NCBI RefSeq assembly: GCF_007362475.1
Contig: NZ_CP041687.1
Coordinates: 744,001 to 808,000 of the forward strand
Source: Chryseobacterium sp. SNU WT5
GTDB taxonomy: Bacteria > Bacteroidota > Bacteroidia > Flavobacteriales > Weeksellaceae
Reading direction: 5' to 3'
DNA: 64,000 nt
Shown one piece after another: positions 1 through 64,000 of the stretch. The position numbers and the translations under genes were made by a program. Numbering within the stretch: the stretch's first letter is position 1; the number at the start of each line of letters is the position of its first letter. Below the pieces are notes generated by a model. It saw only the letters and a program-made list of their open reading frames with translations, made no database searches and was not told the origin of the DNA.

Positions 1-1
1 T

Positions 2-562
2 AATGTCATCCTTAATTTGGACAAAGTAAGACATTTCGTTTCAGTATCTGACGATAAGACTTTTGAAACAAAGAAAAATTTGATGATAGGTAGGGCTGGA
101 GTTTATCAACAGCATAGAATCGATTTTTATAAAAAATATTTCAACCATCCAATGTGTAATATAGGACAAATTAATAAAAGCGGCGGAAATCAGGACTGGA
201 TTAAACCAAAAACTTCAATCGACAAACATTTGAATTATAAATTTATCTTAAGTCTTGAAGGAAATGATGTAGCAACTAATTTAAAGTGGATCATGTCTTC
301 AAACTCCCTTGCGGTATCCCCACCTTTAAAAATGGAAACCTGGTATATGGAAGGAAAACTAAAATCAGATGAACATTTCATTGGCATCAATGAAAATTAT
401 GACAATCTGGAAGACCAACTTCAATATTATATAGATCATGAAAAAGAGGCAAAAGAGATTATTCTGAACGCAAAAAGATATAGATCACAATTTGATAATA
501 AAAATATTGAAAATTTGATTTCATTACTGATCTTAAAAAAATATTTTGCTTACATTCGTTGA
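2..562 (+). CDS. Glycosyltransferase family 90-like protein (5' end outside window)
   Basis: The frame is open to the left edge, so the N-terminus lies outside the window; a TTG at 17 is not a convincing start. The visible part resembles the C-terminal half of the CAP10/LpsA group (GT90), which transfers sugars in lipopolysaccharide or capsule synthesis. It has a Gly-Arg-Ala-Gly-x-Tyr-Gln-Gln-His-Arg stretch near the start and the typical KFILSLEGNDVATNLKWIM segment, followed by SPPLKMETWYMEGKL, thought to lie in the sugar-nucleotide site. The stop overlaps the TTG that would begin an extended form of the next gene, so the two are probably co-transcribed. The acceptor sugar cannot be told from sequence. 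Confidence 0.72.
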   Translation, partial: NVILNLDKVRHFVSVSDDKTFETKKNLMIGRAGVYQQHRIDFYKKYFNHPMCNIGQINKSGGNQDWIKPKTSIDKHLNYKFILSLEGNDVATNLKWIMSSNSLAVSPPLKMETWYMEGKLKSDEHFIGINENYDNLEDQLQYYIDHEKEAKEIILNAKRYRSQFDNKNIENLISLLILKKYFAYIR

Positions 563-582
563 AAAGAAATAAGAACTATCAT

Positions 583-924
583 ATGTTAGAAGTTGGTGAA
601 AGACCTTGGGGGAAATACTATGTGTTGGAAGATGAAATGCATTATAAATTAAAGAGAATCGAAGTTGATCCAGGGCATCGTTTATCTTACCAATTCCATC
701 ATCATCGTCAGGAATTTTGGACAGTCGTACAAGGTGCTGCAGTTGTCGTGCTTAACGGTATAGAACATCATGTAAAATACAGCGAAAGTATTCATATTCC
801 ATTGGGTGCCAAACACCGAATTGAAAACAGATCTTCGGAATTACTTGTTTTTATAGAGGTCCAGACCGGAACTTATTTCGGAGAAGATGATATCGTGAGA
901 TTGCAGGATGATTATGCACGGTAG
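583..924 (+). CDS. Stand-alone cupin, mannose-6-phosphate isomerase type II-like
   Basis: A 113-residue single cupin domain like the C-terminal isomerase domain of bifunctional ManC/AlgA enzymes. It shows the RPWG motif near residue 7, the metal-binding PGHRLSYQFHHHRQEFW block near 30-46, a second cupin motif around IPLGAKHRI, and the closing GTYFGEDDIVRLQDDY segment. ManC proteins carry a nucleotidyltransferase domain in front of this one; here it is absent, so the protein may isomerise a sugar phosphate for the neighbouring polysaccharide locus or be a sugar-binding cupin. The ATG at 583 is preferred over the TTG at 559, because residues before RPWG are normally few. Confidence 0.75.
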   Translation: MLEVGERPWGKYYVLEDEMHYKLKRIEVDPGHRLSYQFHHHRQEFWTVVQGAAVVVLNGIEHHVKYSESIHIPLGAKHRIENRSSELLVFIEVQTGTYFGEDDIVRLQDDYAR

Positions 925-984
925 TTCAAAAAAACTTGAATAAGATCATAATTTCTCAGCTGTAATGTAATATTTGTCTTTTAC

Positions 985-1341
985 TTAAAAAATTCTATAC
1001 CAATTTAAGAACTTCACAATTAAAGCAAACTTTCTATTCATTTCGGAATTATTAATATGGAGTCTTGCTTCAAATACTTTCAATGTGGTTTTGAAATTCT
1101 TTTGATGATCTGGAAACGTTTCTAATAACACTACATTTTTTCATGAGCTGACGAGAATATTTTTAGCAACTTCTTTAGTCTTTAAATGGTCTATTTTTCT
1201 TTTCAAAACTGAAATAGTTAGTGAATCGGTATTTTATCTTCTTCTGTGTTTTTGTAAAAAGTCCACCAATTTTGTAATAAATTTTTCACCATCGATGGTG
1301 CGCATTACTACTGATATTTTCAGCGGGTCATGTTCCTTATT
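985..1341 (-). pseudogene. Decayed reading frame at the end of the glycosyltransferase locus
   Basis: This gene-poor stretch holds one minus-strand frame of 119 codons interrupted only by a TAA (1234-1236) and a TGA (1141-1143), ending at a TAA at 985-987. The text between the stops looks like protein: MRTIDGEKFITKLVDFLQKH, then an amphipathic segment, then NVVLLETFPDHQKNF and FEARLHINNSEMNRKFALIV. It is in frame with the gene immediately upstream (stop at 1342), but that gene ends exactly where its paralogue ends, so this is not a simple read-through extension. I do not recognise the family. Chance openness in AT-rich DNA is the alternative. Confidence 0.4.
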
Positions 1342-2352
1342 TTATTTAAAAATATAATTAATCCAACTTGTAAATGAATATTTATTTTTAATTTCTTTAT
1401 CTAATATTTCGTAGTCCTTTGAAAGAAACTCCTTAAGTTTTTCTTCATCAATACTCTTTTCCCATACCAAAATATTGTTTGGGGAATAAAAATCATAATT
1501 TTTCACCAAAGGATTATTAGTAATTAATTTTTTGGAAAAGCAAAGCGTTTCAAAAATCCTAAAAGATAATCCATTGTGTACAGTATCAACAAAATCTAAA
1601 ACAATATTAGATTTTTTAACCTCTTCTAAAGCCTCAAGATAACTTAAAGGTTTAGTAATAAAATTAATTTCACTTCGCTTGTATTTTAGGGGGGATTGCT
1701 CGTCAAAATATAGAAGATTAATATTTGTGCTAATTTCTAATTTATTAAAAATTCTGATTAGATTGAAGACATCTTCCATTCTACTCTCAATAAAACTACC
1801 GATAAAAAAAACTTCTTTTTTTTCTTTCTCGCTAAAATTTTTTAGGTCCGCAGAATCAAAATCGAAATAGAAATTAGTGATTGGAAATACGTTAGAAAAA
1901 ATTGATTTGTATTTTTTATAATCATCTAAATCAAATAAAAAGAAACGGTCGAATACACCTATTAAATCTTTCACTTTAGGGTACCGATCGATTCCATCCC
2001 ATTGATAAGCGACAAGTTGATTTGTTTTCTTTTTAAGAAGTTGAATGGTTTCTTTTGAAAAATAATCAGGTCGTATAACAAGTGCATGGTCAGCCTTTTT
2101 CTGAACATTAGACAAAGCTTTCGTCAAACATTCATCATCATATTTATTCTTAAGATTTTCCTTATATTTTTTATCACGTAATATAGTCTTTCTAAAAAAA
2201 TTAGTAATCCTCTGAGAAAAGCTTTTATATCTGAACTCTTCATCACTCGTGAAAAGCAATACTATATCAAATCCCATTTTTTCTAAATTCGCTGAAAAAG
2301 CTTTATAAATCTTAAAATGGTTTGGAATTATAAGGATGATTGTTTTTTTCAA
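1342..2352 (-). CDS. CgeB-like GT-B glycosyltransferase (paralogue 1)
   Basis: A 336-residue protein of the CgeB/RfaS-like group of GT-B glycosyltransferases. Visible landmarks are ALVIRPDYF (about residue 90), VAYQWDGIDRYPKV (about 115), PITNFYFDFD (about 160), and a GT4-type C-terminal donor-site segment DFVDTVHNGLSFRIFETL followed by KKLITNN. There is no signal peptide or membrane segment, so it should act at the cytoplasmic face on a lipid-linked sugar. It is the downstream partner of a tandem pair with the next gene, with which it shares every one of these motifs. The linkage formed is unknown. Confidence 0.68.
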   Translation of the reverse strand: MKKTIILIIPNHFKIYKAFSANLEKMGFDIVLLFTSDEEFRYKSFSQRITNFFRKTILRDKKYKENLKNKYDDECLTKALSNVQKKADHALVIRPDYFSKETIQLLKKKTNQLVAYQWDGIDRYPKVKDLIGVFDRFFLFDLDDYKKYKSIFSNVFPITNFYFDFDSADLKNFSEKEKKEVFFIGSFIESRMEDVFNLIRIFNKLEISTNINLLYFDEQSPLKYKRSEINFITKPLSYLEALEEVKKSNIVLDFVDTVHNGLSFRIFETLCFSKKLITNNPLVKNYDFYSPNNILVWEKSIDEEKLKEFLSKDYEILDKEIKNKYSFTSWINYIFK

Positions 2353-2411
2353 ACGGATTGTTATTTTTAGTTGATATGAAATTTGTAATATAACAAAAGA
2401 TAGATAATAAC

Positions 2412-3386
2412 TTATTGAATAATCTTGTCAATCCAACTACTAAAACTATAACTTTTCACAATATCATCCGAAATTTCATGGTAAGGAATTTTGATAAAAT
2501 TTTCAATTTGTGAGTAATTATCATCAATTATAAAGATATTGTTTGAATTATAAAAATCGTAATTTTTGACCATTTTATTATCCGTAATTATCTTTTTCTT
2601 ATAATACATTGCTTCAAAAAACCTTATAGAAAGACCATTATGTACAGGATCAACAAAATCTAGTAAAATATCTGCTTTTTCTACATTCTTCAAACTTTCT
2701 AAAAACGTAATCCGGTTCTTTATATAGGTTATTCTCGTATTCTTTATTTCTGATTGATTATTATATTGTAAAATAATAGATAATTCTACGTCAATTTTTG
2801 AGACTTCTTTTATGAACTTGTCAATTTTCGCTTCTCTCCCTTTCCAATAAAGGCCAAGAAAATATAAACGAGGTTTATGATCATTAAATTCTTTGTAAAC
2901 CGGTGGGATACAATCAAAATAAAAATTAGTAATCGGTTTTATATTTTTTTCAGCACACTCTGAGTCAAAACAAAAAAAAGTATCAAATAGAGAACAATAT
3001 TTTTTTACTTCAGGAAACTTTTCGAGACCATCCCATTGATATGCAATTAATTTTTTGGCCTTTTTTCCCAATTCTTTAATCACATTAATTGGAAAGAGAT
3101 CTGGGCGGATAACTAGAGCATAATCTAAATCTCCTTCAATTTCTACAATTTGTTTGTAATACTCTTTAAGTTTATGTTGCTTAACAAGTCTTTTCTTATA
3201 ATCTTTATTTTGTTTAAAATTTTTATGAAAGAAATTAATAATGCGCTGAGTACCTTTGTACCTGAATTTCGACGGATTATCTGTAATTAAATAGGGGCAG
3301 AAACCTTCCTTTTTCAGATTTTTCACAAATAAATCCGGAAAATCTGAATAATCAGGCATCATTAAAAGAAAAGTTCTATTTGACAT
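2412..3386 (-). CDS. CgeB-like GT-B glycosyltransferase (paralogue 2)
   Basis: A 324-residue paralogue of the neighbour at 1342-2352. The shared landmarks are ALVIRPDLFP, IAYQWDGLEKFPEV, PITNFYFDC, DFVDPVHNGLSIRFFEAM and KKIITDNKMVKNYDFY, and both proteins end in the pattern YSF(S/T)SWI. The two genes are separated by about 59 bp and follow the GT2 genes in the same direction, which suggests tandem duplication and divergence of acceptor specificity. The local sequence is visibly richer in A and T than the core genes further right, as is common for horizontally exchanged surface-polysaccharide loci. Function is inferred from fold motifs only. Confidence 0.68.
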   Translation of the reverse strand: MSNRTFLLMMPDYSDFPDLFVKNLKKEGFCPYLITDNPSKFRYKGTQRIINFFHKNFKQNKDYKKRLVKQHKLKEYYKQIVEIEGDLDYALVIRPDLFPINVIKELGKKAKKLIAYQWDGLEKFPEVKKYCSLFDTFFCFDSECAEKNIKPITNFYFDCIPPVYKEFNDHKPRLYFLGLYWKGREAKIDKFIKEVSKIDVELSIILQYNNQSEIKNTRITYIKNRITFLESLKNVEKADILLDFVDPVHNGLSIRFFEAMYYKKKIITDNKMVKNYDFYNSNNIFIIDDNYSQIENFIKIPYHEISDDIVKSYSFSSWIDKIIQ

Positions 3387-3396
3387 TTTAAAAATA

Positions 3397-4455
3397 CTAT
3401 TTTAAAAAATATTTTATTTGAAGTAATTTGTATCGCTTTCTAATGCTGTTTACAGGATTTTTAAAAAAATAAGATTCAATCATATTAAAGGGGAATAAAG
3501 ATAATTTGTTTAGTGCTTTATAGTACGTTTCATTTTTTTTCGACAGAATTGAAAACGGGTCACTTTTCGTATGAACTATTTTTAATACCTTCGTCAATTC
3601 CAATAAGCATTCAACACTTAGTTTCTTTTTCTCCCGAATTGCAAAATCAATAATTACCTTTTTTAGATACTGCAAATATCGTTCGACAACCGCTTTTCTG
3701 TAAGATGTTGTGTTACGATAATAATTTTCAAAAATATTTTCCAAAATTATTAGGTAAGATTGCAGATTTCTGTCCCCAAGGTTTTTGGTAATAGATTCGG
3801 AGTTATCAGTTCTATAATAATAGGTTTTATGGTTGATGAATTTTACCTGTTCTGCTCGAAACATTACTTCAAAGAACCATGATTCGTCTTCATGTAGAAT
3901 ACCGCTTTTGAATCGTAAATTATTTCTTTTCAAAAATTCATTATTGTACAGCCGGTTTTGTGCCACTGGCGCGAGTCCTGCTTCTATGGCGAAAATCAGA
4001 ACTTCCAGATTATTATTTTTAAACAAAACGCAACCTTCCTTTGGATGTTGAAGTTGAGAAATCTCTTCTAAGTTTTCTCCATTTACTGTGACGGTAATTC
4101 CGGTAATAACATCAATATCCTCTTCAATTTCATTAATAAATATCTGTAAAGCATTTTCAGGTATCAAGTCATCGGCATCTAAAAAAAACAAATAATCTCC
4201 TTTTGCATTATCCATTCCTAAATTGCGCGTTTCAGAAATACCTTTATTTTCATGAGACAAAAATTTAAATCGAGTATCTTTTAAAGAGTATTCCTGCAGT
4301 ATTTGCGCCGTATTATCTTTACTTCCATCATTAATTAAGAAGCATTCCCAATTCTTATATGTTTGTTTTAGAACAGATTTAAGCGAGAAATGAATATAAT
4401 TTTCCGCATTATAACACGGAATAATTATCGTAATTAATGGTTCTTCAACATTCAT
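3397..4455 (-). CDS. Family 2 glycosyltransferase
   Basis: A 352-residue GT-A fold enzyme. The N-terminal nucleotide-binding strand is ITIIIPCYNAENYI (about residues 8-21), the metal-binding DxD-type motif is FFLDADDLIPENAL (about 90-103), and the catalytic-base region is LHEDESWFFEVMF (about 185). A helical extension of about 120 residues follows the catalytic domain. The start codon overlaps the stop of the upstream GT2 gene by 4 bp (ATGA), so the two are translationally coupled. It most likely adds one sugar to a lipopolysaccharide or exopolysaccharide precursor; the donor and acceptor cannot be deduced. Confidence 0.85.
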   Translation of the reverse strand: MNVEEPLITIIIPCYNAENYIHFSLKSVLKQTYKNWECFLINDGSKDNTAQILQEYSLKDTRFKFLSHENKGISETRNLGMDNAKGDYLFFLDADDLIPENALQIFINEIEEDIDVITGITVTVNGENLEEISQLQHPKEGCVLFKNNNLEVLIFAIEAGLAPVAQNRLYNNEFLKRNNLRFKSGILHEDESWFFEVMFRAEQVKFINHKTYYYRTDNSESITKNLGDRNLQSYLIILENIFENYYRNTTSYRKAVVERYLQYLKKVIIDFAIREKKKLSVECLLELTKVLKIVHTKSDPFSILSKKNETYYKALNKLSLFPFNMIESYFFKNPVNSIRKRYKLLQIKYFLK

Positions 4456-5426
4456 AATTTTATAAATCGAATATATTTCTCGTAAAAATTAATAAAAAAC
4501 CGAAGATAAAGATAGTTTTCTAGACCGATCTTAAAGGGCGAATATTGTAAAAATACAACCATGCTCTTTCTAATATCTTCTTTTTCAGAAACCATTTCAT
4601 TTGATCCAGTGTTTCGAATTATTCTTTTTAAAACCATAAAAGATTTTTTGATGATATTACGAATCACAGCATTTCTAAAATCTGAATCCATATTCACCGT
4701 TTCCAAAAATTTTGACGCCTCTATTAATGCCAGAAAGAAATGATATGCTCTTTTTGGCGTTAGATTGTGGGACAAACTATCAGCAAACTGCACATAATGA
4801 TAAATTTGTTTACTAATTTTTACAATTTTTTCTGAACTGTTAAAAATCCGAAACATGATAAAATAATCTTCAAAGGCTTCCAGATTTTCTGGAAAAGATG
4901 TATTTTTCAACAGGTGAGATTTATAAAGTTTAGCCCAAGGTTGACTTTGTATTACTTTATCTTCCAACAAGTATTTGAGTGCTGTTTGTTTATCATAAAT
5001 TTCAAGTGAATCATCAAAGACCTGTGCTTTATTATTATACTTTATATCTCCATTTTCTAAAAAAGCGCCGGCAATACTAATGTCGGCATTATTTTCTACA
5101 ATAATTTCATACAATAAAGAACAATATTCTTTCTCAACCCAGTCATCAGAATCTACAAAACAAATATATTCTCCGGATGCAATTTCAACTCCTACATTTC
5201 TAGCTTTCGATACTCCCGAATTTTTTTGATTAATAATAATTATCCTCGAATCTGTTTCCTCAAAATTTTTTAAAATTTCTAAAGTATTATCGGTAGAACC
5301 ATCATCAACAACTATTATTTCTAAATTTTGATAACTTTGGGAAATGACGGATGTCAGACATTTCGAAATCGTAGATGCACTGTTATAGCACGGAATTATT
5401 ATACTTATAAGAGCCGTTTTACCCAT
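4452..5426 (-). CDS. Family 2 glycosyltransferase
   Basis: A 324-residue GT2 enzyme with ISIIIPCYNSASTI near residue 7, VDDGSTDNTLEIL near 40, the DxD-type motif CFVDSDDWVEKEY near 90, and EDYFIMFRIF around 185. A C-terminal helical region ends in several aromatic-rich segments. It overlaps the upstream GT2 gene by 8 bp and the downstream one by 4 bp, which puts it in the middle of a tightly coupled glycosyltransferase operon. It resembles the EpsE/EpsH-like sugar transferases of capsule clusters, but the sugar specificity is open. Confidence 0.85.
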   Translation of the reverse strand: MGKTALISIIIPCYNSASTISKCLTSVISQSYQNLEIIVVDDGSTDNTLEILKNFEETDSRIIIINQKNSGVSKARNVGVEIASGEYICFVDSDDWVEKEYCSLLYEIIVENNADISIAGAFLENGDIKYNNKAQVFDDSLEIYDKQTALKYLLEDKVIQSQPWAKLYKSHLLKNTSFPENLEAFEDYFIMFRIFNSSEKIVKISKQIYHYVQFADSLSHNLTPKRAYHFFLALIEASKFLETVNMDSDFRNAVIRNIIKKSFMVLKRIIRNTGSNEMVSEKEDIRKSMVVFLQYSPFKIGLENYLYLRFFINFYEKYIRFIKL

Positions 5427-6228
5427 AGATTATATAATCTTTTTGAATTTGGAGAAGGCCATTTTCACAAACTGTTTCTTTAGAAGCTTTCAAGTTTTCA
5501 ATCTTTTCAACCTGATCGTCATGATTGGTTTTATCACTTTCTTTATGGAAAATATGATACTGTATCGCTCCAAATTTTAGTTTCCTTTTTACTAATCCCA
5601 GATTGACAAAACGTTGAGCGATTTCTTTATCTTCAGCTCCCCATCCTTTCAGAAGATTATTATATCCATTTACTTTTACAAAATCATTACGCCAAAAAGC
5701 CATATTGCTACCCAAAATGCCGTCTGCTGAATTCTCTTCTTTACTTTCAAAAATTTGATTATAAAATGGAATTCGAATACCATGTTCCCTCATTTTAATG
5801 TCCGAGCTTAGAAAAGAAATGGAAATTGATTTTTTTTGCAAAAGCTTATTACTTTTAATTTTCCCAATCATAAGCCTTCTACCTTTTATGAAAGAATTCC
5901 GTTTTGCAAAAGTCTTGTGATCCTTTATAAAGTCTTGATGTAAAATAACGTCACCATCAATCTGTATGATATAATCTCCACTAGAAACTTTGATTGCTTT
6001 ATTTCTAATTTCTGCCAATTTAAACCCATCATCCGGGTGCCAGACATGTAGTATTGTATTATAATAAATTTTTCTGTTATGATCAATTATTTCCTTCGTA
6101 GATCCTGTAGAACCGTCATCCGCAATTATAATTTCCTCTGGCTTTACAGATTGCTCCATCAAACTTTGGAGACATAATTCTAAAGCTTCCGGCCAGTTAT
6201 ACGTTGAAACAATTACCGAAACAGTCAT
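5419..6228 (-). CDS. Family 2 glycosyltransferase with galactosyltransferase-type C-terminus
   Basis: A 269-residue GT2 enzyme: VSVIVSTYNWPEALELCL at the N-terminus, the metal-binding motif IIQIDGDVILHQDFI near residue 90, and LKGWGAEDKEIAQRFVNLG near 200. The last segment (WGxED) is the signature of the Glyco_transf_7C group seen in beta-1,4-galactosyltransferases and chondroitin polymerase-like enzymes. The gene abuts the next upstream gene with no spacer (6228/6229) and overlaps the downstream gene by 8 bp. A galactosyl or N-acetylhexosaminyl transfer in outer-core or O-chain assembly is plausible but not proven. Confidence 0.85.
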   Translation of the reverse strand: MTVSVIVSTYNWPEALELCLQSLMEQSVKPEEIIIADDGSTGSTKEIIDHNRKIYYNTILHVWHPDDGFKLAEIRNKAIKVSSGDYIIQIDGDVILHQDFIKDHKTFAKRNSFIKGRRLMIGKIKSNKLLQKKSISISFLSSDIKMREHGIRIPFYNQIFESKEENSADGILGSNMAFWRNDFVKVNGYNNLLKGWGAEDKEIAQRFVNLGLVKRKLKFGAIQYHIFHKESDKTNHDDQVEKIENLKASKETVCENGLLQIQKDYIIYG

Positions 6229-6975
6229 TTATTTTCTTTTATACTCTACCAATTTTGCCAACGTAGCAAATTTATACTGAGATTTCAAAATTGCAAAGAT
6301 TAATCCTTCTTTTCCGTCTAAAAATCCTTTCTTTATAAAGTAATATTTAAAAAACCAAAAAAAAGGAGAAAATATAAGTTTACTTATTGTTACTTTATTT
6401 CCTAGTCTTTTGGTGATCTCAGCTGTCGAGTAATTATTATTTTTCTGCAAGATTGTCGAGACCGAGTCATTAGCCAAATGTTCTATTGCAAACTGTAAAT
6501 TTTTGGGATTGACCTTTAGGGTTTTCCCATTTATTTCTGGTTTTGAATGAATAAATTCCGGCCAAGAAATAAAATCTTTCCTAAAAAAACGATACACGTA
6601 ATCAGGATAGGCAGATCTCATAAATTTCCCCAAAAAATAATTTCTTCGAGGAATTGCTAGACAAACATTCCCATCGACATTATCTTTATATTCATATAAA
6701 AAAGTCTTTAAATCCTCGGAAACGATTTCATCAGCATCTAATAAAAGAACCCACTCGTTTTTTGCACTTTGAATTGCAAAATTTCTTGCAGGTTCTACAA
6801 AATTTAATTTCTCATGTGGTAAAATAGTACAGTTATATCTATGGGCAATTTCAATCGTACGATCATCACTTCCCATATCGCAAATTAAAATCTCATCGAA
6901 ATCCTGCACGCATTGCAATACCTTTTCAAAATGCAATTCAGCGTTGTAGGTATTTATAACCACAGATATTCCCAT
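6229..6975 (-). CDS. WaaE/KdtX-like family 2 glycosyltransferase
   Basis: A 248-residue enzyme of the WaaE/KdtX group, which adds a sugar to the inner core of lipopolysaccharide. Features are ISVVINTYNAELHFEKVL at the N-terminus, ILICDMGSDDRTIEIA near residue 30, the DxD-type motif LLLDADEIVSEDL near 76, RFFRKDFISWP near 130 and a conserved histidine in EHLANDSVSTILQKNNNYS. It is the first glycosyltransferase of the minus-strand operon and begins only 2 bp after rocD ends, so it is probably expressed from the rocD promoter. Group assignment is by motif layout; the exact acceptor is inferred. Confidence 0.82.
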   Translation of the reverse strand: MGISVVINTYNAELHFEKVLQCVQDFDEILICDMGSDDRTIEIAHRYNCTILPHEKLNFVEPARNFAIQSAKNEWVLLLDADEIVSEDLKTFLYEYKDNVDGNVCLAIPRRNYFLGKFMRSAYPDYVYRFFRKDFISWPEFIHSKPEINGKTLKVNPKNLQFAIEHLANDSVSTILQKNNNYSTAEITKRLGNKVTISKLIFSPFFWFFKYYFIKKGFLDGKEGLIFAILKSQYKFATLAKLVEYKRK

Positions 6976-6977
6976 AA

Positions 6978-8222
6978 CTACTTCTTATATTCCAGAACCG
7001 TTTTCTCAATAATCGCAACACAATCCAGAAGTTGCTCTTTTGTTATAACTAATGGGGGTGCCAATCTGATAATATTTCCATGAGTTGGCTTAGCAAGTAA
7101 ACCATTTTCTTTTAGTTTCAGGCAAATTTCCCAGGCTGTAGAACTTTCTGGCGTATCATTAATCAAAATAGCATTCAACAATCCCTTTCCTCTAACTTTG
7201 GTAATTAAATCTGATTTTACAATCACTTTCTCTATCTCAGAACGGAATAAATTTCCTAATTCTTCAGCACGTTCTGACAATTTCTCCTCTTCAACAACTT
7301 TCAGAGCCGCCATTGCGACAGCACATGCAATAGGGTTACCTCCAAAGGTAGAACCGTGTTGTCCAGGATGGATAACATTCATAATATTATTGTTTGCTAA
7401 AACTGCAGACACAGGATACATTCCACCAGAAATTGCTTTCCCTAAAACCAGTATATCCGGTTGAACATCTTCATGATGACAAGCGATTAGTCTTCCTGTT
7501 CTTGCGATCCCTGTTTGTACTTCATCTGCAATGAAAAGAACATTGTATTTTTTACATAAATCTGAAGCAGCTTTTAAATAACCTTCATCAGGAACATAAA
7601 CTCCAGCTTCACCCTGAATAGGTTCCACTAAGAATGCTGCAATATTGGGAGCATCGTTTTTTAAAGTTTCTTCTAAAGCTTGAAGATCGTTATATGGTAT
7701 TTTAATAAATCCTGGAGTAAAAGGTCCATAATTATTACTGGCATCAGGATCATTTGAGAAAGATACAATTGTAGTCGTTCTTCCGTGGAAATTATTTTCA
7801 CAAACGATGATCTTGGCAGCGTTTTCAGCAATACCTTTTACTTCATAACTCCATTTTCTTGCTAACTTCACCGCCGTCTCTACCGCTTCCGCTCCAGAAT
7901 TCATCGGTAGAACTTTGTCAAATTTAAAGAGTGAAGTAATCATTTTTTCATATTCTCCCAAATTTGAATTATAGAATGCTCTGGATGTTAAAGCCAATTT
8001 CTTAGCTTGATCGATAAGCGCTTCTAAAATTTTCGGATGAGAATGACCTTGGTTCACTGCAGAATAGGCTGAAAGAAAATCATAATATCTTTTTCCTTCT
8101 ACATCCCAAACAAATACTCCTTCGCCCTTCTCTAAAACCACAGGAAGTGGGTGATAATTATGAGCGCCGTGATCGTTTTCTAAATCAATATAATACTGAG
8201 AATTTTTCGCTGTTGCTGACAT
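6978..8222 (-). CDS. rocD: Ornithine aminotransferase
   Basis: A 414-residue PLP enzyme of class III that converts ornithine and 2-oxoglutarate to glutamate-5-semialdehyde and glutamate, linking arginine and proline metabolism. Motifs: [17 protein letters not shown] (PLP phosphate site, about 105-125), [32 protein letters not shown] (about 225-240) and the PLP lysine in [11 protein letters not shown] (about 265). Length and motifs match the OAT family closely. A -7 promoter element lies 14 nt before the start. The stop is 2 bp from the first glycosyltransferase gene, an unusual partner for an amino-acid enzyme. Confidence 0.95.
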
Positions 8223-8236
8223 AAAACTACTTTTTA

Positions 8237-8244
8237 CAAATTTA
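8237..8244 (-). promoter_or_regulatory. -7 element for rocD
   Basis: On the minus strand the sequence reads TAAATTTG, a full match to the Bacteroidota -7 consensus TAnnTTTG, 14 nt before the rocD ATG. The expected transcript would have a leader of only about 7-10 nt. No clear TTTG at -33 was found at the usual spacing. Confidence 0.55.
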
Positions 8245-8272
8245 CTACTTATTATTGAAATTTATAAATAGA

Positions 8273-8294
8273 AAATGCCCCAAAAGAGGCATTT
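8273..8294 (-). terminator. Weak terminator after accC
   Basis: Inverted arms AAATGCC and GGCATTT flank an 8-nt loop in the gap between accC and rocD, which are both on the minus strand. The following T-run on the minus strand is broken, so termination may be partial and some accC transcript may run into rocD. Confidence 0.4.
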
Positions 8295-8314
8295 CTTTTT
8301 ATAAATTGACTGGA

Positions 8315-9667
8315 CTAGTTATCAAATTTTTTATCCATTTTAAAATCTTCCATGAATTTAGTGGTGTAATTTCCAGCTAAATAATCTTCATCTTCCATTA
8401 ATTGCCTATGGAAAGGAATGGTCGTTTTTACACCTTCAATATAAAATTCTTCCAGTGCCCGTTTCATTTTTGCGATAGCCTCATCACGAGTCTGAGCCGT
8501 GGTGATCAATTTTGCAATCATTGAATCATAATTGGAAGGAATGGTATACCCTGAGTAAACATGCGTATCTACACGAATACCGTGTCCTCCTGGAATATTC
8601 AATTCCGTGATTTTTCCTGGGGAAGGTCTAAAATCATTAAAAGGATCTTCTGCATTGATCCTACATTCAATTGAATGGAGTTTTGGCAAGTAATTCTGTC
8701 CAGAAATCGCAGTTCCTGATGCGAGAAGAATTTGCTCACGAACCAAGTCATAATCTACAACCTGCTCTGTAATCGGGTGCTCTACCTGAATTCTGGTATT
8801 CATTTCCATAAAATAGAAATTTCTATGTTTATCTACCAAAAACTCAATCGTCCCAACTCCTTCGTAACCAATATATTCCGCAGCTTTCACAGCTGCATCA
8901 CCCATTTTCTGACGAAGCTCATCGGTCATAAATGGCGATGGTGTTTCTTCAGTCAACTTCTGATTTCTTCTTTGTACAGAACAATCTCTTTCTGATAAGT
9001 GACATGCTTTTCCATACTGATCACCAGCAATTTGAATCTCAATATGACGTGGCTCCTCGATCAGTTTTTCCATATACATCCCACCATTTCCGAAAGCAGC
9101 GACTGCTTCCTGAACTGCAGATTCCCAATGCTCCTTCATATCTTCTTGTTTCCACACGGCACGCATTCCCTTTCCACCTCCACCTGCGGTTGCTTTAATC
9201 ATCACCGGATAACCGACTTCTTTAGCAATTTCTATGGCGTGTTCGAAAGAATCAATCAATCCATCAGAGCCCGGTACACACGGTACTCCAGCTTCTTTCA
9301 TGGTTTTTTTTGCATTGGCCTTATCACCCATTCTATCAATTTGTTCAGGAGTAGCACCAATAAACTTGATCCCGTTTTTCTGGCAAATTCTAGAGAAGTT
9401 AGCATTTTCAGATAAAAATCCATAACCAGGGTGAATAGCGTCAGCATTAGTAATTTCCGCCGCTGAAATAATATTTGGAATTTTAAGATAAGAATCCTTG
9501 CTCATGGCGGGACCAATACAAACAGCTTCATCTGCAAATCTTACATGAAGACTATCTTTGTCGGCGGTAGAATATACAGCAACGGTTTTGATTCCCATTT
9601 CTTTGCAAGTACGAAGAATCCGCATTGCAATCTCGCCGCGATTGGCGATTAGTATTTTTTTGAACAT
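8315..9667 (-). CDS. accC: Biotin carboxylase subunit of acetyl-CoA carboxylase
   Basis: A 450-residue ATP-grasp enzyme that carboxylates the biotin on AccB with bicarbonate and ATP, the first half-reaction of fatty-acid synthesis. N-terminal [18 protein letters not shown], the ATP-binding loop [14 protein letters not shown] (about 158-171), the metal- and ATP-binding [15 protein letters not shown] (about 288-302) and the C-terminal FRPSPGKI region are all present at standard positions. It lies about 100 bp downstream of accB in the same direction, the usual pairing, with an AT-rich repeat in between. The length is normal for AccC. Confidence 0.97.
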
Positions 9668-9673
9668 ACTTTT

Positions 9674-9768
9674 AAATTTGATAATTAGATAATGTGATAA
9701 TTTGATAATGAAAAAAGATGTAGTTTTTAATCTAACATCTAATATCTAAAATCTAATATCTAAATTTA
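9674..9768. repeat. AT-rich iterated intergenic repeat between accB and accC
   Basis: The gap holds repeated short words of the type AATTTGATAATTAGATAATG and then CTAACATCTAATATCTAAAA, giving a low-complexity tract with local inverted pairing. Similar words recur at 61247-61308 and 41426-41479. Its end coincides with the accB stop. It looks like a dispersed intergenic repeat, not a gene. Confidence 0.5.
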
Positions 9769-10248
9769 AGACGGATCAACTAAGAATAAAGGTTGGTCAT
9801 ATTCAACCGGTGTAGCGTCATCTACTAAAACTTTTACAATTTTTCCTGAAACTTCAGACTCAATCTGATTGAATAGTTTCATTGCTTCAATTACGCAAAC
9901 CACTTTTCCTTCTTTAATTTCATCACCCACATTTACAAATAAATCTTTATCTGGAGATGGTTTTCTGTAGAACGTTCCAATCATTGGAGACTTAATGGTA
10001 ATAAACTTACTGTCATCTGCAGCTTTTTCTTCTGCGGAAGGAGTTGCAGGGGCATTGGTTGCTGGCGCTGCAGCAGGAGCTTGTTGTGGAGCTGTATGAT
10101 AAACCGCTGGTGAAGCCATATAGTTAGTTTCACTTCCTCCAAGCGGAGTTTTGATGGTAATTTCGAAATCTTTGGTTTTGTATTTTACTTCTGAAACCTC
10201 AGCTTTAGACACGAATTTAATAAGATTTTGGATGTCTTTAATGTCCAT
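9766..10248 (-). CDS. accB: Biotin carboxyl carrier protein of acetyl-CoA carboxylase
   Basis: A 160-residue carrier whose biotinylated lysine shuttles carboxyl groups from AccC to the carboxyltransferase. The N-terminal helix MDIKDIQNLIKFVSK is followed by a flexible Ala/Pro-rich linker (about residues 45-80) and the biotinyl domain; the biotin site is EAMKL with Lys124. The length and the order of linker and domain are typical for AccB. It has its own -7 promoter element just upstream and lies ahead of accC in one transcription unit. The Ala/Pro linker also explains the only Ala-rich stretch in this region. Confidence 0.97.
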   Translation of the reverse strand: MDIKDIQNLIKFVSKAEVSEVKYKTKDFEITIKTPLGGSETNYMASPAVYHTAPQQAPAAAPATNAPATPSAEEKAADDSKFITIKSPMIGTFYRKPSPDKDLFVNVGDEIKEGKVVCVIEAMKLFNQIESEVSGKIVKVLVDDATPVEYDQPLFLVDPS

Positions 10249-10270
10249 ATAATTAGTATTTATTTATAAT

Positions 10271-10278
10271 GCCAAAGA
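10271..10278 (-). promoter_or_regulatory. -7 element for accB-accC
   Basis: The minus strand reads TATCTTTG, matching TAnnTTTG, about 22 nt before the accB start. It lies directly after the rpmF terminator, so accB-accC is probably transcribed independently of rpmF. Confidence 0.6.
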
Positions 10279-10284
10279 TAATAA

Positions 10285-10326
10285 AAAACAACAAAAAACC
10301 ACTCAAAATTGTAAAAATTGAGTGGT
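10285..10326 (-). terminator. Rho-independent terminator after rpmF
   Basis: Minus-strand stem with arms AAACCACTCAA and TTGAGTGGTTT around an 11-nt loop, followed on the minus strand by a T-rich run (positions 10293 down to 10285). It sits about 38 bp after the rpmF stop and separates it from accB. Confidence 0.75.
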
Positions 10327-10363
10327 TTATGTATAAAAACGAAGTATTTCTAAGTATTTTACC

Positions 10364-10567
10364 CTAGTTTTCGTCCGCAGTTGCTACTTCTTTATCAATT
10401 ACTACTTTACCTCTGTAGTATAATTTTCCTTCATGCCAGTGTGCTCTATGGTACAGGTGCATTTCACCTGAAGTTGCATCTTTTGCTAATTGAGGAACTA
10501 CAGCTTTGTAATGTGTTCTTCTCTTATCTCTTCTTGTTGACGATTGTCTTCTCTTTGGATGTGCCAT
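10364..10567 (-). CDS. rpmF: 50S ribosomal protein L32
   Basis: A 67-residue basic protein beginning [20 protein letters not shown], the diagnostic start of L32, followed by the conserved segment [20 protein letters not shown]. It lacks the four zinc-binding cysteines found in some L32 forms, as is common for the Bacteroidota version. It lies downstream of the DUF177/YceD gene in the same direction, the classic yceD-rpmF arrangement, and ends before a strong terminator. Confidence 0.96.
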
Positions 10568-10636
10568 TTTCTAATAATTTTTTAATTTGATGAGCGATGA
10601 GTATTAATTTGCACAATGCTCATCATTTTAAACTAT

Positions 10637-11173
10637 TTAATTTTTATCTTTTAACTTCTTCAAAGCTTCCCATCTTGGGTCACTTTCCGGTTCTTCTTCT
10701 ATATCTTCTTTTGGACTAAACTGCTCTAATATTTCTAAATCATTATCTGAAATATTTGGTGAAACTTTCTTCATCGGAATTGATAACATAACATCTTCAT
10801 AAATCAACTGCGTTGCGTTGAACGCGTGATCTGTTCTAGGTATGGTAATTACATCACCATTGCTATCATCAAATTCTTCTCCGAAATTTACCAACACTTC
10901 AATTTCATGCTCTATGGGATGATCAAAATTTTCATTTGTGAGATCACAAACTAAATTAACTGTTCCCACAGTCTTAATCCACAGTTCTAAAAAGGTGGTA
11001 TGCTTATCCATGAGGATCGTAGCCACAATTTTAGGTTCTGTAAATTCCTGTTCAGTATCGAAAAGTTGAAAGAACACCTTATCTATCTCAAATCTGAACT
11101 CGTGTTTCCCGTTTTTTAGCCCTGAAAACACAATATCGTAGTTTCTAAACTTGTCCATAAATTGAGTGTGCAA
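10637..11173 (-). CDS. DUF177/YceD family protein
   Basis: A 178-residue acidic protein of the DUF177 (YceD) family, encoded next to rpmF in most bacteria and linked in plants and bacteria to 23S rRNA accumulation or ribosome assembly. Typical traits here are the mid-protein segment TVNLVCDLTNENFDHPIEHE, which aligns with the rRNA-linked core, and the strongly acidic C-terminus ending DPRWEALKKLKDKN, a recurrent DUF177 ending (DPRWAxLKKL). The canonical cysteine pair is reduced to one cysteine. The start is 75 bp from pdxA and the stop 69 bp from rpmF. Confidence 0.85.
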   Translation of the reverse strand: MHTQFMDKFRNYDIVFSGLKNGKHEFRFEIDKVFFQLFDTEQEFTEPKIVATILMDKHTTFLELWIKTVGTVNLVCDLTNENFDHPIEHEIEVLVNFGEEFDDSNGDVITIPRTDHAFNATQLIYEDVMLSIPMKKVSPNISDNDLEILEQFSPKEDIEEEPESDPRWEALKKLKDKN

Positions 11174-11247
11174 AAATATGCATTTTTTTTAATATTACAA
11201 ATTAAATTGAAAACAAATCCGAAGTAATTATCTTTTGGGACAAATTA

Positions 11248-12336
11248 CTACGCACGATCGATGGGTAAATCTTCCTCAACATTGTTGTTAGAGGAGTTTC
11301 GGCGCGGTTTCATGCGATTATTCATCAAATCGTTATATTCAGTTCTATTTTTAAAGATTTTTATTCCTGTAAATATCGCTTCACTAAAACTTTGTTCATC
11401 CGCAATATTTTTTCCGGCTATATCATACGCTACTCCATGATCGGGTGAAGTTCTAATAAAAGGTAAGCCAGCGGTGTAATTCACTCCTTCTTCATAAGCT
11501 AAAGTTTTAAAAGGTGCCAAACCTTGATCGTGGTACATCGCTAGAACAGCGTCGAAGTTGTGGTATTTACTGGGCTGAAAAAAACTGTCTGCAGGAAAGG
11601 GCCCAAAAGCCAAAATACCATTCTCAAATAATTCACGGATCGCAGGTTCAATAATTTCAATTTCTTCTCTACCGATTGCGCCACCATCACCAGCATGAGG
11701 ATTTAATCCAAGGACTGCGATTTTAGGTCTCTCAATACAAAAATCTTCAATTAAACATTGATTCAAAAGCTTGATCTGTTTTTTAATTTTATCTTTCGAA
11801 ATATTTTCGGCCACATTTGCAACCGGAATATGATGGGTAGAAACAGCAACCTTTAAATCATCAGTTACCAAAAACATCAATCCTTTTTTACCAAATTTCT
11901 CTTCCAGATATCCGGTATGACCAGCATGTTGAAAACCATACTTCATCATTTCCTCTTTGTTGATCGGTGCAGTTACCAATACGTCAATCTCACCACTCAT
12001 CAGCGCGTTTGTTGCCGCCTCTAGGGATTCAATCGCCATTTTAGTTGATTCCTCGGTTGGAGTTCCTAAGTCAACGTTTACATTGTCTTTCCAAAGATTG
12101 ACCATATTGATCTTGTCGTCTTGAGCTTGAGAAACTTCAGTAATATAATTAAAGTTATGCTGCAATTTAAATATGTTCTTCTGATAAGTAAACAATTTCC
12201 CAGAACCGAAAATAATTGGTGTAAAAAAATCAGTAATTGCTTTATCCTTTAGAGATTTCATAATGATTTCGGGGCCGATCCCATTGTAGTCACCAATAGA
12301 AATTCCTACTTTGATTTTATGCTGTTTCGGACTCAT
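11248..12336 (-). CDS. pdxA: 4-hydroxythreonine-4-phosphate dehydrogenase
   Basis: A 362-residue NAD-dependent enzyme of DXP-dependent vitamin B6 synthesis. It shows GISIGDYNGIGPEIIMKSL at the N-terminus, the metal-ligand segment HAGHTGYLEE (about 140), GLNPHAGDGGAIGREE (about 212) and AMYHDQGLAPFKTL (about 272), which together hold the three metal-binding histidines. The last 25 residues form a polar tail rich in Asn and Arg, slightly longer than in proteobacterial PdxA. Divergent from ribE across a 126-bp gap. On the minus strand TAAATTTG lies about 40 nt upstream as a likely -7 element. Confidence 0.95.
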   Translation of the reverse strand: MSPKQHKIKVGISIGDYNGIGPEIIMKSLKDKAITDFFTPIIFGSGKLFTYQKNIFKLQHNFNYITEVSQAQDDKINMVNLWKDNVNVDLGTPTEESTKMAIESLEAATNALMSGEIDVLVTAPINKEEMMKYGFQHAGHTGYLEEKFGKKGLMFLVTDDLKVAVSTHHIPVANVAENISKDKIKKQIKLLNQCLIEDFCIERPKIAVLGLNPHAGDGGAIGREEIEIIEPAIRELFENGILAFGPFPADSFFQPSKYHNFDAVLAMYHDQGLAPFKTLAYEEGVNYTAGLPFIRTSPDHGVAYDIAGKNIADEQSFSEAIFTGIKIFKNRTEYNDLMNNRMKPRRNSSNNNVEEDLPIDRA

Positions 12337-12462
12337 TTTTGTTATCTTTGAAAATTAATAGAATTTTACAAATTTAATAAAATTAGGTTTAACAATTTTA
12401 CTTTATTTAAATTCTACGTAAAGCCTTTATTTTAGATAAATTTTTTTTGAAATAGTTACTAT

Positions 12463-13059
12463 ATGTTTACAGGAATTGTAGAGACAACCGGAATCGTAGA
12501 AGCAATACAGCAGAATGAAAGCAATATTGATTTCACACTGAACTGCCTCTTTACCCAACAATTAAAGATCGACCAAAGTCTAGCGCATAACGGCTGCTGT
12601 CTTACGGTCGTGGAAATTAATGACACTAATTACAAAGTCACCGCTATCAAGGAAACCTTAGAGAAAACAAATCTTGGAAAGTGGAATATTGGAACAGAAG
12701 TGAATTTGGAACGTTGTTTGAAGTTTGATGGGAGATTAGATGGTCATCTTGTTCAAGGCCATGTTGATAAAACAGGAATAGTAAAAAACATAAAAGATGT
12801 AGATGGTAGCTTTTTAATAACCATCGCTTATCAGGAAACCGATGAATATACTACAGTTTCGCAAGGTTCAATTACCGTAAATGGAATAAGTCTAACTGTT
12901 GCTGAAAGTGGTGCTAACGATTTCTCTGTGGCGATTATTCCTTATACCTGGGACTTCACAAATATGAAAAATTTAAAAATTGGTGATACCGTAAATCTTG
13001 AATTCGACATTATTGGAAAATATGTAAATAAATTACTGAAAAAAAATGCCGTTCACTAA
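12463..13059 (+). CDS. ribE: Riboflavin synthase, alpha subunit type
   Basis: A 198-residue enzyme that dismutates two 6,7-dimethyl-8-ribityllumazine molecules to riboflavin. It contains the two lumazine-binding repeats of the family: the first begins MFTGIVETTGIVEAI and includes the conserved NGCCLTVVEI; the second begins HLVQGHVDKTGIVKNI and includes NGISLTVAESG. The length is standard. No FMN riboswitch-like fold was recognised in the 126-bp leader, though TATCTTTG at 12343-12350 is a plausible -7 element. The 3' end overlaps the following histidine kinase by 14 bp, implying co-expression. Confidence 0.95.
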   Translation: MFTGIVETTGIVEAIQQNESNIDFTLNCLFTQQLKIDQSLAHNGCCLTVVEINDTNYKVTAIKETLEKTNLGKWNIGTEVNLERCLKFDGRLDGHLVQGHVDKTGIVKNIKDVDGSFLITIAYQETDEYTTVSQGSITVNGISLTVAESGANDFSVAIIPYTWDFTNMKNLKIGDTVNLEFDIIGKYVNKLLKKNAVH

Positions 13060-14500
13060 ATACAAAGGTTTTAGTTTAAGAAATAGGGTTTTTTGGGGAT
13101 TTCTCCTGATATGCTTTCTTAGCATAACCAGCTCCTCTATATTATCTTATTTTATTTTAAGAAATAATGCAACTGAACAAAGTAGAACTGATTTACAAAA
13201 GCGATCAGAATCGCTTATGTCCGCTCTTGACTATGCAGTAAGCCATACTCAAGCCCAGACTTCTGACCTCCCTTTAATTTTATCAAATGAGATTTTCGAA
13301 ATCGCAGATATTAACAATCAAGATATCATTATCTATGATTTAGAAGGAAAGTTTTTAATCTCAAATAAAGACGTGAACCTTATTGCGATGAAAAAAATTC
13401 CTTTAGAGGTCATTAACCGCGTTCTTAAAAGCGATCGTAGAGTTGATTTCCAAACCTATGATGACAATACAGATTCCAATGTCACTTCTTCATACATGTT
13501 GCTTAAAAACAACATGTTAGAACCTATCGCAATTGTTTATTTTCCGTATTATCATAATGATTCTTCCTATGTAAGTGTCTTCAACAAATATCTTAATTAC
13601 ATTTTCATTGTTAATATATTTGTGATTGCGTTCGGCATTTGGTTAAGTTGGATAATCTCTAATAATCTTACTAAAGCAGTTACTAAATTCTCTGACCTTA
13701 TCAATCGCATCACCTTATTTGAAAATAACCCACAGCCCATTAGGTATTATCAGAACGATGAACTGAATCAATTGGTGAAAGCTTACAACAAAATGATTTT
13801 ACAAATCAAAGAGCAGAAAGAACGGCTAAGCTTTAAAGAAAAAGAAGAAGCGTGGCGGGAAATGGCCAAGCAAGTTGCACATGAGGTTAAAAATCCGCTA
13901 ACACCGATGAAATTGACCATTCAAAATTTTGAAAGAAAATTTGATCCAGCCGATCCGGAAATAATGGAGAAAGTGAAACGAATGAGCAAGACGATGGTTG
14001 ATCAAATTGACTTGGTTGCTACCGTAGCTAATGCATTCTCTCAGTTTGCACAGCTTCCTGACAAAAACAATGAACAATTCGAACTGAATAAAGAGATTAA
14101 AGATATTATCCGCATTTTTAGTGATGAAAAGATTTATTTCCATACGAATAGAAATAAAATAATGGTCGAAATGGATAAGATCTACTTATCACGAATCATT
14201 ACCAACTTAGTTTCTAATGCACAGCAAGCCAGTGATGACGAGCGTGAAAACATCATTAATGTAGATGTGGAACAAAGGCAAAAAAGAATCGTAATCACTG
14301 TTGAAGATAATGGTGTAGGTATTCCAGAAGAACTTTATGGAAGGATTTTTGAGCCTAATTTCACCTCTAAATCAAGCGGTATGGGACTTGGATTAACTAT
14401 GGTTCGTAAAATGGTTCAAGATTACCAGGGCGAAATTACCGTAAAGTCTGAAATTGGCAAAGGAACAACCTTCACTATTTTATTACCGACAAACGTCTAA
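13046..14500 (+). CDS. Membrane sensor histidine kinase (HAMP, orphan)
   Basis: A 484-residue sensor kinase with a transmembrane segment at about 14-38, a periplasmic sensor of about 145 residues, a second membrane segment at about 185-205, and a HAMP linker to about 260. The phospho-acceptor is His279 in AHEVKNPLTPMKL, followed by the ATPase domain: N-box NLVSNAQQASDDE, G1 box EDNGVGIPEELYG and G2 box SGMGLGLTMVRKM. The H-box form HEVKNPLTP is that of NtrY/PgtB-like kinases. No response regulator is adjacent, so its partner lies elsewhere. It overlaps ribE by 14 bp; the signal sensed is unknown. Confidence 0.92.
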   Translation: MPFTKYKGFSLRNRVFWGFLLICFLSITSSSILSYFILRNNATEQSRTDLQKRSESLMSALDYAVSHTQAQTSDLPLILSNEIFEIADINNQDIIIYDLEGKFLISNKDVNLIAMKKIPLEVINRVLKSDRRVDFQTYDDNTDSNVTSSYMLLKNNMLEPIAIVYFPYYHNDSSYVSVFNKYLNYIFIVNIFVIAFGIWLSWIISNNLTKAVTKFSDLINRITLFENNPQPIRYYQNDELNQLVKAYNKMILQIKEQKERLSFKEKEEAWREMAKQVAHEVKNPLTPMKLTIQNFERKFDPADPEIMEKVKRMSKTMVDQIDLVATVANAFSQFAQLPDKNNEQFELNKEIKDIIRIFSDEKIYFHTNRNKIMVEMDKIYLSRIITNLVSNAQQASDDERENIINVDVEQRQKRIVITVEDNGVGIPEELYGRIFEPNFTSKSSGMGLGLTMVRKMVQDYQGEITVKSEIGKGTTFTILLPTNV

Positions 14501-14551
14501 TTATCTTCAATTCTGGCAATCTATAATTTCTATTTTCTATCAATCCTTTAA

Positions 14552-15247
14552 ATGAAACCTTTTCACTTTAAAAAATTTAGTATTCAGCAATCAAAAGAAG
14601 TATTTCGTGTTGGTACAGACGGCGTTTTACTGGGTGCATTGGCGTCCATAAAAGGTTGTAAAACAATTCTTGAAGTAGGGACGGGAACAGGGCTTATTTC
14701 AATGATGTTAGCACAAAGAAATAAGGAAGTAAAAATTTTAGGAATCGACATTAACGAAAACGCAGTCCACCTTGCGAAAGAAAATTTTGAAAACACACCA
14801 TTTCACCAAAGACTAGAAGTTGTTTTAAAGGATTTCAAGTTTTTTACAGCGACTGAGAAGATCGATTTAATTGTTTCAAACCCACCTTATTTCGAAATAA
14901 ACAGCTCTGAAAAGGATGATATCGCACGACAACAAAAAGAACTTACCTTTGAAAATTTAATTTCAAAGTCTGCATCGTTGTTAAGTCATAAAGGTATTTT
15001 ATCTGTAATTATTCCTGCTGAATCAGAAGACCAATTTATAGCGGCTTGTAAGCGGCACGGATTATCTCTCCACCACAAAGTTATAATACATGGCATTCTT
15101 AAATCAAAACCACAAAGATTGATTTTAGAATTTGGTTTCGAGGAGAGAGAAATAAAAACAACTGAACTCACAGTTGAAAAGTTGCCTAGAGTCTACACCG
15201 ATGAATATTTGGAACTCACCAAAGATTTCCATCAATTTCAAAAGTAA
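14552..15247 (+). CDS. trmN6: tRNA1(Val) (adenine(37)-N6)-methyltransferase
   Basis: A 231-residue class I SAM-dependent methyltransferase of the TrmN6 (YfiC) type. It has the opening FSIQQSKEVFRVGTDGVLLG, SAM-binding motif I ILEVGTGTGLISMML (about 39-53), the acidic residue motif LGIDINENAV, and the catalytic NPPY motif in IVSNPPYFE (about 107-115), which marks N6-adenine methylation. The family modifies A37 of tRNA-Val. It is a separate gene 51 bp after the kinase, and its stop is only 5 bp from the convergent gene at 15253. Confidence 0.9.
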   Translation: MKPFHFKKFSIQQSKEVFRVGTDGVLLGALASIKGCKTILEVGTGTGLISMMLAQRNKEVKILGIDINENAVHLAKENFENTPFHQRLEVVLKDFKFFTATEKIDLIVSNPPYFEINSSEKDDIARQQKELTFENLISKSASLLSHKGILSVIIPAESEDQFIAACKRHGLSLHHKVIIHGILKSKPQRLILEFGFEEREIKTTELTVEKLPRVYTDEYLELTKDFHQFQK

Positions 15248-15252
15248 AAAAG

Positions 15253-15831
15253 TTACTTAGGTGCATTTAAGGTGATCACAACATCTTTTCCTATCTTTTT
15301 TGTAGAGGAATATTGTGCATCACAAACAGAAGTCGTTATGGTATAGCTCCCTTTATCCAGTAAAATAAAATTCTGATTATTAGCTGGAACGTCTAAATTA
15401 TAAAATCTTCTTCCGCTGATTTTAACAATTAAATTGCATTTTGATTTATTAACAATTTGTACGTAAGCAGTCTTGCTACTAGGATCGGTATTAAAAAGAT
15501 GGTTGAGCAGATCTTCTGTACGTTTATGTTTTATATTGGTTCCGTTTTTCGCTACATCCCGATTTACTTCCTTCTCCAGTTTCTTGGTATTAATTGGTGC
15601 AACTGTTGGTTTAGCAACATTTGCCTGTTTTTTGGGCGATTTATCATTATTAATCACCGCAAAGAGTTTTCTTTTAAATTCAGGAGTTTTCGGATGATCT
15701 GGGTTATATTTAACAAAATTTGCAATAACCTGGGCATCTGTGCTTTTTTCAACCTGAGCAACGGTATATTTTGATTGAGAAAATGAATAAACCGAGAAAA
15801 GGAAAACAAATAATAAGAGTAGTTTTTTCAT
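15253..15831 (-). CDS. Secreted protein with DUF6759-like C-terminal domain
   Basis: A 192-residue exported protein. The start at 15831 is chosen because it gives a clean signal peptide MKKLLLLFVFLFSVYSFSQ with cleavage before the first charged residues; the frame runs open to 15945 but that part looks non-coding. The N-terminal half is a Lys/Asn-rich helical region mentioning repeats of short charged blocks; the C-terminal half (about 120-192) is a compact beta domain with NKSKCNLIVKISGRRFYNLD and KGSYTITTSVCDAQYSSTK, resembling DUF6759 of Chryseobacterium-type bacteria. Two cysteines may form a disulfide. Function unknown. Confidence 0.7.
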   Translation of the reverse strand: MKKLLLLFVFLFSVYSFSQSKYTVAQVEKSTDAQVIANFVKYNPDHPKTPEFKRKLFAVINNDKSPKKQANVAKPTVAPINTKKLEKEVNRDVAKNGTNIKHKRTEDLLNHLFNTDPSSKTAYVQIVNKSKCNLIVKISGRRFYNLDVPANNQNFILLDKGSYTITTSVCDAQYSSTKKIGKDVVITLNAPK

Positions 15832-15906
15832 TAACAAATTAATTTTTAGTATTTTAAAAATTTTATATAACGCTACAATGTACTTTTTAGTTTGTACGAA
15901 ATTTAT

Positions 15907-15914
15907 TATCTTTG
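15907..15914 (+). promoter_or_regulatory. -7 element for tsf
   Basis: TATCTTTG, matching TAnnTTTG, lies 53 nt before the tsf ATG. A TTTG at 15891-15894 is closer than the usual -33 spacing, so only the -7 box is called. Confidence 0.5.
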
Positions 15915-15967
15915 CAACGCTTAAAAACAAAGCAAATCTAATCAATTTTTAATATAAAAGATAAAAT

Positions 15968-16792
15968 ATGTATACACCAGTTGCTGCAGATGTGGCTAAA
16001 TTAAGAAACATTACAGGCGCAGGAATGATGGACTGCAAAAAAGCATTAGTTGAAGCAGAAGGAGATTTCGACAAAGCAATTGATAACCTAAGAAAAAAAG
16101 GACAAAAGGTTGCGGCTAACAGAGCTGATAGAGATTCTCACGAAGGTGCTGTAATTGCAAAATTGAATGAAGATAGCACGATGGGAGCGATCATTGCTTT
16201 GAATTGTGAAACAGATTTCGTTGCAAAAAATGATGCTTTTGTAGAAATTGCGCACGAACTAGCACAACAAGCTGTTGCTTATGCAAGCAAAGAAGAATTT
16301 TTGGCTTCAGATTTCCACGGAATGACTGTTGCAGAAAAATTAATCGAGCAAACAGGTGTAATCGGTGAGAAAATTGAAATCGGTTCTTTCGAAAGAATTG
16401 AAGGTCCTTTTTTAGGAGCTTACATTCACGCAGGAAATAAAATCGCAGCCATTACTTCTCTTTCTGAGCAGGTTGATGGTGCGGCGGAAGTTGCAAAATC
16501 TGTTTCTATGCAAGTTGCAGCAATGAATCCTATTGCTTTGGATGAAACTATGGTTTCTCAAGAGACGATCGATAAAGAATTAGAAATCGAAAGAGAATTA
16601 TTAACTAAAGAAGGAAAACCTGCAAATATTATCGATAATATCCTTAAAGGTAAAATGCAGAGATTCTACAAGGACAACACTTTGGTACACCAATCTTTCA
16701 TTAAAGATTCAAGTGTTTCAGTTGCTGATTATGTAAAATCAGTAAACAATGATTTAAAAGTATTAGGATTTGTAAGAGTAAGTCTTACTTAA
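15968..16792 (+). CDS. tsf: Translation elongation factor Ts
   Basis: A 274-residue nucleotide-exchange factor for EF-Tu. It has the N-terminal UBA-like domain (VAKLRNITGAGMMDCKKALVEAEGDFDKA), the conserved core segment ALNCETDFVAKNDAF (about 77-91) that contacts EF-Tu, and the C-terminal coiled-coil/dimerisation parts ending LKVLGFVRVSL. Length matches the family. The usual upstream partner rpsB is not here: the gene stands alone with its own promoter element and ends before a strong terminator. A reader expecting rpsB-tsf synteny should look elsewhere in the genome. Confidence 0.96.
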   Translation: MYTPVAADVAKLRNITGAGMMDCKKALVEAEGDFDKAIDNLRKKGQKVAANRADRDSHEGAVIAKLNEDSTMGAIIALNCETDFVAKNDAFVEIAHELAQQAVAYASKEEFLASDFHGMTVAEKLIEQTGVIGEKIEIGSFERIEGPFLGAYIHAGNKIAAITSLSEQVDGAAEVAKSVSMQVAAMNPIALDETMVSQETIDKELEIERELLTKEGKPANIIDNILKGKMQRFYKDNTLVHQSFIKDSSVSVADYVKSVNNDLKVLGFVRVSLT

Positions 16793-16814
16793 TTCTAAGT
16801 TTTATAATAAATAC

Positions 16815-16848
16815 AAATCTCTTTCTATTTTTTAGAAAGAGATTTTTT
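16815..16848 (+). terminator. Rho-independent terminator after tsf
   Basis: Arms AAATCTCTTTCT and AGAAAGAGATTT pair perfectly over 12 bp around a 7-nt loop and are followed by TTTT. It lies 22 bp after the tsf stop. Confidence 0.85.
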
Positions 16849-16849
16849 T

Positions 16850-17074
16850 AATCGGTAATAAGAAGGAAATTTAAGTACGCTCGTCGTACGAATATCCTGC
16901 ATTGTATTAAATATTATCAATTCATTGTAAATTGTTACAAAGATTACGGCAGTACTAATGGCAGAGAATTACCCTCTGAACCTTACTGTAAGCTTCTAAG
17001 ATGGATTAAACCTAGTTACAACCTTCGCGACTTCTATGAGCGTCGCATGTTACTGAAAAATAGAAATCAAAGAT
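16850..17074 (+). other. Open frame without recognised start between tsf and fmt
   Basis: The 225 bases between the tsf terminator and the convergent fmt gene carry a plus-strand frame that is open throughout and reads into the antisense of fmt. Its translation is not low-complexity: ARRTNILHCIKYYQFIV, then NCYKDYGSTNGRELPSEPYC, then KLLRWIKPSYNLRDFYERRM. The GC content is above that of nearby intergenic DNA. No ATG sits at the left end of the frame and no family was recognised, so it could be a remnant of a lost gene. A short inverted repeat GTACG...CGTAC occurs near 16876. Confidence 0.3.
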
Positions 17075-18022
17075 TTACAATTGGGATATTTGATCATACT
17101 GTTGGAATCCATTTAAAAAATCTTTTACACTCATCCTTTTCTTCCCTTCTAATTGTACTTCTAAAGGGAAATAACAACCATCGTTGGTGAAAATTTTGAA
17201 TTCATTCTTATTAATTTCTAAAACGCCAGGCGAATTTTGATGCGACACCATCTCAACTTTCCCTTTGTATATTTTTAAAACTTTCTCTTCTTCACCAATT
17301 TTTACGGTTGTAAATGCGGCTGGATAAGGGGACATTCCGCGTATAAAATTACGAACGGTTTCTGAATCTTGAGTCCAGTTAATTCGAGTATCTTCTTTGA
17401 ATATTTTAAAAGCGTTCTTCGGATGTAAAACTTCCGGTTGGGCCTTTTCTGTAATCGAATTCTCCGCTAATCCATCGAGGGTTTTAACCACTAATTTTGC
17501 ACCCATTTCCATTAAACGATCATGTAATTCTCCAGCATTTTCGTCGGCTGAAATTTCAATTTCATCTTGTAAAAGAATATTTCCTTCATCAATTTTTTCA
17601 TTGATAAAAAAAGTAGTGGCACCTGTTTTTTTCTCTCCATTGATTACCGCATAATTAATGGGTGCCGCACCACGATAATCCGGTAGTAAAGATGCATGCA
17701 GGTTGAAAGTACCAAGTTCTGGCATTTCAAATAAAACTTTAGGCATCATTCTGAAAGCTACCACCACAAAAACATCAGCATTTAATTGCGCTATCTCTTC
17801 TAGAAAGTCTGTATTTCGTAATTTCTCTGGTTGGAAAACAGGTAAATTATTTTCGGTCGCAAAGATCTTTACTGCAGACTGATTAATTTTCTGTCCTCTC
17901 CCACTTGCTTTATCGGCAACGGTTACGACGCCCACTACTTCATGTGAAGATTCGTGTATCGCTTGTAGTGATGTTTTTGCAAATTCAGGAGTTCCGAAGA
18001 AAAGGACTTTTAATGATTTCAT
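17075..18022 (-). CDS. fmt: Methionyl-tRNA formyltransferase
   Basis: A 315-residue enzyme that formylates initiator Met-tRNA using 10-formyl-tetrahydrofolate. It starts with KVLFFGTPEFAKTSLQAI and shows the folate-site motif FNLHASLLPDYRGAAPINY (about 106-124), which supplies the catalytic Asn and His, and FINEKIDEGNILLQDEIEI with the catalytic aspartate. The C-terminal OB-like tRNA-binding domain starts near residue 205. Length is standard. It is transcribed convergently toward tsf and follows recQ by 34 bp in the same direction, so recQ-fmt may form one unit. Confidence 0.96.
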   Translation of the reverse strand: MKSLKVLFFGTPEFAKTSLQAIHESSHEVVGVVTVADKASGRGQKINQSAVKIFATENNLPVFQPEKLRNTDFLEEIAQLNADVFVVVAFRMMPKVLFEMPELGTFNLHASLLPDYRGAAPINYAVINGEKKTGATTFFINEKIDEGNILLQDEIEISADENAGELHDRLMEMGAKLVVKTLDGLAENSITEKAQPEVLHPKNAFKIFKEDTRINWTQDSETVRNFIRGMSPYPAAFTTVKIGEEEKVLKIYKGKVEMVSHQNSPGVLEINKNEFKIFTNDGCYFPLEVQLEGKKRMSVKDFLNGFQQYDQISQL

Positions 18023-18056
18023 TTAAATTAGAATTGTTGGATTTTAGAACTGTTAA

Positions 18057-19964
18057 TTAATCATGATTGTAGGCATAGGTCCGGAAATTAAGCATTTTCA
18101 CTTTTCCAGCATCTAAAAGATGAATGAGATTCTCTAAAATATTTTCTTTCGAAAAATAATTTAACCGTATCGTAATCTCTTCCACATTAGCTGGGGAATT
18201 TTTCAAAAGTTCTAAAATCTGTGCAGAAATATCGCGTCCGAAAACATTTTCTTTTTGCTTTTCACAGACCGAACATTGCCCACAATTCCTGACATTTTTT
18301 TCACCAAAGTAGGACAAGACGAGTTTCATTTTGCAAAAATCATTATTTTGTACAAAGAATTTCATTTCTTCCCATTTCTGAATTTTATTTTTCTGAATCT
18401 GTAGAAAGAGATTCCAATATTTCCCTTCGGTTGCACGATGGTCTCGATGTTTCAAAAATTTAACACTCGACAAAGCACCATCGATATAATCAAAATGTCC
18501 TTTCTTTTGAAGTTCTCGTAATCGTTCTTTAACCAAATGCTGATCAGACTGGATTTTATTGCTAAAATTCTTCTCGCTAAACATCACTTTATGCGTTGCA
18601 AAACCAGAAATATTCCGCAATAATAATTCAATGAAATAAGCATCTTTTCGTGGGAGCAGATCTATTTCCTCTGGAGAAATTTTTAATTCTATAGATGATA
18701 ATGCATTTTGCGTATTGTATAAAATTATTTCTTGATGGTGCAGAAAATTGAGTACATTTCTAATCTTTGCCAGCGAACTTTTGGTAAAAGCCTGAATACG
18801 CTGAATATGCAGTTGAAAAACATTTTCCGGTAAATCATTTTCTGCGACTTGAAAAGTAGAATATAGATAGGAAACTATATTTTTAAATTCTGCTTTAGAA
18901 GGTATTTGATAGGATAAAAGCTGATCGAAATTTTTAAGTTCCTGTTCATTCCACAGTAAAAACGCATAGGATTCTTTACCATCTCGGCCTGCTCTTCCAA
19001 TTTCCTGATAATAATTCTCAATAGATGCTGCTGGTGAAAAATGGATAATAAAACGAACATTCTCTTTATCAATTCCCATCCCAAAAGCATTGGTAGAGAT
19101 CAAGACTTGATTTGGACTGTTGATCCAGCGTTGTTGCTTGGCATTTTTCTCTTTAAAAGGAATCCCAGCGTGAAAAAAATCTACATTGTTAATTTGATTT
19201 CTGTGCAGATAACTGCATAATTCTTCCGCTTCCTTTCTCGTCCTTACATAAATAATTCCGGATGCATTATTATAAGTGAGTAGATTCTTTATTCTCTCAT
19301 ACTTATCGGCAATCTGATCAGAAACAATTTTTATATTCTCCCTTCTAAATGTCTTTTGAAAAATTTCGGGATTTTTTAAATTTAGTTTTGACTGAATTTC
19401 AACTAAAACCTTTGGGGTAGCAGTCGCCGTAAGCGCTACACATGGAATTCTATGCAATAATTCTCTAAACCCTTTAATATGTTGGTAACTTGGTCGAAAG
19501 TCCTGTCCCCACTCCGAAATACAATGCGCTTCATCAACCGCAATAAATGACACCTGGATCTCTTCTATATTTTGTAAAAAAAATCGGTTCGTAAGTCGTT
19601 CTGGTGATACATAAAGTAATTTCGTCAATCCATCTTTGCACCGGTTGAAGATAATTTCTGCTTCAAAATCATCTAATTCTGCAGAAAGATATTCTGCTTC
19701 TATACCTCGGTTTTTCATCTGGAAAACCTGATCTTTCATTAAAGCTAAAAGTGGTGAAACTACGATGCATGTTCCTTCCAGAATGAGAGCGGGAAGTTGG
19801 TAACATAAAGATTTTCCTCCCCCTGTTGGTAACAAAACCACTGCATCTTTCCCCTCTATAATAACGTTAACGATTTCTTCTTGTGCATCTCTAAACTCGT
19901 CATAACCCCAAAAATGTTTTAGGGTCTGCTTTTTTAAAATTGAAAAATCTTGAGAAGAGATCAT
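18057..19964 (-). CDS. recQ: RecQ-family ATP-dependent DNA helicase
   Basis: A 635-residue superfamily 2 helicase. Walker A is LLPTGGGKSLCYQLPAL (about 44-60), the Walker B/aromatic-loop region is AVDEAHCISEWGQDFRP (about 141-157), and motifs V-VI are FGMGIDKENVRFIIH and YYQEIGRAGRDGKES (about 293-340). The cysteine cluster CKMKLVL...NCGQCSVCEK lies very late, around residues 545-570; in E. coli RecQ it follows the helicase core directly. No HRDC domain follows it. This points to a Bacteroidota RecQ subtype distinct from canonical RecQ. A near-consensus promoter lies 4 nt upstream of the ATG. Confidence 0.9.
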   Translation of the reverse strand: MISSQDFSILKKQTLKHFWGYDEFRDAQEEIVNVIIEGKDAVVLLPTGGGKSLCYQLPALILEGTCIVVSPLLALMKDQVFQMKNRGIEAEYLSAELDDFEAEIIFNRCKDGLTKLLYVSPERLTNRFFLQNIEEIQVSFIAVDEAHCISEWGQDFRPSYQHIKGFRELLHRIPCVALTATATPKVLVEIQSKLNLKNPEIFQKTFRRENIKIVSDQIADKYERIKNLLTYNNASGIIYVRTRKEAEELCSYLHRNQINNVDFFHAGIPFKEKNAKQQRWINSPNQVLISTNAFGMGIDKENVRFIIHFSPAASIENYYQEIGRAGRDGKESYAFLLWNEQELKNFDQLLSYQIPSKAEFKNIVSYLYSTFQVAENDLPENVFQLHIQRIQAFTKSSLAKIRNVLNFLHHQEIILYNTQNALSSIELKISPEEIDLLPRKDAYFIELLLRNISGFATHKVMFSEKNFSNKIQSDQHLVKERLRELQKKGHFDYIDGALSSVKFLKHRDHRATEGKYWNLFLQIQKNKIQKWEEMKFFVQNNDFCKMKLVLSYFGEKNVRNCGQCSVCEKQKENVFGRDISAQILELLKNSPANVEEITIRLNYFSKENILENLIHLLDAGKVKMLNFRTYAYNHD

Positions 19965-19968
19965 GAAG

Positions 19969-20000
19969 TAAAATTACAGAAACAAATTTCATAAAACAAA
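19969..20000 (-). promoter_or_regulatory. Likely recQ promoter
   Basis: On the minus strand TTTG (19997-20000) is followed after 20 nt by TAATTTTA (19969-19976), a one-base variant of TAnnTTTG, and the ATG of recQ comes 4 nt later. The start of transcription would fall at or within a few bases of the start codon. Confidence 0.45.
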
Positions 20001-20028
20001 GAAAGCCACGATAAACGTGACTTTCTTT
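19998..20028 (-). terminator. Terminator after the OmpA-family gene
   Basis: Stem with arms AAAGAAAGTCACG and CGTGGCTTTCTTT on the minus strand, one internal mismatch and a 5-nt loop, followed by TTTT interrupted by a G. It lies 25 bp after the stop of the gene at 20053-21486 and overlaps the recQ -33 region. Confidence 0.65.
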
Positions 20029-20052
20029 CTATATTTATTAATTTAATAAATA

Positions 20053-21486
20053 TTATTTTCCTTCGAAGTAAACTCTTCTGTTGGCTCTATTTTTCCATTC
20101 TGGACATTTAGTAGCTGGATCACATTCTGGATATTTAAGGCTTGATTCCCCTCTTCCTATCGCATTCAGTTTACCTGAGTTTGCACCATTTTGGATTAAA
20201 TAGTTTTTAACATTATTTGCTCTTCTTTCTGATAATTTCTGATTGTAATCTGCGGTACCTCTAGTATCAGTACCACCTATAACATTGTAAGAACCATCTG
20301 AAGAATTAATGTAGCTAACAGCGTTACTAAGTATCGGAGTATTTGATGGTAAAATTCTGTCAGAATTCAAATCAAATTCGATTCCTTCTAAAGTTCTTGT
20401 ATTATCTGAAACGATCGCAGATCCACCGGTTGGACAACCGTTATTTTCGATAGTACCAGGCACAGTTACACATTTGTCATATAAATCAATTACACCGTCC
20501 AAATCTGTATCAAGGGCAACACCAGCTCCATCAACTCTTGCTCCAGCAGGAGTATCTAATTGTCTGTCCCAATCATCGCAAACACCATCGTTATCGGCAT
20601 CTCCTTTTTTACACACTTCAACATCCTGATTTTTATTGTCCAAAACGTCTAATTTCCAATACATTTCCTGAAGAGGATCGTGCCAGAATAAGTGAGATTC
20701 ATGTTTTCCTAAATTTAATGTTGCACCTAAAGTGACATTAATTAAGTTGTCAGAAACATTATCATTAACTGAAGTACTTCTTGCACCATCAAAGGTGTCA
20801 TCACCTGTATAGATATACATACCTCTTGCTTCAAAATCCAATGATTTTGTCGCACGGAATTTAAGTCCCGCACCAGCCTGTCCAAATAAACTTCCAAAAT
20901 TGAAAGGTTTAACTTCAGTTATTAAAGCTTGATTGTATGTCGGACCTTGATCTTGTCTATAAGCTCTATAAGCTAAAGTACCAACACCTGCATAACCATG
21001 AAGTGCCCATCTAAAAGGGGAATTATTATCTACTCTTCTCATTAGATTAGAAAAGTTAATATCTCCTAAAAGAGAAATCGCATCATATTGCGTTCTTGCA
21101 CCATCACCTGCTGTAGCAGCTACATGATCTTTAGTATTTACAAAACCTTGTCTTGATTCTCCTTTGTCATACTGAAGTTTTAAACCAAAAGTATGATTTA
21201 TCGCTTTGTCTACACTTAAATAAGCAGACCAGCCATATAAATTTTTTCCTGCACCATAACCTTTAATAGAGGTTAAATCTGATGATTGCATTAATGGCAC
21301 TCCTGCTCCAGCAGAAATAGCCCAATCATTAAATCTTTTAGATTCTTGAGTAAACGGTGAAACATTTGCAGAACCTGACGTATAACTGTTGGGGTAATTC
21401 CCTGTAGAGGTTGATATAGTATCCTGTGCAAAAACAGAAGCAGGTAGTACTAAAGCCAACGCAATACTTGTTAAATGTAGTTTCAT
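20053..21486 (-). CDS. OmpA-family outer membrane protein
   Basis: A 477-residue outer membrane protein. The signal peptide is about residues 1-20 (MKLHLTSIALALVLPASVFA). A beta-barrel-like region runs to about 265, followed by thrombospondin type 3-like calcium-binding repeats (DADNDGVCDDWD, DTDLDGVIDLYDKC), and a C-terminal OmpA domain with the peptidoglycan-binding pattern TDTRGTADYNQKLSERRANN (about 405-425). The family anchors the outer membrane to peptidoglycan. A paralogue lacking the OmpA domain lies upstream. The gene has its own promoter element and terminator, consistent with an abundant protein. Confidence 0.93.
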   Translation of the reverse strand: MKLHLTSIALALVLPASVFAQDTISTSTGNYPNSYTSGSANVSPFTQESKRFNDWAISAGAGVPLMQSSDLTSIKGYGAGKNLYGWSAYLSVDKAINHTFGLKLQYDKGESRQGFVNTKDHVAATAGDGARTQYDAISLLGDINFSNLMRRVDNNSPFRWALHGYAGVGTLAYRAYRQDQGPTYNQALITEVKPFNFGSLFGQAGAGLKFRATKSLDFEARGMYIYTGDDTFDGARSTSVNDNVSDNLINVTLGATLNLGKHESHLFWHDPLQEMYWKLDVLDNKNQDVEVCKKGDADNDGVCDDWDRQLDTPAGARVDGAGVALDTDLDGVIDLYDKCVTVPGTIENNGCPTGGSAIVSDNTRTLEGIEFDLNSDRILPSNTPILSNAVSYINSSDGSYNVIGGTDTRGTADYNQKLSERRANNVKNYLIQNGANSGKLNAIGRGESSLKYPECDPATKCPEWKNRANRRVYFEGK

Positions 21487-21521
21487 ATTCTTATTTATTT
21501 TTAATTATTACTAGCAGGCTA

Positions 21522-21529
21522 CAAAATTA
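21522..21529 (-). promoter_or_regulatory. -7 element for the OmpA-family gene
   Basis: The minus strand reads TAATTTTG, matching TAnnTTTG, 35 nt before the start at 21486 in the 76-bp gap between the two OmpA-like genes. It implies separate transcription of the downstream, full-length paralogue. Confidence 0.5.
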
Positions 21530-21562
21530 CTAAATTTAAACTTCTTAACAGTGCTAATTTTA

Positions 21563-22654
21563 TTATTTATTAACGTTTGTAGGGCAACCATCATTTTCTA
21601 CTGGCCCAGGTACTGTTACACATTTATCATAAAGATCTGCAACACCGTCAAGATCCATATCTAATGCAATTCCCGCGCCATCTACCCTTGCACCACGAGG
21701 AGTATCAAGTTGTCTGTCCCAATCGTCACATACTCCATCATCGTCTAAATCGCCATTTTCACACACAACCAAATCAGTTTTTTGATTGGTCAAAATATTG
21801 ATTCTATTGTTAATATCTCTTAAAGGATCCACCCAAGTTAAATGCGTATCATGATTTCCTAATTTGAACGATAAACCTAAATTCACTGAAAATAAGTTAT
21901 CCGAATGACCATGAACGATTGCATTATAGCGAGGAATTCCATTTTTTCCAAAGCCACCTCCATCAAATGAGTCATCACCACTAATTATATACATTGCTCT
22001 CGCTTCTACATCAATCAATTTGGATAGATTATACTTTAAACCTGTTCCTAATTGAAAAAAGAAGGTATCAAAACGCAATTCCTGTTCAATTTGAACGGGT
22101 ATTCTTCGTGGGCTTATACTGTACCTAGACATATCATTATCTAATAACAAGGTATCATATCCTTGCAGACCTACCCCACCATACCCGTGTAATGCCCACC
22201 GATAAGTAGAATTATTGTCTACCCTTCTCAATAGGTTTGATAAATTAATATCGCCCAAGATAGAAATCTGTCGATATTTAGTCCATGCAGTAGCCACACC
22301 TGCAGCAACGCCAGCGGCACCAGGCAGCAATGCTTTCTGATTAGTTTTACCCATTTGGTATTGAAAGCTCATCCCAAAAGTGTGCGTGATCTGTTTGTCT
22401 AAACTTGCATAGGCATTCCACCCAAAATTTACTTTTCCATCATAAAAAGAATTAACGTCTGCAGCATGCATAAAAGTACCTCCACCACCTACGGACACTG
22501 ACCAGTCTTTAAATAGTCTTGATGCGTTATCGAACTTAGTAACCTTTCCAGATCTAGAAGAATAAGCTTCTATATTAGAACCATCTGATATTGGACTCTG
22601 CTGAGCCCAAGACAATAGAGGCAGTGCTAATGCCCATAATAAATTTAATTTCAT
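21563..22654 (-). CDS. OmpA-like outer membrane protein lacking the OmpA C-terminal domain
   Basis: A 363-residue paralogue of the downstream protein: signal peptide MKLNLLWALALPLLSWAQ, an equivalent barrel region (LFKDWSVSVGGGGTFMHAAD, SILGDINLSNLLRRVDNNS, IDVEARAMYIISGDDSFDGG) and both calcium-binding repeats (DLDDDGVCDDWD, DMDLDGVADLYDKC). It ends at VENDGCPTNVNK, exactly where its neighbour continues into the OmpA peptidoglycan-binding domain. The stop is clean and no remnant of the missing domain was seen in the 76 bp that follow. It may be a truncated duplicate that still inserts into the membrane but is not anchored to the wall. Confidence 0.85.
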   Translation of the reverse strand: MKLNLLWALALPLLSWAQQSPISDGSNIEAYSSRSGKVTKFDNASRLFKDWSVSVGGGGTFMHAADVNSFYDGKVNFGWNAYASLDKQITHTFGMSFQYQMGKTNQKALLPGAAGVAAGVATAWTKYRQISILGDINLSNLLRRVDNNSTYRWALHGYGGVGLQGYDTLLLDNDMSRYSISPRRIPVQIEQELRFDTFFFQLGTGLKYNLSKLIDVEARAMYIISGDDSFDGGGFGKNGIPRYNAIVHGHSDNLFSVNLGLSFKLGNHDTHLTWVDPLRDINNRINILTNQKTDLVVCENGDLDDDGVCDDWDRQLDTPRGARVDGAGIALDMDLDGVADLYDKCVTVPGPVENDGCPTNVNK

Positions 22655-22671
22655 ATAAGTGTTGTTTGTAT

Positions 22672-23088
22672 TTATTCTAACTGCTCTAATAATTTTCTCG
22701 AAAAGTCCCTTTGATGTAAATGTTTAACATGCGGAATCTCTAATCTTCTAGACCAAAAAAAGAGATTACAAATTGAAACAATATCAATATCTATGATCCG
22801 ATCTTGGTATTCTCCTGAAAATATGGTATCATATTCCCTACCCATTTTTTTTTCAATCGACTTTATCAAATTCAGTATATTAACAGGAGATTCTTGTGTT
22901 TTTATTAAGAGCGCAATATTACAAAAAATATTGGTACTATCAAACTCTACTGGCTTTGTAATCAGGACCTCAGAGCGCTTTTCAATAGATCCGATCTCTT
23001 GCTCTATAAAAGTGATTGCCTTCTCAATATTATTTTCAGGATTACCTAAATTACTTCCCAGTAACAAAGTGACTTCATGTTGCGACAT
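22672..23088 (-). CDS. folK: 2-amino-4-hydroxy-6-hydroxymethyldihydropteridine diphosphokinase
   Basis: A 138-residue HPPK enzyme that transfers pyrophosphate from ATP to the pterin in folate synthesis. It begins VTLLLGSNLGNPENNI, has the ATP-site region RSEVLITKPVEF, the conserved core NLIKSIEKKMGRE and the magnesium-binding DIDIV (DxD) near residue 108. It then ends RLEIPHVKHLHQRDF, the usual PHP-type closing segment (here PHVK). I chose the ATG at 23088 (MSQHEV) over one three codons earlier; both are possible. It is divergent from sppA with only about 20 bp between start codons. Confidence 0.92.
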   Translation of the reverse strand: MSQHEVTLLLGSNLGNPENNIEKAITFIEQEIGSIEKRSEVLITKPVEFDSTNIFCNIALLIKTQESPVNILNLIKSIEKKMGREYDTIFSGEYQDRIIDIDIVSICNLFFWSRRLEIPHVKHLHQRDFSRKLLEQLE

Positions 23089-23109
23089 ATTGTACATATA
23101 AATTAAATT

Positions 23110-24867
23110 ATGAAGAGTTTTTTTAAAAATGTGTTAGCAAATATAGTCGCTATAATCATTATTGCAGCTGTATTTTGTGTCTTTTTATTAATGCTTATAG
23201 CATCGAGTGCTCTAAGTGGAGATCAGAAACCGTCGATCAAAGATAATTCTGTTTTGACTTTGGATTTTAAAACAAATATTATCGACAGCCCCACCGAAGA
23301 TCAAGATGACTTTTTTGCTTTTGCCAATAAACCAAAAAACATCCTGATTTATGATATGTTAGAAGCTATTAAAAGAGCCAAAACTGATGATAAAATCAAA
23401 GGAATTAGTTTGGAAACTGATGGACTTCGGGCAGGTTTCACTCAAATAGATGACCTTCGTAATGCGCTGGTAGAATTTAAGAAAAGCGGGAAATTCGTTT
23501 ATGCATATGGAAACAATGTTTCTCAGTCAGCATACTACCTTGGGTCTGTAGCTGATAGTTACATATTAAATCCTACAGGTGGTATCGACCTAAAAGGTTT
23601 ATCTACCGAAGTTTTATATATGAAGAATTTTGCCGATAAATACGGGATAGGTATTCAGATCATCAGACATGGAAAATACAAGTCTGCAGTAGAACCTTAT
23701 ATGAGAGACGATATGTCTCCGGAAAACAAAGAACAACTTTCTACTTTATTAAATGATATCTGGTCTGTAAATTCACAAAAAATAGCAACATCAAGAAAAA
23801 TAGACAGTGCACAATTCAGAATTGTAGTAGATAGTTTATATGGAGTAATACCAAATTTAAGTCTTCAACACAAATTGATAGACCGCTTAATGCAGAAAAG
23901 TGAATATGATCAGATGATCAAAACAAAATTAAATCTTAAGGAAAAAGATAAAATTTCAAAAGTTTCGTTTAGTAAGTATATCAACTCTAAAAAAGATGAT
24001 GATTCTAATAAGGATAATCAAATTGCCGTATTGTATGCTTCAGGAGCAATTTATAATGGAGAAGGATACAACGATATATTCGCCGACAATTTTGTAAAAG
24101 AAATAAAAGAAATAGCAAAAGATGAAAAAGTAAAAGCTGTAGTATTAAGAATTAATTCCCCTGGAGGTAGCGCAAACGCTTCTGATGAGATCCTATTCGA
24201 ATTACAACAACTTAAAAAGAAAAAACCTGTCGTGGTTTCCTTTGGTGATTATGCTGCATCGGGTGGATATTACATCGCAATGGCTGCAGATAAAATATAT
24301 TCTGAGCCCAATACAATTACTGGCTCAATAGGAGTTTTTGGAATGATTCCTTACTTCAAAGATTTAGCTAATAAAAATGGACTAACCTCGCACGCGGTCA
24401 CTAGCAATGCAAATTCTAATATGTATTCACCAATCAACGGTGTTACGCCGGGTGGAGTAGCAATATTGACAAAAAGTGTTGAGGGAACTTATAAAAGATT
24501 TGTACACTTTGTTACAGAAAATAGAAAGAAATCGTTTGAACAAATTGACGAGATCGGTGGCGGAAGAGTCTGGAGCGGAACCCGTGCAAAACAAATTGGT
24601 CTTGTGGATGAATTAGGAAATTTGCAGGATGCAATGAACTTTGCGGCGCAAAAAGCAAAATTAAAAGAATATCAAGTGAGCACTTATCCTAAAAAAATAA
24701 GTCAATTTGAACAACTTTTCAAAAACTTAGACGAAGATGAAATTTCGACAAGATTGATCAAGAATAAAATTGGCGAAGACCGATACAAAATGTTTGAGCA
24801 GATGACCAATCCTAAATTCCAAGAAGGCGTAATGATGCAAATGCCTTTTCAAATTAAAATTGAATAA
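23110..24867 (+). CDS. sppA: Signal peptide peptidase SppA, long form
   Basis: A 585-residue S49 protease of the 67-kDa type, membrane-anchored by one N-terminal helix (about 8-32), which degrades cleaved signal peptides at the periplasmic face. Two tandem S49 domains are present: the first carries the general-base lysine in IIRHGKYKSAVEPYMRD (about 184-200), the second the nucleophile serine in VSFGDYAASGGYYIAMAADK (about 377-396). This two-domain organisation matches the E. coli-type SppA. A bidirectional terminator follows 15 bp after the stop. Divergent from folK. Confidence 0.95.
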   Translation: MKSFFKNVLANIVAIIIIAAVFCVFLLMLIASSALSGDQKPSIKDNSVLTLDFKTNIIDSPTEDQDDFFAFANKPKNILIYDMLEAIKRAKTDDKIKGISLETDGLRAGFTQIDDLRNALVEFKKSGKFVYAYGNNVSQSAYYLGSVADSYILNPTGGIDLKGLSTEVLYMKNFADKYGIGIQIIRHGKYKSAVEPYMRDDMSPENKEQLSTLLNDIWSVNSQKIATSRKIDSAQFRIVVDSLYGVIPNLSLQHKLIDRLMQKSEYDQMIKTKLNLKEKDKISKVSFSKYINSKKDDDSNKDNQIAVLYASGAIYNGEGYNDIFADNFVKEIKEIAKDEKVKAVVLRINSPGGSANASDEILFELQQLKKKKPVVVSFGDYAASGGYYIAMAADKIYSEPNTITGSIGVFGMIPYFKDLANKNGLTSHAVTSNANSNMYSPINGVTPGGVAILTKSVEGTYKRFVHFVTENRKKSFEQIDEIGGGRVWSGTRAKQIGLVDELGNLQDAMNFAAQKAKLKEYQVSTYPKKISQFEQLFKNLDEDEISTRLIKNKIGEDRYKMFEQMTNPKFQEGVMMQMPFQIKIE

Positions 24868-24881
24868 TTCGCTAAACAAAA

Positions 24882-24911
24882 AAATCCCGCACTACGAATA
24901 GTGCGGGATTT
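24882..24911. terminator. Bidirectional terminator between sppA and the GlsB-type gene
   Basis: Perfect 13-bp stem, arms AAATCCCGCACTA and TAGTGCGGGATTT with loop CGAA, flanked by A- and T-runs on both sides. It serves the converging genes sppA and 24929-25183. Confidence 0.9.
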
Positions 24912-24928
24912 ATTATAATATTCAGATA

Positions 24929-25183
24929 TTAACCACGTTTAGTCGCCATACCGTAAATCCATAGAATTGCCAGAGCTCCAACAACTGCAAGTAAGATTCC
25001 TTTGATATCAAATTCCTCTACTGTTCCCCATCCTAGCATACTACCGATAAATCCTCCAACGAAGGCACCTACGATACCTAGAATTATCGTCATCAGCCAA
25101 CCCATTCCCTGGTTTCCTGGCATAATGAATTTAGCGATTGCACCTGCGATAAGACCAAAAATGATCCAAGTTAAAATTCCCAT
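24929..25183 (-). CDS. GlsB/YeaQ/YmgE family membrane protein
   Basis: An 84-residue protein with three predicted hydrophobic helices and Gly-rich packing: MGILTWIIFGLIAGAIAKFI, then GMGWLMTIILGIVGAFVGGF and GILLAVVGALAILWIYGM. This is the transglycosylase-associated/GlsB family, often induced in stress, whose molecular role is unresolved. It has its own flanking terminators and seems to be a single-gene unit. The conserved PGNQGMGW loop after the first helix supports the family call. Confidence 0.88.
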   Translation of the reverse strand: MGILTWIIFGLIAGAIAKFIMPGNQGMGWLMTIILGIVGAFVGGFIGSMLGWGTVEEFDIKGILLAVVGALAILWIYGMATKRG

Positions 25184-25309
25184 AGTTTTAAAAATTTAAT
25201 GTTAGTATTTATTATTTGCTTTCTAAATATCAAACATAAGACCAAAATAAAATTAGAAACCGAAATTTTTACAAATTTCGGTTTCTTGTATAGGATTTCA
25301 CGGAAAAAA

Positions 25310-26263
25310 TTATCGCTTTTTAAAGAAAGAATCAACGAATTCTGGACCATTAAATAATTGCAGATCGGTCATTTTCTCCCCTACTCCAATATATTTTACA
25401 GGAATCTGAAACTGATCAGAAATACCAATAACTACACCTCCTTTTGCAGTACCATCTAATTTCGTTACGGCAAGCGCATTAACTTCTGTTGCAGCAGTAA
25501 ACTGTTTCGCCTGTTCAAAAGCATTCTGTCCAGTAGAACCATCTAATACTAAAAGAATCTCATGGGGTGCATCCGGAATTACCTTTTGCATTACTCTTTT
25601 AATTTTGGTAAGCTCATTCATTAAATTTACCTTGTTGTGCAATCTTCCGGCGGTATCGATGATGACTACATCTGCATTGTTTGCAACCGCACTTTGCACG
25701 GTGTCAAATGCTACCGAAGCAGGATCACTTCCCATATTTTGCTTCACAATAGGAACTCCTACTCTTTCGCTCCATATAACAAGCTGATCAACAGCCGCGG
25801 CCCGAAAAGTATCTGCTGCTCCGAGAACCACTTTTCTACCTTCACTTTTAAACTGGTACGCAAGTTTACCAATGGTCGTTGTTTTACCAACTCCATTTAC
25901 ACCCACTACCATTATCACATAAGGTTTCTTCGTTTCATCAACATTTCCGGTGCCAGCATGTGGATTTTCTAGTAGCAATCCTGTAATTTCCTCACGAAGA
26001 ATTTCATCCAATTCATCTGTTCCCACAAATTTATCTCGTGCAACACGCTGCTCAATTCTTTCAATTATTTTAATGGTGGTAGATGCGCCTACATCGGAAG
26101 CGATCAAAACTTCTTCTAAATCATCAAGAACTTCATCATCTACTTTTGATTTACCGACGACCGCTTTAGAAATTTTGTCAAAGAATCCTTGACTGGATTT
26201 TTCCAAACCTTTATCTAAAGTTTCCTTTTCTTCCTTTTTGAAAATTTTTTTATACCAACTCAT
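25310..26263 (-). CDS. ftsY: Signal recognition particle receptor FtsY
   Basis: A 317-residue SRP GTPase that docks SRP-bound ribosomes at the membrane. After a short charged N-terminus (no long acidic A domain, as usual in this phylum) come the N-domain helices and the G domain: G1 GVNGVGKTTTIGKLA (about 123-137), DTFRAAAVDQL, G3 DTAGRLHNK (about 202-210), and G4 TKLDGTAKGG (about 266-275). A -7 element lies about 45 nt upstream, and the operon before it ends in a terminator. Sequence and length fit FtsY rather than Ffh, which has an added M domain. Confidence 0.96.
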   Translation of the reverse strand: MSWYKKIFKKEEKETLDKGLEKSSQGFFDKISKAVVGKSKVDDEVLDDLEEVLIASDVGASTTIKIIERIEQRVARDKFVGTDELDEILREEITGLLLENPHAGTGNVDETKKPYVIMVVGVNGVGKTTTIGKLAYQFKSEGRKVVLGAADTFRAAAVDQLVIWSERVGVPIVKQNMGSDPASVAFDTVQSAVANNADVVIIDTAGRLHNKVNLMNELTKIKRVMQKVIPDAPHEILLVLDGSTGQNAFEQAKQFTAATEVNALAVTKLDGTAKGGVVIGISDQFQIPVKYIGVGEKMTDLQLFNGPEFVDSFFKKR

Positions 26264-26307
26264 TATAAAAATTACCTATTAAAATTACAAGTATTTGTGC
26301 TAACAAA

Positions 26308-26315
26308 CAAAGATA
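26308..26315 (-). promoter_or_regulatory. -7 element for ftsY
   Basis: The minus strand reads TATCTTTG, matching TAnnTTTG, directly after the terminator of the ribosomal-protein operon and about 44 nt before the ftsY start. Confidence 0.55.
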
Positions 26316-26320
26316 AAATA

Positions 26321-26348
26321 AAAAAAACTATCCTAACAGGATAGTTTT
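26321..26348 (-). terminator. Terminator of the rpmB-rpmG-DUF4295 operon
   Basis: Perfect 11-bp stem, arms AAAACTATCCT and AGGATAGTTTT with loop AAC (or its complement), followed on the minus strand by a T-run. It lies 24 bp after the DUF4295 stop. Confidence 0.85.
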
Positions 26349-26371
26349 ATATATTCTAGCGAGAGCTGAGA

Positions 26372-26527
26372 TTATTTTTTCAAATAAGCATCAACTTCGT
26401 CAGCGTTCATTACTTTTTCGTCAAAAACGTAAGCACCACTTTTCGCAGATTTTACCATTTTCACAACTTTGGTCATTTTTTTTGAACCTGCACCACCTTG
26501 AAGTGTTGCTACTACTTTCTTTGCCAT
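26372..26527 (-). CDS. DUF4295 family small basic protein
   Basis: A 51-residue protein reading MAKKVVATLQGGAGSKKMTK at its start, then VVKMVKSAKSGAYVFDEKVM, and ending NADEVDAYLKK. This is the DUF4295 family, a short basic protein found next to ribosomal genes rpmB and rpmG in Bacteroidota. The gene is 19 bp after rpmG in the same direction and closes the operon before a strong terminator. A ribosome-associated role is inferred from its position and charge only. Confidence 0.9.
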   Translation of the reverse strand: MAKKVVATLQGGAGSKKMTKVVKMVKSAKSGAYVFDEKVMNADEVDAYLKK

Positions 26528-26546
26528 TTTTTATTCTTTTAAAAAA

Positions 26547-26729
26547 TTACTTAATTTCTTTGTGAAGAGTGTACTTCTTAAGAACAGGGTTGAATTTTTT
26601 CAACTCTAATCTCTCCGTAGTGTTCTTTTTGTTTTTAGTAGTGATGTATCTTGACATTCCTGCTACTCCGGTTTCTTTGTGCTCAGTGCACTCCAAAATC
26701 ACCTGTACTCTATTACCTTTTTTTGCCAT
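26547..26729 (-). CDS. rpmG: 50S ribosomal protein L33
   Basis: A 60-residue protein with the L33 landmarks [39 protein letters not shown] and the end [14 protein letters not shown]. It lacks the full set of zinc cysteines, which is usual for the cysteine-poor L33 form. The start is 2 bp after rpmB ends, and the DUF4295 gene follows, so three small genes form one operon. Confidence 0.96.
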
Positions 26730-26731
26730 GA

Positions 26732-26974
26732 TTATGATTTTTTAATAAAACCATTTCTGGTTCCTCTTAATATTGCTTCTTCAATCCCTATCTTGTTGAT
26801 AATTCTCAATCCATGAGCCGTAACTTTTAAAGTTACAGATTTCTCTTGCTCAGGAAGGTAAAACTTCTTCTCTAATAAGTTAATTTCAAAACGACGTTTC
26901 GTTTTGTTATTAGCGTGAGAAACATTGTTTCCTACCATGGCACGCTTTCCGGTTATTTGGCAAATTCTTGACAT
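26732..26974 (-). CDS. rpmB: 50S ribosomal protein L28
   Basis: An 80-residue L28: [20 protein letters not shown], the basic [19 protein letters not shown], and [20 protein letters not shown]. It is the first gene of the rpmB-rpmG-DUF4295 unit. The 5' leader of about 25 nt holds no clear full consensus promoter, although a TTATTTTG-like box occurs about 40 nt upstream. Length is typical for the group. Confidence 0.96.
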
Positions 26975-27143
26975 ATCTCGATGTTCTTATTTCTGAATGA
27001 ATATTTGAGAGTGCAAAATAACGAAGAAAATTTCAGTTAGACAAATATTTATGAAATTAATTCTACACATTTTTTCAAAATTAATGTTAACCGAATGGTG
27101 TTGCTTATTTTCTACAATAATTGGCTTAGGGAAAAATTTACTC

Positions 27144-27947
27144 TTACTCACTCAACTCTCTAGACCGGCTCTCTGCAGCTAAAATTCCTTTATTTAAGGT
27201 TTCTTTCAACCTGTTTTCTTCGAACATTTTCAGCGCAATTTCCGTAGTCCCGCCTTTTGATGCAACATCTTTAATCAGTTGTTCCAAACTTTTCTCCGAA
27301 TTATTCATTAAATGATAGGCTCCTAACATGGTTTGCTGTACAAATAGTCTCGACAGATTCTCACCAATTCCCATTTCTATTCCCGCTTTGATCATGGCAT
27401 CAACGATATAGTAAAAGTAAGCAGGGCCACTTCCCGAAAGTGCGGTAACCGCATCTAAAAGATTTTCATCTTCTAAGTACACGGAACGCCCGGTCGCATT
27501 CAAAAATCTTTCAATTTGCATCAGATCAGGGAACGAAATTCCTTCCGTAGCGGTATACCCTGTAATTCCCATCCCAAGAAGCGTAGGTGAATTAGGCATG
27601 GCGCGCACCACTTTCTTATGATTGAATAATTGCTGAATTTTCTCAATCTTTATTCCTGCCATAATCGACAGTATCATTTGATTCTCGTTAAATCCAGATT
27701 TAATATTTTCGGCTACGAATTGGAAATCCTGAGGTTTAACTGCTATTATAATAAGATCTGCCTCAATTTTATTAACCTCTTCGAAAACAGAGACCTTAGA
27801 GCCGGGAAATAATTTTGAAATTTTATGGACCTTTTCTTTTTTCCTCGTAATTAACTGGAGATTTTCTGGTAGAATAAGTTCATATTTTAAAAATGATTTT
27901 GAAAAAGATAAACCCATACTTCCTGCGCCAAGAACTGCAATCTTCAT
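27144..27947 (-). CDS. proC: Pyrroline-5-carboxylate reductase
   Basis: A 267-residue enzyme making proline from pyrroline-5-carboxylate with NAD(P)H. The Rossmann motif GAGSMGLSFSKSF (about 7-19), AVKPQDFQFV (about 70), AMPNSPTLLGMGITGY (about 117-132) and the catalytic/dimer motif SGSGPAYFYYIVDAM (about 171-185) with EMGI and ASKGGTTEIAL complete the family pattern. It connects functionally with rocD earlier in the window, whose product feeds pyrroline-5-carboxylate, although the two genes are about 19 kb apart. Start and length are standard. Confidence 0.96.
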   Translation of the reverse strand: MKIAVLGAGSMGLSFSKSFLKYELILPENLQLITRKKEKVHKISKLFPGSKVSVFEEVNKIEADLIIIAVKPQDFQFVAENIKSGFNENQMILSIMAGIKIEKIQQLFNHKKVVRAMPNSPTLLGMGITGYTATEGISFPDLMQIERFLNATGRSVYLEDENLLDAVTALSGSGPAYFYYIVDAMIKAGIEMGIGENLSRLFVQQTMLGAYHLMNNSEKSLEQLIKDVASKGGTTEIALKMFEENRLKETLNKGILAAESRSRELSE

Positions 27948-27990
27948 AATTCTAATTTATATTTATATTCTAAACATGGTTAGAAAATTT

Positions 27991-29010
27991 TTAAATAATA
28001 TTAACCTCTCTCTCGAGTTCAATTCCGAATTTTTCTTTCACTGATGCAATAATCATGGTAGAGAAGTCATAAATTTCTTTTCCTGTGGCTTCACCGGTCA
28101 CATTTACAATAACTAAAGCTTGTAATGGATGAGAACCCACATTACCGATCTGCTTTCCTTTCCAACCACATTGCTCAATTAACCAACCTGCAGGAACTTT
28201 TACCAGATTGCCATTAGGGAAATTTGGCATTTCGGGATAATTTTTCTGAAGTTGGAGAAATTGTTGTTGCGAAATAGAAGGGTTCTTAAAAAAACTTCCC
28301 GCGTTACCAATCACTTTTGGATCTGGTAATTTACTTTGCCGAATATTGATAACCGCCGTAGAAATATCCTGAATAGTTGGGCTTATAATTCCTAATTTCT
28401 CCAGTTCAGATTTGATTGCACCGTATTCGGTTTTCATGGAATGCTCTTTTCGAGTCAATTTAAAAGACACTTCCAAAATCACATATTTACCCTTTCCTTC
28501 TCTTTTAAAAATTGATTCTCTATAGCCAAACTGACATTTTTGATGATCAAACTCTTCGACGTCCAGCGTTTCTAAATTCAACACTTTACAACTCAAAAAT
28601 GTATCCTTGATTTCCGTTCCGTACGCCCCAATATTTTGCATGGGTGAAGTTCCTACGTTTCCCGGAATCAAAGATAGATTCTCTAGTCCTCCATAATTTC
28701 GATCAAGACAAAACTTTACAAATTCATGCCAGTTTTCACCTGCTTTTGAAGTGACTACGACTTCATTATCATTCTCTATTTTTTCTGAAATACCTTTCAA
28801 ATTCAATTGAAGAACAACGCCATCAAAATCTTGAGTGAATAAAATATTACTACCACCACCTAAGAAAAGCAGTTGCGAATTTTGGACAGACGGATTCCTT
28901 AGGATATTGGTAAGTTCCTCCAGCGAGGTTACTTCACCAAAATATTTGGCGGAAACATCAACACCAAAAGTGTTGTAATCTTTAAGAGAATAATTTTCTT
29001 GGATATTCAT
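27991..29010 (-). CDS. murB: UDP-N-acetylmuramate dehydrogenase
   Basis: A 339-residue FAD flavoprotein that reduces UDP-N-acetylenolpyruvoylglucosamine in peptidoglycan precursor synthesis. Motifs: LFLGGGSNILFT (FAD loop, about 47-58), SLIPGNVGTSPMQNIGAYG (about 112-130), CQFGYRESIFKRE (about 158-170) and the catalytic-serine region GNAGSFFKNPSIS (about 236-248). The length and the Y loop match the type I (E. coli-like) MurB. It begins 3 bp after the DUF2199 gene ends, in the same direction, and is followed by proC 43 bp downstream. Confidence 0.96.
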   Translation of the reverse strand: MNIQENYSLKDYNTFGVDVSAKYFGEVTSLEELTNILRNPSVQNSQLLFLGGGSNILFTQDFDGVVLQLNLKGISEKIENDNEVVVTSKAGENWHEFVKFCLDRNYGGLENLSLIPGNVGTSPMQNIGAYGTEIKDTFLSCKVLNLETLDVEEFDHQKCQFGYRESIFKREGKGKYVILEVSFKLTRKEHSMKTEYGAIKSELEKLGIISPTIQDISTAVINIRQSKLPDPKVIGNAGSFFKNPSISQQQFLQLQKNYPEMPNFPNGNLVKVPAGWLIEQCGWKGKQIGNVGSHPLQALVIVNVTGEATGKEIYDFSTMIIASVKEKFGIELEREVNII

Positions 29011-29013
29011 TTT

Positions 29014-29532
29014 TTATTGAGAAATATTTGAGAGCATATTGTGAATTCTTTTTTCTGCTTCCTCTTTGGTGATCCCGTGATAAAAATCAATCACAAACGG
29101 ATGACTAAAATCCAGCTGAGGATAAACTTCCGGTCGTTCATTCCCCGCTTTTGTTTTAACATCCATGGCGATACTTTTTTCAAATTGATAATCCGGCAAC
29201 GCATTGCTCAGCCAACCAAAATAGATAGTTTCATGATTTTTATTATTAAAGTTGACCACATAGTCTTCGTAGTCCTCTTCACTTAAAGAAACCCAAAGTC
29301 CATATTCCAGATAGAGCGAGGATTCTGCAATCTTCTGCTTTAAAACAACTCGAATAAATCGATCGATTCGATCCAGATATTCAATCGTACAAAAATCACT
29401 ATCAATATGAATTTTGTAGCTGTTTTTTTGTTCTTCAGTTAGCCAATAATACGAATTGGGATAGGCAAAACTGAGTGCGGGGTAATCGTGATGAATTTCA
29501 CCACAAATGCCGCATTTAATTTCTGAGTTCAT
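29014..29532 (-). CDS. DUF2199 domain protein
   Basis: A 172-residue protein of the DUF2199 family. The N-terminal CGICGEIHHDYPALSFAYP carries a CxxC/H pair of a zinc-ribbon type; the middle has LYLEYGLWVSLSEEDYEDYV (about 95-114), and the C-terminus ends YHGITKEEAEKRIHNMLSN. The family has no known activity. It lies 3 bp ahead of murB in the same direction and about 74 bp after the aminotransferase, so it shares the transcript of a cell-wall gene without an obvious functional link. Confidence 0.8.
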   Translation of the reverse strand: MNSEIKCGICGEIHHDYPALSFAYPNSYYWLTEEQKNSYKIHIDSDFCTIEYLDRIDRFIRVVLKQKIAESSLYLEYGLWVSLSEEDYEDYVVNFNNKNHETIYFGWLSNALPDYQFEKSIAMDVKTKAGNERPEVYPQLDFSHPFVIDFYHGITKEEAEKRIHNMLSNISQ

Positions 29533-29605
29533 TATTTAAATTTTCTTCAGATCTATTAATTTATTAAAAAAAATAAATAGCGGGCTAAAAACCCGCTCAT
29601 CATAT

Positions 29606-30811
29606 TTAAAGACCAAATTCTATCTTATATTTCTGTAGCGAATCATTTAATAATTCCACACTCCTTCTCAAATCCTCTTCTTTCAAAACATACGCAATTC
29701 TTACCTGTTTTCTACCCAATTCAGGATTGCTGTAGAAACCACTCATTGGCGCAACCATAATCGTTTCATTGTTATGAGAATAACTTTCCAGTAACCATTG
29801 AGCAAACTTATCAGTGTCATCAACCGGAAGTTCTGCAACGCAATAAAAAGCGCCTTTCGGCTTTGGACAGATCACTCCCGGAATACCATTAAGTAAATCA
29901 ACTAAAACGTTTCTACGGTGGGTATATTCTGCACGAACTGTCAAAATATAATCCGCATCATTCTGATGTGCTGCAGCAGCTGCAATCTGACCTAAAAGCA
30001 CCGGACTCAATCTGGCCTGAGCAAAAAGCATCGCAGCATCATGAATTTTTTTTGAACGGGTGATCAAACAGCCAATTCTTACGCCACACATCGAATATCT
30101 TTTTGATTCTGAATCGATAATAATACAATTTTCTGAAATTTCCGGAAATTCAAACATTGAAATCTGCTGTTTTCCATCGTACACATACTCTCTGTAAACC
30201 TCATCAGAAATAATTACGATATCGTGTTTCAAAGCCATATCTGCTAACTTTTGTAACTCTTCTCTGGTATAAAGATAACCTGTTGGATTTCCTGGATTAC
30301 AAATAAGAATCGCTTTAGTTTTCGGGGTAATTTTTTTTTCAAAATCCTCAATCGGCGGCAATGCAAATCCAGTATCAATTGAAGAGGAAACCGCTACTAC
30401 ATTTACATTGAATGTATTAGAGAACCCGTTGTAATTCGCATAGTAAGGTTCTGGGATAATAATTTCGTCACCATCATCACACAAAGTGGAGATTGCAAAA
30501 TTTAAAGCTTCAGAACCACCATTGGTTACAATAAAATTATCAGTTGTGAGATCTGCAAAACCAAGCTTATGATAATACTCTTTCAATGCTGTTCTATAAT
30601 CCAAATTCCCTTCCGAAAGAGCGTATTCAAAAATTTTAAGATCATTATTTTTCACTGCATCCAAAGCAGACTGTGGCGTTTCTATATCGGGTTGTCCAAT
30701 ATTTAAATGGTAAACTTTAATTCCTTTTTGTTTTGCTTGCAACGCGTAAGGAACTAATTTTCTTACCGGTGACGCTGGCATGTTTTGAGCTCTCTGAGAA
30801 ATTTTTGGCAT
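29606..30811 (-). CDS. Class I/II PLP-dependent aminotransferase (aspartate aminotransferase-like)
   Basis: A 401-residue fold-type I aminotransferase. It shows HLNIGQPDIETP (about 34-45), TNGGSEALNFA (about 95), ICNPGNPTGYLYTREEL (about 172-188), SDEVYREYVYDG (about 206), and the PLP lysine in DSESKRYSMCGVRIG (about 240). The pattern is that of aspartate/alanine-type aminotransferases; substrate choice cannot be told by eye. A consensus -7 element lies 16 nt upstream. The reaction would supply or drain aspartate or a related amino acid. Confidence 0.88.
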   Translation of the reverse strand: MPKISQRAQNMPASPVRKLVPYALQAKQKGIKVYHLNIGQPDIETPQSALDAVKNNDLKIFEYALSEGNLDYRTALKEYYHKLGFADLTTDNFIVTNGGSEALNFAISTLCDDGDEIIIPEPYYANYNGFSNTFNVNVVAVSSSIDTGFALPPIEDFEKKITPKTKAILICNPGNPTGYLYTREELQKLADMALKHDIVIISDEVYREYVYDGKQQISMFEFPEISENCIIIDSESKRYSMCGVRIGCLITRSKKIHDAAMLFAQARLSPVLLGQIAAAAAHQNDADYILTVRAEYTHRRNVLVDLLNGIPGVICPKPKGAFYCVAELPVDDTDKFAQWLLESYSHNNETIMVAPMSGFYSNPELGRKQVRIAYVLKEEDLRRSVELLNDSLQKYKIEFGL

Positions 30812-30827
30812 GATGTAAACTTTTCAA

Positions 30828-30835
30828 CAAAATTA
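30828..30835 (-). promoter_or_regulatory. -7 element for the aminotransferase
   Basis: The minus strand reads TAATTTTG, matching TAnnTTTG, 16 nt before the ATG at 30811. No good TTTG at -33 spacing was found. Confidence 0.5.
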
Positions 30836-31093
30836 AGAATTTTTTCGAAGCAACACCGCTTTTACTTCGATGTAATTTCCCTCCGATTTTCGGTTGAAAT
30901 CTTCCTAATCACTTTCGCTGACGCAAGTATTATTACTGAAATAGTGGCAAGAACAACAGTAGTTTATATTTTCAAAAATTCGAAATGATATTAATGGTAA
31001 AAATTTCTTCTCTTAAAAAATGATTTGCTTAAACTCCGGTATCGATCAGTTTATAGTTTACTTTTAAATCAGATTTAAACCCAAGATAATTGA
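30836..31093. other. Gene-free stretch
   Basis: Between the aminotransferase promoter and the M3 peptidase terminator I see no credible gene, RNA or repeat. Short open frames on the plus strand lack coding character. A few inverted words occur but none forms a convincing hairpin. Confidence 0.5.
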
Positions 31094-31125
31094 AATAAAA
31101 AAAACCGCAGAAATTTCTGTGGTTT
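31094..31125 (-). terminator. Terminator after the M3 peptidase gene
   Basis: Arms AAACCACAGAAA and TTTCTGCGGTTT on the minus strand pair over 12 bp with one G-T pair, directly followed by an eight-base T-run (31101-31094). It lies about 30 bp after the stop of the peptidase gene. Confidence 0.8.
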
Positions 31126-31154
31126 GCTATGACCTATCGTTTAAATCCTACGAC

Positions 31155-33299
31155 TTATTTAATAAATCCTTTATTTTTCAATAATGGGTTAAGATCAGGT
31201 GTTCTTCCTGTAAAGTCTTTAAATGCTTGATTCAGATCTACTGAATTTCCTACAGATAAAATATATTTACGGAATCGGTCCCCATTCTCCCGAGTCATTC
31301 CTCCATGGGTAGAAATCCAATCCCAGGCATCAGCATTCAACATATCACTCCACATATAAGCGTAATACCCGGCAGAATAACCTCCACCCCAAATGTGAGC
31401 AAAATAAGGAGAATGATATCTTGGCGGAACTTCTTTTAGGTTAAAACCATACTTCGCCAAAACGCTTTTTTCAAATTCCAATGTTGGTTTAAACTGTGAT
31501 GCAGCTGTTACTGAATGCCAATTCATATCGATTGTTGCAGCTGAAACTAACTCTGTAGTAGAATACCCTTGGTTAAAAGCTCCTGCTTTTTTAATCTTAT
31601 CTACCAAAGCTTGAGGCATTGGCTTTTTCGTTTGATAATGCAGTGCGTAATTTTTCAAAACCGATGGTTCCAATGCGAAGAATTCATTGATTTGGGAAGG
31701 GAATTCTACAAAATCACGTGGCACATTAGTTCCTGAAATAGAAACATATTTCTGATCTGCAAATAATCCATGAAGAGTATGTCCAAATTCGTGGAACATA
31801 GTAGTCACATCATTATAAGAAATCAAAGACGGCTTTCCTTTGGCGGGTTTTTGGTAATTAAAGACATTAACGATCACTGGTTTTTGATCTCGTAAATGAG
31901 ACTGTTCTACAAAATTACTCATCCAAGCACCGCCATTTTTATTATCTCTGGTATAAAAATCCAGATAATAAATAGCCAATGATTTCCCATCGCGATCGAA
32001 AACCTCATAAGCTACTACATCTGGGTGATAGACTGGTAAATCCTTTCTTTCTTTAAAGGTAATTCCATAGAATTTTTCAGCTGCGTAGAAAACTCCTTTT
32101 TCTAAAACTGTTTTAACTTCAAAATAAGGTTTGATTTGATTTTCATCTAAATCATATTTCTCTTTTCGTACTTGTTCAGCATAAAAATTCCAATCCCAAG
32201 GCTCTACTTTAAATCCACCTTTTTGCTTATCTATTAAAGCTTGAATATCGTCACTTTCTCTTTTTGCTGTTTCAACTGCAGGTGTCGCTAATCTTGCTAA
32301 AAGATTCATTGCATTTTCAGGATTTTTCGCCATTTGATCCTGCAATTTCCACTCAGCGAAAGATTTCTTACCCAAAATATGCGCTTTCTCCATTCTGAGT
32401 TTTGCTTGTTTTTCCAGAATACTTCTGGTATCATCAGCATTTCCCTTTTCTGCACGATACCAGGAAGCTTTGAACAACTTCTCTCTGGTTGCACGATTTT
32501 TTAAATTTTGCAGTAAAGGCTGTTGTGTGGTATTCAACAATGATAATAAATACCGTCCGCTTTGTCCGGCAGCTTTTGCGTCTGCCGCAGCAGCAGCTAT
32601 TTCATCTGCAGTAAGTCCATCTAGTTCTTTAACATCTGAAATAAGAAGTGCTCCATTCTTTCTTGCATCCAACAATTTAGTTGAATACTGAGTAGAAAGG
32701 GTTGCCAACTCTTCGTTGATTTTCTTTACTTTTTCTTTACTGGTAGCGGACAAATTCGCACCTGCAATTTCGAAATTGGTTCGATATAACTCCACCATAC
32801 GTTTGCTTTCAGAATCTAGATCGCTGGTTTTTAACCCTTTAATCTTTTGGTAGATTTTATCATTAAGATAAATTTTATCTGATAACGCCGCAAAAATCGG
32901 AGCATACTCTTCCTCTATTTTCTGAAGCTCCGGATTAGTATTTGAACCTGTAAGATTATAAAATACCAATTGCGCACGACTTAAAACCTCTCCACTATTC
33001 TCTAAAGCAAGAACAGTGTTTTCAAAAGTAGGAGTGGCTTTACTGTTGGCGATCTGCTCAATTTCTGCTAATTTAACTTTTATACCATATTGAAAAGCTG
33101 GAATAAAATGTTCATCCTTAATTTTATTAAATTCCGGTGCTTGATACTGCAACGTACTTTTCACCATAAAAGGATTATTCATCATTTTAGCATCGGGCAC
33201 AGGCATTTCTGTGGAATTATTTTCTGTGGTTTTCATAGTGGTACAGGAGGTTATCATCGCCAAAGATGAAAGTAAAAAAACAGATGTAATATTTTTCAT
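31155..33299 (-). CDS. dcp: M3 family metallopeptidase lipoprotein (peptidyl-dipeptidase type)
   Basis: A 714-residue peptidase. The start at 33299 gives a lipoprotein signal, KNITSVFLLSSLAMITSCTT, with a lipobox cysteine near residue 19; the frame is open to 33356 but upstream residues are unlike a signal. The catalytic zinc motif is TTMFHEFGHTLHGLFAD (HExxH, about residues 497-513) with the third ligand in FVEFPSQINEFFAL. The family cleaves dipeptides from oligopeptide C-termini; the sequence resembles Dcp more than oligopeptidase A, and the symbol rests on that resemblance. Lipid anchoring places it in the cell envelope. Confidence 0.9.
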   Translation of the reverse strand: MKNITSVFLLSSLAMITSCTTMKTTENNSTEMPVPDAKMMNNPFMVKSTLQYQAPEFNKIKDEHFIPAFQYGIKVKLAEIEQIANSKATPTFENTVLALENSGEVLSRAQLVFYNLTGSNTNPELQKIEEEYAPIFAALSDKIYLNDKIYQKIKGLKTSDLDSESKRMVELYRTNFEIAGANLSATSKEKVKKINEELATLSTQYSTKLLDARKNGALLISDVKELDGLTADEIAAAAADAKAAGQSGRYLLSLLNTTQQPLLQNLKNRATREKLFKASWYRAEKGNADDTRSILEKQAKLRMEKAHILGKKSFAEWKLQDQMAKNPENAMNLLARLATPAVETAKRESDDIQALIDKQKGGFKVEPWDWNFYAEQVRKEKYDLDENQIKPYFEVKTVLEKGVFYAAEKFYGITFKERKDLPVYHPDVVAYEVFDRDGKSLAIYYLDFYTRDNKNGGAWMSNFVEQSHLRDQKPVIVNVFNYQKPAKGKPSLISYNDVTTMFHEFGHTLHGLFADQKYVSISGTNVPRDFVEFPSQINEFFALEPSVLKNYALHYQTKKPMPQALVDKIKKAGAFNQGYSTTELVSAATIDMNWHSVTAASQFKPTLEFEKSVLAKYGFNLKEVPPRYHSPYFAHIWGGGYSAGYYAYMWSDMLNADAWDWISTHGGMTRENGDRFRKYILSVGNSVDLNQAFKDFTGRTPDLNPLLKNKGFIK

Positions 33300-33380
33300 T
33301 CGTAAATTGTTATTAAAGTATAAAGGTATTAATTTTAATTTTATCTTTAACATCATTAAAAACTAATCAAACATCAAATT

Positions 33381-34178
33381 ATGAAAACATTATCCATCTG
33401 CGCGCTTGCAACAGTCCTATTTTTAAGCTCATGTAACATAACATCCGAAAACGGATTTCCTATGAATCTGACGCAGAAAGAAGGAACAGGAATCATAAAA
33501 AACAAAGTTTATAATATCTCATTCGATGAAATTAGAGTTGCACAATCCATCAGCGCTGAAGTGGTAAAATCAGATGAAGAAAAAGTAGTAATTACCGCGC
33601 CAGCTGATATTTTAGATGATATTTTAGTCGAAAATTCTGGCGGACAATTATATATTCATTTTAAACCAGGGCTTAATATCTCGGCGAGAAATGTAGCGGC
33701 AAAAATTTTTGCTAAAGATTTCTCTGCGATTAAAGCAAGTTCTTCTGCAAGGATTATTATAAAAGATCAATTTACACAGGACCGAACGGATATTTCTGTT
33801 TCCAGTTCAGGAAGTATAAAAGGGAATCTGGAAGCTAACGACTTATCTATTGAGGCCTCAAGTTCTGGAAGCTATTCAGGAAAAATATGGGCTGTTAATT
33901 TGGATGCGAAGGCTTCATCTTCTGCAGATATTCTGATCTCTGGGAAAACAAAAAATGCAAATATCAAGACTTCTTCTTCAGGTACTGTTAATGCTAAAGA
34001 TGTTATCGCTGAAAATGCCGAAATCCAGGCATCAAGCAGTGGAACAGCTAAAATTTCGGTAGTAGATAAACTTCAAGCAGGCGCCAGCTCTTCTGGTAAT
34101 ATTGATGTCTATAGAAAAGGCAGCTTAAATGTTATTAATAAAAAAGAAAGCAGTGGCGGTAGTATATCCATTCAATAG
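33381..34178 (+). CDS. Head GIN domain (DUF2807) lipoprotein
   Basis: A 265-residue lipoprotein: signal LSICALATVLFLSSCN with the lipobox cysteine near residue 18, then repeated short beta-strand units rich in Ser and Gly such as SSSARIIIKDQ, VSSSGSIKGNLEAND and ASSSGSYSGKIW. This is the putative auto-transporter/head GIN domain (DUF2807), a right-handed beta-helix-like fold found on Bacteroidota surfaces with unknown function. It is divergent from the M3 peptidase gene across 81 bp and ends before a terminator. Confidence 0.85.
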   Translation: MKTLSICALATVLFLSSCNITSENGFPMNLTQKEGTGIIKNKVYNISFDEIRVAQSISAEVVKSDEEKVVITAPADILDDILVENSGGQLYIHFKPGLNISARNVAAKIFAKDFSAIKASSSARIIIKDQFTQDRTDISVSSSGSIKGNLEANDLSIEASSSGSYSGKIWAVNLDAKASSSADILISGKTKNANIKTSSSGTVNAKDVIAENAEIQASSSGTAKISVVDKLQAGASSSGNIDVYRKGSLNVINKKESSGGSISIQ

Positions 34179-34203
34179 TTTACATCCTTCATTTTAAACA
34201 ACT

Positions 34204-34231
34204 AAAATCAGTCACTAATGGCTGATTTTTT
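34204..34231 (+). terminator. Terminator after the DUF2807 gene
   Basis: Arms AAAATCAGTCA and TGGCTGATTTT (one wobble or mismatch) around loop CTAA are followed by TTT. It lies 26 bp past the stop. Confidence 0.7.
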
Positions 34232-34280
34232 GAAATTAATAATAACTCTTAGTGATCTGTATGCTCACATGAAAATTATT

Positions 34281-34288
34281 TAACTTTG
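34281..34288 (+). promoter_or_regulatory. -7 element for the Fur-family gene
   Basis: TAACTTTG matches TAnnTTTG and stands 76 nt before the ATG at 34364. The expected transcript start, a few bases on, would fall beside the palindrome at 34295-34317. Confidence 0.5.
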
Positions 34289-34294
34289 AAAAAA

Positions 34295-34317
34295 CTGATT
34301 ATAATTCCTATAATCAG
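34295..34317 (+). promoter_or_regulatory. 9-5-9 palindrome, candidate metalloregulator operator
   Basis: CTGATTATA and TATAATCAG are perfect inverted repeats of 9 bp separated by ATTCC. The site lies 7 bp downstream of a -7 element and 47 bp before a Fur-family gene, which is where an autoregulatory Fur/Zur-type operator would sit. Binding by that protein is inferred, not shown. Confidence 0.45.
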
Positions 34318-34363
34318 GAAAAGGGCACTTTTTTTGAGACCTAAAAATAACGAATTCTCTTTT

Positions 34364-34785
34364 ATGAATAAAAATATTGAAGAAAAGCTTTTAGAAAAAA
34401 ACACCCATCCTACCAGCATGAGAATTTTGGTTTATGATTTATGGAAAAGCAACAAACTGCGTTGTCACTATCCCAAATCGAAAATCATTTTTACAAAGCT
34501 GACCGTACTACAATTTACAGGACGTTAAAAACTTTTGAAGAAAAAGGTATCGCACACAGCATTCAAGAAAATAATACCACCAAATATATTTTGTGCCACG
34601 ACGGTTGTGATGCGGAGACTCATCAAGACTGGCATCTGCATTTTTATTGTAAAATTTGCAAAGAAACCACCTGTAAAGAAGAATTTATCATACCCAAAAC
34701 TAAAGATTTCGCATTTCGGATTGATGAAATAAAATTATTTGGAAAAGGTATTTGTGAAAATTGTGTTAACGAAAGTTTGCAATAG
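34364..34785 (+). pseudogene. Fur-family metalloregulator interrupted by a 1-base frameshift
   Basis: The product would be a Fur-family repressor of about 140 residues. The first frame, from MNKNIEEKLLEKN at 34364, carries THPTSMRILVYD, the typical first winged-helix segment, then runs into LWKSNK and a stop at 34528. The second frame, from ATG at 34441, carries EKQQTALSLSQIENHF, DRTTIYRTLKTFEEKG (DNA-recognition helix), the metal segment HLHFYCKICKETTCKEEF and CENC. Inserting one base between 34438 and 34441 joins them as VYDF-MEKQQ, as in homologues. Either a real loss of function or a sequencing error; initiation at 34441 would lack the first helices. Confidence 0.8.
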
Positions 34786-34805
34786 CATTGCACGCATTCA
34801 TTTAA

Positions 34806-34813
34806 TAAATTTG
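34806..34813 (+). promoter_or_regulatory. -7 element for the P-type ATPase
   Basis: TAAATTTG matches TAnnTTTG and lies 21 nt before the ATG at 34835. Just upstream, TGCAAT-AGC-ATTGCA (34778-34792) is a small palindrome overlapping the end of the Fur-family gene that could be a second operator. Confidence 0.45.
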
Positions 34814-34834
34814 TCCTAATAAAAAAATGATTTA

Positions 34835-36865
34835 ATGGAACACCAACATATTTATGATAAGGAAGGTCACAGATTATGCTGTACTGAAGAAGAAAAAGTT
34901 TATAAAGATGCAGGAGCTGAAGAACTTTTAGATGGTTCTAAAAAAAATAATGCTCATGAACATGCACACGATGAAGACGGGCACAATCACGACATTCCTG
35001 ATCACAGCGTTTTTCAAATGTTTATACCGTCCGGTGTTTCTTTACTACTTTTATTGATTGCAATCGGCCTTGACTATTGGATTCCACAACAGTGGTTTAC
35101 CGGGAGCGCCCGTTTTATGTGGTATGTTATTGCTTTCATTATTGTAGGTTATCCTGTTTTAAAAGATGCAGTAAAAAGTATTATTGCAGGTGAAGTATTT
35201 TCCGAATTTCTGTTAATGAGTATTGCAACTATTGGAGCCTTCGCAATCGGTGAATATCCAGAAGGAGTTGCAGTAATGCTATTTTATTCCGTAGGTGAAG
35301 TATTCCAGACCATGGCAATATCCCGAGCTAAAAGCAACATCAAAACACTTTTGGATCAGCGTCCAGATGAAGTCACCATTATTGACAATCAGCAACCGAA
35401 AATCATTAAAGCTGAAAATGTTGAAGTCGGGCAAATCATTCAATTAAAACCTGGAGAAAAACTTGGGTTAGATGGAGAGTTACTATCTGCTCAGGCTACA
35501 TTTAATACCGCTGCACTTACAGGAGAAAGCAAACCAGATACTAAAAATAAGGGCGAAACTGTTTTGGCAGGAATGATCAACCTTAATAAAGTCGCACAAA
35601 TAAAAGTTACTACAGCATATACTGACAGTAAATTAAGCAAGATTCTGCAGTTGGTTCAAGATGCAACCTCTCAAAAAGCTCCAACAGAATTATTCATCCG
35701 GAAGTTCGCAAAAATTTACACGCCAATCGTGGTTTTTCTTGCCATTGGTATTTGTTTAATTCCTTATTTCTTTCTGGCAAACTACATTTTCACTGATTGG
35801 TTGTATCGGGCATTAATATTTCTGGTGATCTCTTGCCCCTGTGCTTTGGTGATCTCTATTCCTTTGGGGTATTTTGGTGGAATCAGTGCAGCAAGTCGGA
35901 ACGGAATCTTGTTTAAAGGCAGTAACTTTTTAGATCTAATGGCTTCCATTCAAAATGTTGTAATGGATAAGACAGGTACAATGACGGAAGGTGTTTTTAA
36001 AGTTCAGGATGTTAATTTCAATGCAGAATTTGATAAAAAAGAAATATTAAAACTCGTAAATGCAGTTGAAAGTTTAAGTACCCATCCAGTGGCCACTGCG
36101 ATTCATGAATATGTTGGTGAAGTAGATTCAACACTAAAAATTGAAAACACAGAAGAAATTCCAGGACTGGGTTTAAAAGCTACAGTAGATGGCAAAGAAA
36201 TCTTAGTAGGTAATTTCAAGCTGATGGACCAGTTTAACATCAACTATGACACCGATCCTGTCAGCATTATTTATACAACAATTGCCGTGGCATTTGATGA
36301 AAAATTTGTGGGCTATATCACTATTGCGGATCGAATAAAGGAAGATTCACAACAGACCATCAATTTACTGCATAAACTCAATATAAAAGTTACCATGTTA
36401 AGCGGCGACAAAAGCACTGTTGTAAAATATGTGGCAGATCAGTTAGGTATTGACCATGCATTTGGAGATCTATTACCAGAAGACAAGGTAAATAAAGTAA
36501 AAGAGATGAAGGCGACATCGCAAACCGTAGCATTTGTTGGCGATGGTGTAAATGACGCTCCCGTTGTAGCTTTGAGCGATGTGGGAATCGCGATGGGTGG
36601 TTTAGGAAGTGATGCAACGATAGAAACGGCAGACATCATTATTCAGGATGATAAACCTTCTAAAATACCGATGGCGATCAATATAGGCAAACAGACTAAA
36701 AAGATTGTCTGGCAGAATATCACATTAGCTTTTGTCGTAAAAGGGGTAGTGCTTATTCTAGGTGCAGGTGGGTTAGCTACTATGTGGGAAGCCGTGTTTG
36801 CAGATGTTGGAGTAGCATTACTTGCGATTCTTAATGCAGTAAGAATTCAAAAAATGAAATTTTAA
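34835..36865 (+). CDS. Heavy-metal-translocating P-type ATPase (Zn/Cd/Co type)
   Basis: A 676-residue P1B ATPase exporting a divalent metal. The N-terminus has no CxxC heavy-metal domain but a cysteine pair (CC at about 15) and a histidine-rich stretch HEHAHDEDGHNHD (about 41-53). Then come membrane helices; the actuator motif TGES (about residue 230); the ion-binding SCPCALVIS in helix 6 (about 334-342); the phosphorylation site DKTGTMTEG (about 378); and the hinge GDGVNDAPV (about 569). CPC plus a His-rich tail suggests Zn/Cd/Co. Its partner is the Fur-family gene immediately upstream. Confidence 0.93.
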   Translation: MEHQHIYDKEGHRLCCTEEEKVYKDAGAEELLDGSKKNNAHEHAHDEDGHNHDIPDHSVFQMFIPSGVSLLLLLIAIGLDYWIPQQWFTGSARFMWYVIAFIIVGYPVLKDAVKSIIAGEVFSEFLLMSIATIGAFAIGEYPEGVAVMLFYSVGEVFQTMAISRAKSNIKTLLDQRPDEVTIIDNQQPKIIKAENVEVGQIIQLKPGEKLGLDGELLSAQATFNTAALTGESKPDTKNKGETVLAGMINLNKVAQIKVTTAYTDSKLSKILQLVQDATSQKAPTELFIRKFAKIYTPIVVFLAIGICLIPYFFLANYIFTDWLYRALIFLVISCPCALVISIPLGYFGGISAASRNGILFKGSNFLDLMASIQNVVMDKTGTMTEGVFKVQDVNFNAEFDKKEILKLVNAVESLSTHPVATAIHEYVGEVDSTLKIENTEEIPGLGLKATVDGKEILVGNFKLMDQFNINYDTDPVSIIYTTIAVAFDEKFVGYITIADRIKEDSQQTINLLHKLNIKVTMLSGDKSTVVKYVADQLGIDHAFGDLLPEDKVNKVKEMKATSQTVAFVGDGVNDAPVVALSDVGIAMGGLGSDATIETADIIIQDDKPSKIPMAINIGKQTKKIVWQNITLAFVVKGVVLILGAGGLATMWEAVFADVGVALLAILNAVRIQKMKF

Positions 36866-36970
36866 GGGATAAAAATTATAGTATTTTTTTTGAATTGAAT
36901 AATTCTAACAATACCAGGCATCAAAGTACTTTTACAGTCATTTACTGGTTAAAAATGTCATATCAACTAC

Positions 36971-37013
36971 GAAGAATGCACGAATAAAATATTCGTGCAT
37001 TCTTCGTTATTTT
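36971..37013 (+). terminator. Strong terminator after the P-type ATPase
   Basis: Perfect 15-bp stem, arms GAAGAATGCACGAAT and ATTCGTGCATTCTTC with a 5-nt loop, followed by a T-rich run after GTTA. It lies 105 bp after the ATPase stop and faces the convergent TPM operon. Confidence 0.8.
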
Positions 37014-37122
37014 ACATTAAAATAAAACTTCTATTATTCTGAATTGGTATAATACAGACTATTTATTTATTACTGAGCTTGATTATTTTTTCTTGGTTCT
37101 TACCTTTGGTCTCTTAACATAA

Positions 37123-37917
37123 TTACCAACCTCCAGAAGCTCCACCGCCGCCGAAACTTCCGCCTCCGCCAAAGCCACCGAATCCGCCACCGCCAAAGCC
37201 ACCGCCCGAGCCACCACCAAAACTTCCTGGGAATGGAAAGAATCCACCTGGGTAAGTTCGTCGTCCTCTGCGGGATAAAATTACATCATCATCGTCACCG
37301 TTTCCACCACCACCGCCTTTATTTTTGAACAAAAAGCTGATGATTAAAAATATAAAAAAAGCGATCATTAAAATTTGGAAAGAACTTAACCCTTCTTCAT
37401 TGGCATTTTTGACGATAGGTTTAAATTTACCTTGAACTGCTTCCATTAACGCAGTTGTGCCACGATTTATACCATCGTACCACAATCCCTGTTTAAAATT
37501 GGGTGTAACAATATAGTCCATGATTTGCCCGGCAACCGAAGCGGTTAGATACTGCTCTACTGCTCTACCTTGTTGAATCGACATGGTGTGATCCTCGGTA
37601 GCAATCAAAAAAACAATTCCGTTATCACTTTCTTTTTTACCAATTCCCCATTTCTCACCATACATGGTTGCCAGATAATTAACATCTTCCCCTCCAGTTG
37701 TCGGAATTATGATCACTTCAATTTCAGTAGATGTTGAATCGGCGAATTTGATCAGTTTTTGATTCAACTGATCCTTTTCAGTTTGGGTTAAAAGGCCAAC
37801 TTGATCGTAAACAGGATATAGAACTGCAGGTTTCTCAGGTATTTTCTGGGCATAAACACTCATGCTTAGGCCTAGTAAAAAGAGAATAAAAAAATATTTA
37901 CGAGAAAGTAATCTCAT
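37123..37917 (-). CDS. TPM domain protein with Gly-rich tail (YgcG-like)
   Basis: A 264-residue envelope protein. Signal peptide from MRLLSRKYFF at 37917 to VYAQ (an ATG 4 codons earlier is possible), then a TPM domain (about 30-165) with VGLLTQTEKDQLNQKL and FLIATEDHTMSIQQGRAVE, then a transmembrane helix (LMIAFFIFLIISFLF) and a tail of Gly/Ser/Phe repeats such as GGFGGGGFGGFGGGGSFGGG. TPM proteins act in envelope or photosystem repair in plants and are of unclear role in bacteria. It overlaps the second TPM gene by 20 bp and follows LemA in one operon. Confidence 0.85.
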   Translation of the reverse strand: MRLLSRKYFFILFLLGLSMSVYAQKIPEKPAVLYPVYDQVGLLTQTEKDQLNQKLIKFADSTSTEIEVIIIPTTGGEDVNYLATMYGEKWGIGKKESDNGIVFLIATEDHTMSIQQGRAVEQYLTASVAGQIMDYIVTPNFKQGLWYDGINRGTTALMEAVQGKFKPIVKNANEEGLSSFQILMIAFFIFLIISFLFKNKGGGGGNGDDDDVILSRRGRRTYPGGFFPFPGSFGGGSGGGFGGGGFGGFGGGGSFGGGGASGGW

Positions 37918-38326
37918 TGGATAGTTCATTCGGATTTTCTCCCATAATTGGGAAATGTTTTTTTAGTTCAAGACCAGTTTCTAAAACTGCTTTTTTTAAA
38001 CCATCATGGAAGTTTCCTTTCGAGAATTCCCTTGTCACTTCATCATGCATTTTATCCCAAAAACTTTGATGAACTTTTAGATGAATCCCTTCATCACCAA
38101 TGATAGTAAGGTACTGCTGTTCGAAATTCACGTGAAAAAGCACAGCATTACGCTCAGCAGTTTTATTTTGGCAAAGGGTCTTGAAAACTTCAAAGGCAAT
38201 CTCTGCATTATTTCCTTCGGTTGTAGAATCGATATGGATTCTAATTTCCCCCGTAGAATTATTTTCTGCTGTCTGAATGGCTTCTACAAGAGAAGCCATT
38301 TGATATTCTGTTAGAAAACTGTTCAT
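37898..38326 (-). CDS. TPM domain protein, short cytoplasmic or secreted form
   Basis: A 142-residue single TPM domain without a signal peptide or membrane helix: LVEAIQTAENNSTGEIRIHI, AVLFHVNFEQQYLTIIGDEG and MHDEVTREFSKGNFHDGLKK. It sits between lemA and the longer TPM gene. Its start codon overlaps the lemA stop by one base, and its end overlaps the longer TPM gene. The LemA-TPM-TPM trio is a recurring module in Bacteroidota. The molecular function is unknown. Confidence 0.85.
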   Translation of the reverse strand: MNSFLTEYQMASLVEAIQTAENNSTGEIRIHIDSTTEGNNAEIAFEVFKTLCQNKTAERNAVLFHVNFEQQYLTIIGDEGIHLKVHQSFWDKMHDEVTREFSKGNFHDGLKKAVLETGLELKKHFPIMGENPNELSNEITFS

Positions 38327-38934
38327 TAGTTTGTAAAAACTTCCGGCGCATTTTCCGCACCAGCCGCTGCTTTGAAGTATGGTTTTTCTTTAAAGTTGGT
38401 GAAATTCGCCAAGATATTGTTTGGGAACGTTTTTATTGAAGTATTGTAATCCTGAGCAGCCTCATTGTAATAAACAGTTTCGCTACGGATGCTATTTTCA
38501 ATTGCGGTATACTCTCTTTGGAAGTTTAAGTATTGCTGATCCGCTTTTAAATTAGGATAACTCTCAACAACTGCCATCAATCTGCTCAATGCACCACTTA
38601 ATTCACCCTGCGCAGCCTGGTATTTTGCCATATCTGCTTCGGTCATGCTGGTAGGATCTATTGTAATAGAAGTTGCTTTTGAACGAGCTTCGATTACTTT
38701 AGTTAAAGTCTCCTGTTCAAATTGAGAATATGATTTTACAGTACGTTCCAAATTAGGAATCAAGTTCGCACGTTTCTGATAAACGGTCTCTACATTCGAC
38801 CATTTTGTGTTAACCGTCTCCTCTTTAGTAGTAAAATTATTATAGCCATTCTTACCCCATAAAAAGACCACTACCGCAATTACAAGAAGCGCAATACCAA
38901 TGGTTCCAGCGCTCATACAACCTTTATTTCTCAT
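38326..38934 (-). CDS. lemA: LemA family protein
   Basis: A 202-residue protein with an N-terminal helix GTIGIALLVIAVVVFLWG anchoring it to the membrane and a coiled-coil-rich domain. Family landmarks are FTTKEETVNTKWSNVETVYQ, QKRANLIPNLERTVKSYS and NSIRSETVYYNEAAQDYNT. LemA proteins are common surface or envelope proteins of uncertain role, often linked to TPM genes as here. The stop codon overlaps the next start by one base, so translation of the following gene is probably coupled. Transcribed divergently from folA. Confidence 0.92.
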   Translation of the reverse strand: MRNKGCMSAGTIGIALLVIAVVVFLWGKNGYNNFTTKEETVNTKWSNVETVYQKRANLIPNLERTVKSYSQFEQETLTKVIEARSKATSITIDPTSMTEADMAKYQAAQGELSGALSRLMAVVESYPNLKADQQYLNFQREYTAIENSIRSETVYYNEAAQDYNTSIKTFPNNILANFTNFKEKPYFKAAAGAENAPEVFTN

Positions 38935-38987
38935 CGTTTTTTATTTTTAAAATTTAAATTTGCAACCCAAATATACAAATTATGTGC

Positions 38988-38995
38988 TAAATTTG
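38988..38995 (+). promoter_or_regulatory. -7 element for folA
   Basis: TAAATTTG matches TAnnTTTG and lies 16 nt before the folA ATG. A TTTG at 38959-38962 is 25 nt upstream of the -7 box, slightly farther than usual. Confidence 0.5.
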
Positions 38996-39011
38996 TTAAA
39001 ATTTATTTTAA

Positions 39012-39509
39012 ATGATAACAATTGTGGTTGCAATGGGATTAGACAATGAAATTGGTGCTGACAATCAGTTACTTTGGCATCTTCCGACTGATCTAAAACA
39101 TTTTAAGGAACTCACTTCTGAACACCCAATTATTATGGGTAGGAAAACTTACGAAAGCATAGGGAAGCCTTTACCTAACAGAACAAATATCGTAGTAAGT
39201 AGAAAAAAAGACTGGTTTGAAGAAGGGATTTTGATCGTAGGGAGTATTAAAGAAGCAATTAAATTTGCCAAAAAAATAAATGAAGATATATTCATCATTG
39301 GCGGCGGGAATATTTATGAGCAAACTTTAGAACTTACCGATAAACTGGAAGTAACTTTGGTGAAAGCAAATTTAAAAGCAGATGTTTTCTTTCCGAAAAT
39401 CAATGCAAAAATCTGGGAGAAAAGAGACGAGATCTGTCACGAAAAAGATGAGAAAAATGAATATGATTTCTGCTTTCAAACTTATGAAAGGAAAATAAAA
39501 TTATCTTAG
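39012..39509 (+). CDS. folA: Dihydrofolate reductase
   Basis: A 165-residue enzyme reducing dihydrofolate with NADPH. It begins ITIVVAMGLDNEIGADNQLL, containing the first substrate loop and catalytic acid (WHLPTDLKHFKELT, about 21-34), then IIMGRKTYESIGKPLPNRT, IFIIGGGNIYEQTLELTD and the end YDFCFQTYERK. Length is standard for chromosomal DHFR. It is a single gene, 59 bp ahead of the TPR protein. With folK earlier in the window it belongs to the folate pathway, although the two genes are about 16 kb apart. Confidence 0.96.
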   Translation: MITIVVAMGLDNEIGADNQLLWHLPTDLKHFKELTSEHPIIMGRKTYESIGKPLPNRTNIVVSRKKDWFEEGILIVGSIKEAIKFAKKINEDIFIIGGGNIYEQTLELTDKLEVTLVKANLKADVFFPKINAKIWEKRDEICHEKDEKNEYDFCFQTYERKIKLS

Positions 39510-39542
39510 AACGACTCCTCACCTATTTTCAACACAAATTAT

Positions 39543-39550
39543 TATCTTTG
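39543..39550 (+). promoter_or_regulatory. -7 element for the TPR protein
   Basis: TATCTTTG matches TAnnTTTG and lies 18 nt before the ATG at 39569. Confidence 0.45.
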
Positions 39551-39568
39551 CACCACAAAAACTGAACA

Positions 39569-40135
39569 ATGAATAAATACATAAAATTCGTCATCGCAGC
39601 ACTAATGATTGCTGCCGGAGTTTATCTGATGATGAACCGAAATATCGGTTGGGGTATTGTAGTGGTATTACTGACTGCAATTCCGATCTTACTTTTTTTC
39701 AAGAATGAATATATCTTATTAGCGTTCTGGTTTTTACGCAAACAAAACATGGTAAAAGCTTCTAGCTGGCTGAATAAAATAACAAATTATCCTTCCCAAC
39801 TGCATAAGTCTCAATATGGTTATTTTCATTATTTACAAGGACTTACCTTAGCACAGGACAATCCGGCGAAAGTAGAACCTTACATGAAAAAAGCTTTAGA
39901 ATATGGTCTGAACATGAAACATGACCGCGCTATGGCTACTCTTAACATTGCGGCAGGAGCTATGCAAAAAGGCCGGAGACAGGAAGCTAAAAATCTTTTA
40001 GAAGAAGCGAAAAGATTAGATACTTCTGGAATGATGACCGATCAGATTAAAATGCTGAAAGATCAATTAAAAATGCCATCGATGCAGAAACATATGCACA
40101 ATCCTAATATGAGACAGAGAGGAAAGTTTTCTTAA
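39569..40135 (+). CDS. Membrane protein with TPR-like repeat
   Basis: A 188-residue protein with two hydrophobic helices at the N-terminus (about 5-50: IKFVIAALMIAAGVYLMM, WGIVVVLLTAIPILLFF) and a helical TPR-like region (about 85-150: YFHYLQGLTLAQDNPAKVE, ATLNIAAGAMQKGRRQEAKN). The end is basic and polar, MHNPNMRQRGKFS. No enzymatic motif is seen. It may be an inner membrane scaffold with a cytoplasmic TPR domain. It ends before a strong terminator and is not part of a larger operon. Confidence 0.65.
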   Translation: MNKYIKFVIAALMIAAGVYLMMNRNIGWGIVVVLLTAIPILLFFKNEYILLAFWFLRKQNMVKASSWLNKITNYPSQLHKSQYGYFHYLQGLTLAQDNPAKVEPYMKKALEYGLNMKHDRAMATLNIAAGAMQKGRRQEAKNLLEEAKRLDTSGMMTDQIKMLKDQLKMPSMQKHMHNPNMRQRGKFS

Positions 40136-40161
40136 AGAATTCTCCTTCGATTATAAAAAAC

Positions 40162-40191
40162 AAAAAGTCCGAAAAATATTCGGACTTTTTT
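40162..40191 (+). terminator. Strong terminator after the TPR gene
   Basis: Perfect 12-bp stem, arms AAAAAGTCCGAA and TTCGGACTTTTT with a 5-nt loop and a final T. A second small GC-rich inverted word, GCGCG...GCGCGC, follows at about 40201-40217. Confidence 0.85.
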
Positions 40192-40301
40192 ATGTGGTAG
40201 CGCGAGCGAAGCGCGCAAAAGGTTTATAGAATAAATATCACGAAAACTCGGGTAATTAAAATAGGATTTAGAACCCATTACTTAAAAACTAACATCTAAA
40301 A

Positions 40302-40940
40302 CTACATTTCCTGACTATGATCTCTACCGTAGAATTTTGGAATTTGCCATTGGTATTTCACTGCAAAAGTTCGAATCGCGACAATTAGAAGAATCGTAGA
40401 AATCTGCACAAAAGCATAAGAAAGCGAAGTGTATTTAACAAGTGACAAAAAGATTCCACCGCCTACTATGCACGCTGTAGCATAAATTTCTTTTCTGAAA
40501 ATCAACGGAATTCTATTTAACAATATATCCCGGCTAATTCCGCCAAAACACCCGGTTATCGTTCCCAGTGTGATACAAATTAGAGGATGTAGATCTGCAT
40601 TCAACCCTTTCTGAACACCCACAATGGTGAATAACCCCAAACCAAAACTGTCAAATAAAAATAAGGTAACCTTAAATTTTTTCTCCAGCGATTTGAAAAT
40701 CATTGAAACAAGGCACGTCATAAAAATAACGGTACAGATCACCATATCGTGCATCCAAAAAACTGGCACATCGAGTAACAGGTCACGGATCGTACCACCA
40801 CCTACGGAAGTTACAAAGGCGATAATTAATACACCAAAAGGATCTAAGCGTTTTTGCATCGCGGCAAAACTTCCCGACATCGCAAAAGCAATGGTGCCTA
40901 AAATCTCAATAGCTAACGTAAAGTTTTCTTGAACCTGCAA
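40302..40940 (-). CDS. TRIC-type cation channel / UPF0126 family membrane protein
   Basis: A 212-residue membrane protein of the UPF0126 (YadS) family, which includes prokaryotic trimeric intracellular cation-type channels. Seven hydrophobic helices are seen; family traits are GSFAAMQKRLDPFG (about 24-37), FVTSVGGGTIRDLLLD (about 43-58), VFWMHDMV and GTITGCFGGISRDILLNRIP (about 129-148). Two related three-helix halves each contain GG. It lies 6 bp before coaD in the same direction, so the two may be co-transcribed from coaD's side. Permeant ion unproven. Confidence 0.87.
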   Translation of the reverse strand: MQVQENFTLAIEILGTIAFAMSGSFAAMQKRLDPFGVLIIAFVTSVGGGTIRDLLLDVPVFWMHDMVICTVIFMTCLVSMIFKSLEKKFKVTLFLFDSFGLGLFTIVGVQKGLNADLHPLICITLGTITGCFGGISRDILLNRIPLIFRKEIYATACIVGGGIFLSLVKYTSLSYAFVQISTILLIVAIRTFAVKYQWQIPKFYGRDHSQEM

Positions 40941-40945
40941 TTTAT

Positions 40946-41419
40946 TTAGGATTTAAGTGCAACGCGTACGGCTTCTGGAACTAAAAGTTCATAATTCCCG
41001 TTAAAAGTAATAATCTCACGCACAATACTGCTGCTGATGAATGATTTTCCGGAAGAAGTCAGCAAGAATATTGTTTCGATCTTATTATCTTTGGTAAGTT
41101 CCCGGTTAGTTTGTGCGATCGCTTTTTCAAACTCAAAATCTGCGGGATTTCTTAAGCCTCTTAAAATAAAGTTTACATTTTTACTTCTACAATAATCTAC
41201 CGTTAACCCTTCGAAATGATCAACTTCTATATTAGGAAAATCCTTGAAAGTTTCTTTGATAAATTCCATTCTCTGTTCCAAAGAAAACATGTATTTTTTC
41301 TGAGAATTTTGCCCAATGGCAATAATTATTTTGTCGAATAAAGGATAAGCTCTTTCAACAATATCGTAATGGCCAAGTGTTATTGGGTCAAATGAACCTG
41401 GGAAAACTGCAACTCTCAT
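40946..41419 (-). CDS. coaD: Phosphopantetheine adenylyltransferase
   Basis: A 157-residue enzyme adding AMP to 4'-phosphopantetheine in coenzyme A synthesis. It begins VAVFPGSFDPITLGHYDIV with the nucleotidyl-transfer motif TLGH (about 16-19), has VDYCRSKNVNFILRGLRN (about 82-99) with the active-site arginine, and ISSSIVREI (about 127) with the ATP-binding serines. Length is standard. It is separated from ddl by 71 bp of AT-rich inverted repeat. Together with coaE later in the window this supplies the last two CoA steps. Confidence 0.96.
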   Translation of the reverse strand: MRVAVFPGSFDPITLGHYDIVERAYPLFDKIIIAIGQNSQKKYMFSLEQRMEFIKETFKDFPNIEVDHFEGLTVDYCRSKNVNFILRGLRNPADFEFEKAIAQTNRELTKDNKIETIFLLTSSGKSFISSSIVREIITFNGNYELLVPEAVRVALKS

Positions 41420-41425
41420 AAAATG

Positions 41426-41479
41426 ATTTTAGATTTTAGAATATAAATTTTAGATAAAAATCATTTTTAAATCTAAAAT
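41426..41479. repeat. AT-rich inverted repeat between coaD and ddl
   Basis: Words of the type ATTTTAGATTTTAGA and ATCTAAAAT form an imperfect hairpin in the 71-bp gap. It belongs to the same loose class of AT-rich intergenic repeats as those at 9674-9768 and 61247-61308. Confidence 0.4.
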
Positions 41480-41490
41480 AAAATTATTAT

Positions 41491-42477
41491 TTATTTTTTT
41501 GTCAAAGCCTTTTCAACTTCATTTCCGCATAGATCTTTGATAGAAATCCCGTAATAAGCAGCTTGCTGTGGCAAGATAGAAGCTGGTGAAAATCCAGGAT
41601 TAGTATTCATTTCAAGCATATAAGGAATTCCATTCATAATGATAAATTCACTTCTTGAGAACCCACTCATTCCTAGAGCTTCGTAAGCGCGTTTAGAAAT
41701 ATCCTCCACTCTTTTTCTGGTTTCGTCATCAATTCTGGCTGGCGTAATTTCCTCGGAAGCACCTTCATATTTTGCTTCATAATCGAAAAATTCTTTATCT
41801 GGAACAATTTCGGTAATTCCCAGCACAATTGTCTCTCCATTAAAATCAACTACCCCCACAGAAACTTCCATTCCGTCCAAGAAACTTTCAATTAAAATTT
41901 CTTCGTCTTCTGCAAAGGCAAACTCTAACGCATTCTTCAATTCTGATTGCTCTTTCACTTTAGTAATTCCTAAAGAAGAACCTGATTGATTGGGTTTTAC
42001 AAAAAGAGGTAATCCTAACTCTTCAACAATTTGATTCTCGTCAAAGTCTTCTCCTAATCTTAAATAAATACTTTTCGCCGATGGAATTCCATATTTCGAA
42101 AGAACCGCTAAAGTATCTTTTTTGTTAAAAGTTAAAGCGCTTTGATAAAAATCGCAACCGGTATATTTTTGACCAATTGTATTCCAATATGCTTGAAGTT
42201 CACCATTCTCTCCTGGTTTTCCGTGAATGATATTAAAACAAACATCAAACTTCACCTCAAATCCGCTGCTTAAGCTTACCGTAAAATCAGCTTTATTGAT
42301 GGCAGCTTTTTGTCCGCGATCATCGAGGAAATACCACTCTTCTTTCAGAATGACTACTTTATATACATTATATAAATCACGGTCAAGAGAATCATAAATT
42401 AATTGTCCGCTTTTTAGGGAAACTTTATATTCATCAGAATATCCGCCCATCACTACGGCTACACTTTTTTTGTTCAT
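41491..42477 (-). CDS. ddl: D-alanine--D-alanine ligase
   Basis: A 328-residue ATP-grasp enzyme making D-Ala-D-Ala for peptidoglycan. Motifs: AVVMGGYSDEYKVSLKSG (about 6-23), HGKPGENGELQAYW (about 84-97), LPLFVKPNQSGSSLGITKV (about 156-174), LEMNTNPGFSPASILPQQAA (about 288-307). The last segment carries the metal ligands E and N. Length fits the family. Its start is divergent from lpxK with 166 bp between them, and both genes have their own -7 elements. Confidence 0.96.
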   Translation of the reverse strand: MNKKSVAVVMGGYSDEYKVSLKSGQLIYDSLDRDLYNVYKVVILKEEWYFLDDRGQKAAINKADFTVSLSSGFEVKFDVCFNIIHGKPGENGELQAYWNTIGQKYTGCDFYQSALTFNKKDTLAVLSKYGIPSAKSIYLRLGEDFDENQIVEELGLPLFVKPNQSGSSLGITKVKEQSELKNALEFAFAEDEEILIESFLDGMEVSVGVVDFNGETIVLGITEIVPDKEFFDYEAKYEGASEEITPARIDDETRKRVEDISKRAYEALGMSGFSRSEFIIMNGIPYMLEMNTNPGFSPASILPQQAAYYGISIKDLCGNEVEKALTKK

Positions 42478-42495
42478 TTTGTAAAACTATAGAGA

Positions 42496-42503
42496 CAAAA
42501 TTA
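42496..42503 (-). promoter_or_regulatory. -7 element for ddl
   Basis: The minus strand reads TAATTTTG, matching TAnnTTTG, 18 nt before the ddl start. Confidence 0.5.
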
Positions 42504-42629
42504 AACAAATTGTTTAAAAGCTATCGTTATAATCAGAAATTTTACAACATTCGCCTCCTGTTCTATCTTAGAAAATGAAAATATTAGAAAAATGAAGAAT
42601 CTTCTACTTTCTTTAATCTCAAAAAGTTG

Positions 42630-42637
42630 TAATTTTG
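42630..42637 (+). promoter_or_regulatory. -7 element for lpxK, leaderless position
   Basis: TAATTTTG matches TAnnTTTG and ends 6 nt before the ATG at 42644, so the mRNA may begin at or within a base or two of the start codon. This also supports the ATG at 42644 over the TTG at 42635, which would lie inside the promoter. Confidence 0.55.
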
Positions 42638-42643
42638 CCACCT

Positions 42644-43669
42644 ATGAAAAGATGGTATCTCTACCCTTTTTCCCTAGGTTATCATTTGGCAACGTCCGTT
42701 AGAAACATAATGTATAACTGGGGAATCTCTAAATCAACCCAATTTAAAACCCCGATAATCAATGTCGGGAATCTTTCTGTGGGCGGCAGCGGAAAATCAC
42801 CAATGGTCATGTATATTGCCGATCTATTATCAAAACATTATCGAACGGGGGTTTTGTCTCGTGGGTATGGCAGACTGACCAAAGGTTATGGCATCACGAA
42901 TTACGACAGCAATTATAAAACAGTGGGTGATGAAGCTATGCAGCTTTTTGAACGCTTTAAAAACAAATTCGTTATCGGTGTTTCTGAAGAACGCGTTCCT
43001 GGAGCCAAAAAGATGATCAGCGATATGGATCTAAATGTGTTGGTTTTAGATGATGCATATCAGCACAGAGCCATCAAACCAGGATTTAATATTTTAATGA
43101 CGGATTATAATGATCCTTATTTCAAAGATCATCTCTTGCCCGCTGGCGATTTGCGTGAAAGCAGACGTGGTGCAAGACGTGCACAAATTATCATGGTTTC
43201 TAAATGCCCAGATGATTTAACGGACGAGAAAAAGCAATATTATATTTCCCGAATTAAACCTCAGCATTATCAAAAGGTGTTCTTCTCGAGCATTGGATAT
43301 GATGAAAATGTTTATTCCAGAGACAAAATGTTACCTGACAATAATTTAGGATATTACGATATTTTATTAATTACGGGAATTGCCAATCCTAAACCTTTAC
43401 TTAAACATTTAGCTCGCTTTTCACAAAAAGTAAAGCATTTGAAGTTCCGCGATCATCATAATTTCTCCGATCAGGATATCAAAAATATCGTAGAAGAATA
43501 TAAGAAACTGGGTGAATATAAACTGATTCTCACGACTGAAAAGGATTATGTACGACTGAAAACTTTTGATTATCTTAGAGATCTTGTTTATTACTGGCCT
43601 ATCAATGTGGTTATTGACAAGAAAGAAGAGTTTAATCAAATCATCCTTGACTATGTTGAGAAGAATTAA
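42644..43669 (+). CDS. lpxK: Tetraacyldisaccharide 4'-kinase
   Basis: A 341-residue membrane-associated kinase that phosphorylates lipid A disaccharide at the 4' position. The start at 42644 (KRWYLYPFSLGYHLATSVRN) fits the N-terminal amphipathic helix. The Walker A motif is VGNLSVGGSGKSPMVMYIA (about 42-60), followed by YGRLTKGYG, DEAMQLFERF and the Walker B-like VLVLDDAYQHRAI (about 130-142). The end overlaps the punA start by 17 bp. A consensus promoter box ends 6 nt before the ATG. Confidence 0.95.
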   Translation: MKRWYLYPFSLGYHLATSVRNIMYNWGISKSTQFKTPIINVGNLSVGGSGKSPMVMYIADLLSKHYRTGVLSRGYGRLTKGYGITNYDSNYKTVGDEAMQLFERFKNKFVIGVSEERVPGAKKMISDMDLNVLVLDDAYQHRAIKPGFNILMTDYNDPYFKDHLLPAGDLRESRRGARRAQIIMVSKCPDDLTDEKKQYYISRIKPQHYQKVFFSSIGYDENVYSRDKMLPDNNLGYYDILLITGIANPKPLLKHLARFSQKVKHLKFRDHHNFSDQDIKNIVEEYKKLGEYKLILTTEKDYVRLKTFDYLRDLVYYWPINVVIDKKEEFNQIILDYVEKN

Positions 43670-44471
43670 AGAGACTGCCAATTTTATTAAAAATATTATT
43701 CAGGACACTCCTGACTTCGCCATCATTTTAGGTTCCGGCTTAGGAAAACTTAAAGATGAAGTAGAGGCGATTCATATTTTAGATTATTCTGAAATCCCTC
43801 ACTTTCCACAAACTACGGTAACTGGACATGGTGGGCAATTAATCTACGGAACCCTAGAAGGTAAAAAGGTACTGATTATGAGCGGGCGATTTCATTATTA
43901 CGAAGGTTACGACATGCAAACGGTAGTTTTCCCTTACCGCGTTTTTCATCTTTTAGGAATTAAAAATCTGATCTTATCTAATGCTGCAGGTGGCGTAAAT
44001 CCTGCTTTCAAGGTAGCAGATGTAATGATCATTAACGATCATATTAATATGATGCCGGAACATCCCTTAAGGGGTAAAAATCTGGATCAGCTGGGACCTC
44101 GATTTGTAGACATGAGCGAACCTTACAATAAAAAAATGATTGAAGTCGCGGTAAATATTGCCCAAGATTTAGGTATTTACGTGCACCAAGGTTGTTATGT
44201 TGCTTTACAGGGACCGACCTTCGAGACTCCTGCAGAATACGGTATGATCAAAGCAATTGGTGGCGATGCAGTTGGAATGAGTACAGTTCCTGAAGTGATC
44301 GTTGCTAAACATCAAGGAATGGACTGCTTCGGAATTTCTATCATTACGGATCTTGGCGGACCCGATATCGCATTAGCAGTTTCACATGATGAAGTATTAC
44401 ACGCCGCTGAAAAAGCAATGCCGAATGTTATTAAAATCGTAAAAGGTTTGGTGAAAAACTATAATGTTTAA
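43653..44471 (+). CDS. punA: Purine nucleoside phosphorylase
   Basis: A 272-residue trimeric-type PNP that splits purine nucleosides with phosphate. The ATG at 43653 (LRRIKETANFIKN) is chosen because upstream residues would read through lpxK coding sequence in another frame. Motifs: FAIILGSGLGKL (about 22-33), TTVTGHGGQLIYG with the phosphate-site His, GRFHYYEGYDMQTVVFPYR (about 80-98), NAAGGVNP (about 111-118) and GPTFETPAEYGMIKAIG (about 190-206). It overlaps lpxK by 17 bp, so the two are co-expressed. Confidence 0.94.
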   Translation: MLRRIKETANFIKNIIQDTPDFAIILGSGLGKLKDEVEAIHILDYSEIPHFPQTTVTGHGGQLIYGTLEGKKVLIMSGRFHYYEGYDMQTVVFPYRVFHLLGIKNLILSNAAGGVNPAFKVADVMIINDHINMMPEHPLRGKNLDQLGPRFVDMSEPYNKKMIEVAVNIAQDLGIYVHQGCYVALQGPTFETPAEYGMIKAIGGDAVGMSTVPEVIVAKHQGMDCFGISIITDLGGPDIALAVSHDEVLHAAEKAMPNVIKIVKGLVKNYNV

Positions 44472-44491
44472 TCTTTCAAGGATATAAGTAC

Positions 44492-44520
44492 AAAAACGCA
44501 TCTCGAAAAGATGCGTTTTT
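44492..44520. terminator. Bidirectional terminator between punA and the NYN gene
   Basis: Perfect 12-bp stem, arms AAAAACGCATCT and AGATGCGTTTTT with loop CGAAA. It is suited to both converging genes. Confidence 0.9.
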
Positions 44521-44547
44521 ATTTTGGAAACGATTGATAAATACTTC

Positions 44548-45303
44548 TTATTTTACTCGAACATAAATATGTCGGATATTATTCACACCTGTCTCGCGCT
44601 CATCGATTTCAATTTTACCAATACTTTTAATTAAAGGTAATAATTTAGGAAAACCGAAGTTTCTGGGATCAAAATCAGGTTTCTTTTTGATAATAAAACT
44701 CCCGAGGTTTCCAAGAAAAGTCCACCCATCTTCATCTCCTAAAGCATTGATGCTTTCTGTAATCAACTTTATATTGCGCGAATCAACTTTGCTAAGCGGT
44801 TCTTTTTTTGTTTTGGGTTTTTCCGCTTTTTTGGTAGGAGTATTTTCAGAATCTTTCTCAGAATCCTCAGTATTGTTTAGTATTTCCAAATAAATAAATT
44901 TGTCGCAGGCAGAGATAAATGGTTTTGGCGTTTTCTTTTCCCCAAATCCAATAACGGTCATTCCGGCTTCGCGCAGTCTGGTCGCAAGTCTTGTAAAATC
45001 ACTGTCACTGGACACAATACAGAAACCATTTACTTTCTCAGAATATAAAATATCCATAGCATCAATGATCAAAGCACTATCGCTGGAATTCTTACCCGTA
45101 GTATAGCTGTATTGCTGAATGGGCGTAATTGCATTTTCAAGAAGCACGTTTTTCCAGCCCGAAACCGTAGGCTTGGTCCAGTCTGCATAAATTCTTTTGA
45201 TGGTTGGCGTTCCATTTCTGGAAATCTCCTCCAGCATTTCTTTTACGTTTTTATAGGGAACATTGTCCGCATCGATGAGGACTGCTAATTTATCGTCGGT
45301 CAT
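44548..45303 (-). CDS. NYN-domain RNase-like protein with C-terminal LOTUS (OST-HTH) domain
   Basis: A 251-residue protein. The N-terminal NYN/PIN-like domain (about 1-145) shows LAVLIDADNVPYKNV with the first acidic pair, SSDSALIIDAMDILYS (about 70-85), and FCIVSSDSDFTRLATRLRE (about 94-112) with the second acidic cluster, an arrangement typical of metal-dependent RNases of the MARF1/limkain type. A charged Lys/Glu/Pro linker (about 147-170) leads to a winged-helix LOTUS domain (about 173-251, NIKLITESINALGDEDGWTF). LOTUS domains bind RNA. The combination suggests RNA processing or surveillance, role unknown. Confidence 0.85.
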   Translation of the reverse strand: MTDDKLAVLIDADNVPYKNVKEMLEEISRNGTPTIKRIYADWTKPTVSGWKNVLLENAITPIQQYSYTTGKNSSDSALIIDAMDILYSEKVNGFCIVSSDSDFTRLATRLREAGMTVIGFGEKKTPKPFISACDKFIYLEILNNTEDSEKDSENTPTKKAEKPKTKKEPLSKVDSRNIKLITESINALGDEDGWTFLGNLGSFIIKKKPDFDPRNFGFPKLLPLIKSIGKIEIDERETGVNNIRHIYVRVK

Positions 45304-45414
45304 ATAATGTTATATTTTATCTGTTTTAAAGTCTATTATATTACTGTTTAAACCCAAATTTACATCATTTTTCCTAAAGCGTTAATAAATAATGACTATC
45401 CCAAACCCATTACT

Positions 45415-45422
45415 TAATTTTG
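45415..45422 (+). promoter_or_regulatory. -7 element for dinB, leaderless position
   Basis: TAATTTTG matches TAnnTTTG and ends 4 nt before the GTG start at 45427. A transcript starting at the expected spacing would begin at or beside the GTG. Confidence 0.5.
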
Positions 45423-45426
45423 TACT

Positions 45427-46509
45427 GTGGAATCAAACCGAAAAATAATTCATGTCGATATGGATGCGTTCTACGCTTCTGTGGAGCAACACGACAATCC
45501 GGAGCTTCGTGGTAAACCTTTGGCGGTGGGTGGTGGAATGTACGGTGTAGTTGCCGCTGCAAGTTACGAAGCACGAGTATTTGGAATCCGTTCTGCCATG
45601 CCCGGACGACAGGCTCTAGAAAGATGCCCTCACTTAATTGTCGTAAAGCCTCGTTTTAATAGGTATAAAGAAATTTCCCAACAGATCAGAAGCATTTTCT
45701 ATGAATTTACCGATCTAGTAGAACCTCTTTCTTTGGACGAAGCCTATTTAGATGTAACGGAAAACAAAAAAGACATAGAATCCGCACAGGAAATTGCAAG
45801 GCAAATCCGCCAGCGAATTTTCGAGGTAACAGGTTTAACTGCTTCTGCTGGCATCTCTGTAAATAAGTTCTTGGCAAAAGTAGCTTCTAATTACCGTAAA
45901 CCAAATGGGCAGAAAACCATTCATCCCACTCAAATATTGGAATTTATGGAAGAACTTCCTATTGAGAAATTTCATGGTATTGGAAAAGTGACTGCTAACA
46001 AAATGCACCAGCTTCATATTTATACTGGTAAAGAATTAAAGGAAAAATCTTTGGAAGAACTTAGCAGTCTTTTCGGGAAATCTGGGCAATACTATTATAA
46101 TGTAGTGCGTGGAATTCATCACAGTAAAGTAAAACCAAATCGCATACAGAAAAGTGTAGCCGTAGAAGAAACCTTCTGGGAAAATCTGGTTGATGAAGAG
46201 GCTGTTTTTAAACAATTACAAATTATTAGTGAAGATTTAAATAACCGCCTTTTGAAAAAAGAAATCAAAGGGAAATCCTTAACATTGAAAATTAAATATA
46301 AAGATTTCACCGTTTACACCAGAAGCAGAACACAGGAGGAATATTATGGAAATGCGCAAGATTTCTATCTGACTGCACAGAAACTTTGGGAACTCCGACC
46401 TTTTGACAAACCAGTTCGCCTGCTGGGACTATCACTTTCTAACTTGAATACGCAGGAGAAAAAACACATTTCTGTTCAGTTGAAAATTCCATTCGAAGAG
46501 TTTGAATAG
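45427..46509 (+). CDS. dinB: DNA polymerase IV
   Basis: A 360-residue Y-family translesion polymerase. It starts with GTG at 45427; MESNRKIIHVDMDAFYASVEQ fits homologues, which begin close to the first catalytic aspartates. Other motifs are KPLAVGGGMYGVVAAASYEAR (steric-gate region, given here in part: VAAASYEARVFGIRSAMPG), EPLSLDEAYLDVTENK with the second acidic pair (about 99-114) and AGISVNKFLAKVASNYRKP. The C-terminal little-finger domain is about 240-345. No SOS-type operator was recognised. Confidence 0.95.
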   Translation: MESNRKIIHVDMDAFYASVEQHDNPELRGKPLAVGGGMYGVVAAASYEARVFGIRSAMPGRQALERCPHLIVVKPRFNRYKEISQQIRSIFYEFTDLVEPLSLDEAYLDVTENKKDIESAQEIARQIRQRIFEVTGLTASAGISVNKFLAKVASNYRKPNGQKTIHPTQILEFMEELPIEKFHGIGKVTANKMHQLHIYTGKELKEKSLEELSSLFGKSGQYYYNVVRGIHHSKVKPNRIQKSVAVEETFWENLVDEEAVFKQLQIISEDLNNRLLKKEIKGKSLTLKIKYKDFTVYTRSRTQEEYYGNAQDFYLTAQKLWELRPFDKPVRLLGLSLSNLNTQEKKHISVQLKIPFEEFE

Positions 46510-46606
46510 GCTTAGAATTCCAAAATTATTTTCATTATCTTTATTCCTTCAGTCAAGAGTGAAATTCAAAGTAATTTTACTTCTTTACCTACCAAATAAC
46601 TTACTC

Positions 46607-48082
46607 ATGAACGCTACGATGATTCAATTCTTCCATTGGTACTCAGTTGGAAATGCACAGTTATATGACCAAATTAAAGACTCAACAACTTATCTAAAGG
46701 AATTAGGAATTTCTGCAGTTTGGCTCCCACCTTCATACAAAGGTGCTGGCGGAGGTTATTCAGTAGGTTATGATCCGTATGACTTATTTGATCTGGGCGA
46801 ATTTGACCAAAAAGGCACAGTCCCGACAAAGTACGGAACGAAAGAACAATACCAGGACTGTTGTAAAAATTTACAGGAAAATGGTATTTCTGTGATTGCC
46901 GATATTGTACTGAATCATAAAGCAGGTGGTGATGAAAAAGAAAAATTTAATGCGGTAAAAGTTGATCCCGAAAACCGACAGATCAATATATCGGAACCTT
47001 TTGAAATAGAATCCTATACCAAATTTACCTTTCCAGGAAGGGGTGAAAACTATTCAAATTTTAAATGGAATTATCATTGTTTTTCCGGTGTGGATTTTGC
47101 CGAAGGACAAGAAGCTGGAATCTACCAAATCATCAATGATCATGGATATGGTTGGGAAGAAATGGTGTCGGATGAAAAAGGAAATTACGACTATTTGATG
47201 TATAATAACGTCGACCAAAGAAATCCTTTCGTACGTGAAGAATTGAACAAATGGGGAAAATGGTATCATGATCAAATACATTTTGATGGTGTTAGGCTAG
47301 ATGCAGTAAAACATCAGTCACCGGAATTTTATCAGGAGTGGTTGTATGCATTACGTACAAACACAGGAAAAAATATTTTTGCAGTGGGCGAATATTGGGC
47401 ACCAGGAGAATTGCCTCTTTTAGAAAAATATATTGAAGCTACTAAAGGATCAATGAGTTTATTCGATTCCTCCTTACAGCATAATTTTCATGAAGCTTCT
47501 TTGGCAGGAGCAAATTACGATTTACGTAAAATATTTGATAACACTTTGACTCAAGCAAATCCCCTTCTGTCAGTTACTCTGGTGGACAATCATGATACGC
47601 AGCCTTTACAAGAACTGGAAGCCCCCGTAGAACAATGGTTTAAATCTCTAGCATATGCATTAATTTTACTCCGACAAGATGGCTATCCCTGTATTTTCTA
47701 TCCGGATCTATTTGGCGCCCATTATACCGACAAAGATAAAAATGGGAATGACCAGGAAATTTTTTTAAATATAGTAGAGAATATTGCAGAATTGTTAAAA
47801 GCTCGACAGTTATTTGCGTACGGAAATCAACGTGATTATTTCGAAGATGCTGATTGCCTAGGGTGGATTCGTGAAGGTGATCATGAACATCAAGGTTGTG
47901 CCGTAGTCTTGAGCAATAAAGATGCTTACCATAAACCCATGGAAATGGGCACGCAATATTCTGGACAAATTTTTTATGACTTTCTAGGATGGTTTCAAGA
48001 GAAAGTAACTATTGATGAAAATGGCTGGGGAAACTTCCCTGTGCCAGCAGGAAACGTATCGGTATGGGTTTGTGAAAATTAA
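46607..48082 (+). CDS. Cytoplasmic alpha-amylase (GH13)
   Basis: A 491-residue GH13 enzyme hydrolysing alpha-1,4 glucans. The frame is open upstream to 46502, overlapping dinB, but ATG 46607 (MNATMIQFFHWYSVGNAQ) matches where the family begins. The four conserved regions are IADIVLNHKAGGD (about 92), FDGVRLDAVKH (about 224, nucleophile Asp), IFAVGEYWAPG (about 258, acid/base Glu) and VTLVDNHDTQPLQ (about 322, third acidic residue). No signal peptide is present, so it should act on internal glycogen- or maltodextrin-like material. Resembles the AmyS cytoplasmic group. Confidence 0.92.
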   Translation: MNATMIQFFHWYSVGNAQLYDQIKDSTTYLKELGISAVWLPPSYKGAGGGYSVGYDPYDLFDLGEFDQKGTVPTKYGTKEQYQDCCKNLQENGISVIADIVLNHKAGGDEKEKFNAVKVDPENRQINISEPFEIESYTKFTFPGRGENYSNFKWNYHCFSGVDFAEGQEAGIYQIINDHGYGWEEMVSDEKGNYDYLMYNNVDQRNPFVREELNKWGKWYHDQIHFDGVRLDAVKHQSPEFYQEWLYALRTNTGKNIFAVGEYWAPGELPLLEKYIEATKGSMSLFDSSLQHNFHEASLAGANYDLRKIFDNTLTQANPLLSVTLVDNHDTQPLQELEAPVEQWFKSLAYALILLRQDGYPCIFYPDLFGAHYTDKDKNGNDQEIFLNIVENIAELLKARQLFAYGNQRDYFEDADCLGWIREGDHEHQGCAVVLSNKDAYHKPMEMGTQYSGQIFYDFLGWFQEKVTIDENGWGNFPVPAGNVSVWVCEN

Positions 48083-48135
48083 TATTTATCAGATATATTA
48101 GTAGTTTCTTAACATATTATCTTTTCCTAACATCT

Positions 48136-48143
48136 TATCTTTG
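48136..48143 (+). promoter_or_regulatory. -7 element for the alcohol dehydrogenase
   Basis: TATCTTTG matches TAnnTTTG and lies 18 nt before the ATG at 48162. Confidence 0.45.
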
Positions 48144-48161
48144 TTTCATTAAATTAAATAA

Positions 48162-49223
48162 ATGAATAATAATACTAATATAAAAGCTTTTGGAACTGCA
48201 TCTAAAGATGAAGATTTAAAAGAAATGATCATTGAGCGACGAACGGTACAACCAAAAGATATCGAAATTGATATTTTATATTGTGGGGTTTGTCATAGCG
48301 ACTTACATACCGCCAAAAACGATTGGGGCGGCACAAAATATCCTGCAGTTCCAGGTCATGAAATTGTGGGAAGGATTACAAAAGTAGGCAGTGAGGTGAC
48401 TAAATTTAAAGTTGGCGATTTAGCAGGAGTTGGCTGCTTGGTAGATTCCTGCCGCGAATGCGACAGTTGCAAAAAAGATTTGGAACAGTATTGCCTCAAT
48501 GGTTCTACAGGAACCTACAATGGAAAAGATAAATATTTGAATCAGCAGACTTTCGGGGGATATTCCGAGAAAGTCATCGTGGACGAAGATTTCGTTTTGA
48601 GAATTCCAGAAAATTTAGATCTGAAAGCAGTTGCACCTTTACTCTGTGCCGGAATAACCACATGGTCTCCACTTAAGCATTGGAATGTGAAAGAAGGAAC
48701 TAAAGTGGCTGTGGTAGGTTTAGGTGGGCTGGGTCACATGGCGATCAAGTTGGCAAAAGGTTTAGGTGCTGAAGTTACCTTGATTTCCCGAAGCCCCAAT
48801 AAAATTCAGGATGCTTTGGATTTAGGTGCTGACGCCGTTGTAATTTCCACCTACGAAAATGAAATGAAAGCTGCAGCTGGAAGATTTGACTTAATCATCG
48901 ATACCGTTCCTTACGATCATGATATCAATCCGTATCTCGCTACACTTAACATCAGTGGGACTTTAGTCTTAGTAGGATTTATCGGTCAAATGGAAGATGC
49001 GCTTTCTACGCCACCAATGATCTTAGGAAGAAGATCAGTTGCAGGGTCTGTCATCGGAGGAATAAAAGAAACACAGGAAATGCTCGATTTCTGTGGAGAG
49101 CACAATATAGTATCTGAGATTGAAACAATCGAAATGCAGGACATTAATAATGCCTACGAAAGAATGCTGAAAAGTGACGTTCGTTACCGTTTCGTAATTG
49201 ATATGCAGTCTTTAAAAAATTAA
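48162..49223 (+). CDS. Zinc-dependent alcohol dehydrogenase (cinnamyl/YahK type)
   Basis: A 353-residue medium-chain dehydrogenase. The catalytic-zinc ligands lie in CGVCHSDLHTAKNDWGG (about 39-55) and VPGHEIVGRI (about 64-73); the structural-zinc cysteines are in CRECDSCKKDLEQYC (about 99-113). The cofactor-binding loop is VGLGGLGHMAIKLAKGLGA (about 185-203). The pattern fits the NADP-dependent aldehyde reductase group YahK/CAD. It likely reduces aldehydes, a detoxification role, but substrates are inferred. It is a single-gene unit with its own promoter and terminator. Confidence 0.92.
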   Translation: MNNNTNIKAFGTASKDEDLKEMIIERRTVQPKDIEIDILYCGVCHSDLHTAKNDWGGTKYPAVPGHEIVGRITKVGSEVTKFKVGDLAGVGCLVDSCRECDSCKKDLEQYCLNGSTGTYNGKDKYLNQQTFGGYSEKVIVDEDFVLRIPENLDLKAVAPLLCAGITTWSPLKHWNVKEGTKVAVVGLGGLGHMAIKLAKGLGAEVTLISRSPNKIQDALDLGADAVVISTYENEMKAAAGRFDLIIDTVPYDHDINPYLATLNISGTLVLVGFIGQMEDALSTPPMILGRRSVAGSVIGGIKETQEMLDFCGEHNIVSEIETIEMQDINNAYERMLKSDVRYRFVIDMQSLKN

Positions 49224-49242
49224 ATTTTCCTCACTAATAAGT

Positions 49243-49272
49243 AAATCCGGTTGATCAGTCAGCTGGATTTTT
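49243..49272 (+). terminator. Terminator after the alcohol dehydrogenase
   Basis: Arms AAATCCGGTTGA and TCAGCTGGATTT, pairing over 12 bp with two G-T pairs, followed by TT. It separates two convergent genes. Confidence 0.7.
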
Positions 49273-49278
49273 AGGTAT

Positions 49279-50544
49279 TTATTTTAGAATTTTCTCAGCA
49301 ATTTTTTGAGTTCCGTCAATGGGTGTGGTAATTTTTAAACCGAGAACATCCGTTACTACTGGGTAAACGTTTACATTTTCAAACTCACCAATTTCTTTAT
49401 TATTTTTAAAGGCTGGACCAAAAACAATGAATGCAGCTTTCATTTCAGGAACCTTGTAGGAATTGTAACCATGTTTACCCAACGAAGTATTTTTGCCTTC
49501 TTCTAGAAATATTTTGGGTGCTTTTGGAACAAGAAGAATCTGTCCAATTCGGTTATACCGATCATCCTTCGGTGAGAATTTTAATTTTTTAGGGAATCTT
49601 TTGTCCAAATAAACATCGTAGTAAGTGCTTTTGTGTTTTTTTAACTCGCGATAAACTGATTTCACTTCTGCTGCATTTTTCACAACAACTCTCATTAAAG
49701 TCTGAGCATTATAGAAGTCAAAACGATTTTTATCAAATAAGATTGCTGGAATTTCAAGTGGGTGATCACGATCTACTTTTATCAGTCCATGGTCCGCAAC
49801 GAAGATATAATTCACATTTTCCAATCCTAACTGATTGATTTTTTCTACCAGATCTCCGATTGCACGATCGACCAAATGTACCGCGTTCTCCGTTTCTTTT
49901 GAATCGGGCCCGAAACGATGTCCACTTCCATCTACTTCCGGAAAATATAAACTGATAAAATGGGGCCTGCGTTCTTCTGGTAATTTTAACCACTCAATCA
50001 CTTTATCAACCTTTTCACTGGGCGAGAATTTTTCATGATAATGATAATAATATGTTGGTCTTACTCCAGCAGCATCACTTGCTGAACCCACCCACATCAT
50101 CGATGCAGAAATCATTCCCTGTTTCTCTGCTAAACTCCAGAGAGGGGTCCCACCATACCATGAACCATCTTCTGCATTTTCTTTGCTGCTCATTTTATAG
50201 AATTCTTTCTTCTGATAATCATAAAAAAAATTATCGATCAACCCATGATGAGCTGGATATAAACCCGTAATCAGACTCCAGTGATTGGGAAAAGTAATGG
50301 AAGGAAAACTGGGCAACATCGCTTTTGCAGATACACCACTTCCAGCAAATTTCAAAAGATTTTTAGCATTATACTTTTTAGCATAATCATATCGGAACCC
50401 ATCCGCAGATATTAAAATAACGTAAGGTTTTGAAAATACCTCAACCGAATTTTTTCTATTTAAATCAACAACTTGCGCCGTATCAGTTTGGCAAAAAGCA
50501 TCAAGAAAACTTAAAATAAGAAATAAAAAAATGAATTTTTTCAT
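49279..50544 (-). CDS. Exported nucleotide pyrophosphatase/phosphodiesterase (alkaline phosphatase superfamily)
   Basis: A 421-residue secreted enzyme of the ENPP group. The start at 50544 gives the signal peptide MKKFIFLFLILSFLDAFCQ (an earlier ATG is 6 codons upstream). Metal sites: ILISADGFRYDYA (first Asp), SFPSITFPNHWSLITGLYPA (Thr nucleophile in the FPN region), YFPEVDGSGHRFGPDS (about 205) and VADHGLIKV (about 253), with a final histidine in LGKHGYNSY. The family hydrolyses nucleotide or lipid phosphodiesters in the periplasm. No obvious operon partner. Confidence 0.9.
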   Translation of the reverse strand: MKKFIFLFLILSFLDAFCQTDTAQVVDLNRKNSVEVFSKPYVILISADGFRYDYAKKYNAKNLLKFAGSGVSAKAMLPSFPSITFPNHWSLITGLYPAHHGLIDNFFYDYQKKEFYKMSSKENAEDGSWYGGTPLWSLAEKQGMISASMMWVGSASDAAGVRPTYYYHYHEKFSPSEKVDKVIEWLKLPEERRPHFISLYFPEVDGSGHRFGPDSKETENAVHLVDRAIGDLVEKINQLGLENVNYIFVADHGLIKVDRDHPLEIPAILFDKNRFDFYNAQTLMRVVVKNAAEVKSVYRELKKHKSTYYDVYLDKRFPKKLKFSPKDDRYNRIGQILLVPKAPKIFLEEGKNTSLGKHGYNSYKVPEMKAAFIVFGPAFKNNKEIGEFENVNVYPVVTDVLGLKITTPIDGTQKIAEKILK

Positions 50545-50683
50545 GATATTAAATAAGTACAAATTTACTTTTTATAAACAATTGAACCGGCAAACTTTTT
50601 ATTAATAAAACGCAACAGGAACTAAATAAGAATATTATACTTAAAAGCATAATAATTAAACTCATTTTTGTGTTAAATAATAC

Positions 50684-50691
50684 TACATTTG
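50684..50691 (+). promoter_or_regulatory. -7 element for the T9SS substrate
   Basis: TACATTTG matches TAnnTTTG and lies 20 nt before the ATG at 50712. A TTTG at 50667-50670 is nearer than the usual spacing. Confidence 0.45.
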
Positions 50692-50711
50692 GGACGAAAT
50701 TAGGTACTTAT

Positions 50712-53700
50712 ATGAAAAAAGCACTACTCTTTTTATTTTTCTTTATTTTCTTTAATTCTTTTGCACAACTCGATCGTGAACATTGGTTTGCCCCAATGAT
50801 GGATCGTATAGGAAATAGCTCGACATATCAATCTATCTATATATCTACTAATGATCCCGTTCCCTTTAATGTGGATATTTATAACAATAATGTTATTGTT
50901 AGCTCAGTAATAGTTAGTAAAAATAATCCGGTTAAATATAGCATCCCAAGAAGTGAACGAAAAAGAATTATTACTACAAGTCAATTTGATTTATTCAAAC
51001 CTGTACCAATGGGTTTTTATTTAAAAGGAGATAAACCATTTTTTGCAACATTAAGGTTTTCAATAAAAAATCATGGTGAAATTCAAACTTCAAAAGGAAC
51101 GGCTGGTCTCGGTAAAGAGTTTCGTGCGGTTATGGCTCCAATAAGCGTAAATAATAGAATTCTAAGTTTCATGAACAGCATTATGGCTACAGAAGACAGT
51201 ACAAATGTTACCATTACTGATTTCAAGCCTGACGTTCAATTTTCCGACTATATTCCCAGGACTCAGATCAATTTTACTTTAAATAAAGGACAATCCTACA
51301 TTATTGATGGAACAGGCGATTCTTCAAATAACTATACCGGATACATTGGGGCAAAAATAGTATCAGACAAGCCTATCGTGATTGCAAATGGCAATTTTAA
51401 TGGGCAGTACGCCGGAGACTTTGGCGGTTCTTCAGATATTTTAATGGACCAAAGTGTACCAATCGATAAATTAGGACAGGAGTTTGTCTTAATGAAAGGT
51501 AATGGCGAAGTTAGTTCTAATATGGAAAAAGGACTGATTCTCGCTACTGAAGACAACACAGAGATTTATATTAATGATGGTACTATCCCGGCGATCACCC
51601 TTAATGCAGGTGAACACTATGTGACCGATAATTCCTCCTACATCGACCAGGGATCGGATCATTATAATATGTTTGTCAAAGCCACAAAAAATATCTACTT
51701 ATATCAATTATTAGCTGGTGCTAATGCTTTAGAAGGAACAGAGCAGGCAACAGGTGGTTTTAATTATGTCCCACCGCTCAATTGCTATCTGCCACAAAGA
51801 ATTGATGAAATTGGTAATATCGATGAAAATGAATACTCATCTAACGGCGTTATTTACAGTTTAACTGTTCGTACTAAGCTAAATATCATCACAGAAAGAG
51901 GTGCCACTATTGACGTCCTTAGAAATGGAATATCCTTACCTTTAAATGTGAGCAATGGCCCGTTTGATGTTTTGGGTAATGCAAATTGGGTAACCTACTC
52001 TATTCCGAACATTACGGGGAATATCGCAATAATTTCTTCCAATGCTGTTACTGCTGGAATCTCCGCTGGAAATGATGCGGTTGGATATGGAGGCTACTTT
52101 GCCGGATTCTCCTCAATTCCATTGATTGTTAAATTAGAAAGCGACTGCTTACCAGATGTGAAACTAGGGGTTACACAAGGTTTCAAGTCGTATTTATGGT
52201 TGCTGAAAGTTGGTAACACCTATATTCCAGCTCCTGGTGAGAATGATAAATATTTTTACAAGCCATCTCAAGCTGGAATTTATGCCGTGCAGGTTCAACA
52301 AGGTTCCTGTACTGAAGTTCAGACTCCTGATTTTAAATTTTTTAATTGTACAACTTTTACAAATGATGACTATAACATCTGCTCTGAGGTAGAAATCACT
52401 CCTAAATTTGGTTTAAGTTCCCAAACTATTAAAAACGGTACAGTACAAATAGAAAACATTCCGACAAAGGGTACTGTCATTATTAAAGCTGATGGAAAAC
52501 TAGCCTATACCGCGTATCCAAATACTTTTGGAATTGATACTTTCAAATATAAATTTTGTGGTATTGGAGATATTCCTGATTGCGAAACGGTTCAGGCAAC
52601 CATTCACATTAATCAAATTGTAAAAAAAGATGCGATACTAGAGGCATGTACGTCCAACGGTATTGCAACTTATGATTTAAGTTTGGCCTCCGTAACAGCC
52701 AACAATACAGTTAAAAAAAACTACTACCTAACAGAAAATGGAGCGGAAAATGATATAATTTCCGAATTGATCAGTAATTTTGCCAACTTTTCCTCAGCAG
52801 ACCAGACTCTTTACGTACGAATGGTAAATGATTTCGGCTGTATTGCCATTGCAAAAATTAAGCTTCAATCGAAATTACCAGCTGATGTAAAACCCGAACT
52901 ATACACTAAAGTTCACTGTGATGAAGATATTGATGGAATAATTGATGGAATTTACAAAGTCGATGTGCAAAATATATCTGCAGTTGTTTTACAAAATCCA
53001 GCTGATTATTATCTATCATACTACGAAACAGAAATTAAGGCATTAGCTGGATTAAACGATGATATCAAAACTATTTACAGTTTTTCTGCTAACGATAAAA
53101 TATGGATCAGAGTGGAGCCAAAAAATGGATGTAATATCGTTATTAGGGAAATATCTCTGCAAATTGGTGTTAAGCAGTCTATCACTTCGGTAGTCAATGA
53201 ATTCTTATGTGATGATAATTTCGATGGAATTAGAACCGCAAATTTATCCGACTACATTGCGCAGTTTACACATGACAATAGCCTTAGTTTTAGTTATTAT
53301 CAAAATTTGACTGATGCTAAAAATAAAAAAAACCCTATCCAAAGTGCTGTAACCATTACTAATTCCGGACAATATTATATCAGGTTTCACTCACCGATCC
53401 TGTGTGATGAAATCGGAACTTTGAACTTAACAGTCAAAATTCCTAAAAAATCTACCACACTAATTGACCAGAAGATATGTCCAAATTCTACGACAACCTT
53501 AGATGCTGGGCCCAATTATAGCAGTTACTTGTGGAGTACGGGAGAAACCTCGCAAAGGATCAAAATTCCTATTGGTGAATATTGGGTAGATTTAACTTTT
53601 GATGGCTGCAAATACAGACAGAGAGTTTCCGTATCTACAGTTCAATTACCGGAAATCCAAGTTGTAGAAATTCAAAATGGTACGGTTACCATCTTAGCAA

Positions 53701-54125
53701 CTGGGGGGAATGCACCTTATCAATATTCGTTGGACGGTTACCATTACCAAACCTCTAATATTTTCAACAATGTGGCGCCGGGTAATTATACCGTTTATAT
53801 AATTTCAAGCGACTTATGTGATCCGGTCACTACCAACATCGACGTTATGCAAATTTTAAATGTCATTACACCCAATGATGATGGTAAAAATGATATACTG
53901 GACTACTCTACTCTGTTGAGAAAAGACGAACCCTCGTTGCAGATTTTCGACCGGCATGGTATTTCTGTCTTCAAAGGAGACAAGGGTAATCGCTTTAGCT
54001 GGGATGGTAAAGTTGGCGGCAGAACGGTTTCCTCAGGATCGTATTGGTACGTCTTACGGTGGAAGGAACCACACTCCGAAACAATGACCAAACTAACTGG
54101 CTGGATATTAGTAAAAAGCAGATAG
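50712..54125 (+). CDS. Large surface protein with IgGFc-binding-like N-terminus and T9SS type-B sorting domain
   Basis: A 1137-residue secreted protein. Start 50712 gives the signal peptide MKKALLFLFFFIFFNSFAQ. The N-terminal half holds IgGFc-binding-like units (SIMATEDSTNVTITDFKP, GLILATEDNTEIYINDGT, SSNAVTAGISAGNDAVGYGG). The middle has tandem beta-sandwich segments around residues 600-930 beginning CDEDIDGIIDG and CDDNFDGIRTANL. Around 990-1050 a SprB-type repeat reads GGNAPYQYSLDGYHYQTSN. The end, NVITPNDDGKNDILDYSTL to GSYWYVLRWKE, is the gliding-motility-associated T9SS type-B sorting domain. It is probably an adhesin exported by the type IX system, not encoded here. Confidence 0.9.
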   Translation: MKKALLFLFFFIFFNSFAQLDREHWFAPMMDRIGNSSTYQSIYISTNDPVPFNVDIYNNNVIVSSVIVSKNNPVKYSIPRSERKRIITTSQFDLFKPVPMGFYLKGDKPFFATLRFSIKNHGEIQTSKGTAGLGKEFRAVMAPISVNNRILSFMNSIMATEDSTNVTITDFKPDVQFSDYIPRTQINFTLNKGQSYIIDGTGDSSNNYTGYIGAKIVSDKPIVIANGNFNGQYAGDFGGSSDILMDQSVPIDKLGQEFVLMKGNGEVSSNMEKGLILATEDNTEIYINDGTIPAITLNAGEHYVTDNSSYIDQGSDHYNMFVKATKNIYLYQLLAGANALEGTEQATGGFNYVPPLNCYLPQRIDEIGNIDENEYSSNGVIYSLTVRTKLNIITERGATIDVLRNGISLPLNVSNGPFDVLGNANWVTYSIPNITGNIAIISSNAVTAGISAGNDAVGYGGYFAGFSSIPLIVKLESDCLPDVKLGVTQGFKSYLWLLKVGNTYIPAPGENDKYFYKPSQAGIYAVQVQQGSCTEVQTPDFKFFNCTTFTNDDYNICSEVEITPKFGLSSQTIKNGTVQIENIPTKGTVIIKADGKLAYTAYPNTFGIDTFKYKFCGIGDIPDCETVQATIHINQIVKKDAILEACTSNGIATYDLSLASVTANNTVKKNYYLTENGAENDIISELISNFANFSSADQTLYVRMVNDFGCIAIAKIKLQSKLPADVKPELYTKVHCDEDIDGIIDGIYKVDVQNISAVVLQNPADYYLSYYETEIKALAGLNDDIKTIYSFSANDKIWIRVEPKNGCNIVIREISLQIGVKQSITSVVNEFLCDDNFDGIRTANLSDYIAQFTHDNSLSFSYYQNLTDAKNKKNPIQSAVTITNSGQYYIRFHSPILCDEIGTLNLTVKIPKKSTTLIDQKICPNSTTTLDAGPNYSSYLWSTGETSQRIKIPIGEYWVDLTFDGCKYRQRVSVSTVQLPEIQVVEIQNGTVTILATGGNAPYQYSLDGYHYQTSNIFNNVAPGNYTVYIISSDLCDPVTTNIDVMQILNVITPNDDGKNDILDYSTLLRKDEPSLQIFDRHGISVFKGDKGNRFSWDGKVGGRTVSSGSYWYVLRWKEPHSETMTKLTGWILVKSR

Positions 54126-54163
54126 ATTATTTTTCTAGTTCAATATAGCTGGACTATTTACTA

Positions 54164-54195
54164 AAAAAAACCTGAATTCAAACGAATTCAGGTTT
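54164..54195 (-). terminator. Terminator after coaE
   Basis: Perfect 12-bp stem, arms AAACCTGAATTC and GAATTCAGGTTT with a 3-nt loop, followed on the minus strand by a T-run. It sits 22 bp after the coaE stop. Confidence 0.8.
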
Positions 54196-54216
54196 AGATA
54201 TCTTAGTAAAACCTAC

Positions 54217-54837
54217 TTATAAAAGTACAATTTCATTTAATACTTTCTTGGTTTCTTCTTCAAGTTCTTCTAAACCGTCATTATTAAAAATAATAAAATC
54301 AGCTAATTTGATCTTATCTTTTTCCGGCATTTGCTTAAGCATGACCGACTCTACTTCTCGGTAGGTCTTATCGTCTCGATCCATCACTCTTTTTAGTCGG
54401 CAATTATCATCCGCAGTAATCAAAAGTGACTTAAAACAACTTTCATTTAATTTCAATTCAAATAAAAGTGCTGTTTCCTTAAAAACAAAAGGAGTCATTT
54501 GCTGGATGACCCAATTCTCAAAGTCAATTTTCACTGCCGGATGAATTAATGCGTTTAAATTTAACAATAATTCATCATTTTCAAAAACAAGATCAGAAAC
54601 GTATTTTCGGTTGTATAAACCATCTTCATCATACGCATTTTCACCCAAAAGTTCTTTGATCTGCTGTTTAAGAGGTAAATTATCATTAACAATAGTTTTC
54701 GCCCGAATATCTGAATAGTAAACAGGGTATCCTGCTTCTTCTATAAATTTCGATACTGTTGATTTCCCCGAGCCAATTCCGCCCGTTATTCCAATAATTT
54801 TTGTGCTGACCCTGGGTTCGGGTTCGTCGTTAATCAT
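54217..54837 (-). CDS. coaE: Dephospho-CoA kinase
   Basis: A 206-residue P-loop kinase phosphorylating dephospho-CoA, the last CoA step. The Walker A motif is GITGGIGSGKSTVSKFI (about 17-33), and the lid and CoA-binding parts show PVYYSDIRAK (about 38), ALIHPAVKIDFENW (about 95), and LFELKLNES. There is an N-terminal extension of about 12 polar residues relative to typical starts (MINDEPEPRVSTK); an internal start cannot be ruled out. It is in the same direction as the MBL hydrolase 26 bp upstream. Confidence 0.94.
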   Translation of the reverse strand: MINDEPEPRVSTKIIGITGGIGSGKSTVSKFIEEAGYPVYYSDIRAKTIVNDNLPLKQQIKELLGENAYDEDGLYNRKYVSDLVFENDELLLNLNALIHPAVKIDFENWVIQQMTPFVFKETALLFELKLNESCFKSLLITADDNCRLKRVMDRDDKTYREVESVMLKQMPEKDKIKLADFIIFNNDGLEELEEETKKVLNEIVLL

Positions 54838-54862
54838 ATTTTATTATTTAATTTTTCTAATT

Positions 54863-55729
54863 TTAATAACCAAAAACCTCATTCATACTGAAGGTTTCAT
54901 CTAATCTTATTCCTTTCTCCGTCATTTTCAAACTCGCCAATTCATTATGTGCATCGTGTTCAAAAAACAACAAATACTCATTATCAACACACTGTTTTAG
55001 AAACTTTGCCTTTTCTTCCATGGTTAAAAGCGGACGAGTATCATAACCCATCACATAAACCTGTGGAATATGCCCAACAGTCGGAATTAAATCCGCTGCG
55101 AAAACAATTGTTTTTTCCTGATACTGAATCACTGGAAGCATTTGCTTTTCTGTGTGTCCATCCACAAAGATAACATCCATTTTTAAATCTGGCGCAAAAC
55201 TGTAGTTTCCATTTTGTGGAGTTGGCAAAAAATTTAATTGTCCGCTTTCCTGCATCGGCATAATATTCTCCTTCAAAAAACTTGCCTTTTCTCTTGGGTT
55301 GGGTTCGGTTGCCCATTTCCAATGTTCTTCATTCGTCCAAAAATGGGCATTTTTAAAAGCAGATTGATAACCGGTTCGGTCATCGTTCCATTCTATTGCG
55401 CCACCACAATGATCGAAATGAAGATGCGTCAAGAAAACATCCGTAATATCATCTTTTATAAAACCATATTTTTTCAGGTTTTTATCCAAAGTATCATCCC
55501 CCCAAAGAGAGTAATGACCAAAGAATTTCTCATTCTGTTTGTCACCCAAGCCACAATCGATAAGAATCAGTTTTTTACCGTCTTCCACCAAAAGTGATCG
55601 CGTTCCCAAATCAATCAAATTATTTTCATCAGCAGGATTGGTCCGTTGCCAAAGCGTTTTCGGCACCACACCAAACATGGCACCACCATCTAATTTAAAT
55701 TTTCCGCACTGTATAGGATAGAGTTTCAT
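54863..55729 (-). CDS. Metallo-beta-lactamase fold hydrolase
   Basis: A 288-residue MBL-fold hydrolase. The zinc motif is LTHLHFDHCGGAIEW (HxHxDH, about 102-116), with further ligands in FVDGHTEKQMLPVI and FAADLIPTVGHIP and a late histidine in FEHDAHNELAS. The pattern fits the AHL lactonase-like/YtnP group, which opens lactone rings or cleaves related bonds; whether this protein quenches quorum-sensing signals is not shown. It has no signal peptide. A start at 55729 is the only good one. Just beyond its promoter region lies the left inverted repeat of the GxxExxY gene. Confidence 0.85.
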   Translation of the reverse strand: MKLYPIQCGKFKLDGGAMFGVVPKTLWQRTNPADENNLIDLGTRSLLVEDGKKLILIDCGLGDKQNEKFFGHYSLWGDDTLDKNLKKYGFIKDDITDVFLTHLHFDHCGGAIEWNDDRTGYQSAFKNAHFWTNEEHWKWATEPNPREKASFLKENIMPMQESGQLNFLPTPQNGNYSFAPDLKMDVIFVDGHTEKQMLPVIQYQEKTIVFAADLIPTVGHIPQVYVMGYDTRPLLTMEEKAKFLKQCVDNEYLLFFEHDAHNELASLKMTEKGIRLDETFSMNEVFGY

Positions 55730-55757
55730 AAAATTTTAATTTTTTCTTGATATATTT

Positions 55758-55845
55758 TAAACGCAAAGAGTCGCAAGGATTTTTTTCTTGCTACTCACTA
55801 TTAAGTTCGCAAAGGCGTTTCACTCAGCGAAGGAGTACTCTTTTA
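55758..55845. repeat. Left inverted-repeat arm next to the GxxExxY gene
   Basis: This arm starts with AAACGCAAAGAGTCGCAAGG and contains CGCAAAGGCGTTTCACT at 55808-55824, which recurs perfectly as its reverse complement at 56266-56282. Further pairing extends over most of about 85 nt with scattered mismatches and small gaps. The arm ends at the stop codon of the GxxExxY gene. Confidence 0.7.
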
Positions 55846-56220
55846 TAAATTATTCGCTATTCTTTTGACACCATTTTTAAATAACACGGAATGAAAATTA
55901 AGAACCATCCCAAGTTTAAGTTTTGTTATTCTTAAATAATTCAAAAGCTGATAAGTATGATAACTGTTAATTTCTGGAACAGCTTTAATTTCTATAATTA
56001 CTTTATCTTCAATTAAAAGATCAACTCTGAAAGCTTTTTCGATAAGTAAACCCTCATATTCTACAGGAATATCTTTTTGATTCTCAACTTTTAAACCGTT
56101 TCTCTTTAATTCATAAACTAAACATTCTTCGTAAACTGCCTCATAAAGACCAATACCGAGTTTTCGATGAATTTTTAAACCCGACTCAAATACTATTTTC
56201 GAAATTTCATTTTCAGTCAT
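55843..56220 (-). CDS. GxxExxY family protein (PD-(D/E)XK-like)
   Basis: A 125-residue protein of the GxxExxY family (TIGR04256). The name motif is GLYEAVY (about 25-31). The later part shows a nuclease-like Asp and Glu-x-Lys arrangement, FRVDLLIEDKVIIEIKAV (about 71-88), as in PD-(D/E)XK folds, then YHTYQLLNYLRITKLKLGMV. The function is unknown; a DNA-acting role is inferred from the fold. A duplicated TTTTCAGTCAT straddles the start codon; the outer ATG gives a stop after four codons, so 56220 is used. The gene is flanked tightly by two inverted-repeat arms. Confidence 0.85.
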   Translation of the reverse strand: MTENEISKIVFESGLKIHRKLGIGLYEAVYEECLVYELKRNGLKVENQKDIPVEYEGLLIEKAFRVDLLIEDKVIIEIKAVPEINSYHTYQLLNYLRITKLKLGMVLNFHSVLFKNGVKRIANNL

Positions 56221-56243
56221 TTTTCAGTCATTTACCGTTAAGA

Positions 56244-56333
56244 TCTTTTACTCAAGCCTTGGCTAAGTGAAACGCCTTTGCGATCGAATAGTCACAAATA
56301 TATTAAAATCTCTTTGCGTCTTTTGCGTTAAAG
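56244..56333. repeat. Right inverted-repeat arm next to the GxxExxY gene
   Basis: Reverse-complement partner of the arm at 55758-55845. It contains AGTGAAACGCCTTTGCG (56266-56282), the perfect complement of the core of the left arm, and ends CTTTGCGTCTTTTGCGTT, the complement of the left arm's outer end. It starts 24 nt upstream of the GxxExxY start codon. Confidence 0.7.
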
Positions 56334-56360
56334 AATTTCTCTTGTTTAAAGTAAAATCTT

Positions 56361-57383
56361 TCAAAACAATTCATCCGGTCTTCTCGGCACTGCAATCTGC
56401 AAATGTTTATACGCTTTCTCCGTCACCTCTCTTCCTCTCGGCGTTCGAATAATAAAACCTTCCTGAATCAAAAATGGTTCATAAACCTCTTCCAACGTTT
56501 CCGGATTTTCTCCAATTGAAGTAGCCAACGCCGAAATCCCCACCGGTTTCCCACGGAAATTCTCTATCATCACGCGCATAATTCGATTGTCCATATCATC
56601 CAAACCGAATTCATCGACATTCAATGAGTTCAAAGCAAATTTCGTAATATTAATTTCAATTTCACCGTTTCCTTTGATCTGGGCAAAATCGCGAACTCTT
56701 CTCAACAACGCATTTGCAATTCTGGGCGTTCCACGACTTCTTCTGGCAATTTCCAACGCAGCATCTTCGTAGATTTTAATATCTAAAACACGTGCACTTC
56801 TTTCAATAATAATTGATAAAAGTTCAATCGTGTAATATTCTAATCGTGATTGAATGCCGAATCGTGCTAACATCGGTTTGGTCAACATTCCACTTCTTGT
56901 AGTTGCACCAACTAAAGTAAAAGGATTCAATCCGATCTGCACACTTCTCGCATTGGGACCACTTTCCAGCATGATGTCAATTTTATAATCTTCCATTGCA
57001 GAATACAAATACTCCTCAACAATCGGAGAGAGTCGATGAATTTCATCGATAAATAAAACATCATTTTCTTCTAAATTCGTCAGCAATCCTGCTAAACTTC
57101 CAGGTTTATCCAAAACAGGACCCGAAGTTATTTTGCAGCCAACTCCCAACTCATTTGCGATAATATTGGCTAAAGTAGTTTTCCCCAATCCAGGTGGACC
57201 ATGCAAAAGTACGTGATCCAAAGCGCCACCACGGTTTTTCGCGGCTGCTACAAACACCTCTAAATTATCCAAAGTCTTGCGCTGTCCGGCAAAATCCTGA
57301 AAGCTCTGCGGACGGATTTTCTCCTCGTGGATCAATTCATCTTCGGAAAAATTCTCTTTATCGGGGTGTAGGAAATCTGACAT
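56361..57383 (-). CDS. ruvB: Holliday junction branch-migration helicase RuvB
   Basis: A 340-residue AAA+ motor that drives RuvA-bound Holliday junctions. Walker A is [20 protein letters not shown] (about 59-78), Walker [18 protein letters not shown] (about 108-124), the arginine-finger region [20 protein letters not shown] (about 155-174), and the C-terminal winged-helix has [19 protein letters not shown] (about 297-315). Length is standard. The divergent outer membrane gene begins 105 bp beyond its start. Confidence 0.97.
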
Positions 57384-57487
57384 TGTAATATTTGAAATCT
57401 TTCAAAGATAATATATTTACAACAAAAGGTCAGAAACTTGATTGCAAAAATTTTTTATCCTTGAAAAAGGATTTATATTTACTTGAT

Positions 57488-58153
57488 ATGAAACATGCAG
57501 TTTTTTTAGTGATGTTTTTTCCAGTTTTTCATTTTGCCCAAATGGAAACAGATCGACCTGGAGAAGGAACTGCCAGTACGGTAATTTCCCCAAAAACAAT
57601 TCAGTTAGAAAGTGGAATTATTTATAACAGAAGCGAAAGAGGATTCACCTCGGATCATCTTCTTCGTTTTGGACTGACCGAAAAATGGGAAGTTCGTTTG
57701 CAAACCAATCAAAATTTTAGCGATTCCTCTGAAAGCTCTTATGGCTTTTCGTCAAAATATAATTTCTTACCTGGGGAAAATTCTTCACCATCTCTAACTT
57801 TGATTGCAGATACAGATTTTAAATTTGAAGAATATTCTTTTATATTGGCTTCGGATAAGGAGTTAACAGAAAATTTCGGAAGTTCTGCAGGAATAGGATA
57901 TTTAAAAGAAAACCTCGAAAATTACTTTTTCCTATCGTTTGGTCTGGATTATAGCTTCAACGATCGATGGGCAATATTCACCGAATATTACGGCTACTTT
58001 AATGCTGCACTTTCACCGGAACACGGCTCCGACTTCGGCATAACTTATTTGGCTTCACCCCGACTACAACTGGATTTATCTTTCGGAAGTAATGTGCAAA
58101 ATATTTCTAATCAATACTTTTTGAGCACGGGGATTTCTTATCGATTCAGATAA
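57488..58153 (+). CDS. Small outer-membrane transporter-type protein
   Basis: A 221-residue protein. ATG 57488 is selected since it opens the signal peptide KHAVFLVMFFPVFHFAQ; the 32 codons before it are not signal-like. The mature part starts METDRPGEGTASTVISPKTI and goes on as alternating beta segments such as HLLRFGLTEKWEVRLQTNQ and FFLSFGLDYSFNDRWAIF, ending ISNQYFLSTGISYRFR with the terminal aromatic Phe-Arg of outer-membrane barrels. It resembles the 'transporter' family of the phenol-degradation MetA type (DUF3078/PF13557-like). Role unknown. A -7 consensus was not found. Confidence 0.75.
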   Translation: MKHAVFLVMFFPVFHFAQMETDRPGEGTASTVISPKTIQLESGIIYNRSERGFTSDHLLRFGLTEKWEVRLQTNQNFSDSSESSYGFSSKYNFLPGENSSPSLTLIADTDFKFEEYSFILASDKELTENFGSSAGIGYLKENLENYFFLSFGLDYSFNDRWAIFTEYYGYFNAALSPEHGSDFGITYLASPRLQLDLSFGSNVQNISNQYFLSTGISYRFR

Positions 58154-58251
58154 AAATAATTTCTATAGAATAATTTAATGCGTAGTTACTTTACTACCCA
58201 ATAATTGCTATTTAATCGCGAAAACACTCACAGTTTAAAACTCTAAAGTCG

Positions 58252-58259
58252 TAATTTTG
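58252..58259 (+). promoter_or_regulatory. -7 element for the MFS gene, near-leaderless position
   Basis: TAATTTTG matches TAnnTTTG and ends 7 nt before the ATG at 58267, so the mRNA leader would be only a few bases or absent. Confidence 0.5.
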
Positions 58260-58266
58260 CGCGAAT

Positions 58267-59412
58267 ATGTTTTCAACACCTCAAAAGCAAAGAATTGCAC
58301 TATCAGCCTACTTCTTTTTATCTGGAATTTGTTTTTCTACTTTCGCTTCCAGAATACCCACTATTAAAGCAATTTTTAATCTTACGGAAGGAGATTTAGG
58401 AAGTTTATTAATGATCATGCCAGCAAGCGCAATTATCGGAATTCCTCTTTCAGGCTGGCTTGTGGCCAAATACGACAGCCGAATTCCTCTGCAATTAGCC
58501 AGTGTACTATTTCTGTTAGCTCTATTTTCTATAGGTTGGGGATTTTCACTGTTTGGTCTTGTACTATCTCTTATTTTATTTGCCATATCTCTACGGATTA
58601 TTAACGTTGCAATTAATACGCAGTCACTTTCTATACAAGAAAAATTCGAAAAAAGAATCGTGGGAAAATTTCACGGTATTTGGAGTATTGGTGGTATTGT
58701 AGGCGTGCTCTTTTCTACCATCATGCTCGAATATAAAATTTCTATTTTCTGGCATTTCTTGATGGTCATTTCATTTGGCCTCCTAATAATCATTTGTATG
58801 TTTCCTTTTCTCATAAAAAATGACAAAGCCAAAACAAGCAATCCATTCAAATTCCAAAAACCCAGTAAATATATTGCCTTGTTGGGATTTATGGTTTTTT
58901 TCGCGGCAATTTGCGAGGGTGGAATGTACGACTGGAACGGTGTTTATTTAAAAGAAGTTGTAAAACAAGAAGTTTTCACTTACGGATATTTACTGTTCAT
59001 GGTCTGCATGACGATTTCCAGATTGACGATCGATAATCTGATGGGACGATTTGGAATGCAAAATCTCTACATTACAAGTTCGGTTCTTATAATCTCGGGA
59101 GTTCTTATTGTTACTGTTTTCCCCACCCTTTATCCCGTTCTTACAGGCTTTTGCTTGGTGGGATTTGGAGTCTCCGGCCTTTATCCTATGACTTTGATCC
59201 TTGCTGGTAAGGCAAAAAAATATTCGATCCCCATTGTGATTTCCATTATCAGCACTTATTCGACGGTGGGAATGTTTTTAGGACCACCGATTATTGGTTA
59301 TCTTGCAAGTGCATTTGGATTACAAAAAGCGTTTATAACATTTATTGTCGCAGGAATCATGTTTATTCCGCTTTCTAAAATGGTTTTTGATCATTTAAAA
59401 AAGACCGGTTAA
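58267..59412 (+). CDS. Major facilitator superfamily transporter
   Basis: A 381-residue inner-membrane protein with about twelve hydrophobic helices in two halves. Landmarks include the opening FFLSGICFSTFASRIPTIK, the helix 2-3 loop GWLVAKYDSRIPLQLAS (MFS motif A-like), a mid region GKFHGIWSIGGIVGV, and the second-half loop DNLMGRFGMQNLYITSS. This looks like the YbjJ-like group of MFS proteins, whose substrates are largely unknown. Single gene, with a promoter box immediately before the start. The first helices show the R-x-P pattern typical of that group. Confidence 0.87.
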   Translation: MFSTPQKQRIALSAYFFLSGICFSTFASRIPTIKAIFNLTEGDLGSLLMIMPASAIIGIPLSGWLVAKYDSRIPLQLASVLFLLALFSIGWGFSLFGLVLSLILFAISLRIINVAINTQSLSIQEKFEKRIVGKFHGIWSIGGIVGVLFSTIMLEYKISIFWHFLMVISFGLLIIICMFPFLIKNDKAKTSNPFKFQKPSKYIALLGFMVFFAAICEGGMYDWNGVYLKEVVKQEVFTYGYLLFMVCMTISRLTIDNLMGRFGMQNLYITSSVLIISGVLIVTVFPTLYPVLTGFCLVGFGVSGLYPMTLILAGKAKKYSIPIVISIISTYSTVGMFLGPPIIGYLASAFGLQKAFITFIVAGIMFIPLSKMVFDHLKKTG

Positions 59413-59474
59413 CTTTAAATTAAATGCATTTAAAACCATCATTAAATTACTTTATATTAACGCATTACGTAAAA

Positions 59475-59560
59475 TAAACCGCAAATATCACAAAGATTTT
59501 TAGCATTTCTTATTAATAGATTTTGTGTTAAAGATAAAAAAAGTTGATGCAAAAGCGCTC
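59475..59560. repeat. Degenerate copy of the dispersed CGCAAAG-type repeat
   Basis: In the 287-bp gap before hutI the words AAACCGCAAATATCACAAAG and ATTTTGTGTTAAAGATA resemble the outer parts of the repeat arms flanking the GxxExxY gene, with many changes. No GxxExxY gene accompanies it. The rest of the gap holds only promoter-like words. Confidence 0.35.
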
Positions 59561-59643
59561 CGCTTATTTGAACGTTAACAGGACTATTTATATGCTTTTT
59601 TCTTTTGTTACTTTTGTTGTTGAAAAAATTCAAATATAACCTG

Positions 59644-59676
59644 TTGTCATTCCTAAAGTCTTTTATATTAATTTTG
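59644..59676 (+). promoter_or_regulatory. Promoter of hutI
   Basis: TTG (59644-59646) and TAATTTTG (59669-59676) are separated by 22 nt, close to the Bacteroidota -33/-7 arrangement. The ATG follows 23 nt later. Confidence 0.5.
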
Positions 59677-59699
59677 AACAGAATTTAAAAATTACCTTA

Positions 59700-60923
59700 A
59701 TGAAATTAATCGGTCCTTTCAAACAAATTGTTACGCTTGCCAATCTTCCTTTACGAGGAAAACTATCAGATGATCAGCTTGAAATAATCGGTGATGGCGG
59801 CCTTCTAATTAAAGATGGCAAAGTAGAAACTGTAGGTTCTTTTCAGAATTTAAAAAACCAATTTCCAAATATAGAAATCGAAAATATTGAAGATGAACAA
59901 ATCTGTTTGCCAGCATTTACAGATTCTCACACGCACATTTGTTTTGGTGGAAATCGGGCGAATGATTTTGCGATGAGAAATGCCGGAAAAACCTATTTGG
60001 AGATCGCAGAAAGTGGCGGCGGAATTTGGAGTTCCGTGCAACACACGAGATTGGCGAAGGAAGAAGAATTATTAAAAACGATTTTAGAAAGAATCAATTT
60101 TCTGATTTCATTGGGAATCACGACGATTGAAATAAAATCCGGTTACGGTTTAGATGTTGAAAATGAACTGAAAATGTTGCGCGTTATTAAAAAAGCACAA
60201 TCTTTTACAAAAGCGACTTTAGTTCCGACCTGTCTTTCGGCCCATTTAAAACCAAGAGATTTTGAAGGAAGTTCTCAGGAATATTTACAAGATATTTTAG
60301 ATGAAATTTTACCAAAAGTAAAAGAAGAAAACCTGGCCAAAAGAGTTGATATTTTCATTGAAAAGTCCGCCTTTTTGCCGGAAGAAAGCAAAACGTTTTT
60401 ATTAAAAGCAAAAGAATTAGGATTTGAAATTACGGTTCACGCTGATCAATTTACTTCCGGAAGTTCGCGAATTGCGGTGGAAGTTTGTGCAAAATCAGCA
60501 GATCATTTAGAAGCAACAATTGATGAAGACATCGAATTTTTAGCGAAATCAGAAACCGTCGCAACGGCGCTTCCGGGAGCGAGTTTAGGTTTGGGTGAAA
60601 AATTTACGCCCGCTCGGAAAATATTAGACGCAGGTGGAATTCTAGCCATCGCTTCCGATTGGAATCCAGGCTCTGCACCGATGGGAAATCTGATCGCACA
60701 AGCAAGTATTTTAGCGACTTTCGAGAAATTATCAACTGCAGAAGTTTTGGCAGGAATTACTTTCCGCTCAGCTCATGCTTTGAATTTAGAAGAGCGAGGA
60801 ACTTTAGAAAAAGGAAAGAAAGCAGATTTTGTAACTTTTAAAACTGACAATTTCCAGAACGTGTTTTACCACCAAGGAAGCTTAAAAGCGGAATCCGTTT
60901 ATATTGACGGCGAAAAAGTTTAA
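59700..60923 (+). CDS. hutI: Imidazolonepropionase
   Basis: A 407-residue amidohydrolase of histidine degradation that opens imidazolone-propionate to formiminoglutamate. The metal-binding motif is FTDSHTHICFGGNR (HxH, about 73-86), followed by IEIKSGYGLDVENELKML (about 141-158), PTCLSAHLKPRDF with a metal-site histidine (about 177-189), VHADQFTSGSS (about 246-256) and AIASDWNPGSAPMGN with the last Asp (about 317-331). All fit HutI. No other hut gene is next to it; it is followed 37 bp later by paaB. Confidence 0.96.
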   Translation: MKLIGPFKQIVTLANLPLRGKLSDDQLEIIGDGGLLIKDGKVETVGSFQNLKNQFPNIEIENIEDEQICLPAFTDSHTHICFGGNRANDFAMRNAGKTYLEIAESGGGIWSSVQHTRLAKEEELLKTILERINFLISLGITTIEIKSGYGLDVENELKMLRVIKKAQSFTKATLVPTCLSAHLKPRDFEGSSQEYLQDILDEILPKVKEENLAKRVDIFIEKSAFLPEESKTFLLKAKELGFEITVHADQFTSGSSRIAVEVCAKSADHLEATIDEDIEFLAKSETVATALPGASLGLGEKFTPARKILDAGGILAIASDWNPGSAPMGNLIAQASILATFEKLSTAEVLAGITFRSAHALNLEERGTLEKGKKADFVTFKTDNFQNVFYHQGSLKAESVYIDGEKV

Positions 60924-60960
60924 AAAAATCTTTATCTTTAAAACCATAAAAATTAGAACA

Positions 60961-61242
60961 ATGAGCAACTTAGATATGTGGGAAGTTTTTATCCAGACAA
61001 AACCAGGACTTTCCCATAAACACGCGGGAATTGTGCAAGCCGCAACCGCGGAAATGGCACTTCAAGCAGCAAGAGATGTGTACACCAGAAGAATGGAAGG
61101 AACCTCGATTTGGGTCGTACCAAGTAAATATTTGGTGACTTCTGAAGGTGTTGATAAAGAAGCGTTTTTCGATCCGGCAGATGATAAACTCTATCGTCAC
61201 CCGACTTTTTACGAAATCCCGAATGATGTGAAAAATATGTAA
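60961..61242 (+). CDS. paaB: 1,2-phenylacetyl-CoA epoxidase subunit PaaB
   Basis: A 93-residue subunit of the ring epoxidase of the phenylacetate pathway. ATG 60961 is used since MSNLDMWEVFIQTKPGLSHK opens the family. The core reads HAGIVQAATAEMALQAARDV and YTRRMEGTSIWVVPSKYLV, and the end FDPADDKLYRHPTFYEIPND is typical. The upstream frame to 60904 overlaps hutI and is not used. paaA, its usual direct upstream neighbour, is not here; hutI takes that place. paaC follows 87 bp later after an AT-rich inverted repeat. Confidence 0.95.
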   Translation: MSNLDMWEVFIQTKPGLSHKHAGIVQAATAEMALQAARDVYTRRMEGTSIWVVPSKYLVTSEGVDKEAFFDPADDKLYRHPTFYEIPNDVKNM

Positions 61243-61246
61243 AACT

Positions 61247-61308
61247 AGAAATTAGATTTTAGAAATTAGAATTTAGAGATACACTCTACCGTCTAACTTC
61301 TAATTTCT
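61247..61308. repeat. Inverted repeat between paaB and paaC
   Basis: AGAAATTAGA occurs twice (61247-61256, 61261-61270) and its complement TCTAATTTCT at 61299-61308, so either copy can form a hairpin. It belongs to the loose AT-rich intergenic repeat class of this genome. Confidence 0.5.
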
Positions 61309-61329
61309 CACTTCTAAAAATCTATCTTA

Positions 61330-62079
61330 ATGAATCCACTTTTTAATTATACTTTAAAATTAGCCGACGACACTTTGATTTTTGGTCAAAGGTTGGGCGA
61401 GCTGTGCGGACAAGGACCTTATCTGGAAGAGGATATTGCCTTGACCAATATCGCTTTAGATTATCTCGGACAGTCTAATAATTTTTATAAATACGCCGCT
61501 CAAATTCAAGACGAAGGAAAATCTGAAGACGATTTGGCTTTCTTGCGTTTGGAAAAAGATTACCTGAATTGTCAGTTGACAGAACTTCCGAATGGCGATT
61601 ATGCGCAGACGATTCTGAAAGTTTATTTCTTTTCGGTTTATCAGAAAATTCTTTACACAGAATTAATGAAAAGCAGCGATGAACAAATTGCCGCCATCGC
61701 CGAAAAATCTTTGAAAGAAGTAAAATACCATTACACCCATACTTCAACCTGGATCAAAATGTTTGCTGGCGGAACTGAAGAAAGTAAAACCCGTTTAAAA
61801 AGCGCAGTAGAAAATCTTTGGGAATATACCGGCGGAATGTTCGCTGAAACTCCAGGCGAAGGAGATCTGGCAAAATTAGATGTGGTTCCTGATGGAAAAC
61901 ATATTCACGAATTATGGACGAAAATTATCACTGATGATTTCCAAGACTTTGGAATAGAGATTCCTGAAAATGATTTCATGCAAAAAGGTTCCCGAACCGG
62001 CTATCACACAGAATATTTTGGTTTTATGTTATGTGAATTGCAGTATATGCAAAGAACGTATCCTAACTGCGCGTGGTAA
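61330..62079 (+). CDS. paaC: 1,2-phenylacetyl-CoA epoxidase subunit PaaC
   Basis: A 249-residue helical subunit that scaffolds the catalytic PaaA in the phenylacetyl-CoA epoxidase. Landmarks: LADDTLIFGQRLGELCGQGP (about 12-31), DIALTNIALDYLGQSNNFYK, LEKDYLNCQLTELPNGDYAQ, and the end FGFMLCELQYMQRTYPNCAW. PaaC is a ferritin-like relative without the iron ligands. The stop codon is immediately followed by the 171-bp tandem repeat, and diverged copies of the last codons occur twice in that repeat. Length is normal. Confidence 0.95.
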   Translation: MNPLFNYTLKLADDTLIFGQRLGELCGQGPYLEEDIALTNIALDYLGQSNNFYKYAAQIQDEGKSEDDLAFLRLEKDYLNCQLTELPNGDYAQTILKVYFFSVYQKILYTELMKSSDEQIAAIAEKSLKEVKYHYTHTSTWIKMFAGGTEESKTRLKSAVENLWEYTGGMFAETPGEGDLAKLDVVPDGKHIHELWTKIITDDFQDFGIEIPENDFMQKGSRTGYHTEYFGFMLCELQYMQRTYPNCAW

Positions 62080-62168
62080 ATTTAAAAGCGCACAGATTCC
62101 ACAGATTTCCACAGATAACTTTTTTTAAAAATCAGTGTAAATCAGTGTAATCAGTGAGAAACAAAATA

Positions 62169-62249
62169 ATGCAAAATCTCTTAGAAATATTATCCCAAAT
62201 TCCCGAAAGTGAGTTTATACAACAAACTTATCCTAACGACGCTTGGTAA
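62169..62249 (+). CDS. Chimeric PaaD/PaaC mini-ORF, repeat unit 1
   Basis: A 26-codon frame from ATG to TAA. It begins MQNLLEILSQIPE, identical to the PaaD N-terminus, runs through SEFIQQ and ends TYPNDAW like the end of PaaC. It is a by-product of the tandem repeat. Whether it is translated is unknown; it could be a leader peptide or neutral debris. Confidence 0.25.
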   Translation: MQNLLEILSQIPESEFIQQTYPNDAW

Positions 62250-62339
62250 TTTTAAAAGCGCACCAATTTCACAGATTTTCACAGATTCCATTATTTAAAA
62301 ATCTGTGCAAATCTGTGTAATCAGTGAGAAACAAAAATA

Positions 62340-62420
62340 ATGCAAAATCTCTTAGAAATATTATCTCAAATTCCCGAAAGTGAGTTTATACAACAAACTT
62401 ATCCTAACTGCGCTTGGTAA
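62340..62420 (+). CDS. Chimeric PaaD/PaaC mini-ORF, repeat unit 2
   Basis: Same 26-codon frame as the one 171 bp upstream, ending TYPNCAW. The two translations differ only at the third codon from the end of the coding part (Asp in the first, Cys here); a further base change in the first half is silent. Both keep start, stop and frame. Confidence 0.25.
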   Translation: MQNLLEILSQIPESEFIQQTYPNCAW

Positions 62421-62510
62421 ATTTAAAAGCGCACAGATTCCACAGATTTCCACAGATAACTTTTTTTAAAAATCTGTGTAAATCAGTGTAATCAGTGAGA
62501 AAAAAAAATA

Positions 62511-62975
62511 ATGCAAAATCTCTTAGAAATATTATCCCAAATTCCCGATCCCGAAATTCCTGTCATCAATATTGTGGAACTAGGAATTGTTCGGGAAGCA
62601 AAAATGATTTCTGACAATGAAGTAGAAATCGTTATTACGCCGACTTATTCGGCTTGTCCGGCGATGTTTAATATCGAAGAAGACATCGTTAAACTCTTTA
62701 AAGAAAAAGGAATTCAGGCCAAAGTAATCACAAAAATCGCACCTGTTTGGACCACTGATTGGATTACGGACGAAGCTCGAGAGAAATTGAGAATATACGG
62801 AATCACGCCACCAGAAAAAGGAAATCACGAAGATCATTTAAACGTTCCAAAAAAATGCCCGAGATGCGGTTCTGAAAACACGAAACAGATCAGCCGTTTC
62901 GGTTCTACCCTTTGTAAAGCCAGCTATCAATGCAACGATTGTTTGGAACCTTTCGATTATTTTAAATGTCATTAA
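62511..62975 (+). CDS. paaD: Phenylacetate pathway maturation protein PaaD
   Basis: A 154-residue protein needed for assembly of the phenylacetyl-CoA epoxidase, probably for its iron cofactor. The N-terminal DUF59/MIP18-type domain reads LSQIPDPEIPVINIVELGIV and VIVITPTYSACPAMF-like IVITPTYSACPAMFNIEE with the reactive cysteine. The C-terminal zinc ribbon carries CPRCGSENTKQIS and CNDCLEPFDYFKCH. The ATG at 62511 is the third in a series of repeated ATGs. It is separated from paaC by the 171-bp tandem repeat rather than the usual short gap. Confidence 0.95.
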   Translation: MQNLLEILSQIPDPEIPVINIVELGIVREAKMISDNEVEIVITPTYSACPAMFNIEEDIVKLFKEKGIQAKVITKIAPVWTTDWITDEAREKLRIYGITPPEKGNHEDHLNVPKKCPRCGSENTKQISRFGSTLCKASYQCNDCLEPFDYFKCH

Positions 62976-63060
62976 TTCCATTTGAAAATGTGGTAATTTG
63001 AAAATTTAATGATTTAAAAACCATTATTCAAAGCATTATTTTAAATATAATTAAAGTTTT

Positions 63061-63068
63061 ATCTTTGT
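63061..63068 (+). promoter_or_regulatory. -7 element for the paaG-like gene
   Basis: TATCTTTG matches TAnnTTTG and lies 25 nt before the ATG at 63094. It suggests the hydratase/isomerase gene can be transcribed separately from paaD. Confidence 0.5.
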
Positions 63069-63093
63069 TAAAATCCATTTTCAAATTAATAAT

Positions 63094-63891
63094 ATGTACA
63101 CACAACTCGAAATAGAATCTCACCTGGATGGTAAATTACAAATCGCCTATCTTAATGACGAGAAAACTTATAACAGTTTAAATAAAACATTACTTTCTGA
63201 ACTGAAAACTTTCATTCATGACGGAAGTCGTGATGAAAATATCCGTTGTCTTGCGATCTCAGGTCGTGGAAAAGCTTTTTGTTCCGGACAAAATTTGAAA
63301 GATGCCATGTCTTTTAGTAATCCAGAGGAAGATCGGGTGATTCAAAGAATGGTCATTGATTTTTATAATCCTTTGGTAAAAGAAATTGCAAATGCCAGAA
63401 AACCAGTTATTTCTTTGGTAAATGGACCTGCTGTTGGAGCAGGCGCCATGTTAGCTTTAATCTGCGATTTTACTTTGGCGACAGAATCTTCTTACTTTTC
63501 TCAGGCTTTTGTCAATATCGGATTAATTCCTGATACGGGTGGAACGTACTGGTTACCAAAACTTTTAGGAAGACAACAAGCCAATTATTTAGCTTTTACA
63601 GGAAAAAAACTATCGGCAACAGAAGCAAAAAACTTAGGATTGATTGCTGATGTTTTTGAAGATGAAAATTTCATAGAAAATGCGATGGGAATTTTAACTC
63701 AAATTTCAAATTTACCGACGAAAGCAATTTCATTGACGAAGAAAGCATTTAACGAATCTTATGAAAACAGCTTGACCAAACAACTGGATATCGAAGGAAT
63801 TCTCCAGCAGGAAGCAGCAGAATCAGAAGACTTTATGGAAGGTGTTTCTGCATTTTTAGAAAAACGAACACCTGAATATAAAGGGAAGTAA
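63094..63891 (+). CDS. paaG: Enoyl-CoA hydratase/isomerase, PaaG-type
   Basis: A 265-residue crotonase-fold enzyme, here likely the ring 1,2-epoxyphenylacetyl-CoA isomerase that acts after the epoxidase. It has AISGRGKAFCSGQNLKDA (oxyanion-hole loop, about 53-70), NGPAVGAGAMLALICDFTLA (about 110-129), FVNIGLIPDTGGTYWLPKLL (about 140-159) with an Asp suited to isomerisation rather than the hydratase glutamates, and a C-terminal helix pair. Position downstream of paaD supports PaaG over generic hydratases or PaaF. A -7 element precedes it. Confidence 0.85.
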   Translation: MYTQLEIESHLDGKLQIAYLNDEKTYNSLNKTLLSELKTFIHDGSRDENIRCLAISGRGKAFCSGQNLKDAMSFSNPEEDRVIQRMVIDFYNPLVKEIANARKPVISLVNGPAVGAGAMLALICDFTLATESSYFSQAFVNIGLIPDTGGTYWLPKLLGRQQANYLAFTGKKLSATEAKNLGLIADVFEDENFIENAMGILTQISNLPTKAISLTKKAFNESYENSLTKQLDIEGILQQEAAESEDFMEGVSAFLEKRTPEYKGK

Positions 63892-63927
63892 ATTAATTTG
63901 AAAATGAGATAATTCTAAAATTTGACG

Positions 63928-64000
63928 ATGATGAGAAATGATAAAGAAAATATAATCGTTAATAAAACTTTTGATTTTGCCCTTAAGATTATCGAATTCT
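63928..64000 (+). CDS. Four-helix-bundle (S23-type) protein, 3' part outside window
   Basis: Only the first 24 codons are visible: after two adjacent ATGs (63928 and 63931) the frame reads MRNDKENIIVNKTFDFALKI and continues IEF to the window edge. This opening is typical of the four-helix-bundle/S23 family, first seen in 23S rRNA intervening sequences and also found as free-standing small genes and in diversity-generating elements. It follows paaG by 36 bp. The call rests on a short stretch. Confidence 0.55.
   Translation, partial: MMRNDKENIIVNKTFDFALKIIEF

Follow-up and report, generated by a model that had tools for sequence, protein, structure and literature searches.

Chryseobacterium sp. 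SNU WT5 has a genome of 3.04 Mb, of which a stretch of 64,000 nt (contig positions 744001-808000, hereafter the window) was analysed here. In this window, a small gene of the GxxExxY family is located between ruvB (56361-57383) and a gene of the metallo-beta-lactamase fold (54863-55729), all three being on the minus strand, and it is bracketed by inverted sequences. GxxExxY appears to be a widespread family without an assigned function, and neither a function nor an association with repeats was found for it (TIGR04256, PF13366) in the open-access literature. The locus raises the question of whether the gene and the repeats belong together, as the first-pass annotation had proposed, and, if they do, what kind of element they form.

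Structure of the arms

The GxxExxY gene encodes a full-length protein of 125 aa with all of the family motifs, matching TIGR04256 with 134.4 bits (cut-off 35, E 2.2e-39) and PF13366 with 135.2 bits (cut-off 22, E 1.7e-39). Together with its arms (Table 1) it makes up a compact unit of ~580 nt, with one gene between two inward-facing arrays of short words. As had been noted at first reading, a 17-nt core at 55808-55824 matches 56266-56282 in reverse complement without a single mismatch, and the ungapped arm extends over 27 nt with 93% complementarity (55807-55833 and 56257-56283). With an inverted-pair score of 55, the arms were the best pair of the window at that spacing; elsewhere, among 1045 equally spaced window positions, the score did not exceed 35, with a median of 18 and a 99th percentile of 28.

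Table 1. Positions of the GxxExxY element and of related gene-free features in the window
Feature	Position	Strand	Description
Left arm	55756..55837	+	Read inward: TTTAAACGCAAAG-AGT-CGCAAGG, 29-nt AT-rich spacer, TTCGCAAAGGCGTTTCACTCAGCGAAGG
Conserved inner core of the left arm	55807..55833	+	GTTTCAC with a copy of the word on either side; columns conserved among 32 arms
GxxExxY gene, predicted PD-(D/E)XK nuclease of the Cas4/RecB type	55843..56220	-	Profile matches, motifs, model
Right arm	56253..56333	-	Read inward on the minus strand: TTTAACGCAAAAGACGCAAAG, 29-nt spacer, ATCGCAAAGGCGTTTCACTTAGCCAAGG
Decayed gene-free word pair	59476..59535	.	AACCGCAAATATCACAAAG ... TTTTGTGTTAAAG; weak, identified by eye
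Tandem array, gene-free inward pair of another word type	62055..62548	.	Period 171, 2.9 copies; CACAGATTCCACAGATTTCCACAGA / CACTGATTACACTGATTTACACAGA

It was initially suggested that the arms were inverted repeats of ~85 nt in which the pairing continued outward from the core. Both arms are present, but they consist of word arrays and not of an extended stem. When aligned inward, they read TTTAACGCAAAG-NNN-CGCAAAG, a 29-nt spacer and then TCGCAAAGGCGTTTCACTTAGCCAAGG, so the outer words (CGCAAAG and CGCAAGG) are parted from the core by a spacer that is kept in length and differs in sequence between left and right, and the outward pairing is not continuous. The right core also ends 36 nt before the ATG, rather than the 24 nt first given for the right arm.

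The same organisation was found in 32 distinct arms of the window type, in which the information content peaks in the words and is highest in the core. The gap from the upstream word to the core was 29-32 nt in 22 of the 28 arms for which an upstream word was found. In the elements generally, the words are about 7-9 nt long with their spacing kept, and the outer edge is often TTTAAC. The left and right spacers were 34% identical within an element compared to 41% between elements, while the cores were 85% identical. As the cores are common to both arms and the spacers are not, each arm is best described as a series of sites at a constant distance and not as one half of a long stem, and the unpaired spacers between the words indicate that no long hairpin is maintained. 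A long hairpin between the arms, in either RNA or DNA, was rejected on the basis of these non-complementary spacers.

A small hairpin within the core was also considered. Positions 9 and 13 of GCAAAGGCGYTTCRCT change together (T-A 123, C-G 24, T-G 3, C-A 0), and in a DNA folding model only the C-G form folds (-1.9 kcal/mol, against 0 for the T-A form). A core hairpin is not claimed, because the search pattern was degenerate at both positions and descent explains the two forms equally well.

Predicted nuclease

The AF2 model of the GxxExxY protein had a pLDDT of 95.2, and its top match among solved structures was Cas4 SSO0001 (Z 9.7 over 100 residues, rmsd 3.5), followed at Z 6-8 by restriction enzymes, Holliday-junction resolvases and other PD-(D/E)XK folds. 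The motifs were G22-x-G24-x-x-E27-x-x-Y30, D67, E77-x-K79 and Q91-x-x-x-Y95, the last of the QxxxY form, which is a motif of RecB/Cas4 nucleases. In ten diverse members of the family G22, G24, E27, Y30, D67, E77, K79, Y95, N108 and F109 were invariant and Q91 nearly so, and the catalytic D...ExK and the QxxxY motif are therefore intact. We predict that the protein is a PD-(D/E)XK nuclease of the Cas4/RecB type whose active site is intact, and we infer nuclease activity. The domain search returned PF13366 only, with no known transposase domain, no HUH (Y1) domain and no PF04754, and a sequence search of solved structures with the family alignment gave nothing significant.

Arms at other GxxExxY genes

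GxxExxY matches were detected in 33 of 36 genomes of the genus; a single genome has as many as ten, some of them fragments. Matching inverted arms (score at least 26) were present at 71 of the 86 GxxExxY genes (83%), compared to 2.3% of 860 offset controls, and a score of at least 34 was reached at 55% of the 86 loci compared to 0.2% of the controls. When arms were paired across different loci, 4% reached 34. The window genome itself has two more GxxExxY genes, one bracketed by inverted arms that differ from those of the element described here (ACCACAAAAGGCACAAAAGTT), the other by weaker ones.

Outside the genus, 80 loci from other genomes, mostly Bacteroidota, had a median score of 31, with 59% at 30 or above and 42% at 34 or above, while none of their offset controls reached 30 (maximum 26). 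In ten further genomes (Anabaena, a Planctomycetota, two Acidobacteriota, Methylobacter and five of the Bacteroidota/Ignavibacteria group), 17 of the 27 GxxExxY copies tested scored at least 26; the Planctomycetota copy, cut by a contig end in this set, scored 31 among the 80 loci. Beyond the genus, arms are thus found again in Anabaena, Acidobacteriota, Methylobacter and many Bacteroidota, and each of the four Anabaena copies has a different arm word, the left arm always matching the right. The expectation that GxxExxY genes are always flanked by arms holds for most of the genes in the genus but not for all of them, since no clear arms were seen at the remaining 15 of the 86, nor at about a third of the copies in the ten distant genomes. 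Genes without repeats, or repeats unassociated with the gene, were not found as the general rule.

A GxxExxY protein of genome G013, in the same genus, has a 99% identical relative in Kaistella palustris. Matches were found in only 8 of 72,556 plasmid records, a search of phages gave none, and viral contigs contained a single relative (L248), with arms present. The few plasmid matches and the lack of phage matches indicate that the unit does not travel often.

The arm word follows the protein

The arm word differs between GxxExxY subfamilies. Three subfamily words are CGCAAAGG, ATTAAGG and CACAAAAG, and others include CCACAAAAG, CCGCAAAAGAG, CACATTAG, CACGAATG, TCGAATTA, CACAGATT and CATCATAG. 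At pairs of loci without a common flank, the more alike the proteins are, the more similar the arms are in their 7-mers (Mantel r=0.28, p<=0.001), where the best of 1000 permutations was 0.08 and control flanks 600 nt away gave r of about 0. This covariation can mean that the protein recognises the word, or that gene and arms travel or are inherited jointly without recognition; in either case the gene and the arms are one unit.

Gene-free copies

Some ten partial copies of the window element's arm are scattered over the rest of the genome, mostly single arms starting with TTTAAC. A degenerate arm near 59475 had been taken as a hint of solo copies, and it can be recognised as a weak, decayed word pair; better gene-free copies sit elsewhere, so that the repeat is indeed dispersed through the genome without the gene. 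Among the matches listed for the genus there were 150 of word A and 80 of word B, and the reversed patterns gave almost none. Neighbouring words face inward in 24 pairs and outward in 2, the latter only inside tandem arrays. The gene-free forms are single arms, inward pairs, which are 38-104 nt apart, and tandem clusters with periods of about 120-320 nt.

The number of words is associated with the type of gene in the genome, with A and B subfamilies assigned by eye from the protein sequences. Word A had a mean of 9.1 in genomes with an A-type gene or its wreck compared to 2.25 in those without (p=8e-5, and p=8e-4 after removing the element's own arms, kinship being ignored in both). For word B the means were 5.5 and 0.96 in genomes with and without a B-type gene (p=5e-4, and 0.025 minus own arms, again ignoring kinship). 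The cross combinations (A word with B gene, B word with A gene) gave no significant excess among the genus genomes. Many A words are kept in several genomes without an A gene, such as G006 with 12 and G008 with 8.

Other repeats were observed beside these copies. The tandem array at the end of Table 1, which has the CACAGATT word, is located between paaC- and paaD-like genes and also duplicates the start of the paaD-like gene. A near-perfect short palindrome at 36969-37008 (ACGAAGAATGCACGAAT...ATTCGTGCATTCTTCGT) contains an ACGAAT word resembling the one found with the MAIIYKEE subfamily, and it could equally be a terminator. A different dispersed intergenic repeat (CTACAGCCCGRCTTGAGTGGAGCTC...AGCGGGAACGGARGRCGGAA) was seen at L115 (G010), L010 and L014.

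Filled and free sites

At the ruvB site, a gene or its wreck was detected in 10 of the 30 loci read; all ten had arms and none of the rest had the arm core. The scan stopped short of this site in G009, which has the gene and arms (L075), and in G018, which has only a scar. In three relatives a four-helix-bundle gene occupies the ruvB site instead of GxxExxY, and in G013 and G035 the arms are tandemly multiplied there. Four further sites of G006 are filled in some relatives and free in others. Free sites were without a trace of arms at L265 and L267, while gene-free inward pairs were kept at L257, L263 and L266.

Empty ruvB sites in relatives had been suggested as a way of examining the proposed unit. 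Loci without the gene do lack the arm core, but the free relatives at the L075 site are not clean empty sites, as only the outermost words remain (TAACGAA-GTTCTTTGTGTTAAAA), which corresponds to a deletion between the arms; the scars in G018 and G034 read TAACGAAGTTCTTTGTGTTAAAA. Such scars at some of the apparently empty sites mean that loss is frequent, and absence is therefore not proof of insertion. Target-site duplications were sought at eight sites and none was resolved, the flanks being 75-97% identical and the junctions obscured by decay, and no clean insertion junction was seen between filled and free sites even at 94-97% flank identity.

L254 (G035, at the L086 site) is a gene-free pair with a left arm of the ACGAAT type and a right arm of the CAAAAG type, and this mixed pair shows that hybrid or nested elements occur. 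At the intergenic site of L081, L268 and L272, different word types are present in different species and the 3' end of the upstream coding gene is itself word-like (TACCGCAAAAGAGA...), so a target preference is possible.

Discussion

The arms and the gene behave as one unit with dispersed gene-free relatives, and in this part the first proposal is supported: arms accompany 71 of 86 genes against 2.3% of controls, the word follows the protein subfamily at non-orthologous sites, and gene and arms occur together at the ruvB site. The explanation that we consider probable is a nuclease with cognate repeats, in a layout like that of a REPtron and with an unrelated enzyme. The protein would recognise the word array of its own element, with a dimer or oligomer probably acting at both ends, and would nick or cut at the bound arrays. 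Repair or copying from another element could then spread the arms, with or without the gene, and could also keep the left and right arms alike. Its mode of action would resemble that of a REPtron, which combines a RAYT gene with REP/REPIN/BIME, except that an unrelated nuclease replaces the HUH transposase.

Another, rather unlikely possibility is an ordinary insertion element, where the arms serve as terminal inverted repeats and contain subterminal binding sites, GxxExxY acts as the transposase or an accessory to it, and the gene-free pairs are cut-and-paste MITEs. Both ends have inward arms, inward pairs without the gene exist, and the arms are missing together with the gene at L265 and L267, all of which would fit. 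However, PF13366 was the only domain found, with none known from transposases, and no target duplication was resolved. The strong variation of the word within a family of a single fold, the common occurrence of single-orientation arms and tandem arrays, and the rarity of the family on plasmids and phages also argue against it.

A passive, locally evolving repeat or regulatory site, with which the gene is co-inherited, is improbable. Here the protein could, for example, be an autoregulated or defence-type nuclease with the arms as its operators, and the gene-free copies would be decay products. This could explain the scars after gene loss between the arms (G018 and G034 at the L075 site) and the sites that hold either genes or gene-free pairs (L254, L263, L266). 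It does not account for the copies dispersed at many other places or for the higher word numbers in genomes with the matching gene type, and a two-arm symmetry that includes an arm downstream of the gene would be unusual for an operator.

An RNA hairpin element of the kind known from 23S rRNA intervening sequences, where the arms pair in the transcript and the ORF is the loop, is very improbable: a single small ORF does lie within complementary ends, and S23-like four-helix-bundle genes of the same genomes are also bracketed by inverted word arrays, but the spacers are not complementary, Rfam gave no match, and the location is beside ruvB and not in rRNA.

With a nuclease and cognate repeats as the preferred explanation, the element can be compared with known systems. 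The repeat of REPtrons is scattered between genes, where it forms singles, inverted doublets and tandem clusters (PMC8266576). As in a REPtron, the GxxExxY gene is flanked by, and the genome seeded with, the same repeat, which is specific to the gene subfamily, and the element may by analogy work like one. In contrast, RAYT is an HUH Y1 transposase and GxxExxY a predicted PD-(D/E)XK nuclease; REP is a GTAG-tagged palindrome and the GxxExxY arms are arrays of short words with kept spacing; and GxxExxY genomes hold several genes with different words. No column pattern of a 20-50-nt palindrome preceded by GTAG was found in the 32 aligned arms. As neither of the molecular definitions of a REPtron (HUH transposase, GTAG palindrome) applies, the GxxExxY element is not a member of that class.

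Rpn proteins (YhgA-like, PF04754) are multi-copy PD-(D/E)XK proteins. These recombination-promoting nucleases have been linked to DNA mobility in the abstract (PMC5350276), but they belong to a different Pfam family, and cognate repeats are not mentioned in the abstracts.

The 23S rRNA intervening sequences of Coxiella and Leptospira likewise have one small ORF and inverted ends, and in Coxiella heptamer repeats (GACAGAT) are located upstream of the S23 ORF (PMC4990558). They differ in residing in rRNA, in having a continuous 28-bp stem excised by RNase III and in encoding an S23/four-helix-bundle protein. The GxxExxY element was ruled out as such a sequence by its location at ruvB, the lack of an Rfam match and the unpaired spacers. 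Within the genus, S23-like loci (TIGR02436, L138-L167) have inverted arrays of TTAGAAG, GTTCACA, GTTGTCG, AGTGATG and AGAATAAAG, and 11 of 30 four-helix-bundle loci scored at least 34 compared to 0 of 60 offset controls. One four-helix-bundle gene (C1:807958-808272) starts at the edge of the window (63958 to beyond its end).

Direct repeats of the heptamer TAACTGA in Beggiatoaceae, Cyanobacteria and Bacteroidetes resemble the GxxExxY words in being sporadic intergenic arrays of a 7-nt word common to distant phyla. Their authors wrote that 'no mechanism is evident' and regarded the repeats as possible regulators of translation; nucleases are not mentioned in that paper (PMC4679880). No prior description of an association between GxxExxY and such words was found in the open-access literature. 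A broader proposal, which we regard as tentative and rather doubtful, is that there is an undescribed and widespread class of elements, selfish or domesticated, in which small proteins of unrelated folds (GxxExxY, S23-like) each read a 'dialect' of word arrays, and that these proteins are behind the many word repeats that occur sporadically between genes in Bacteroidota, Cyanobacteria and other phyla.

To summarise, the link between GxxExxY and its repeats gives the family a candidate substrate and the intergenic repeats a candidate origin. The subfamilies with different words would provide a ready-made series for studying possible sequence reading by a minimal Cas4-like nuclease.
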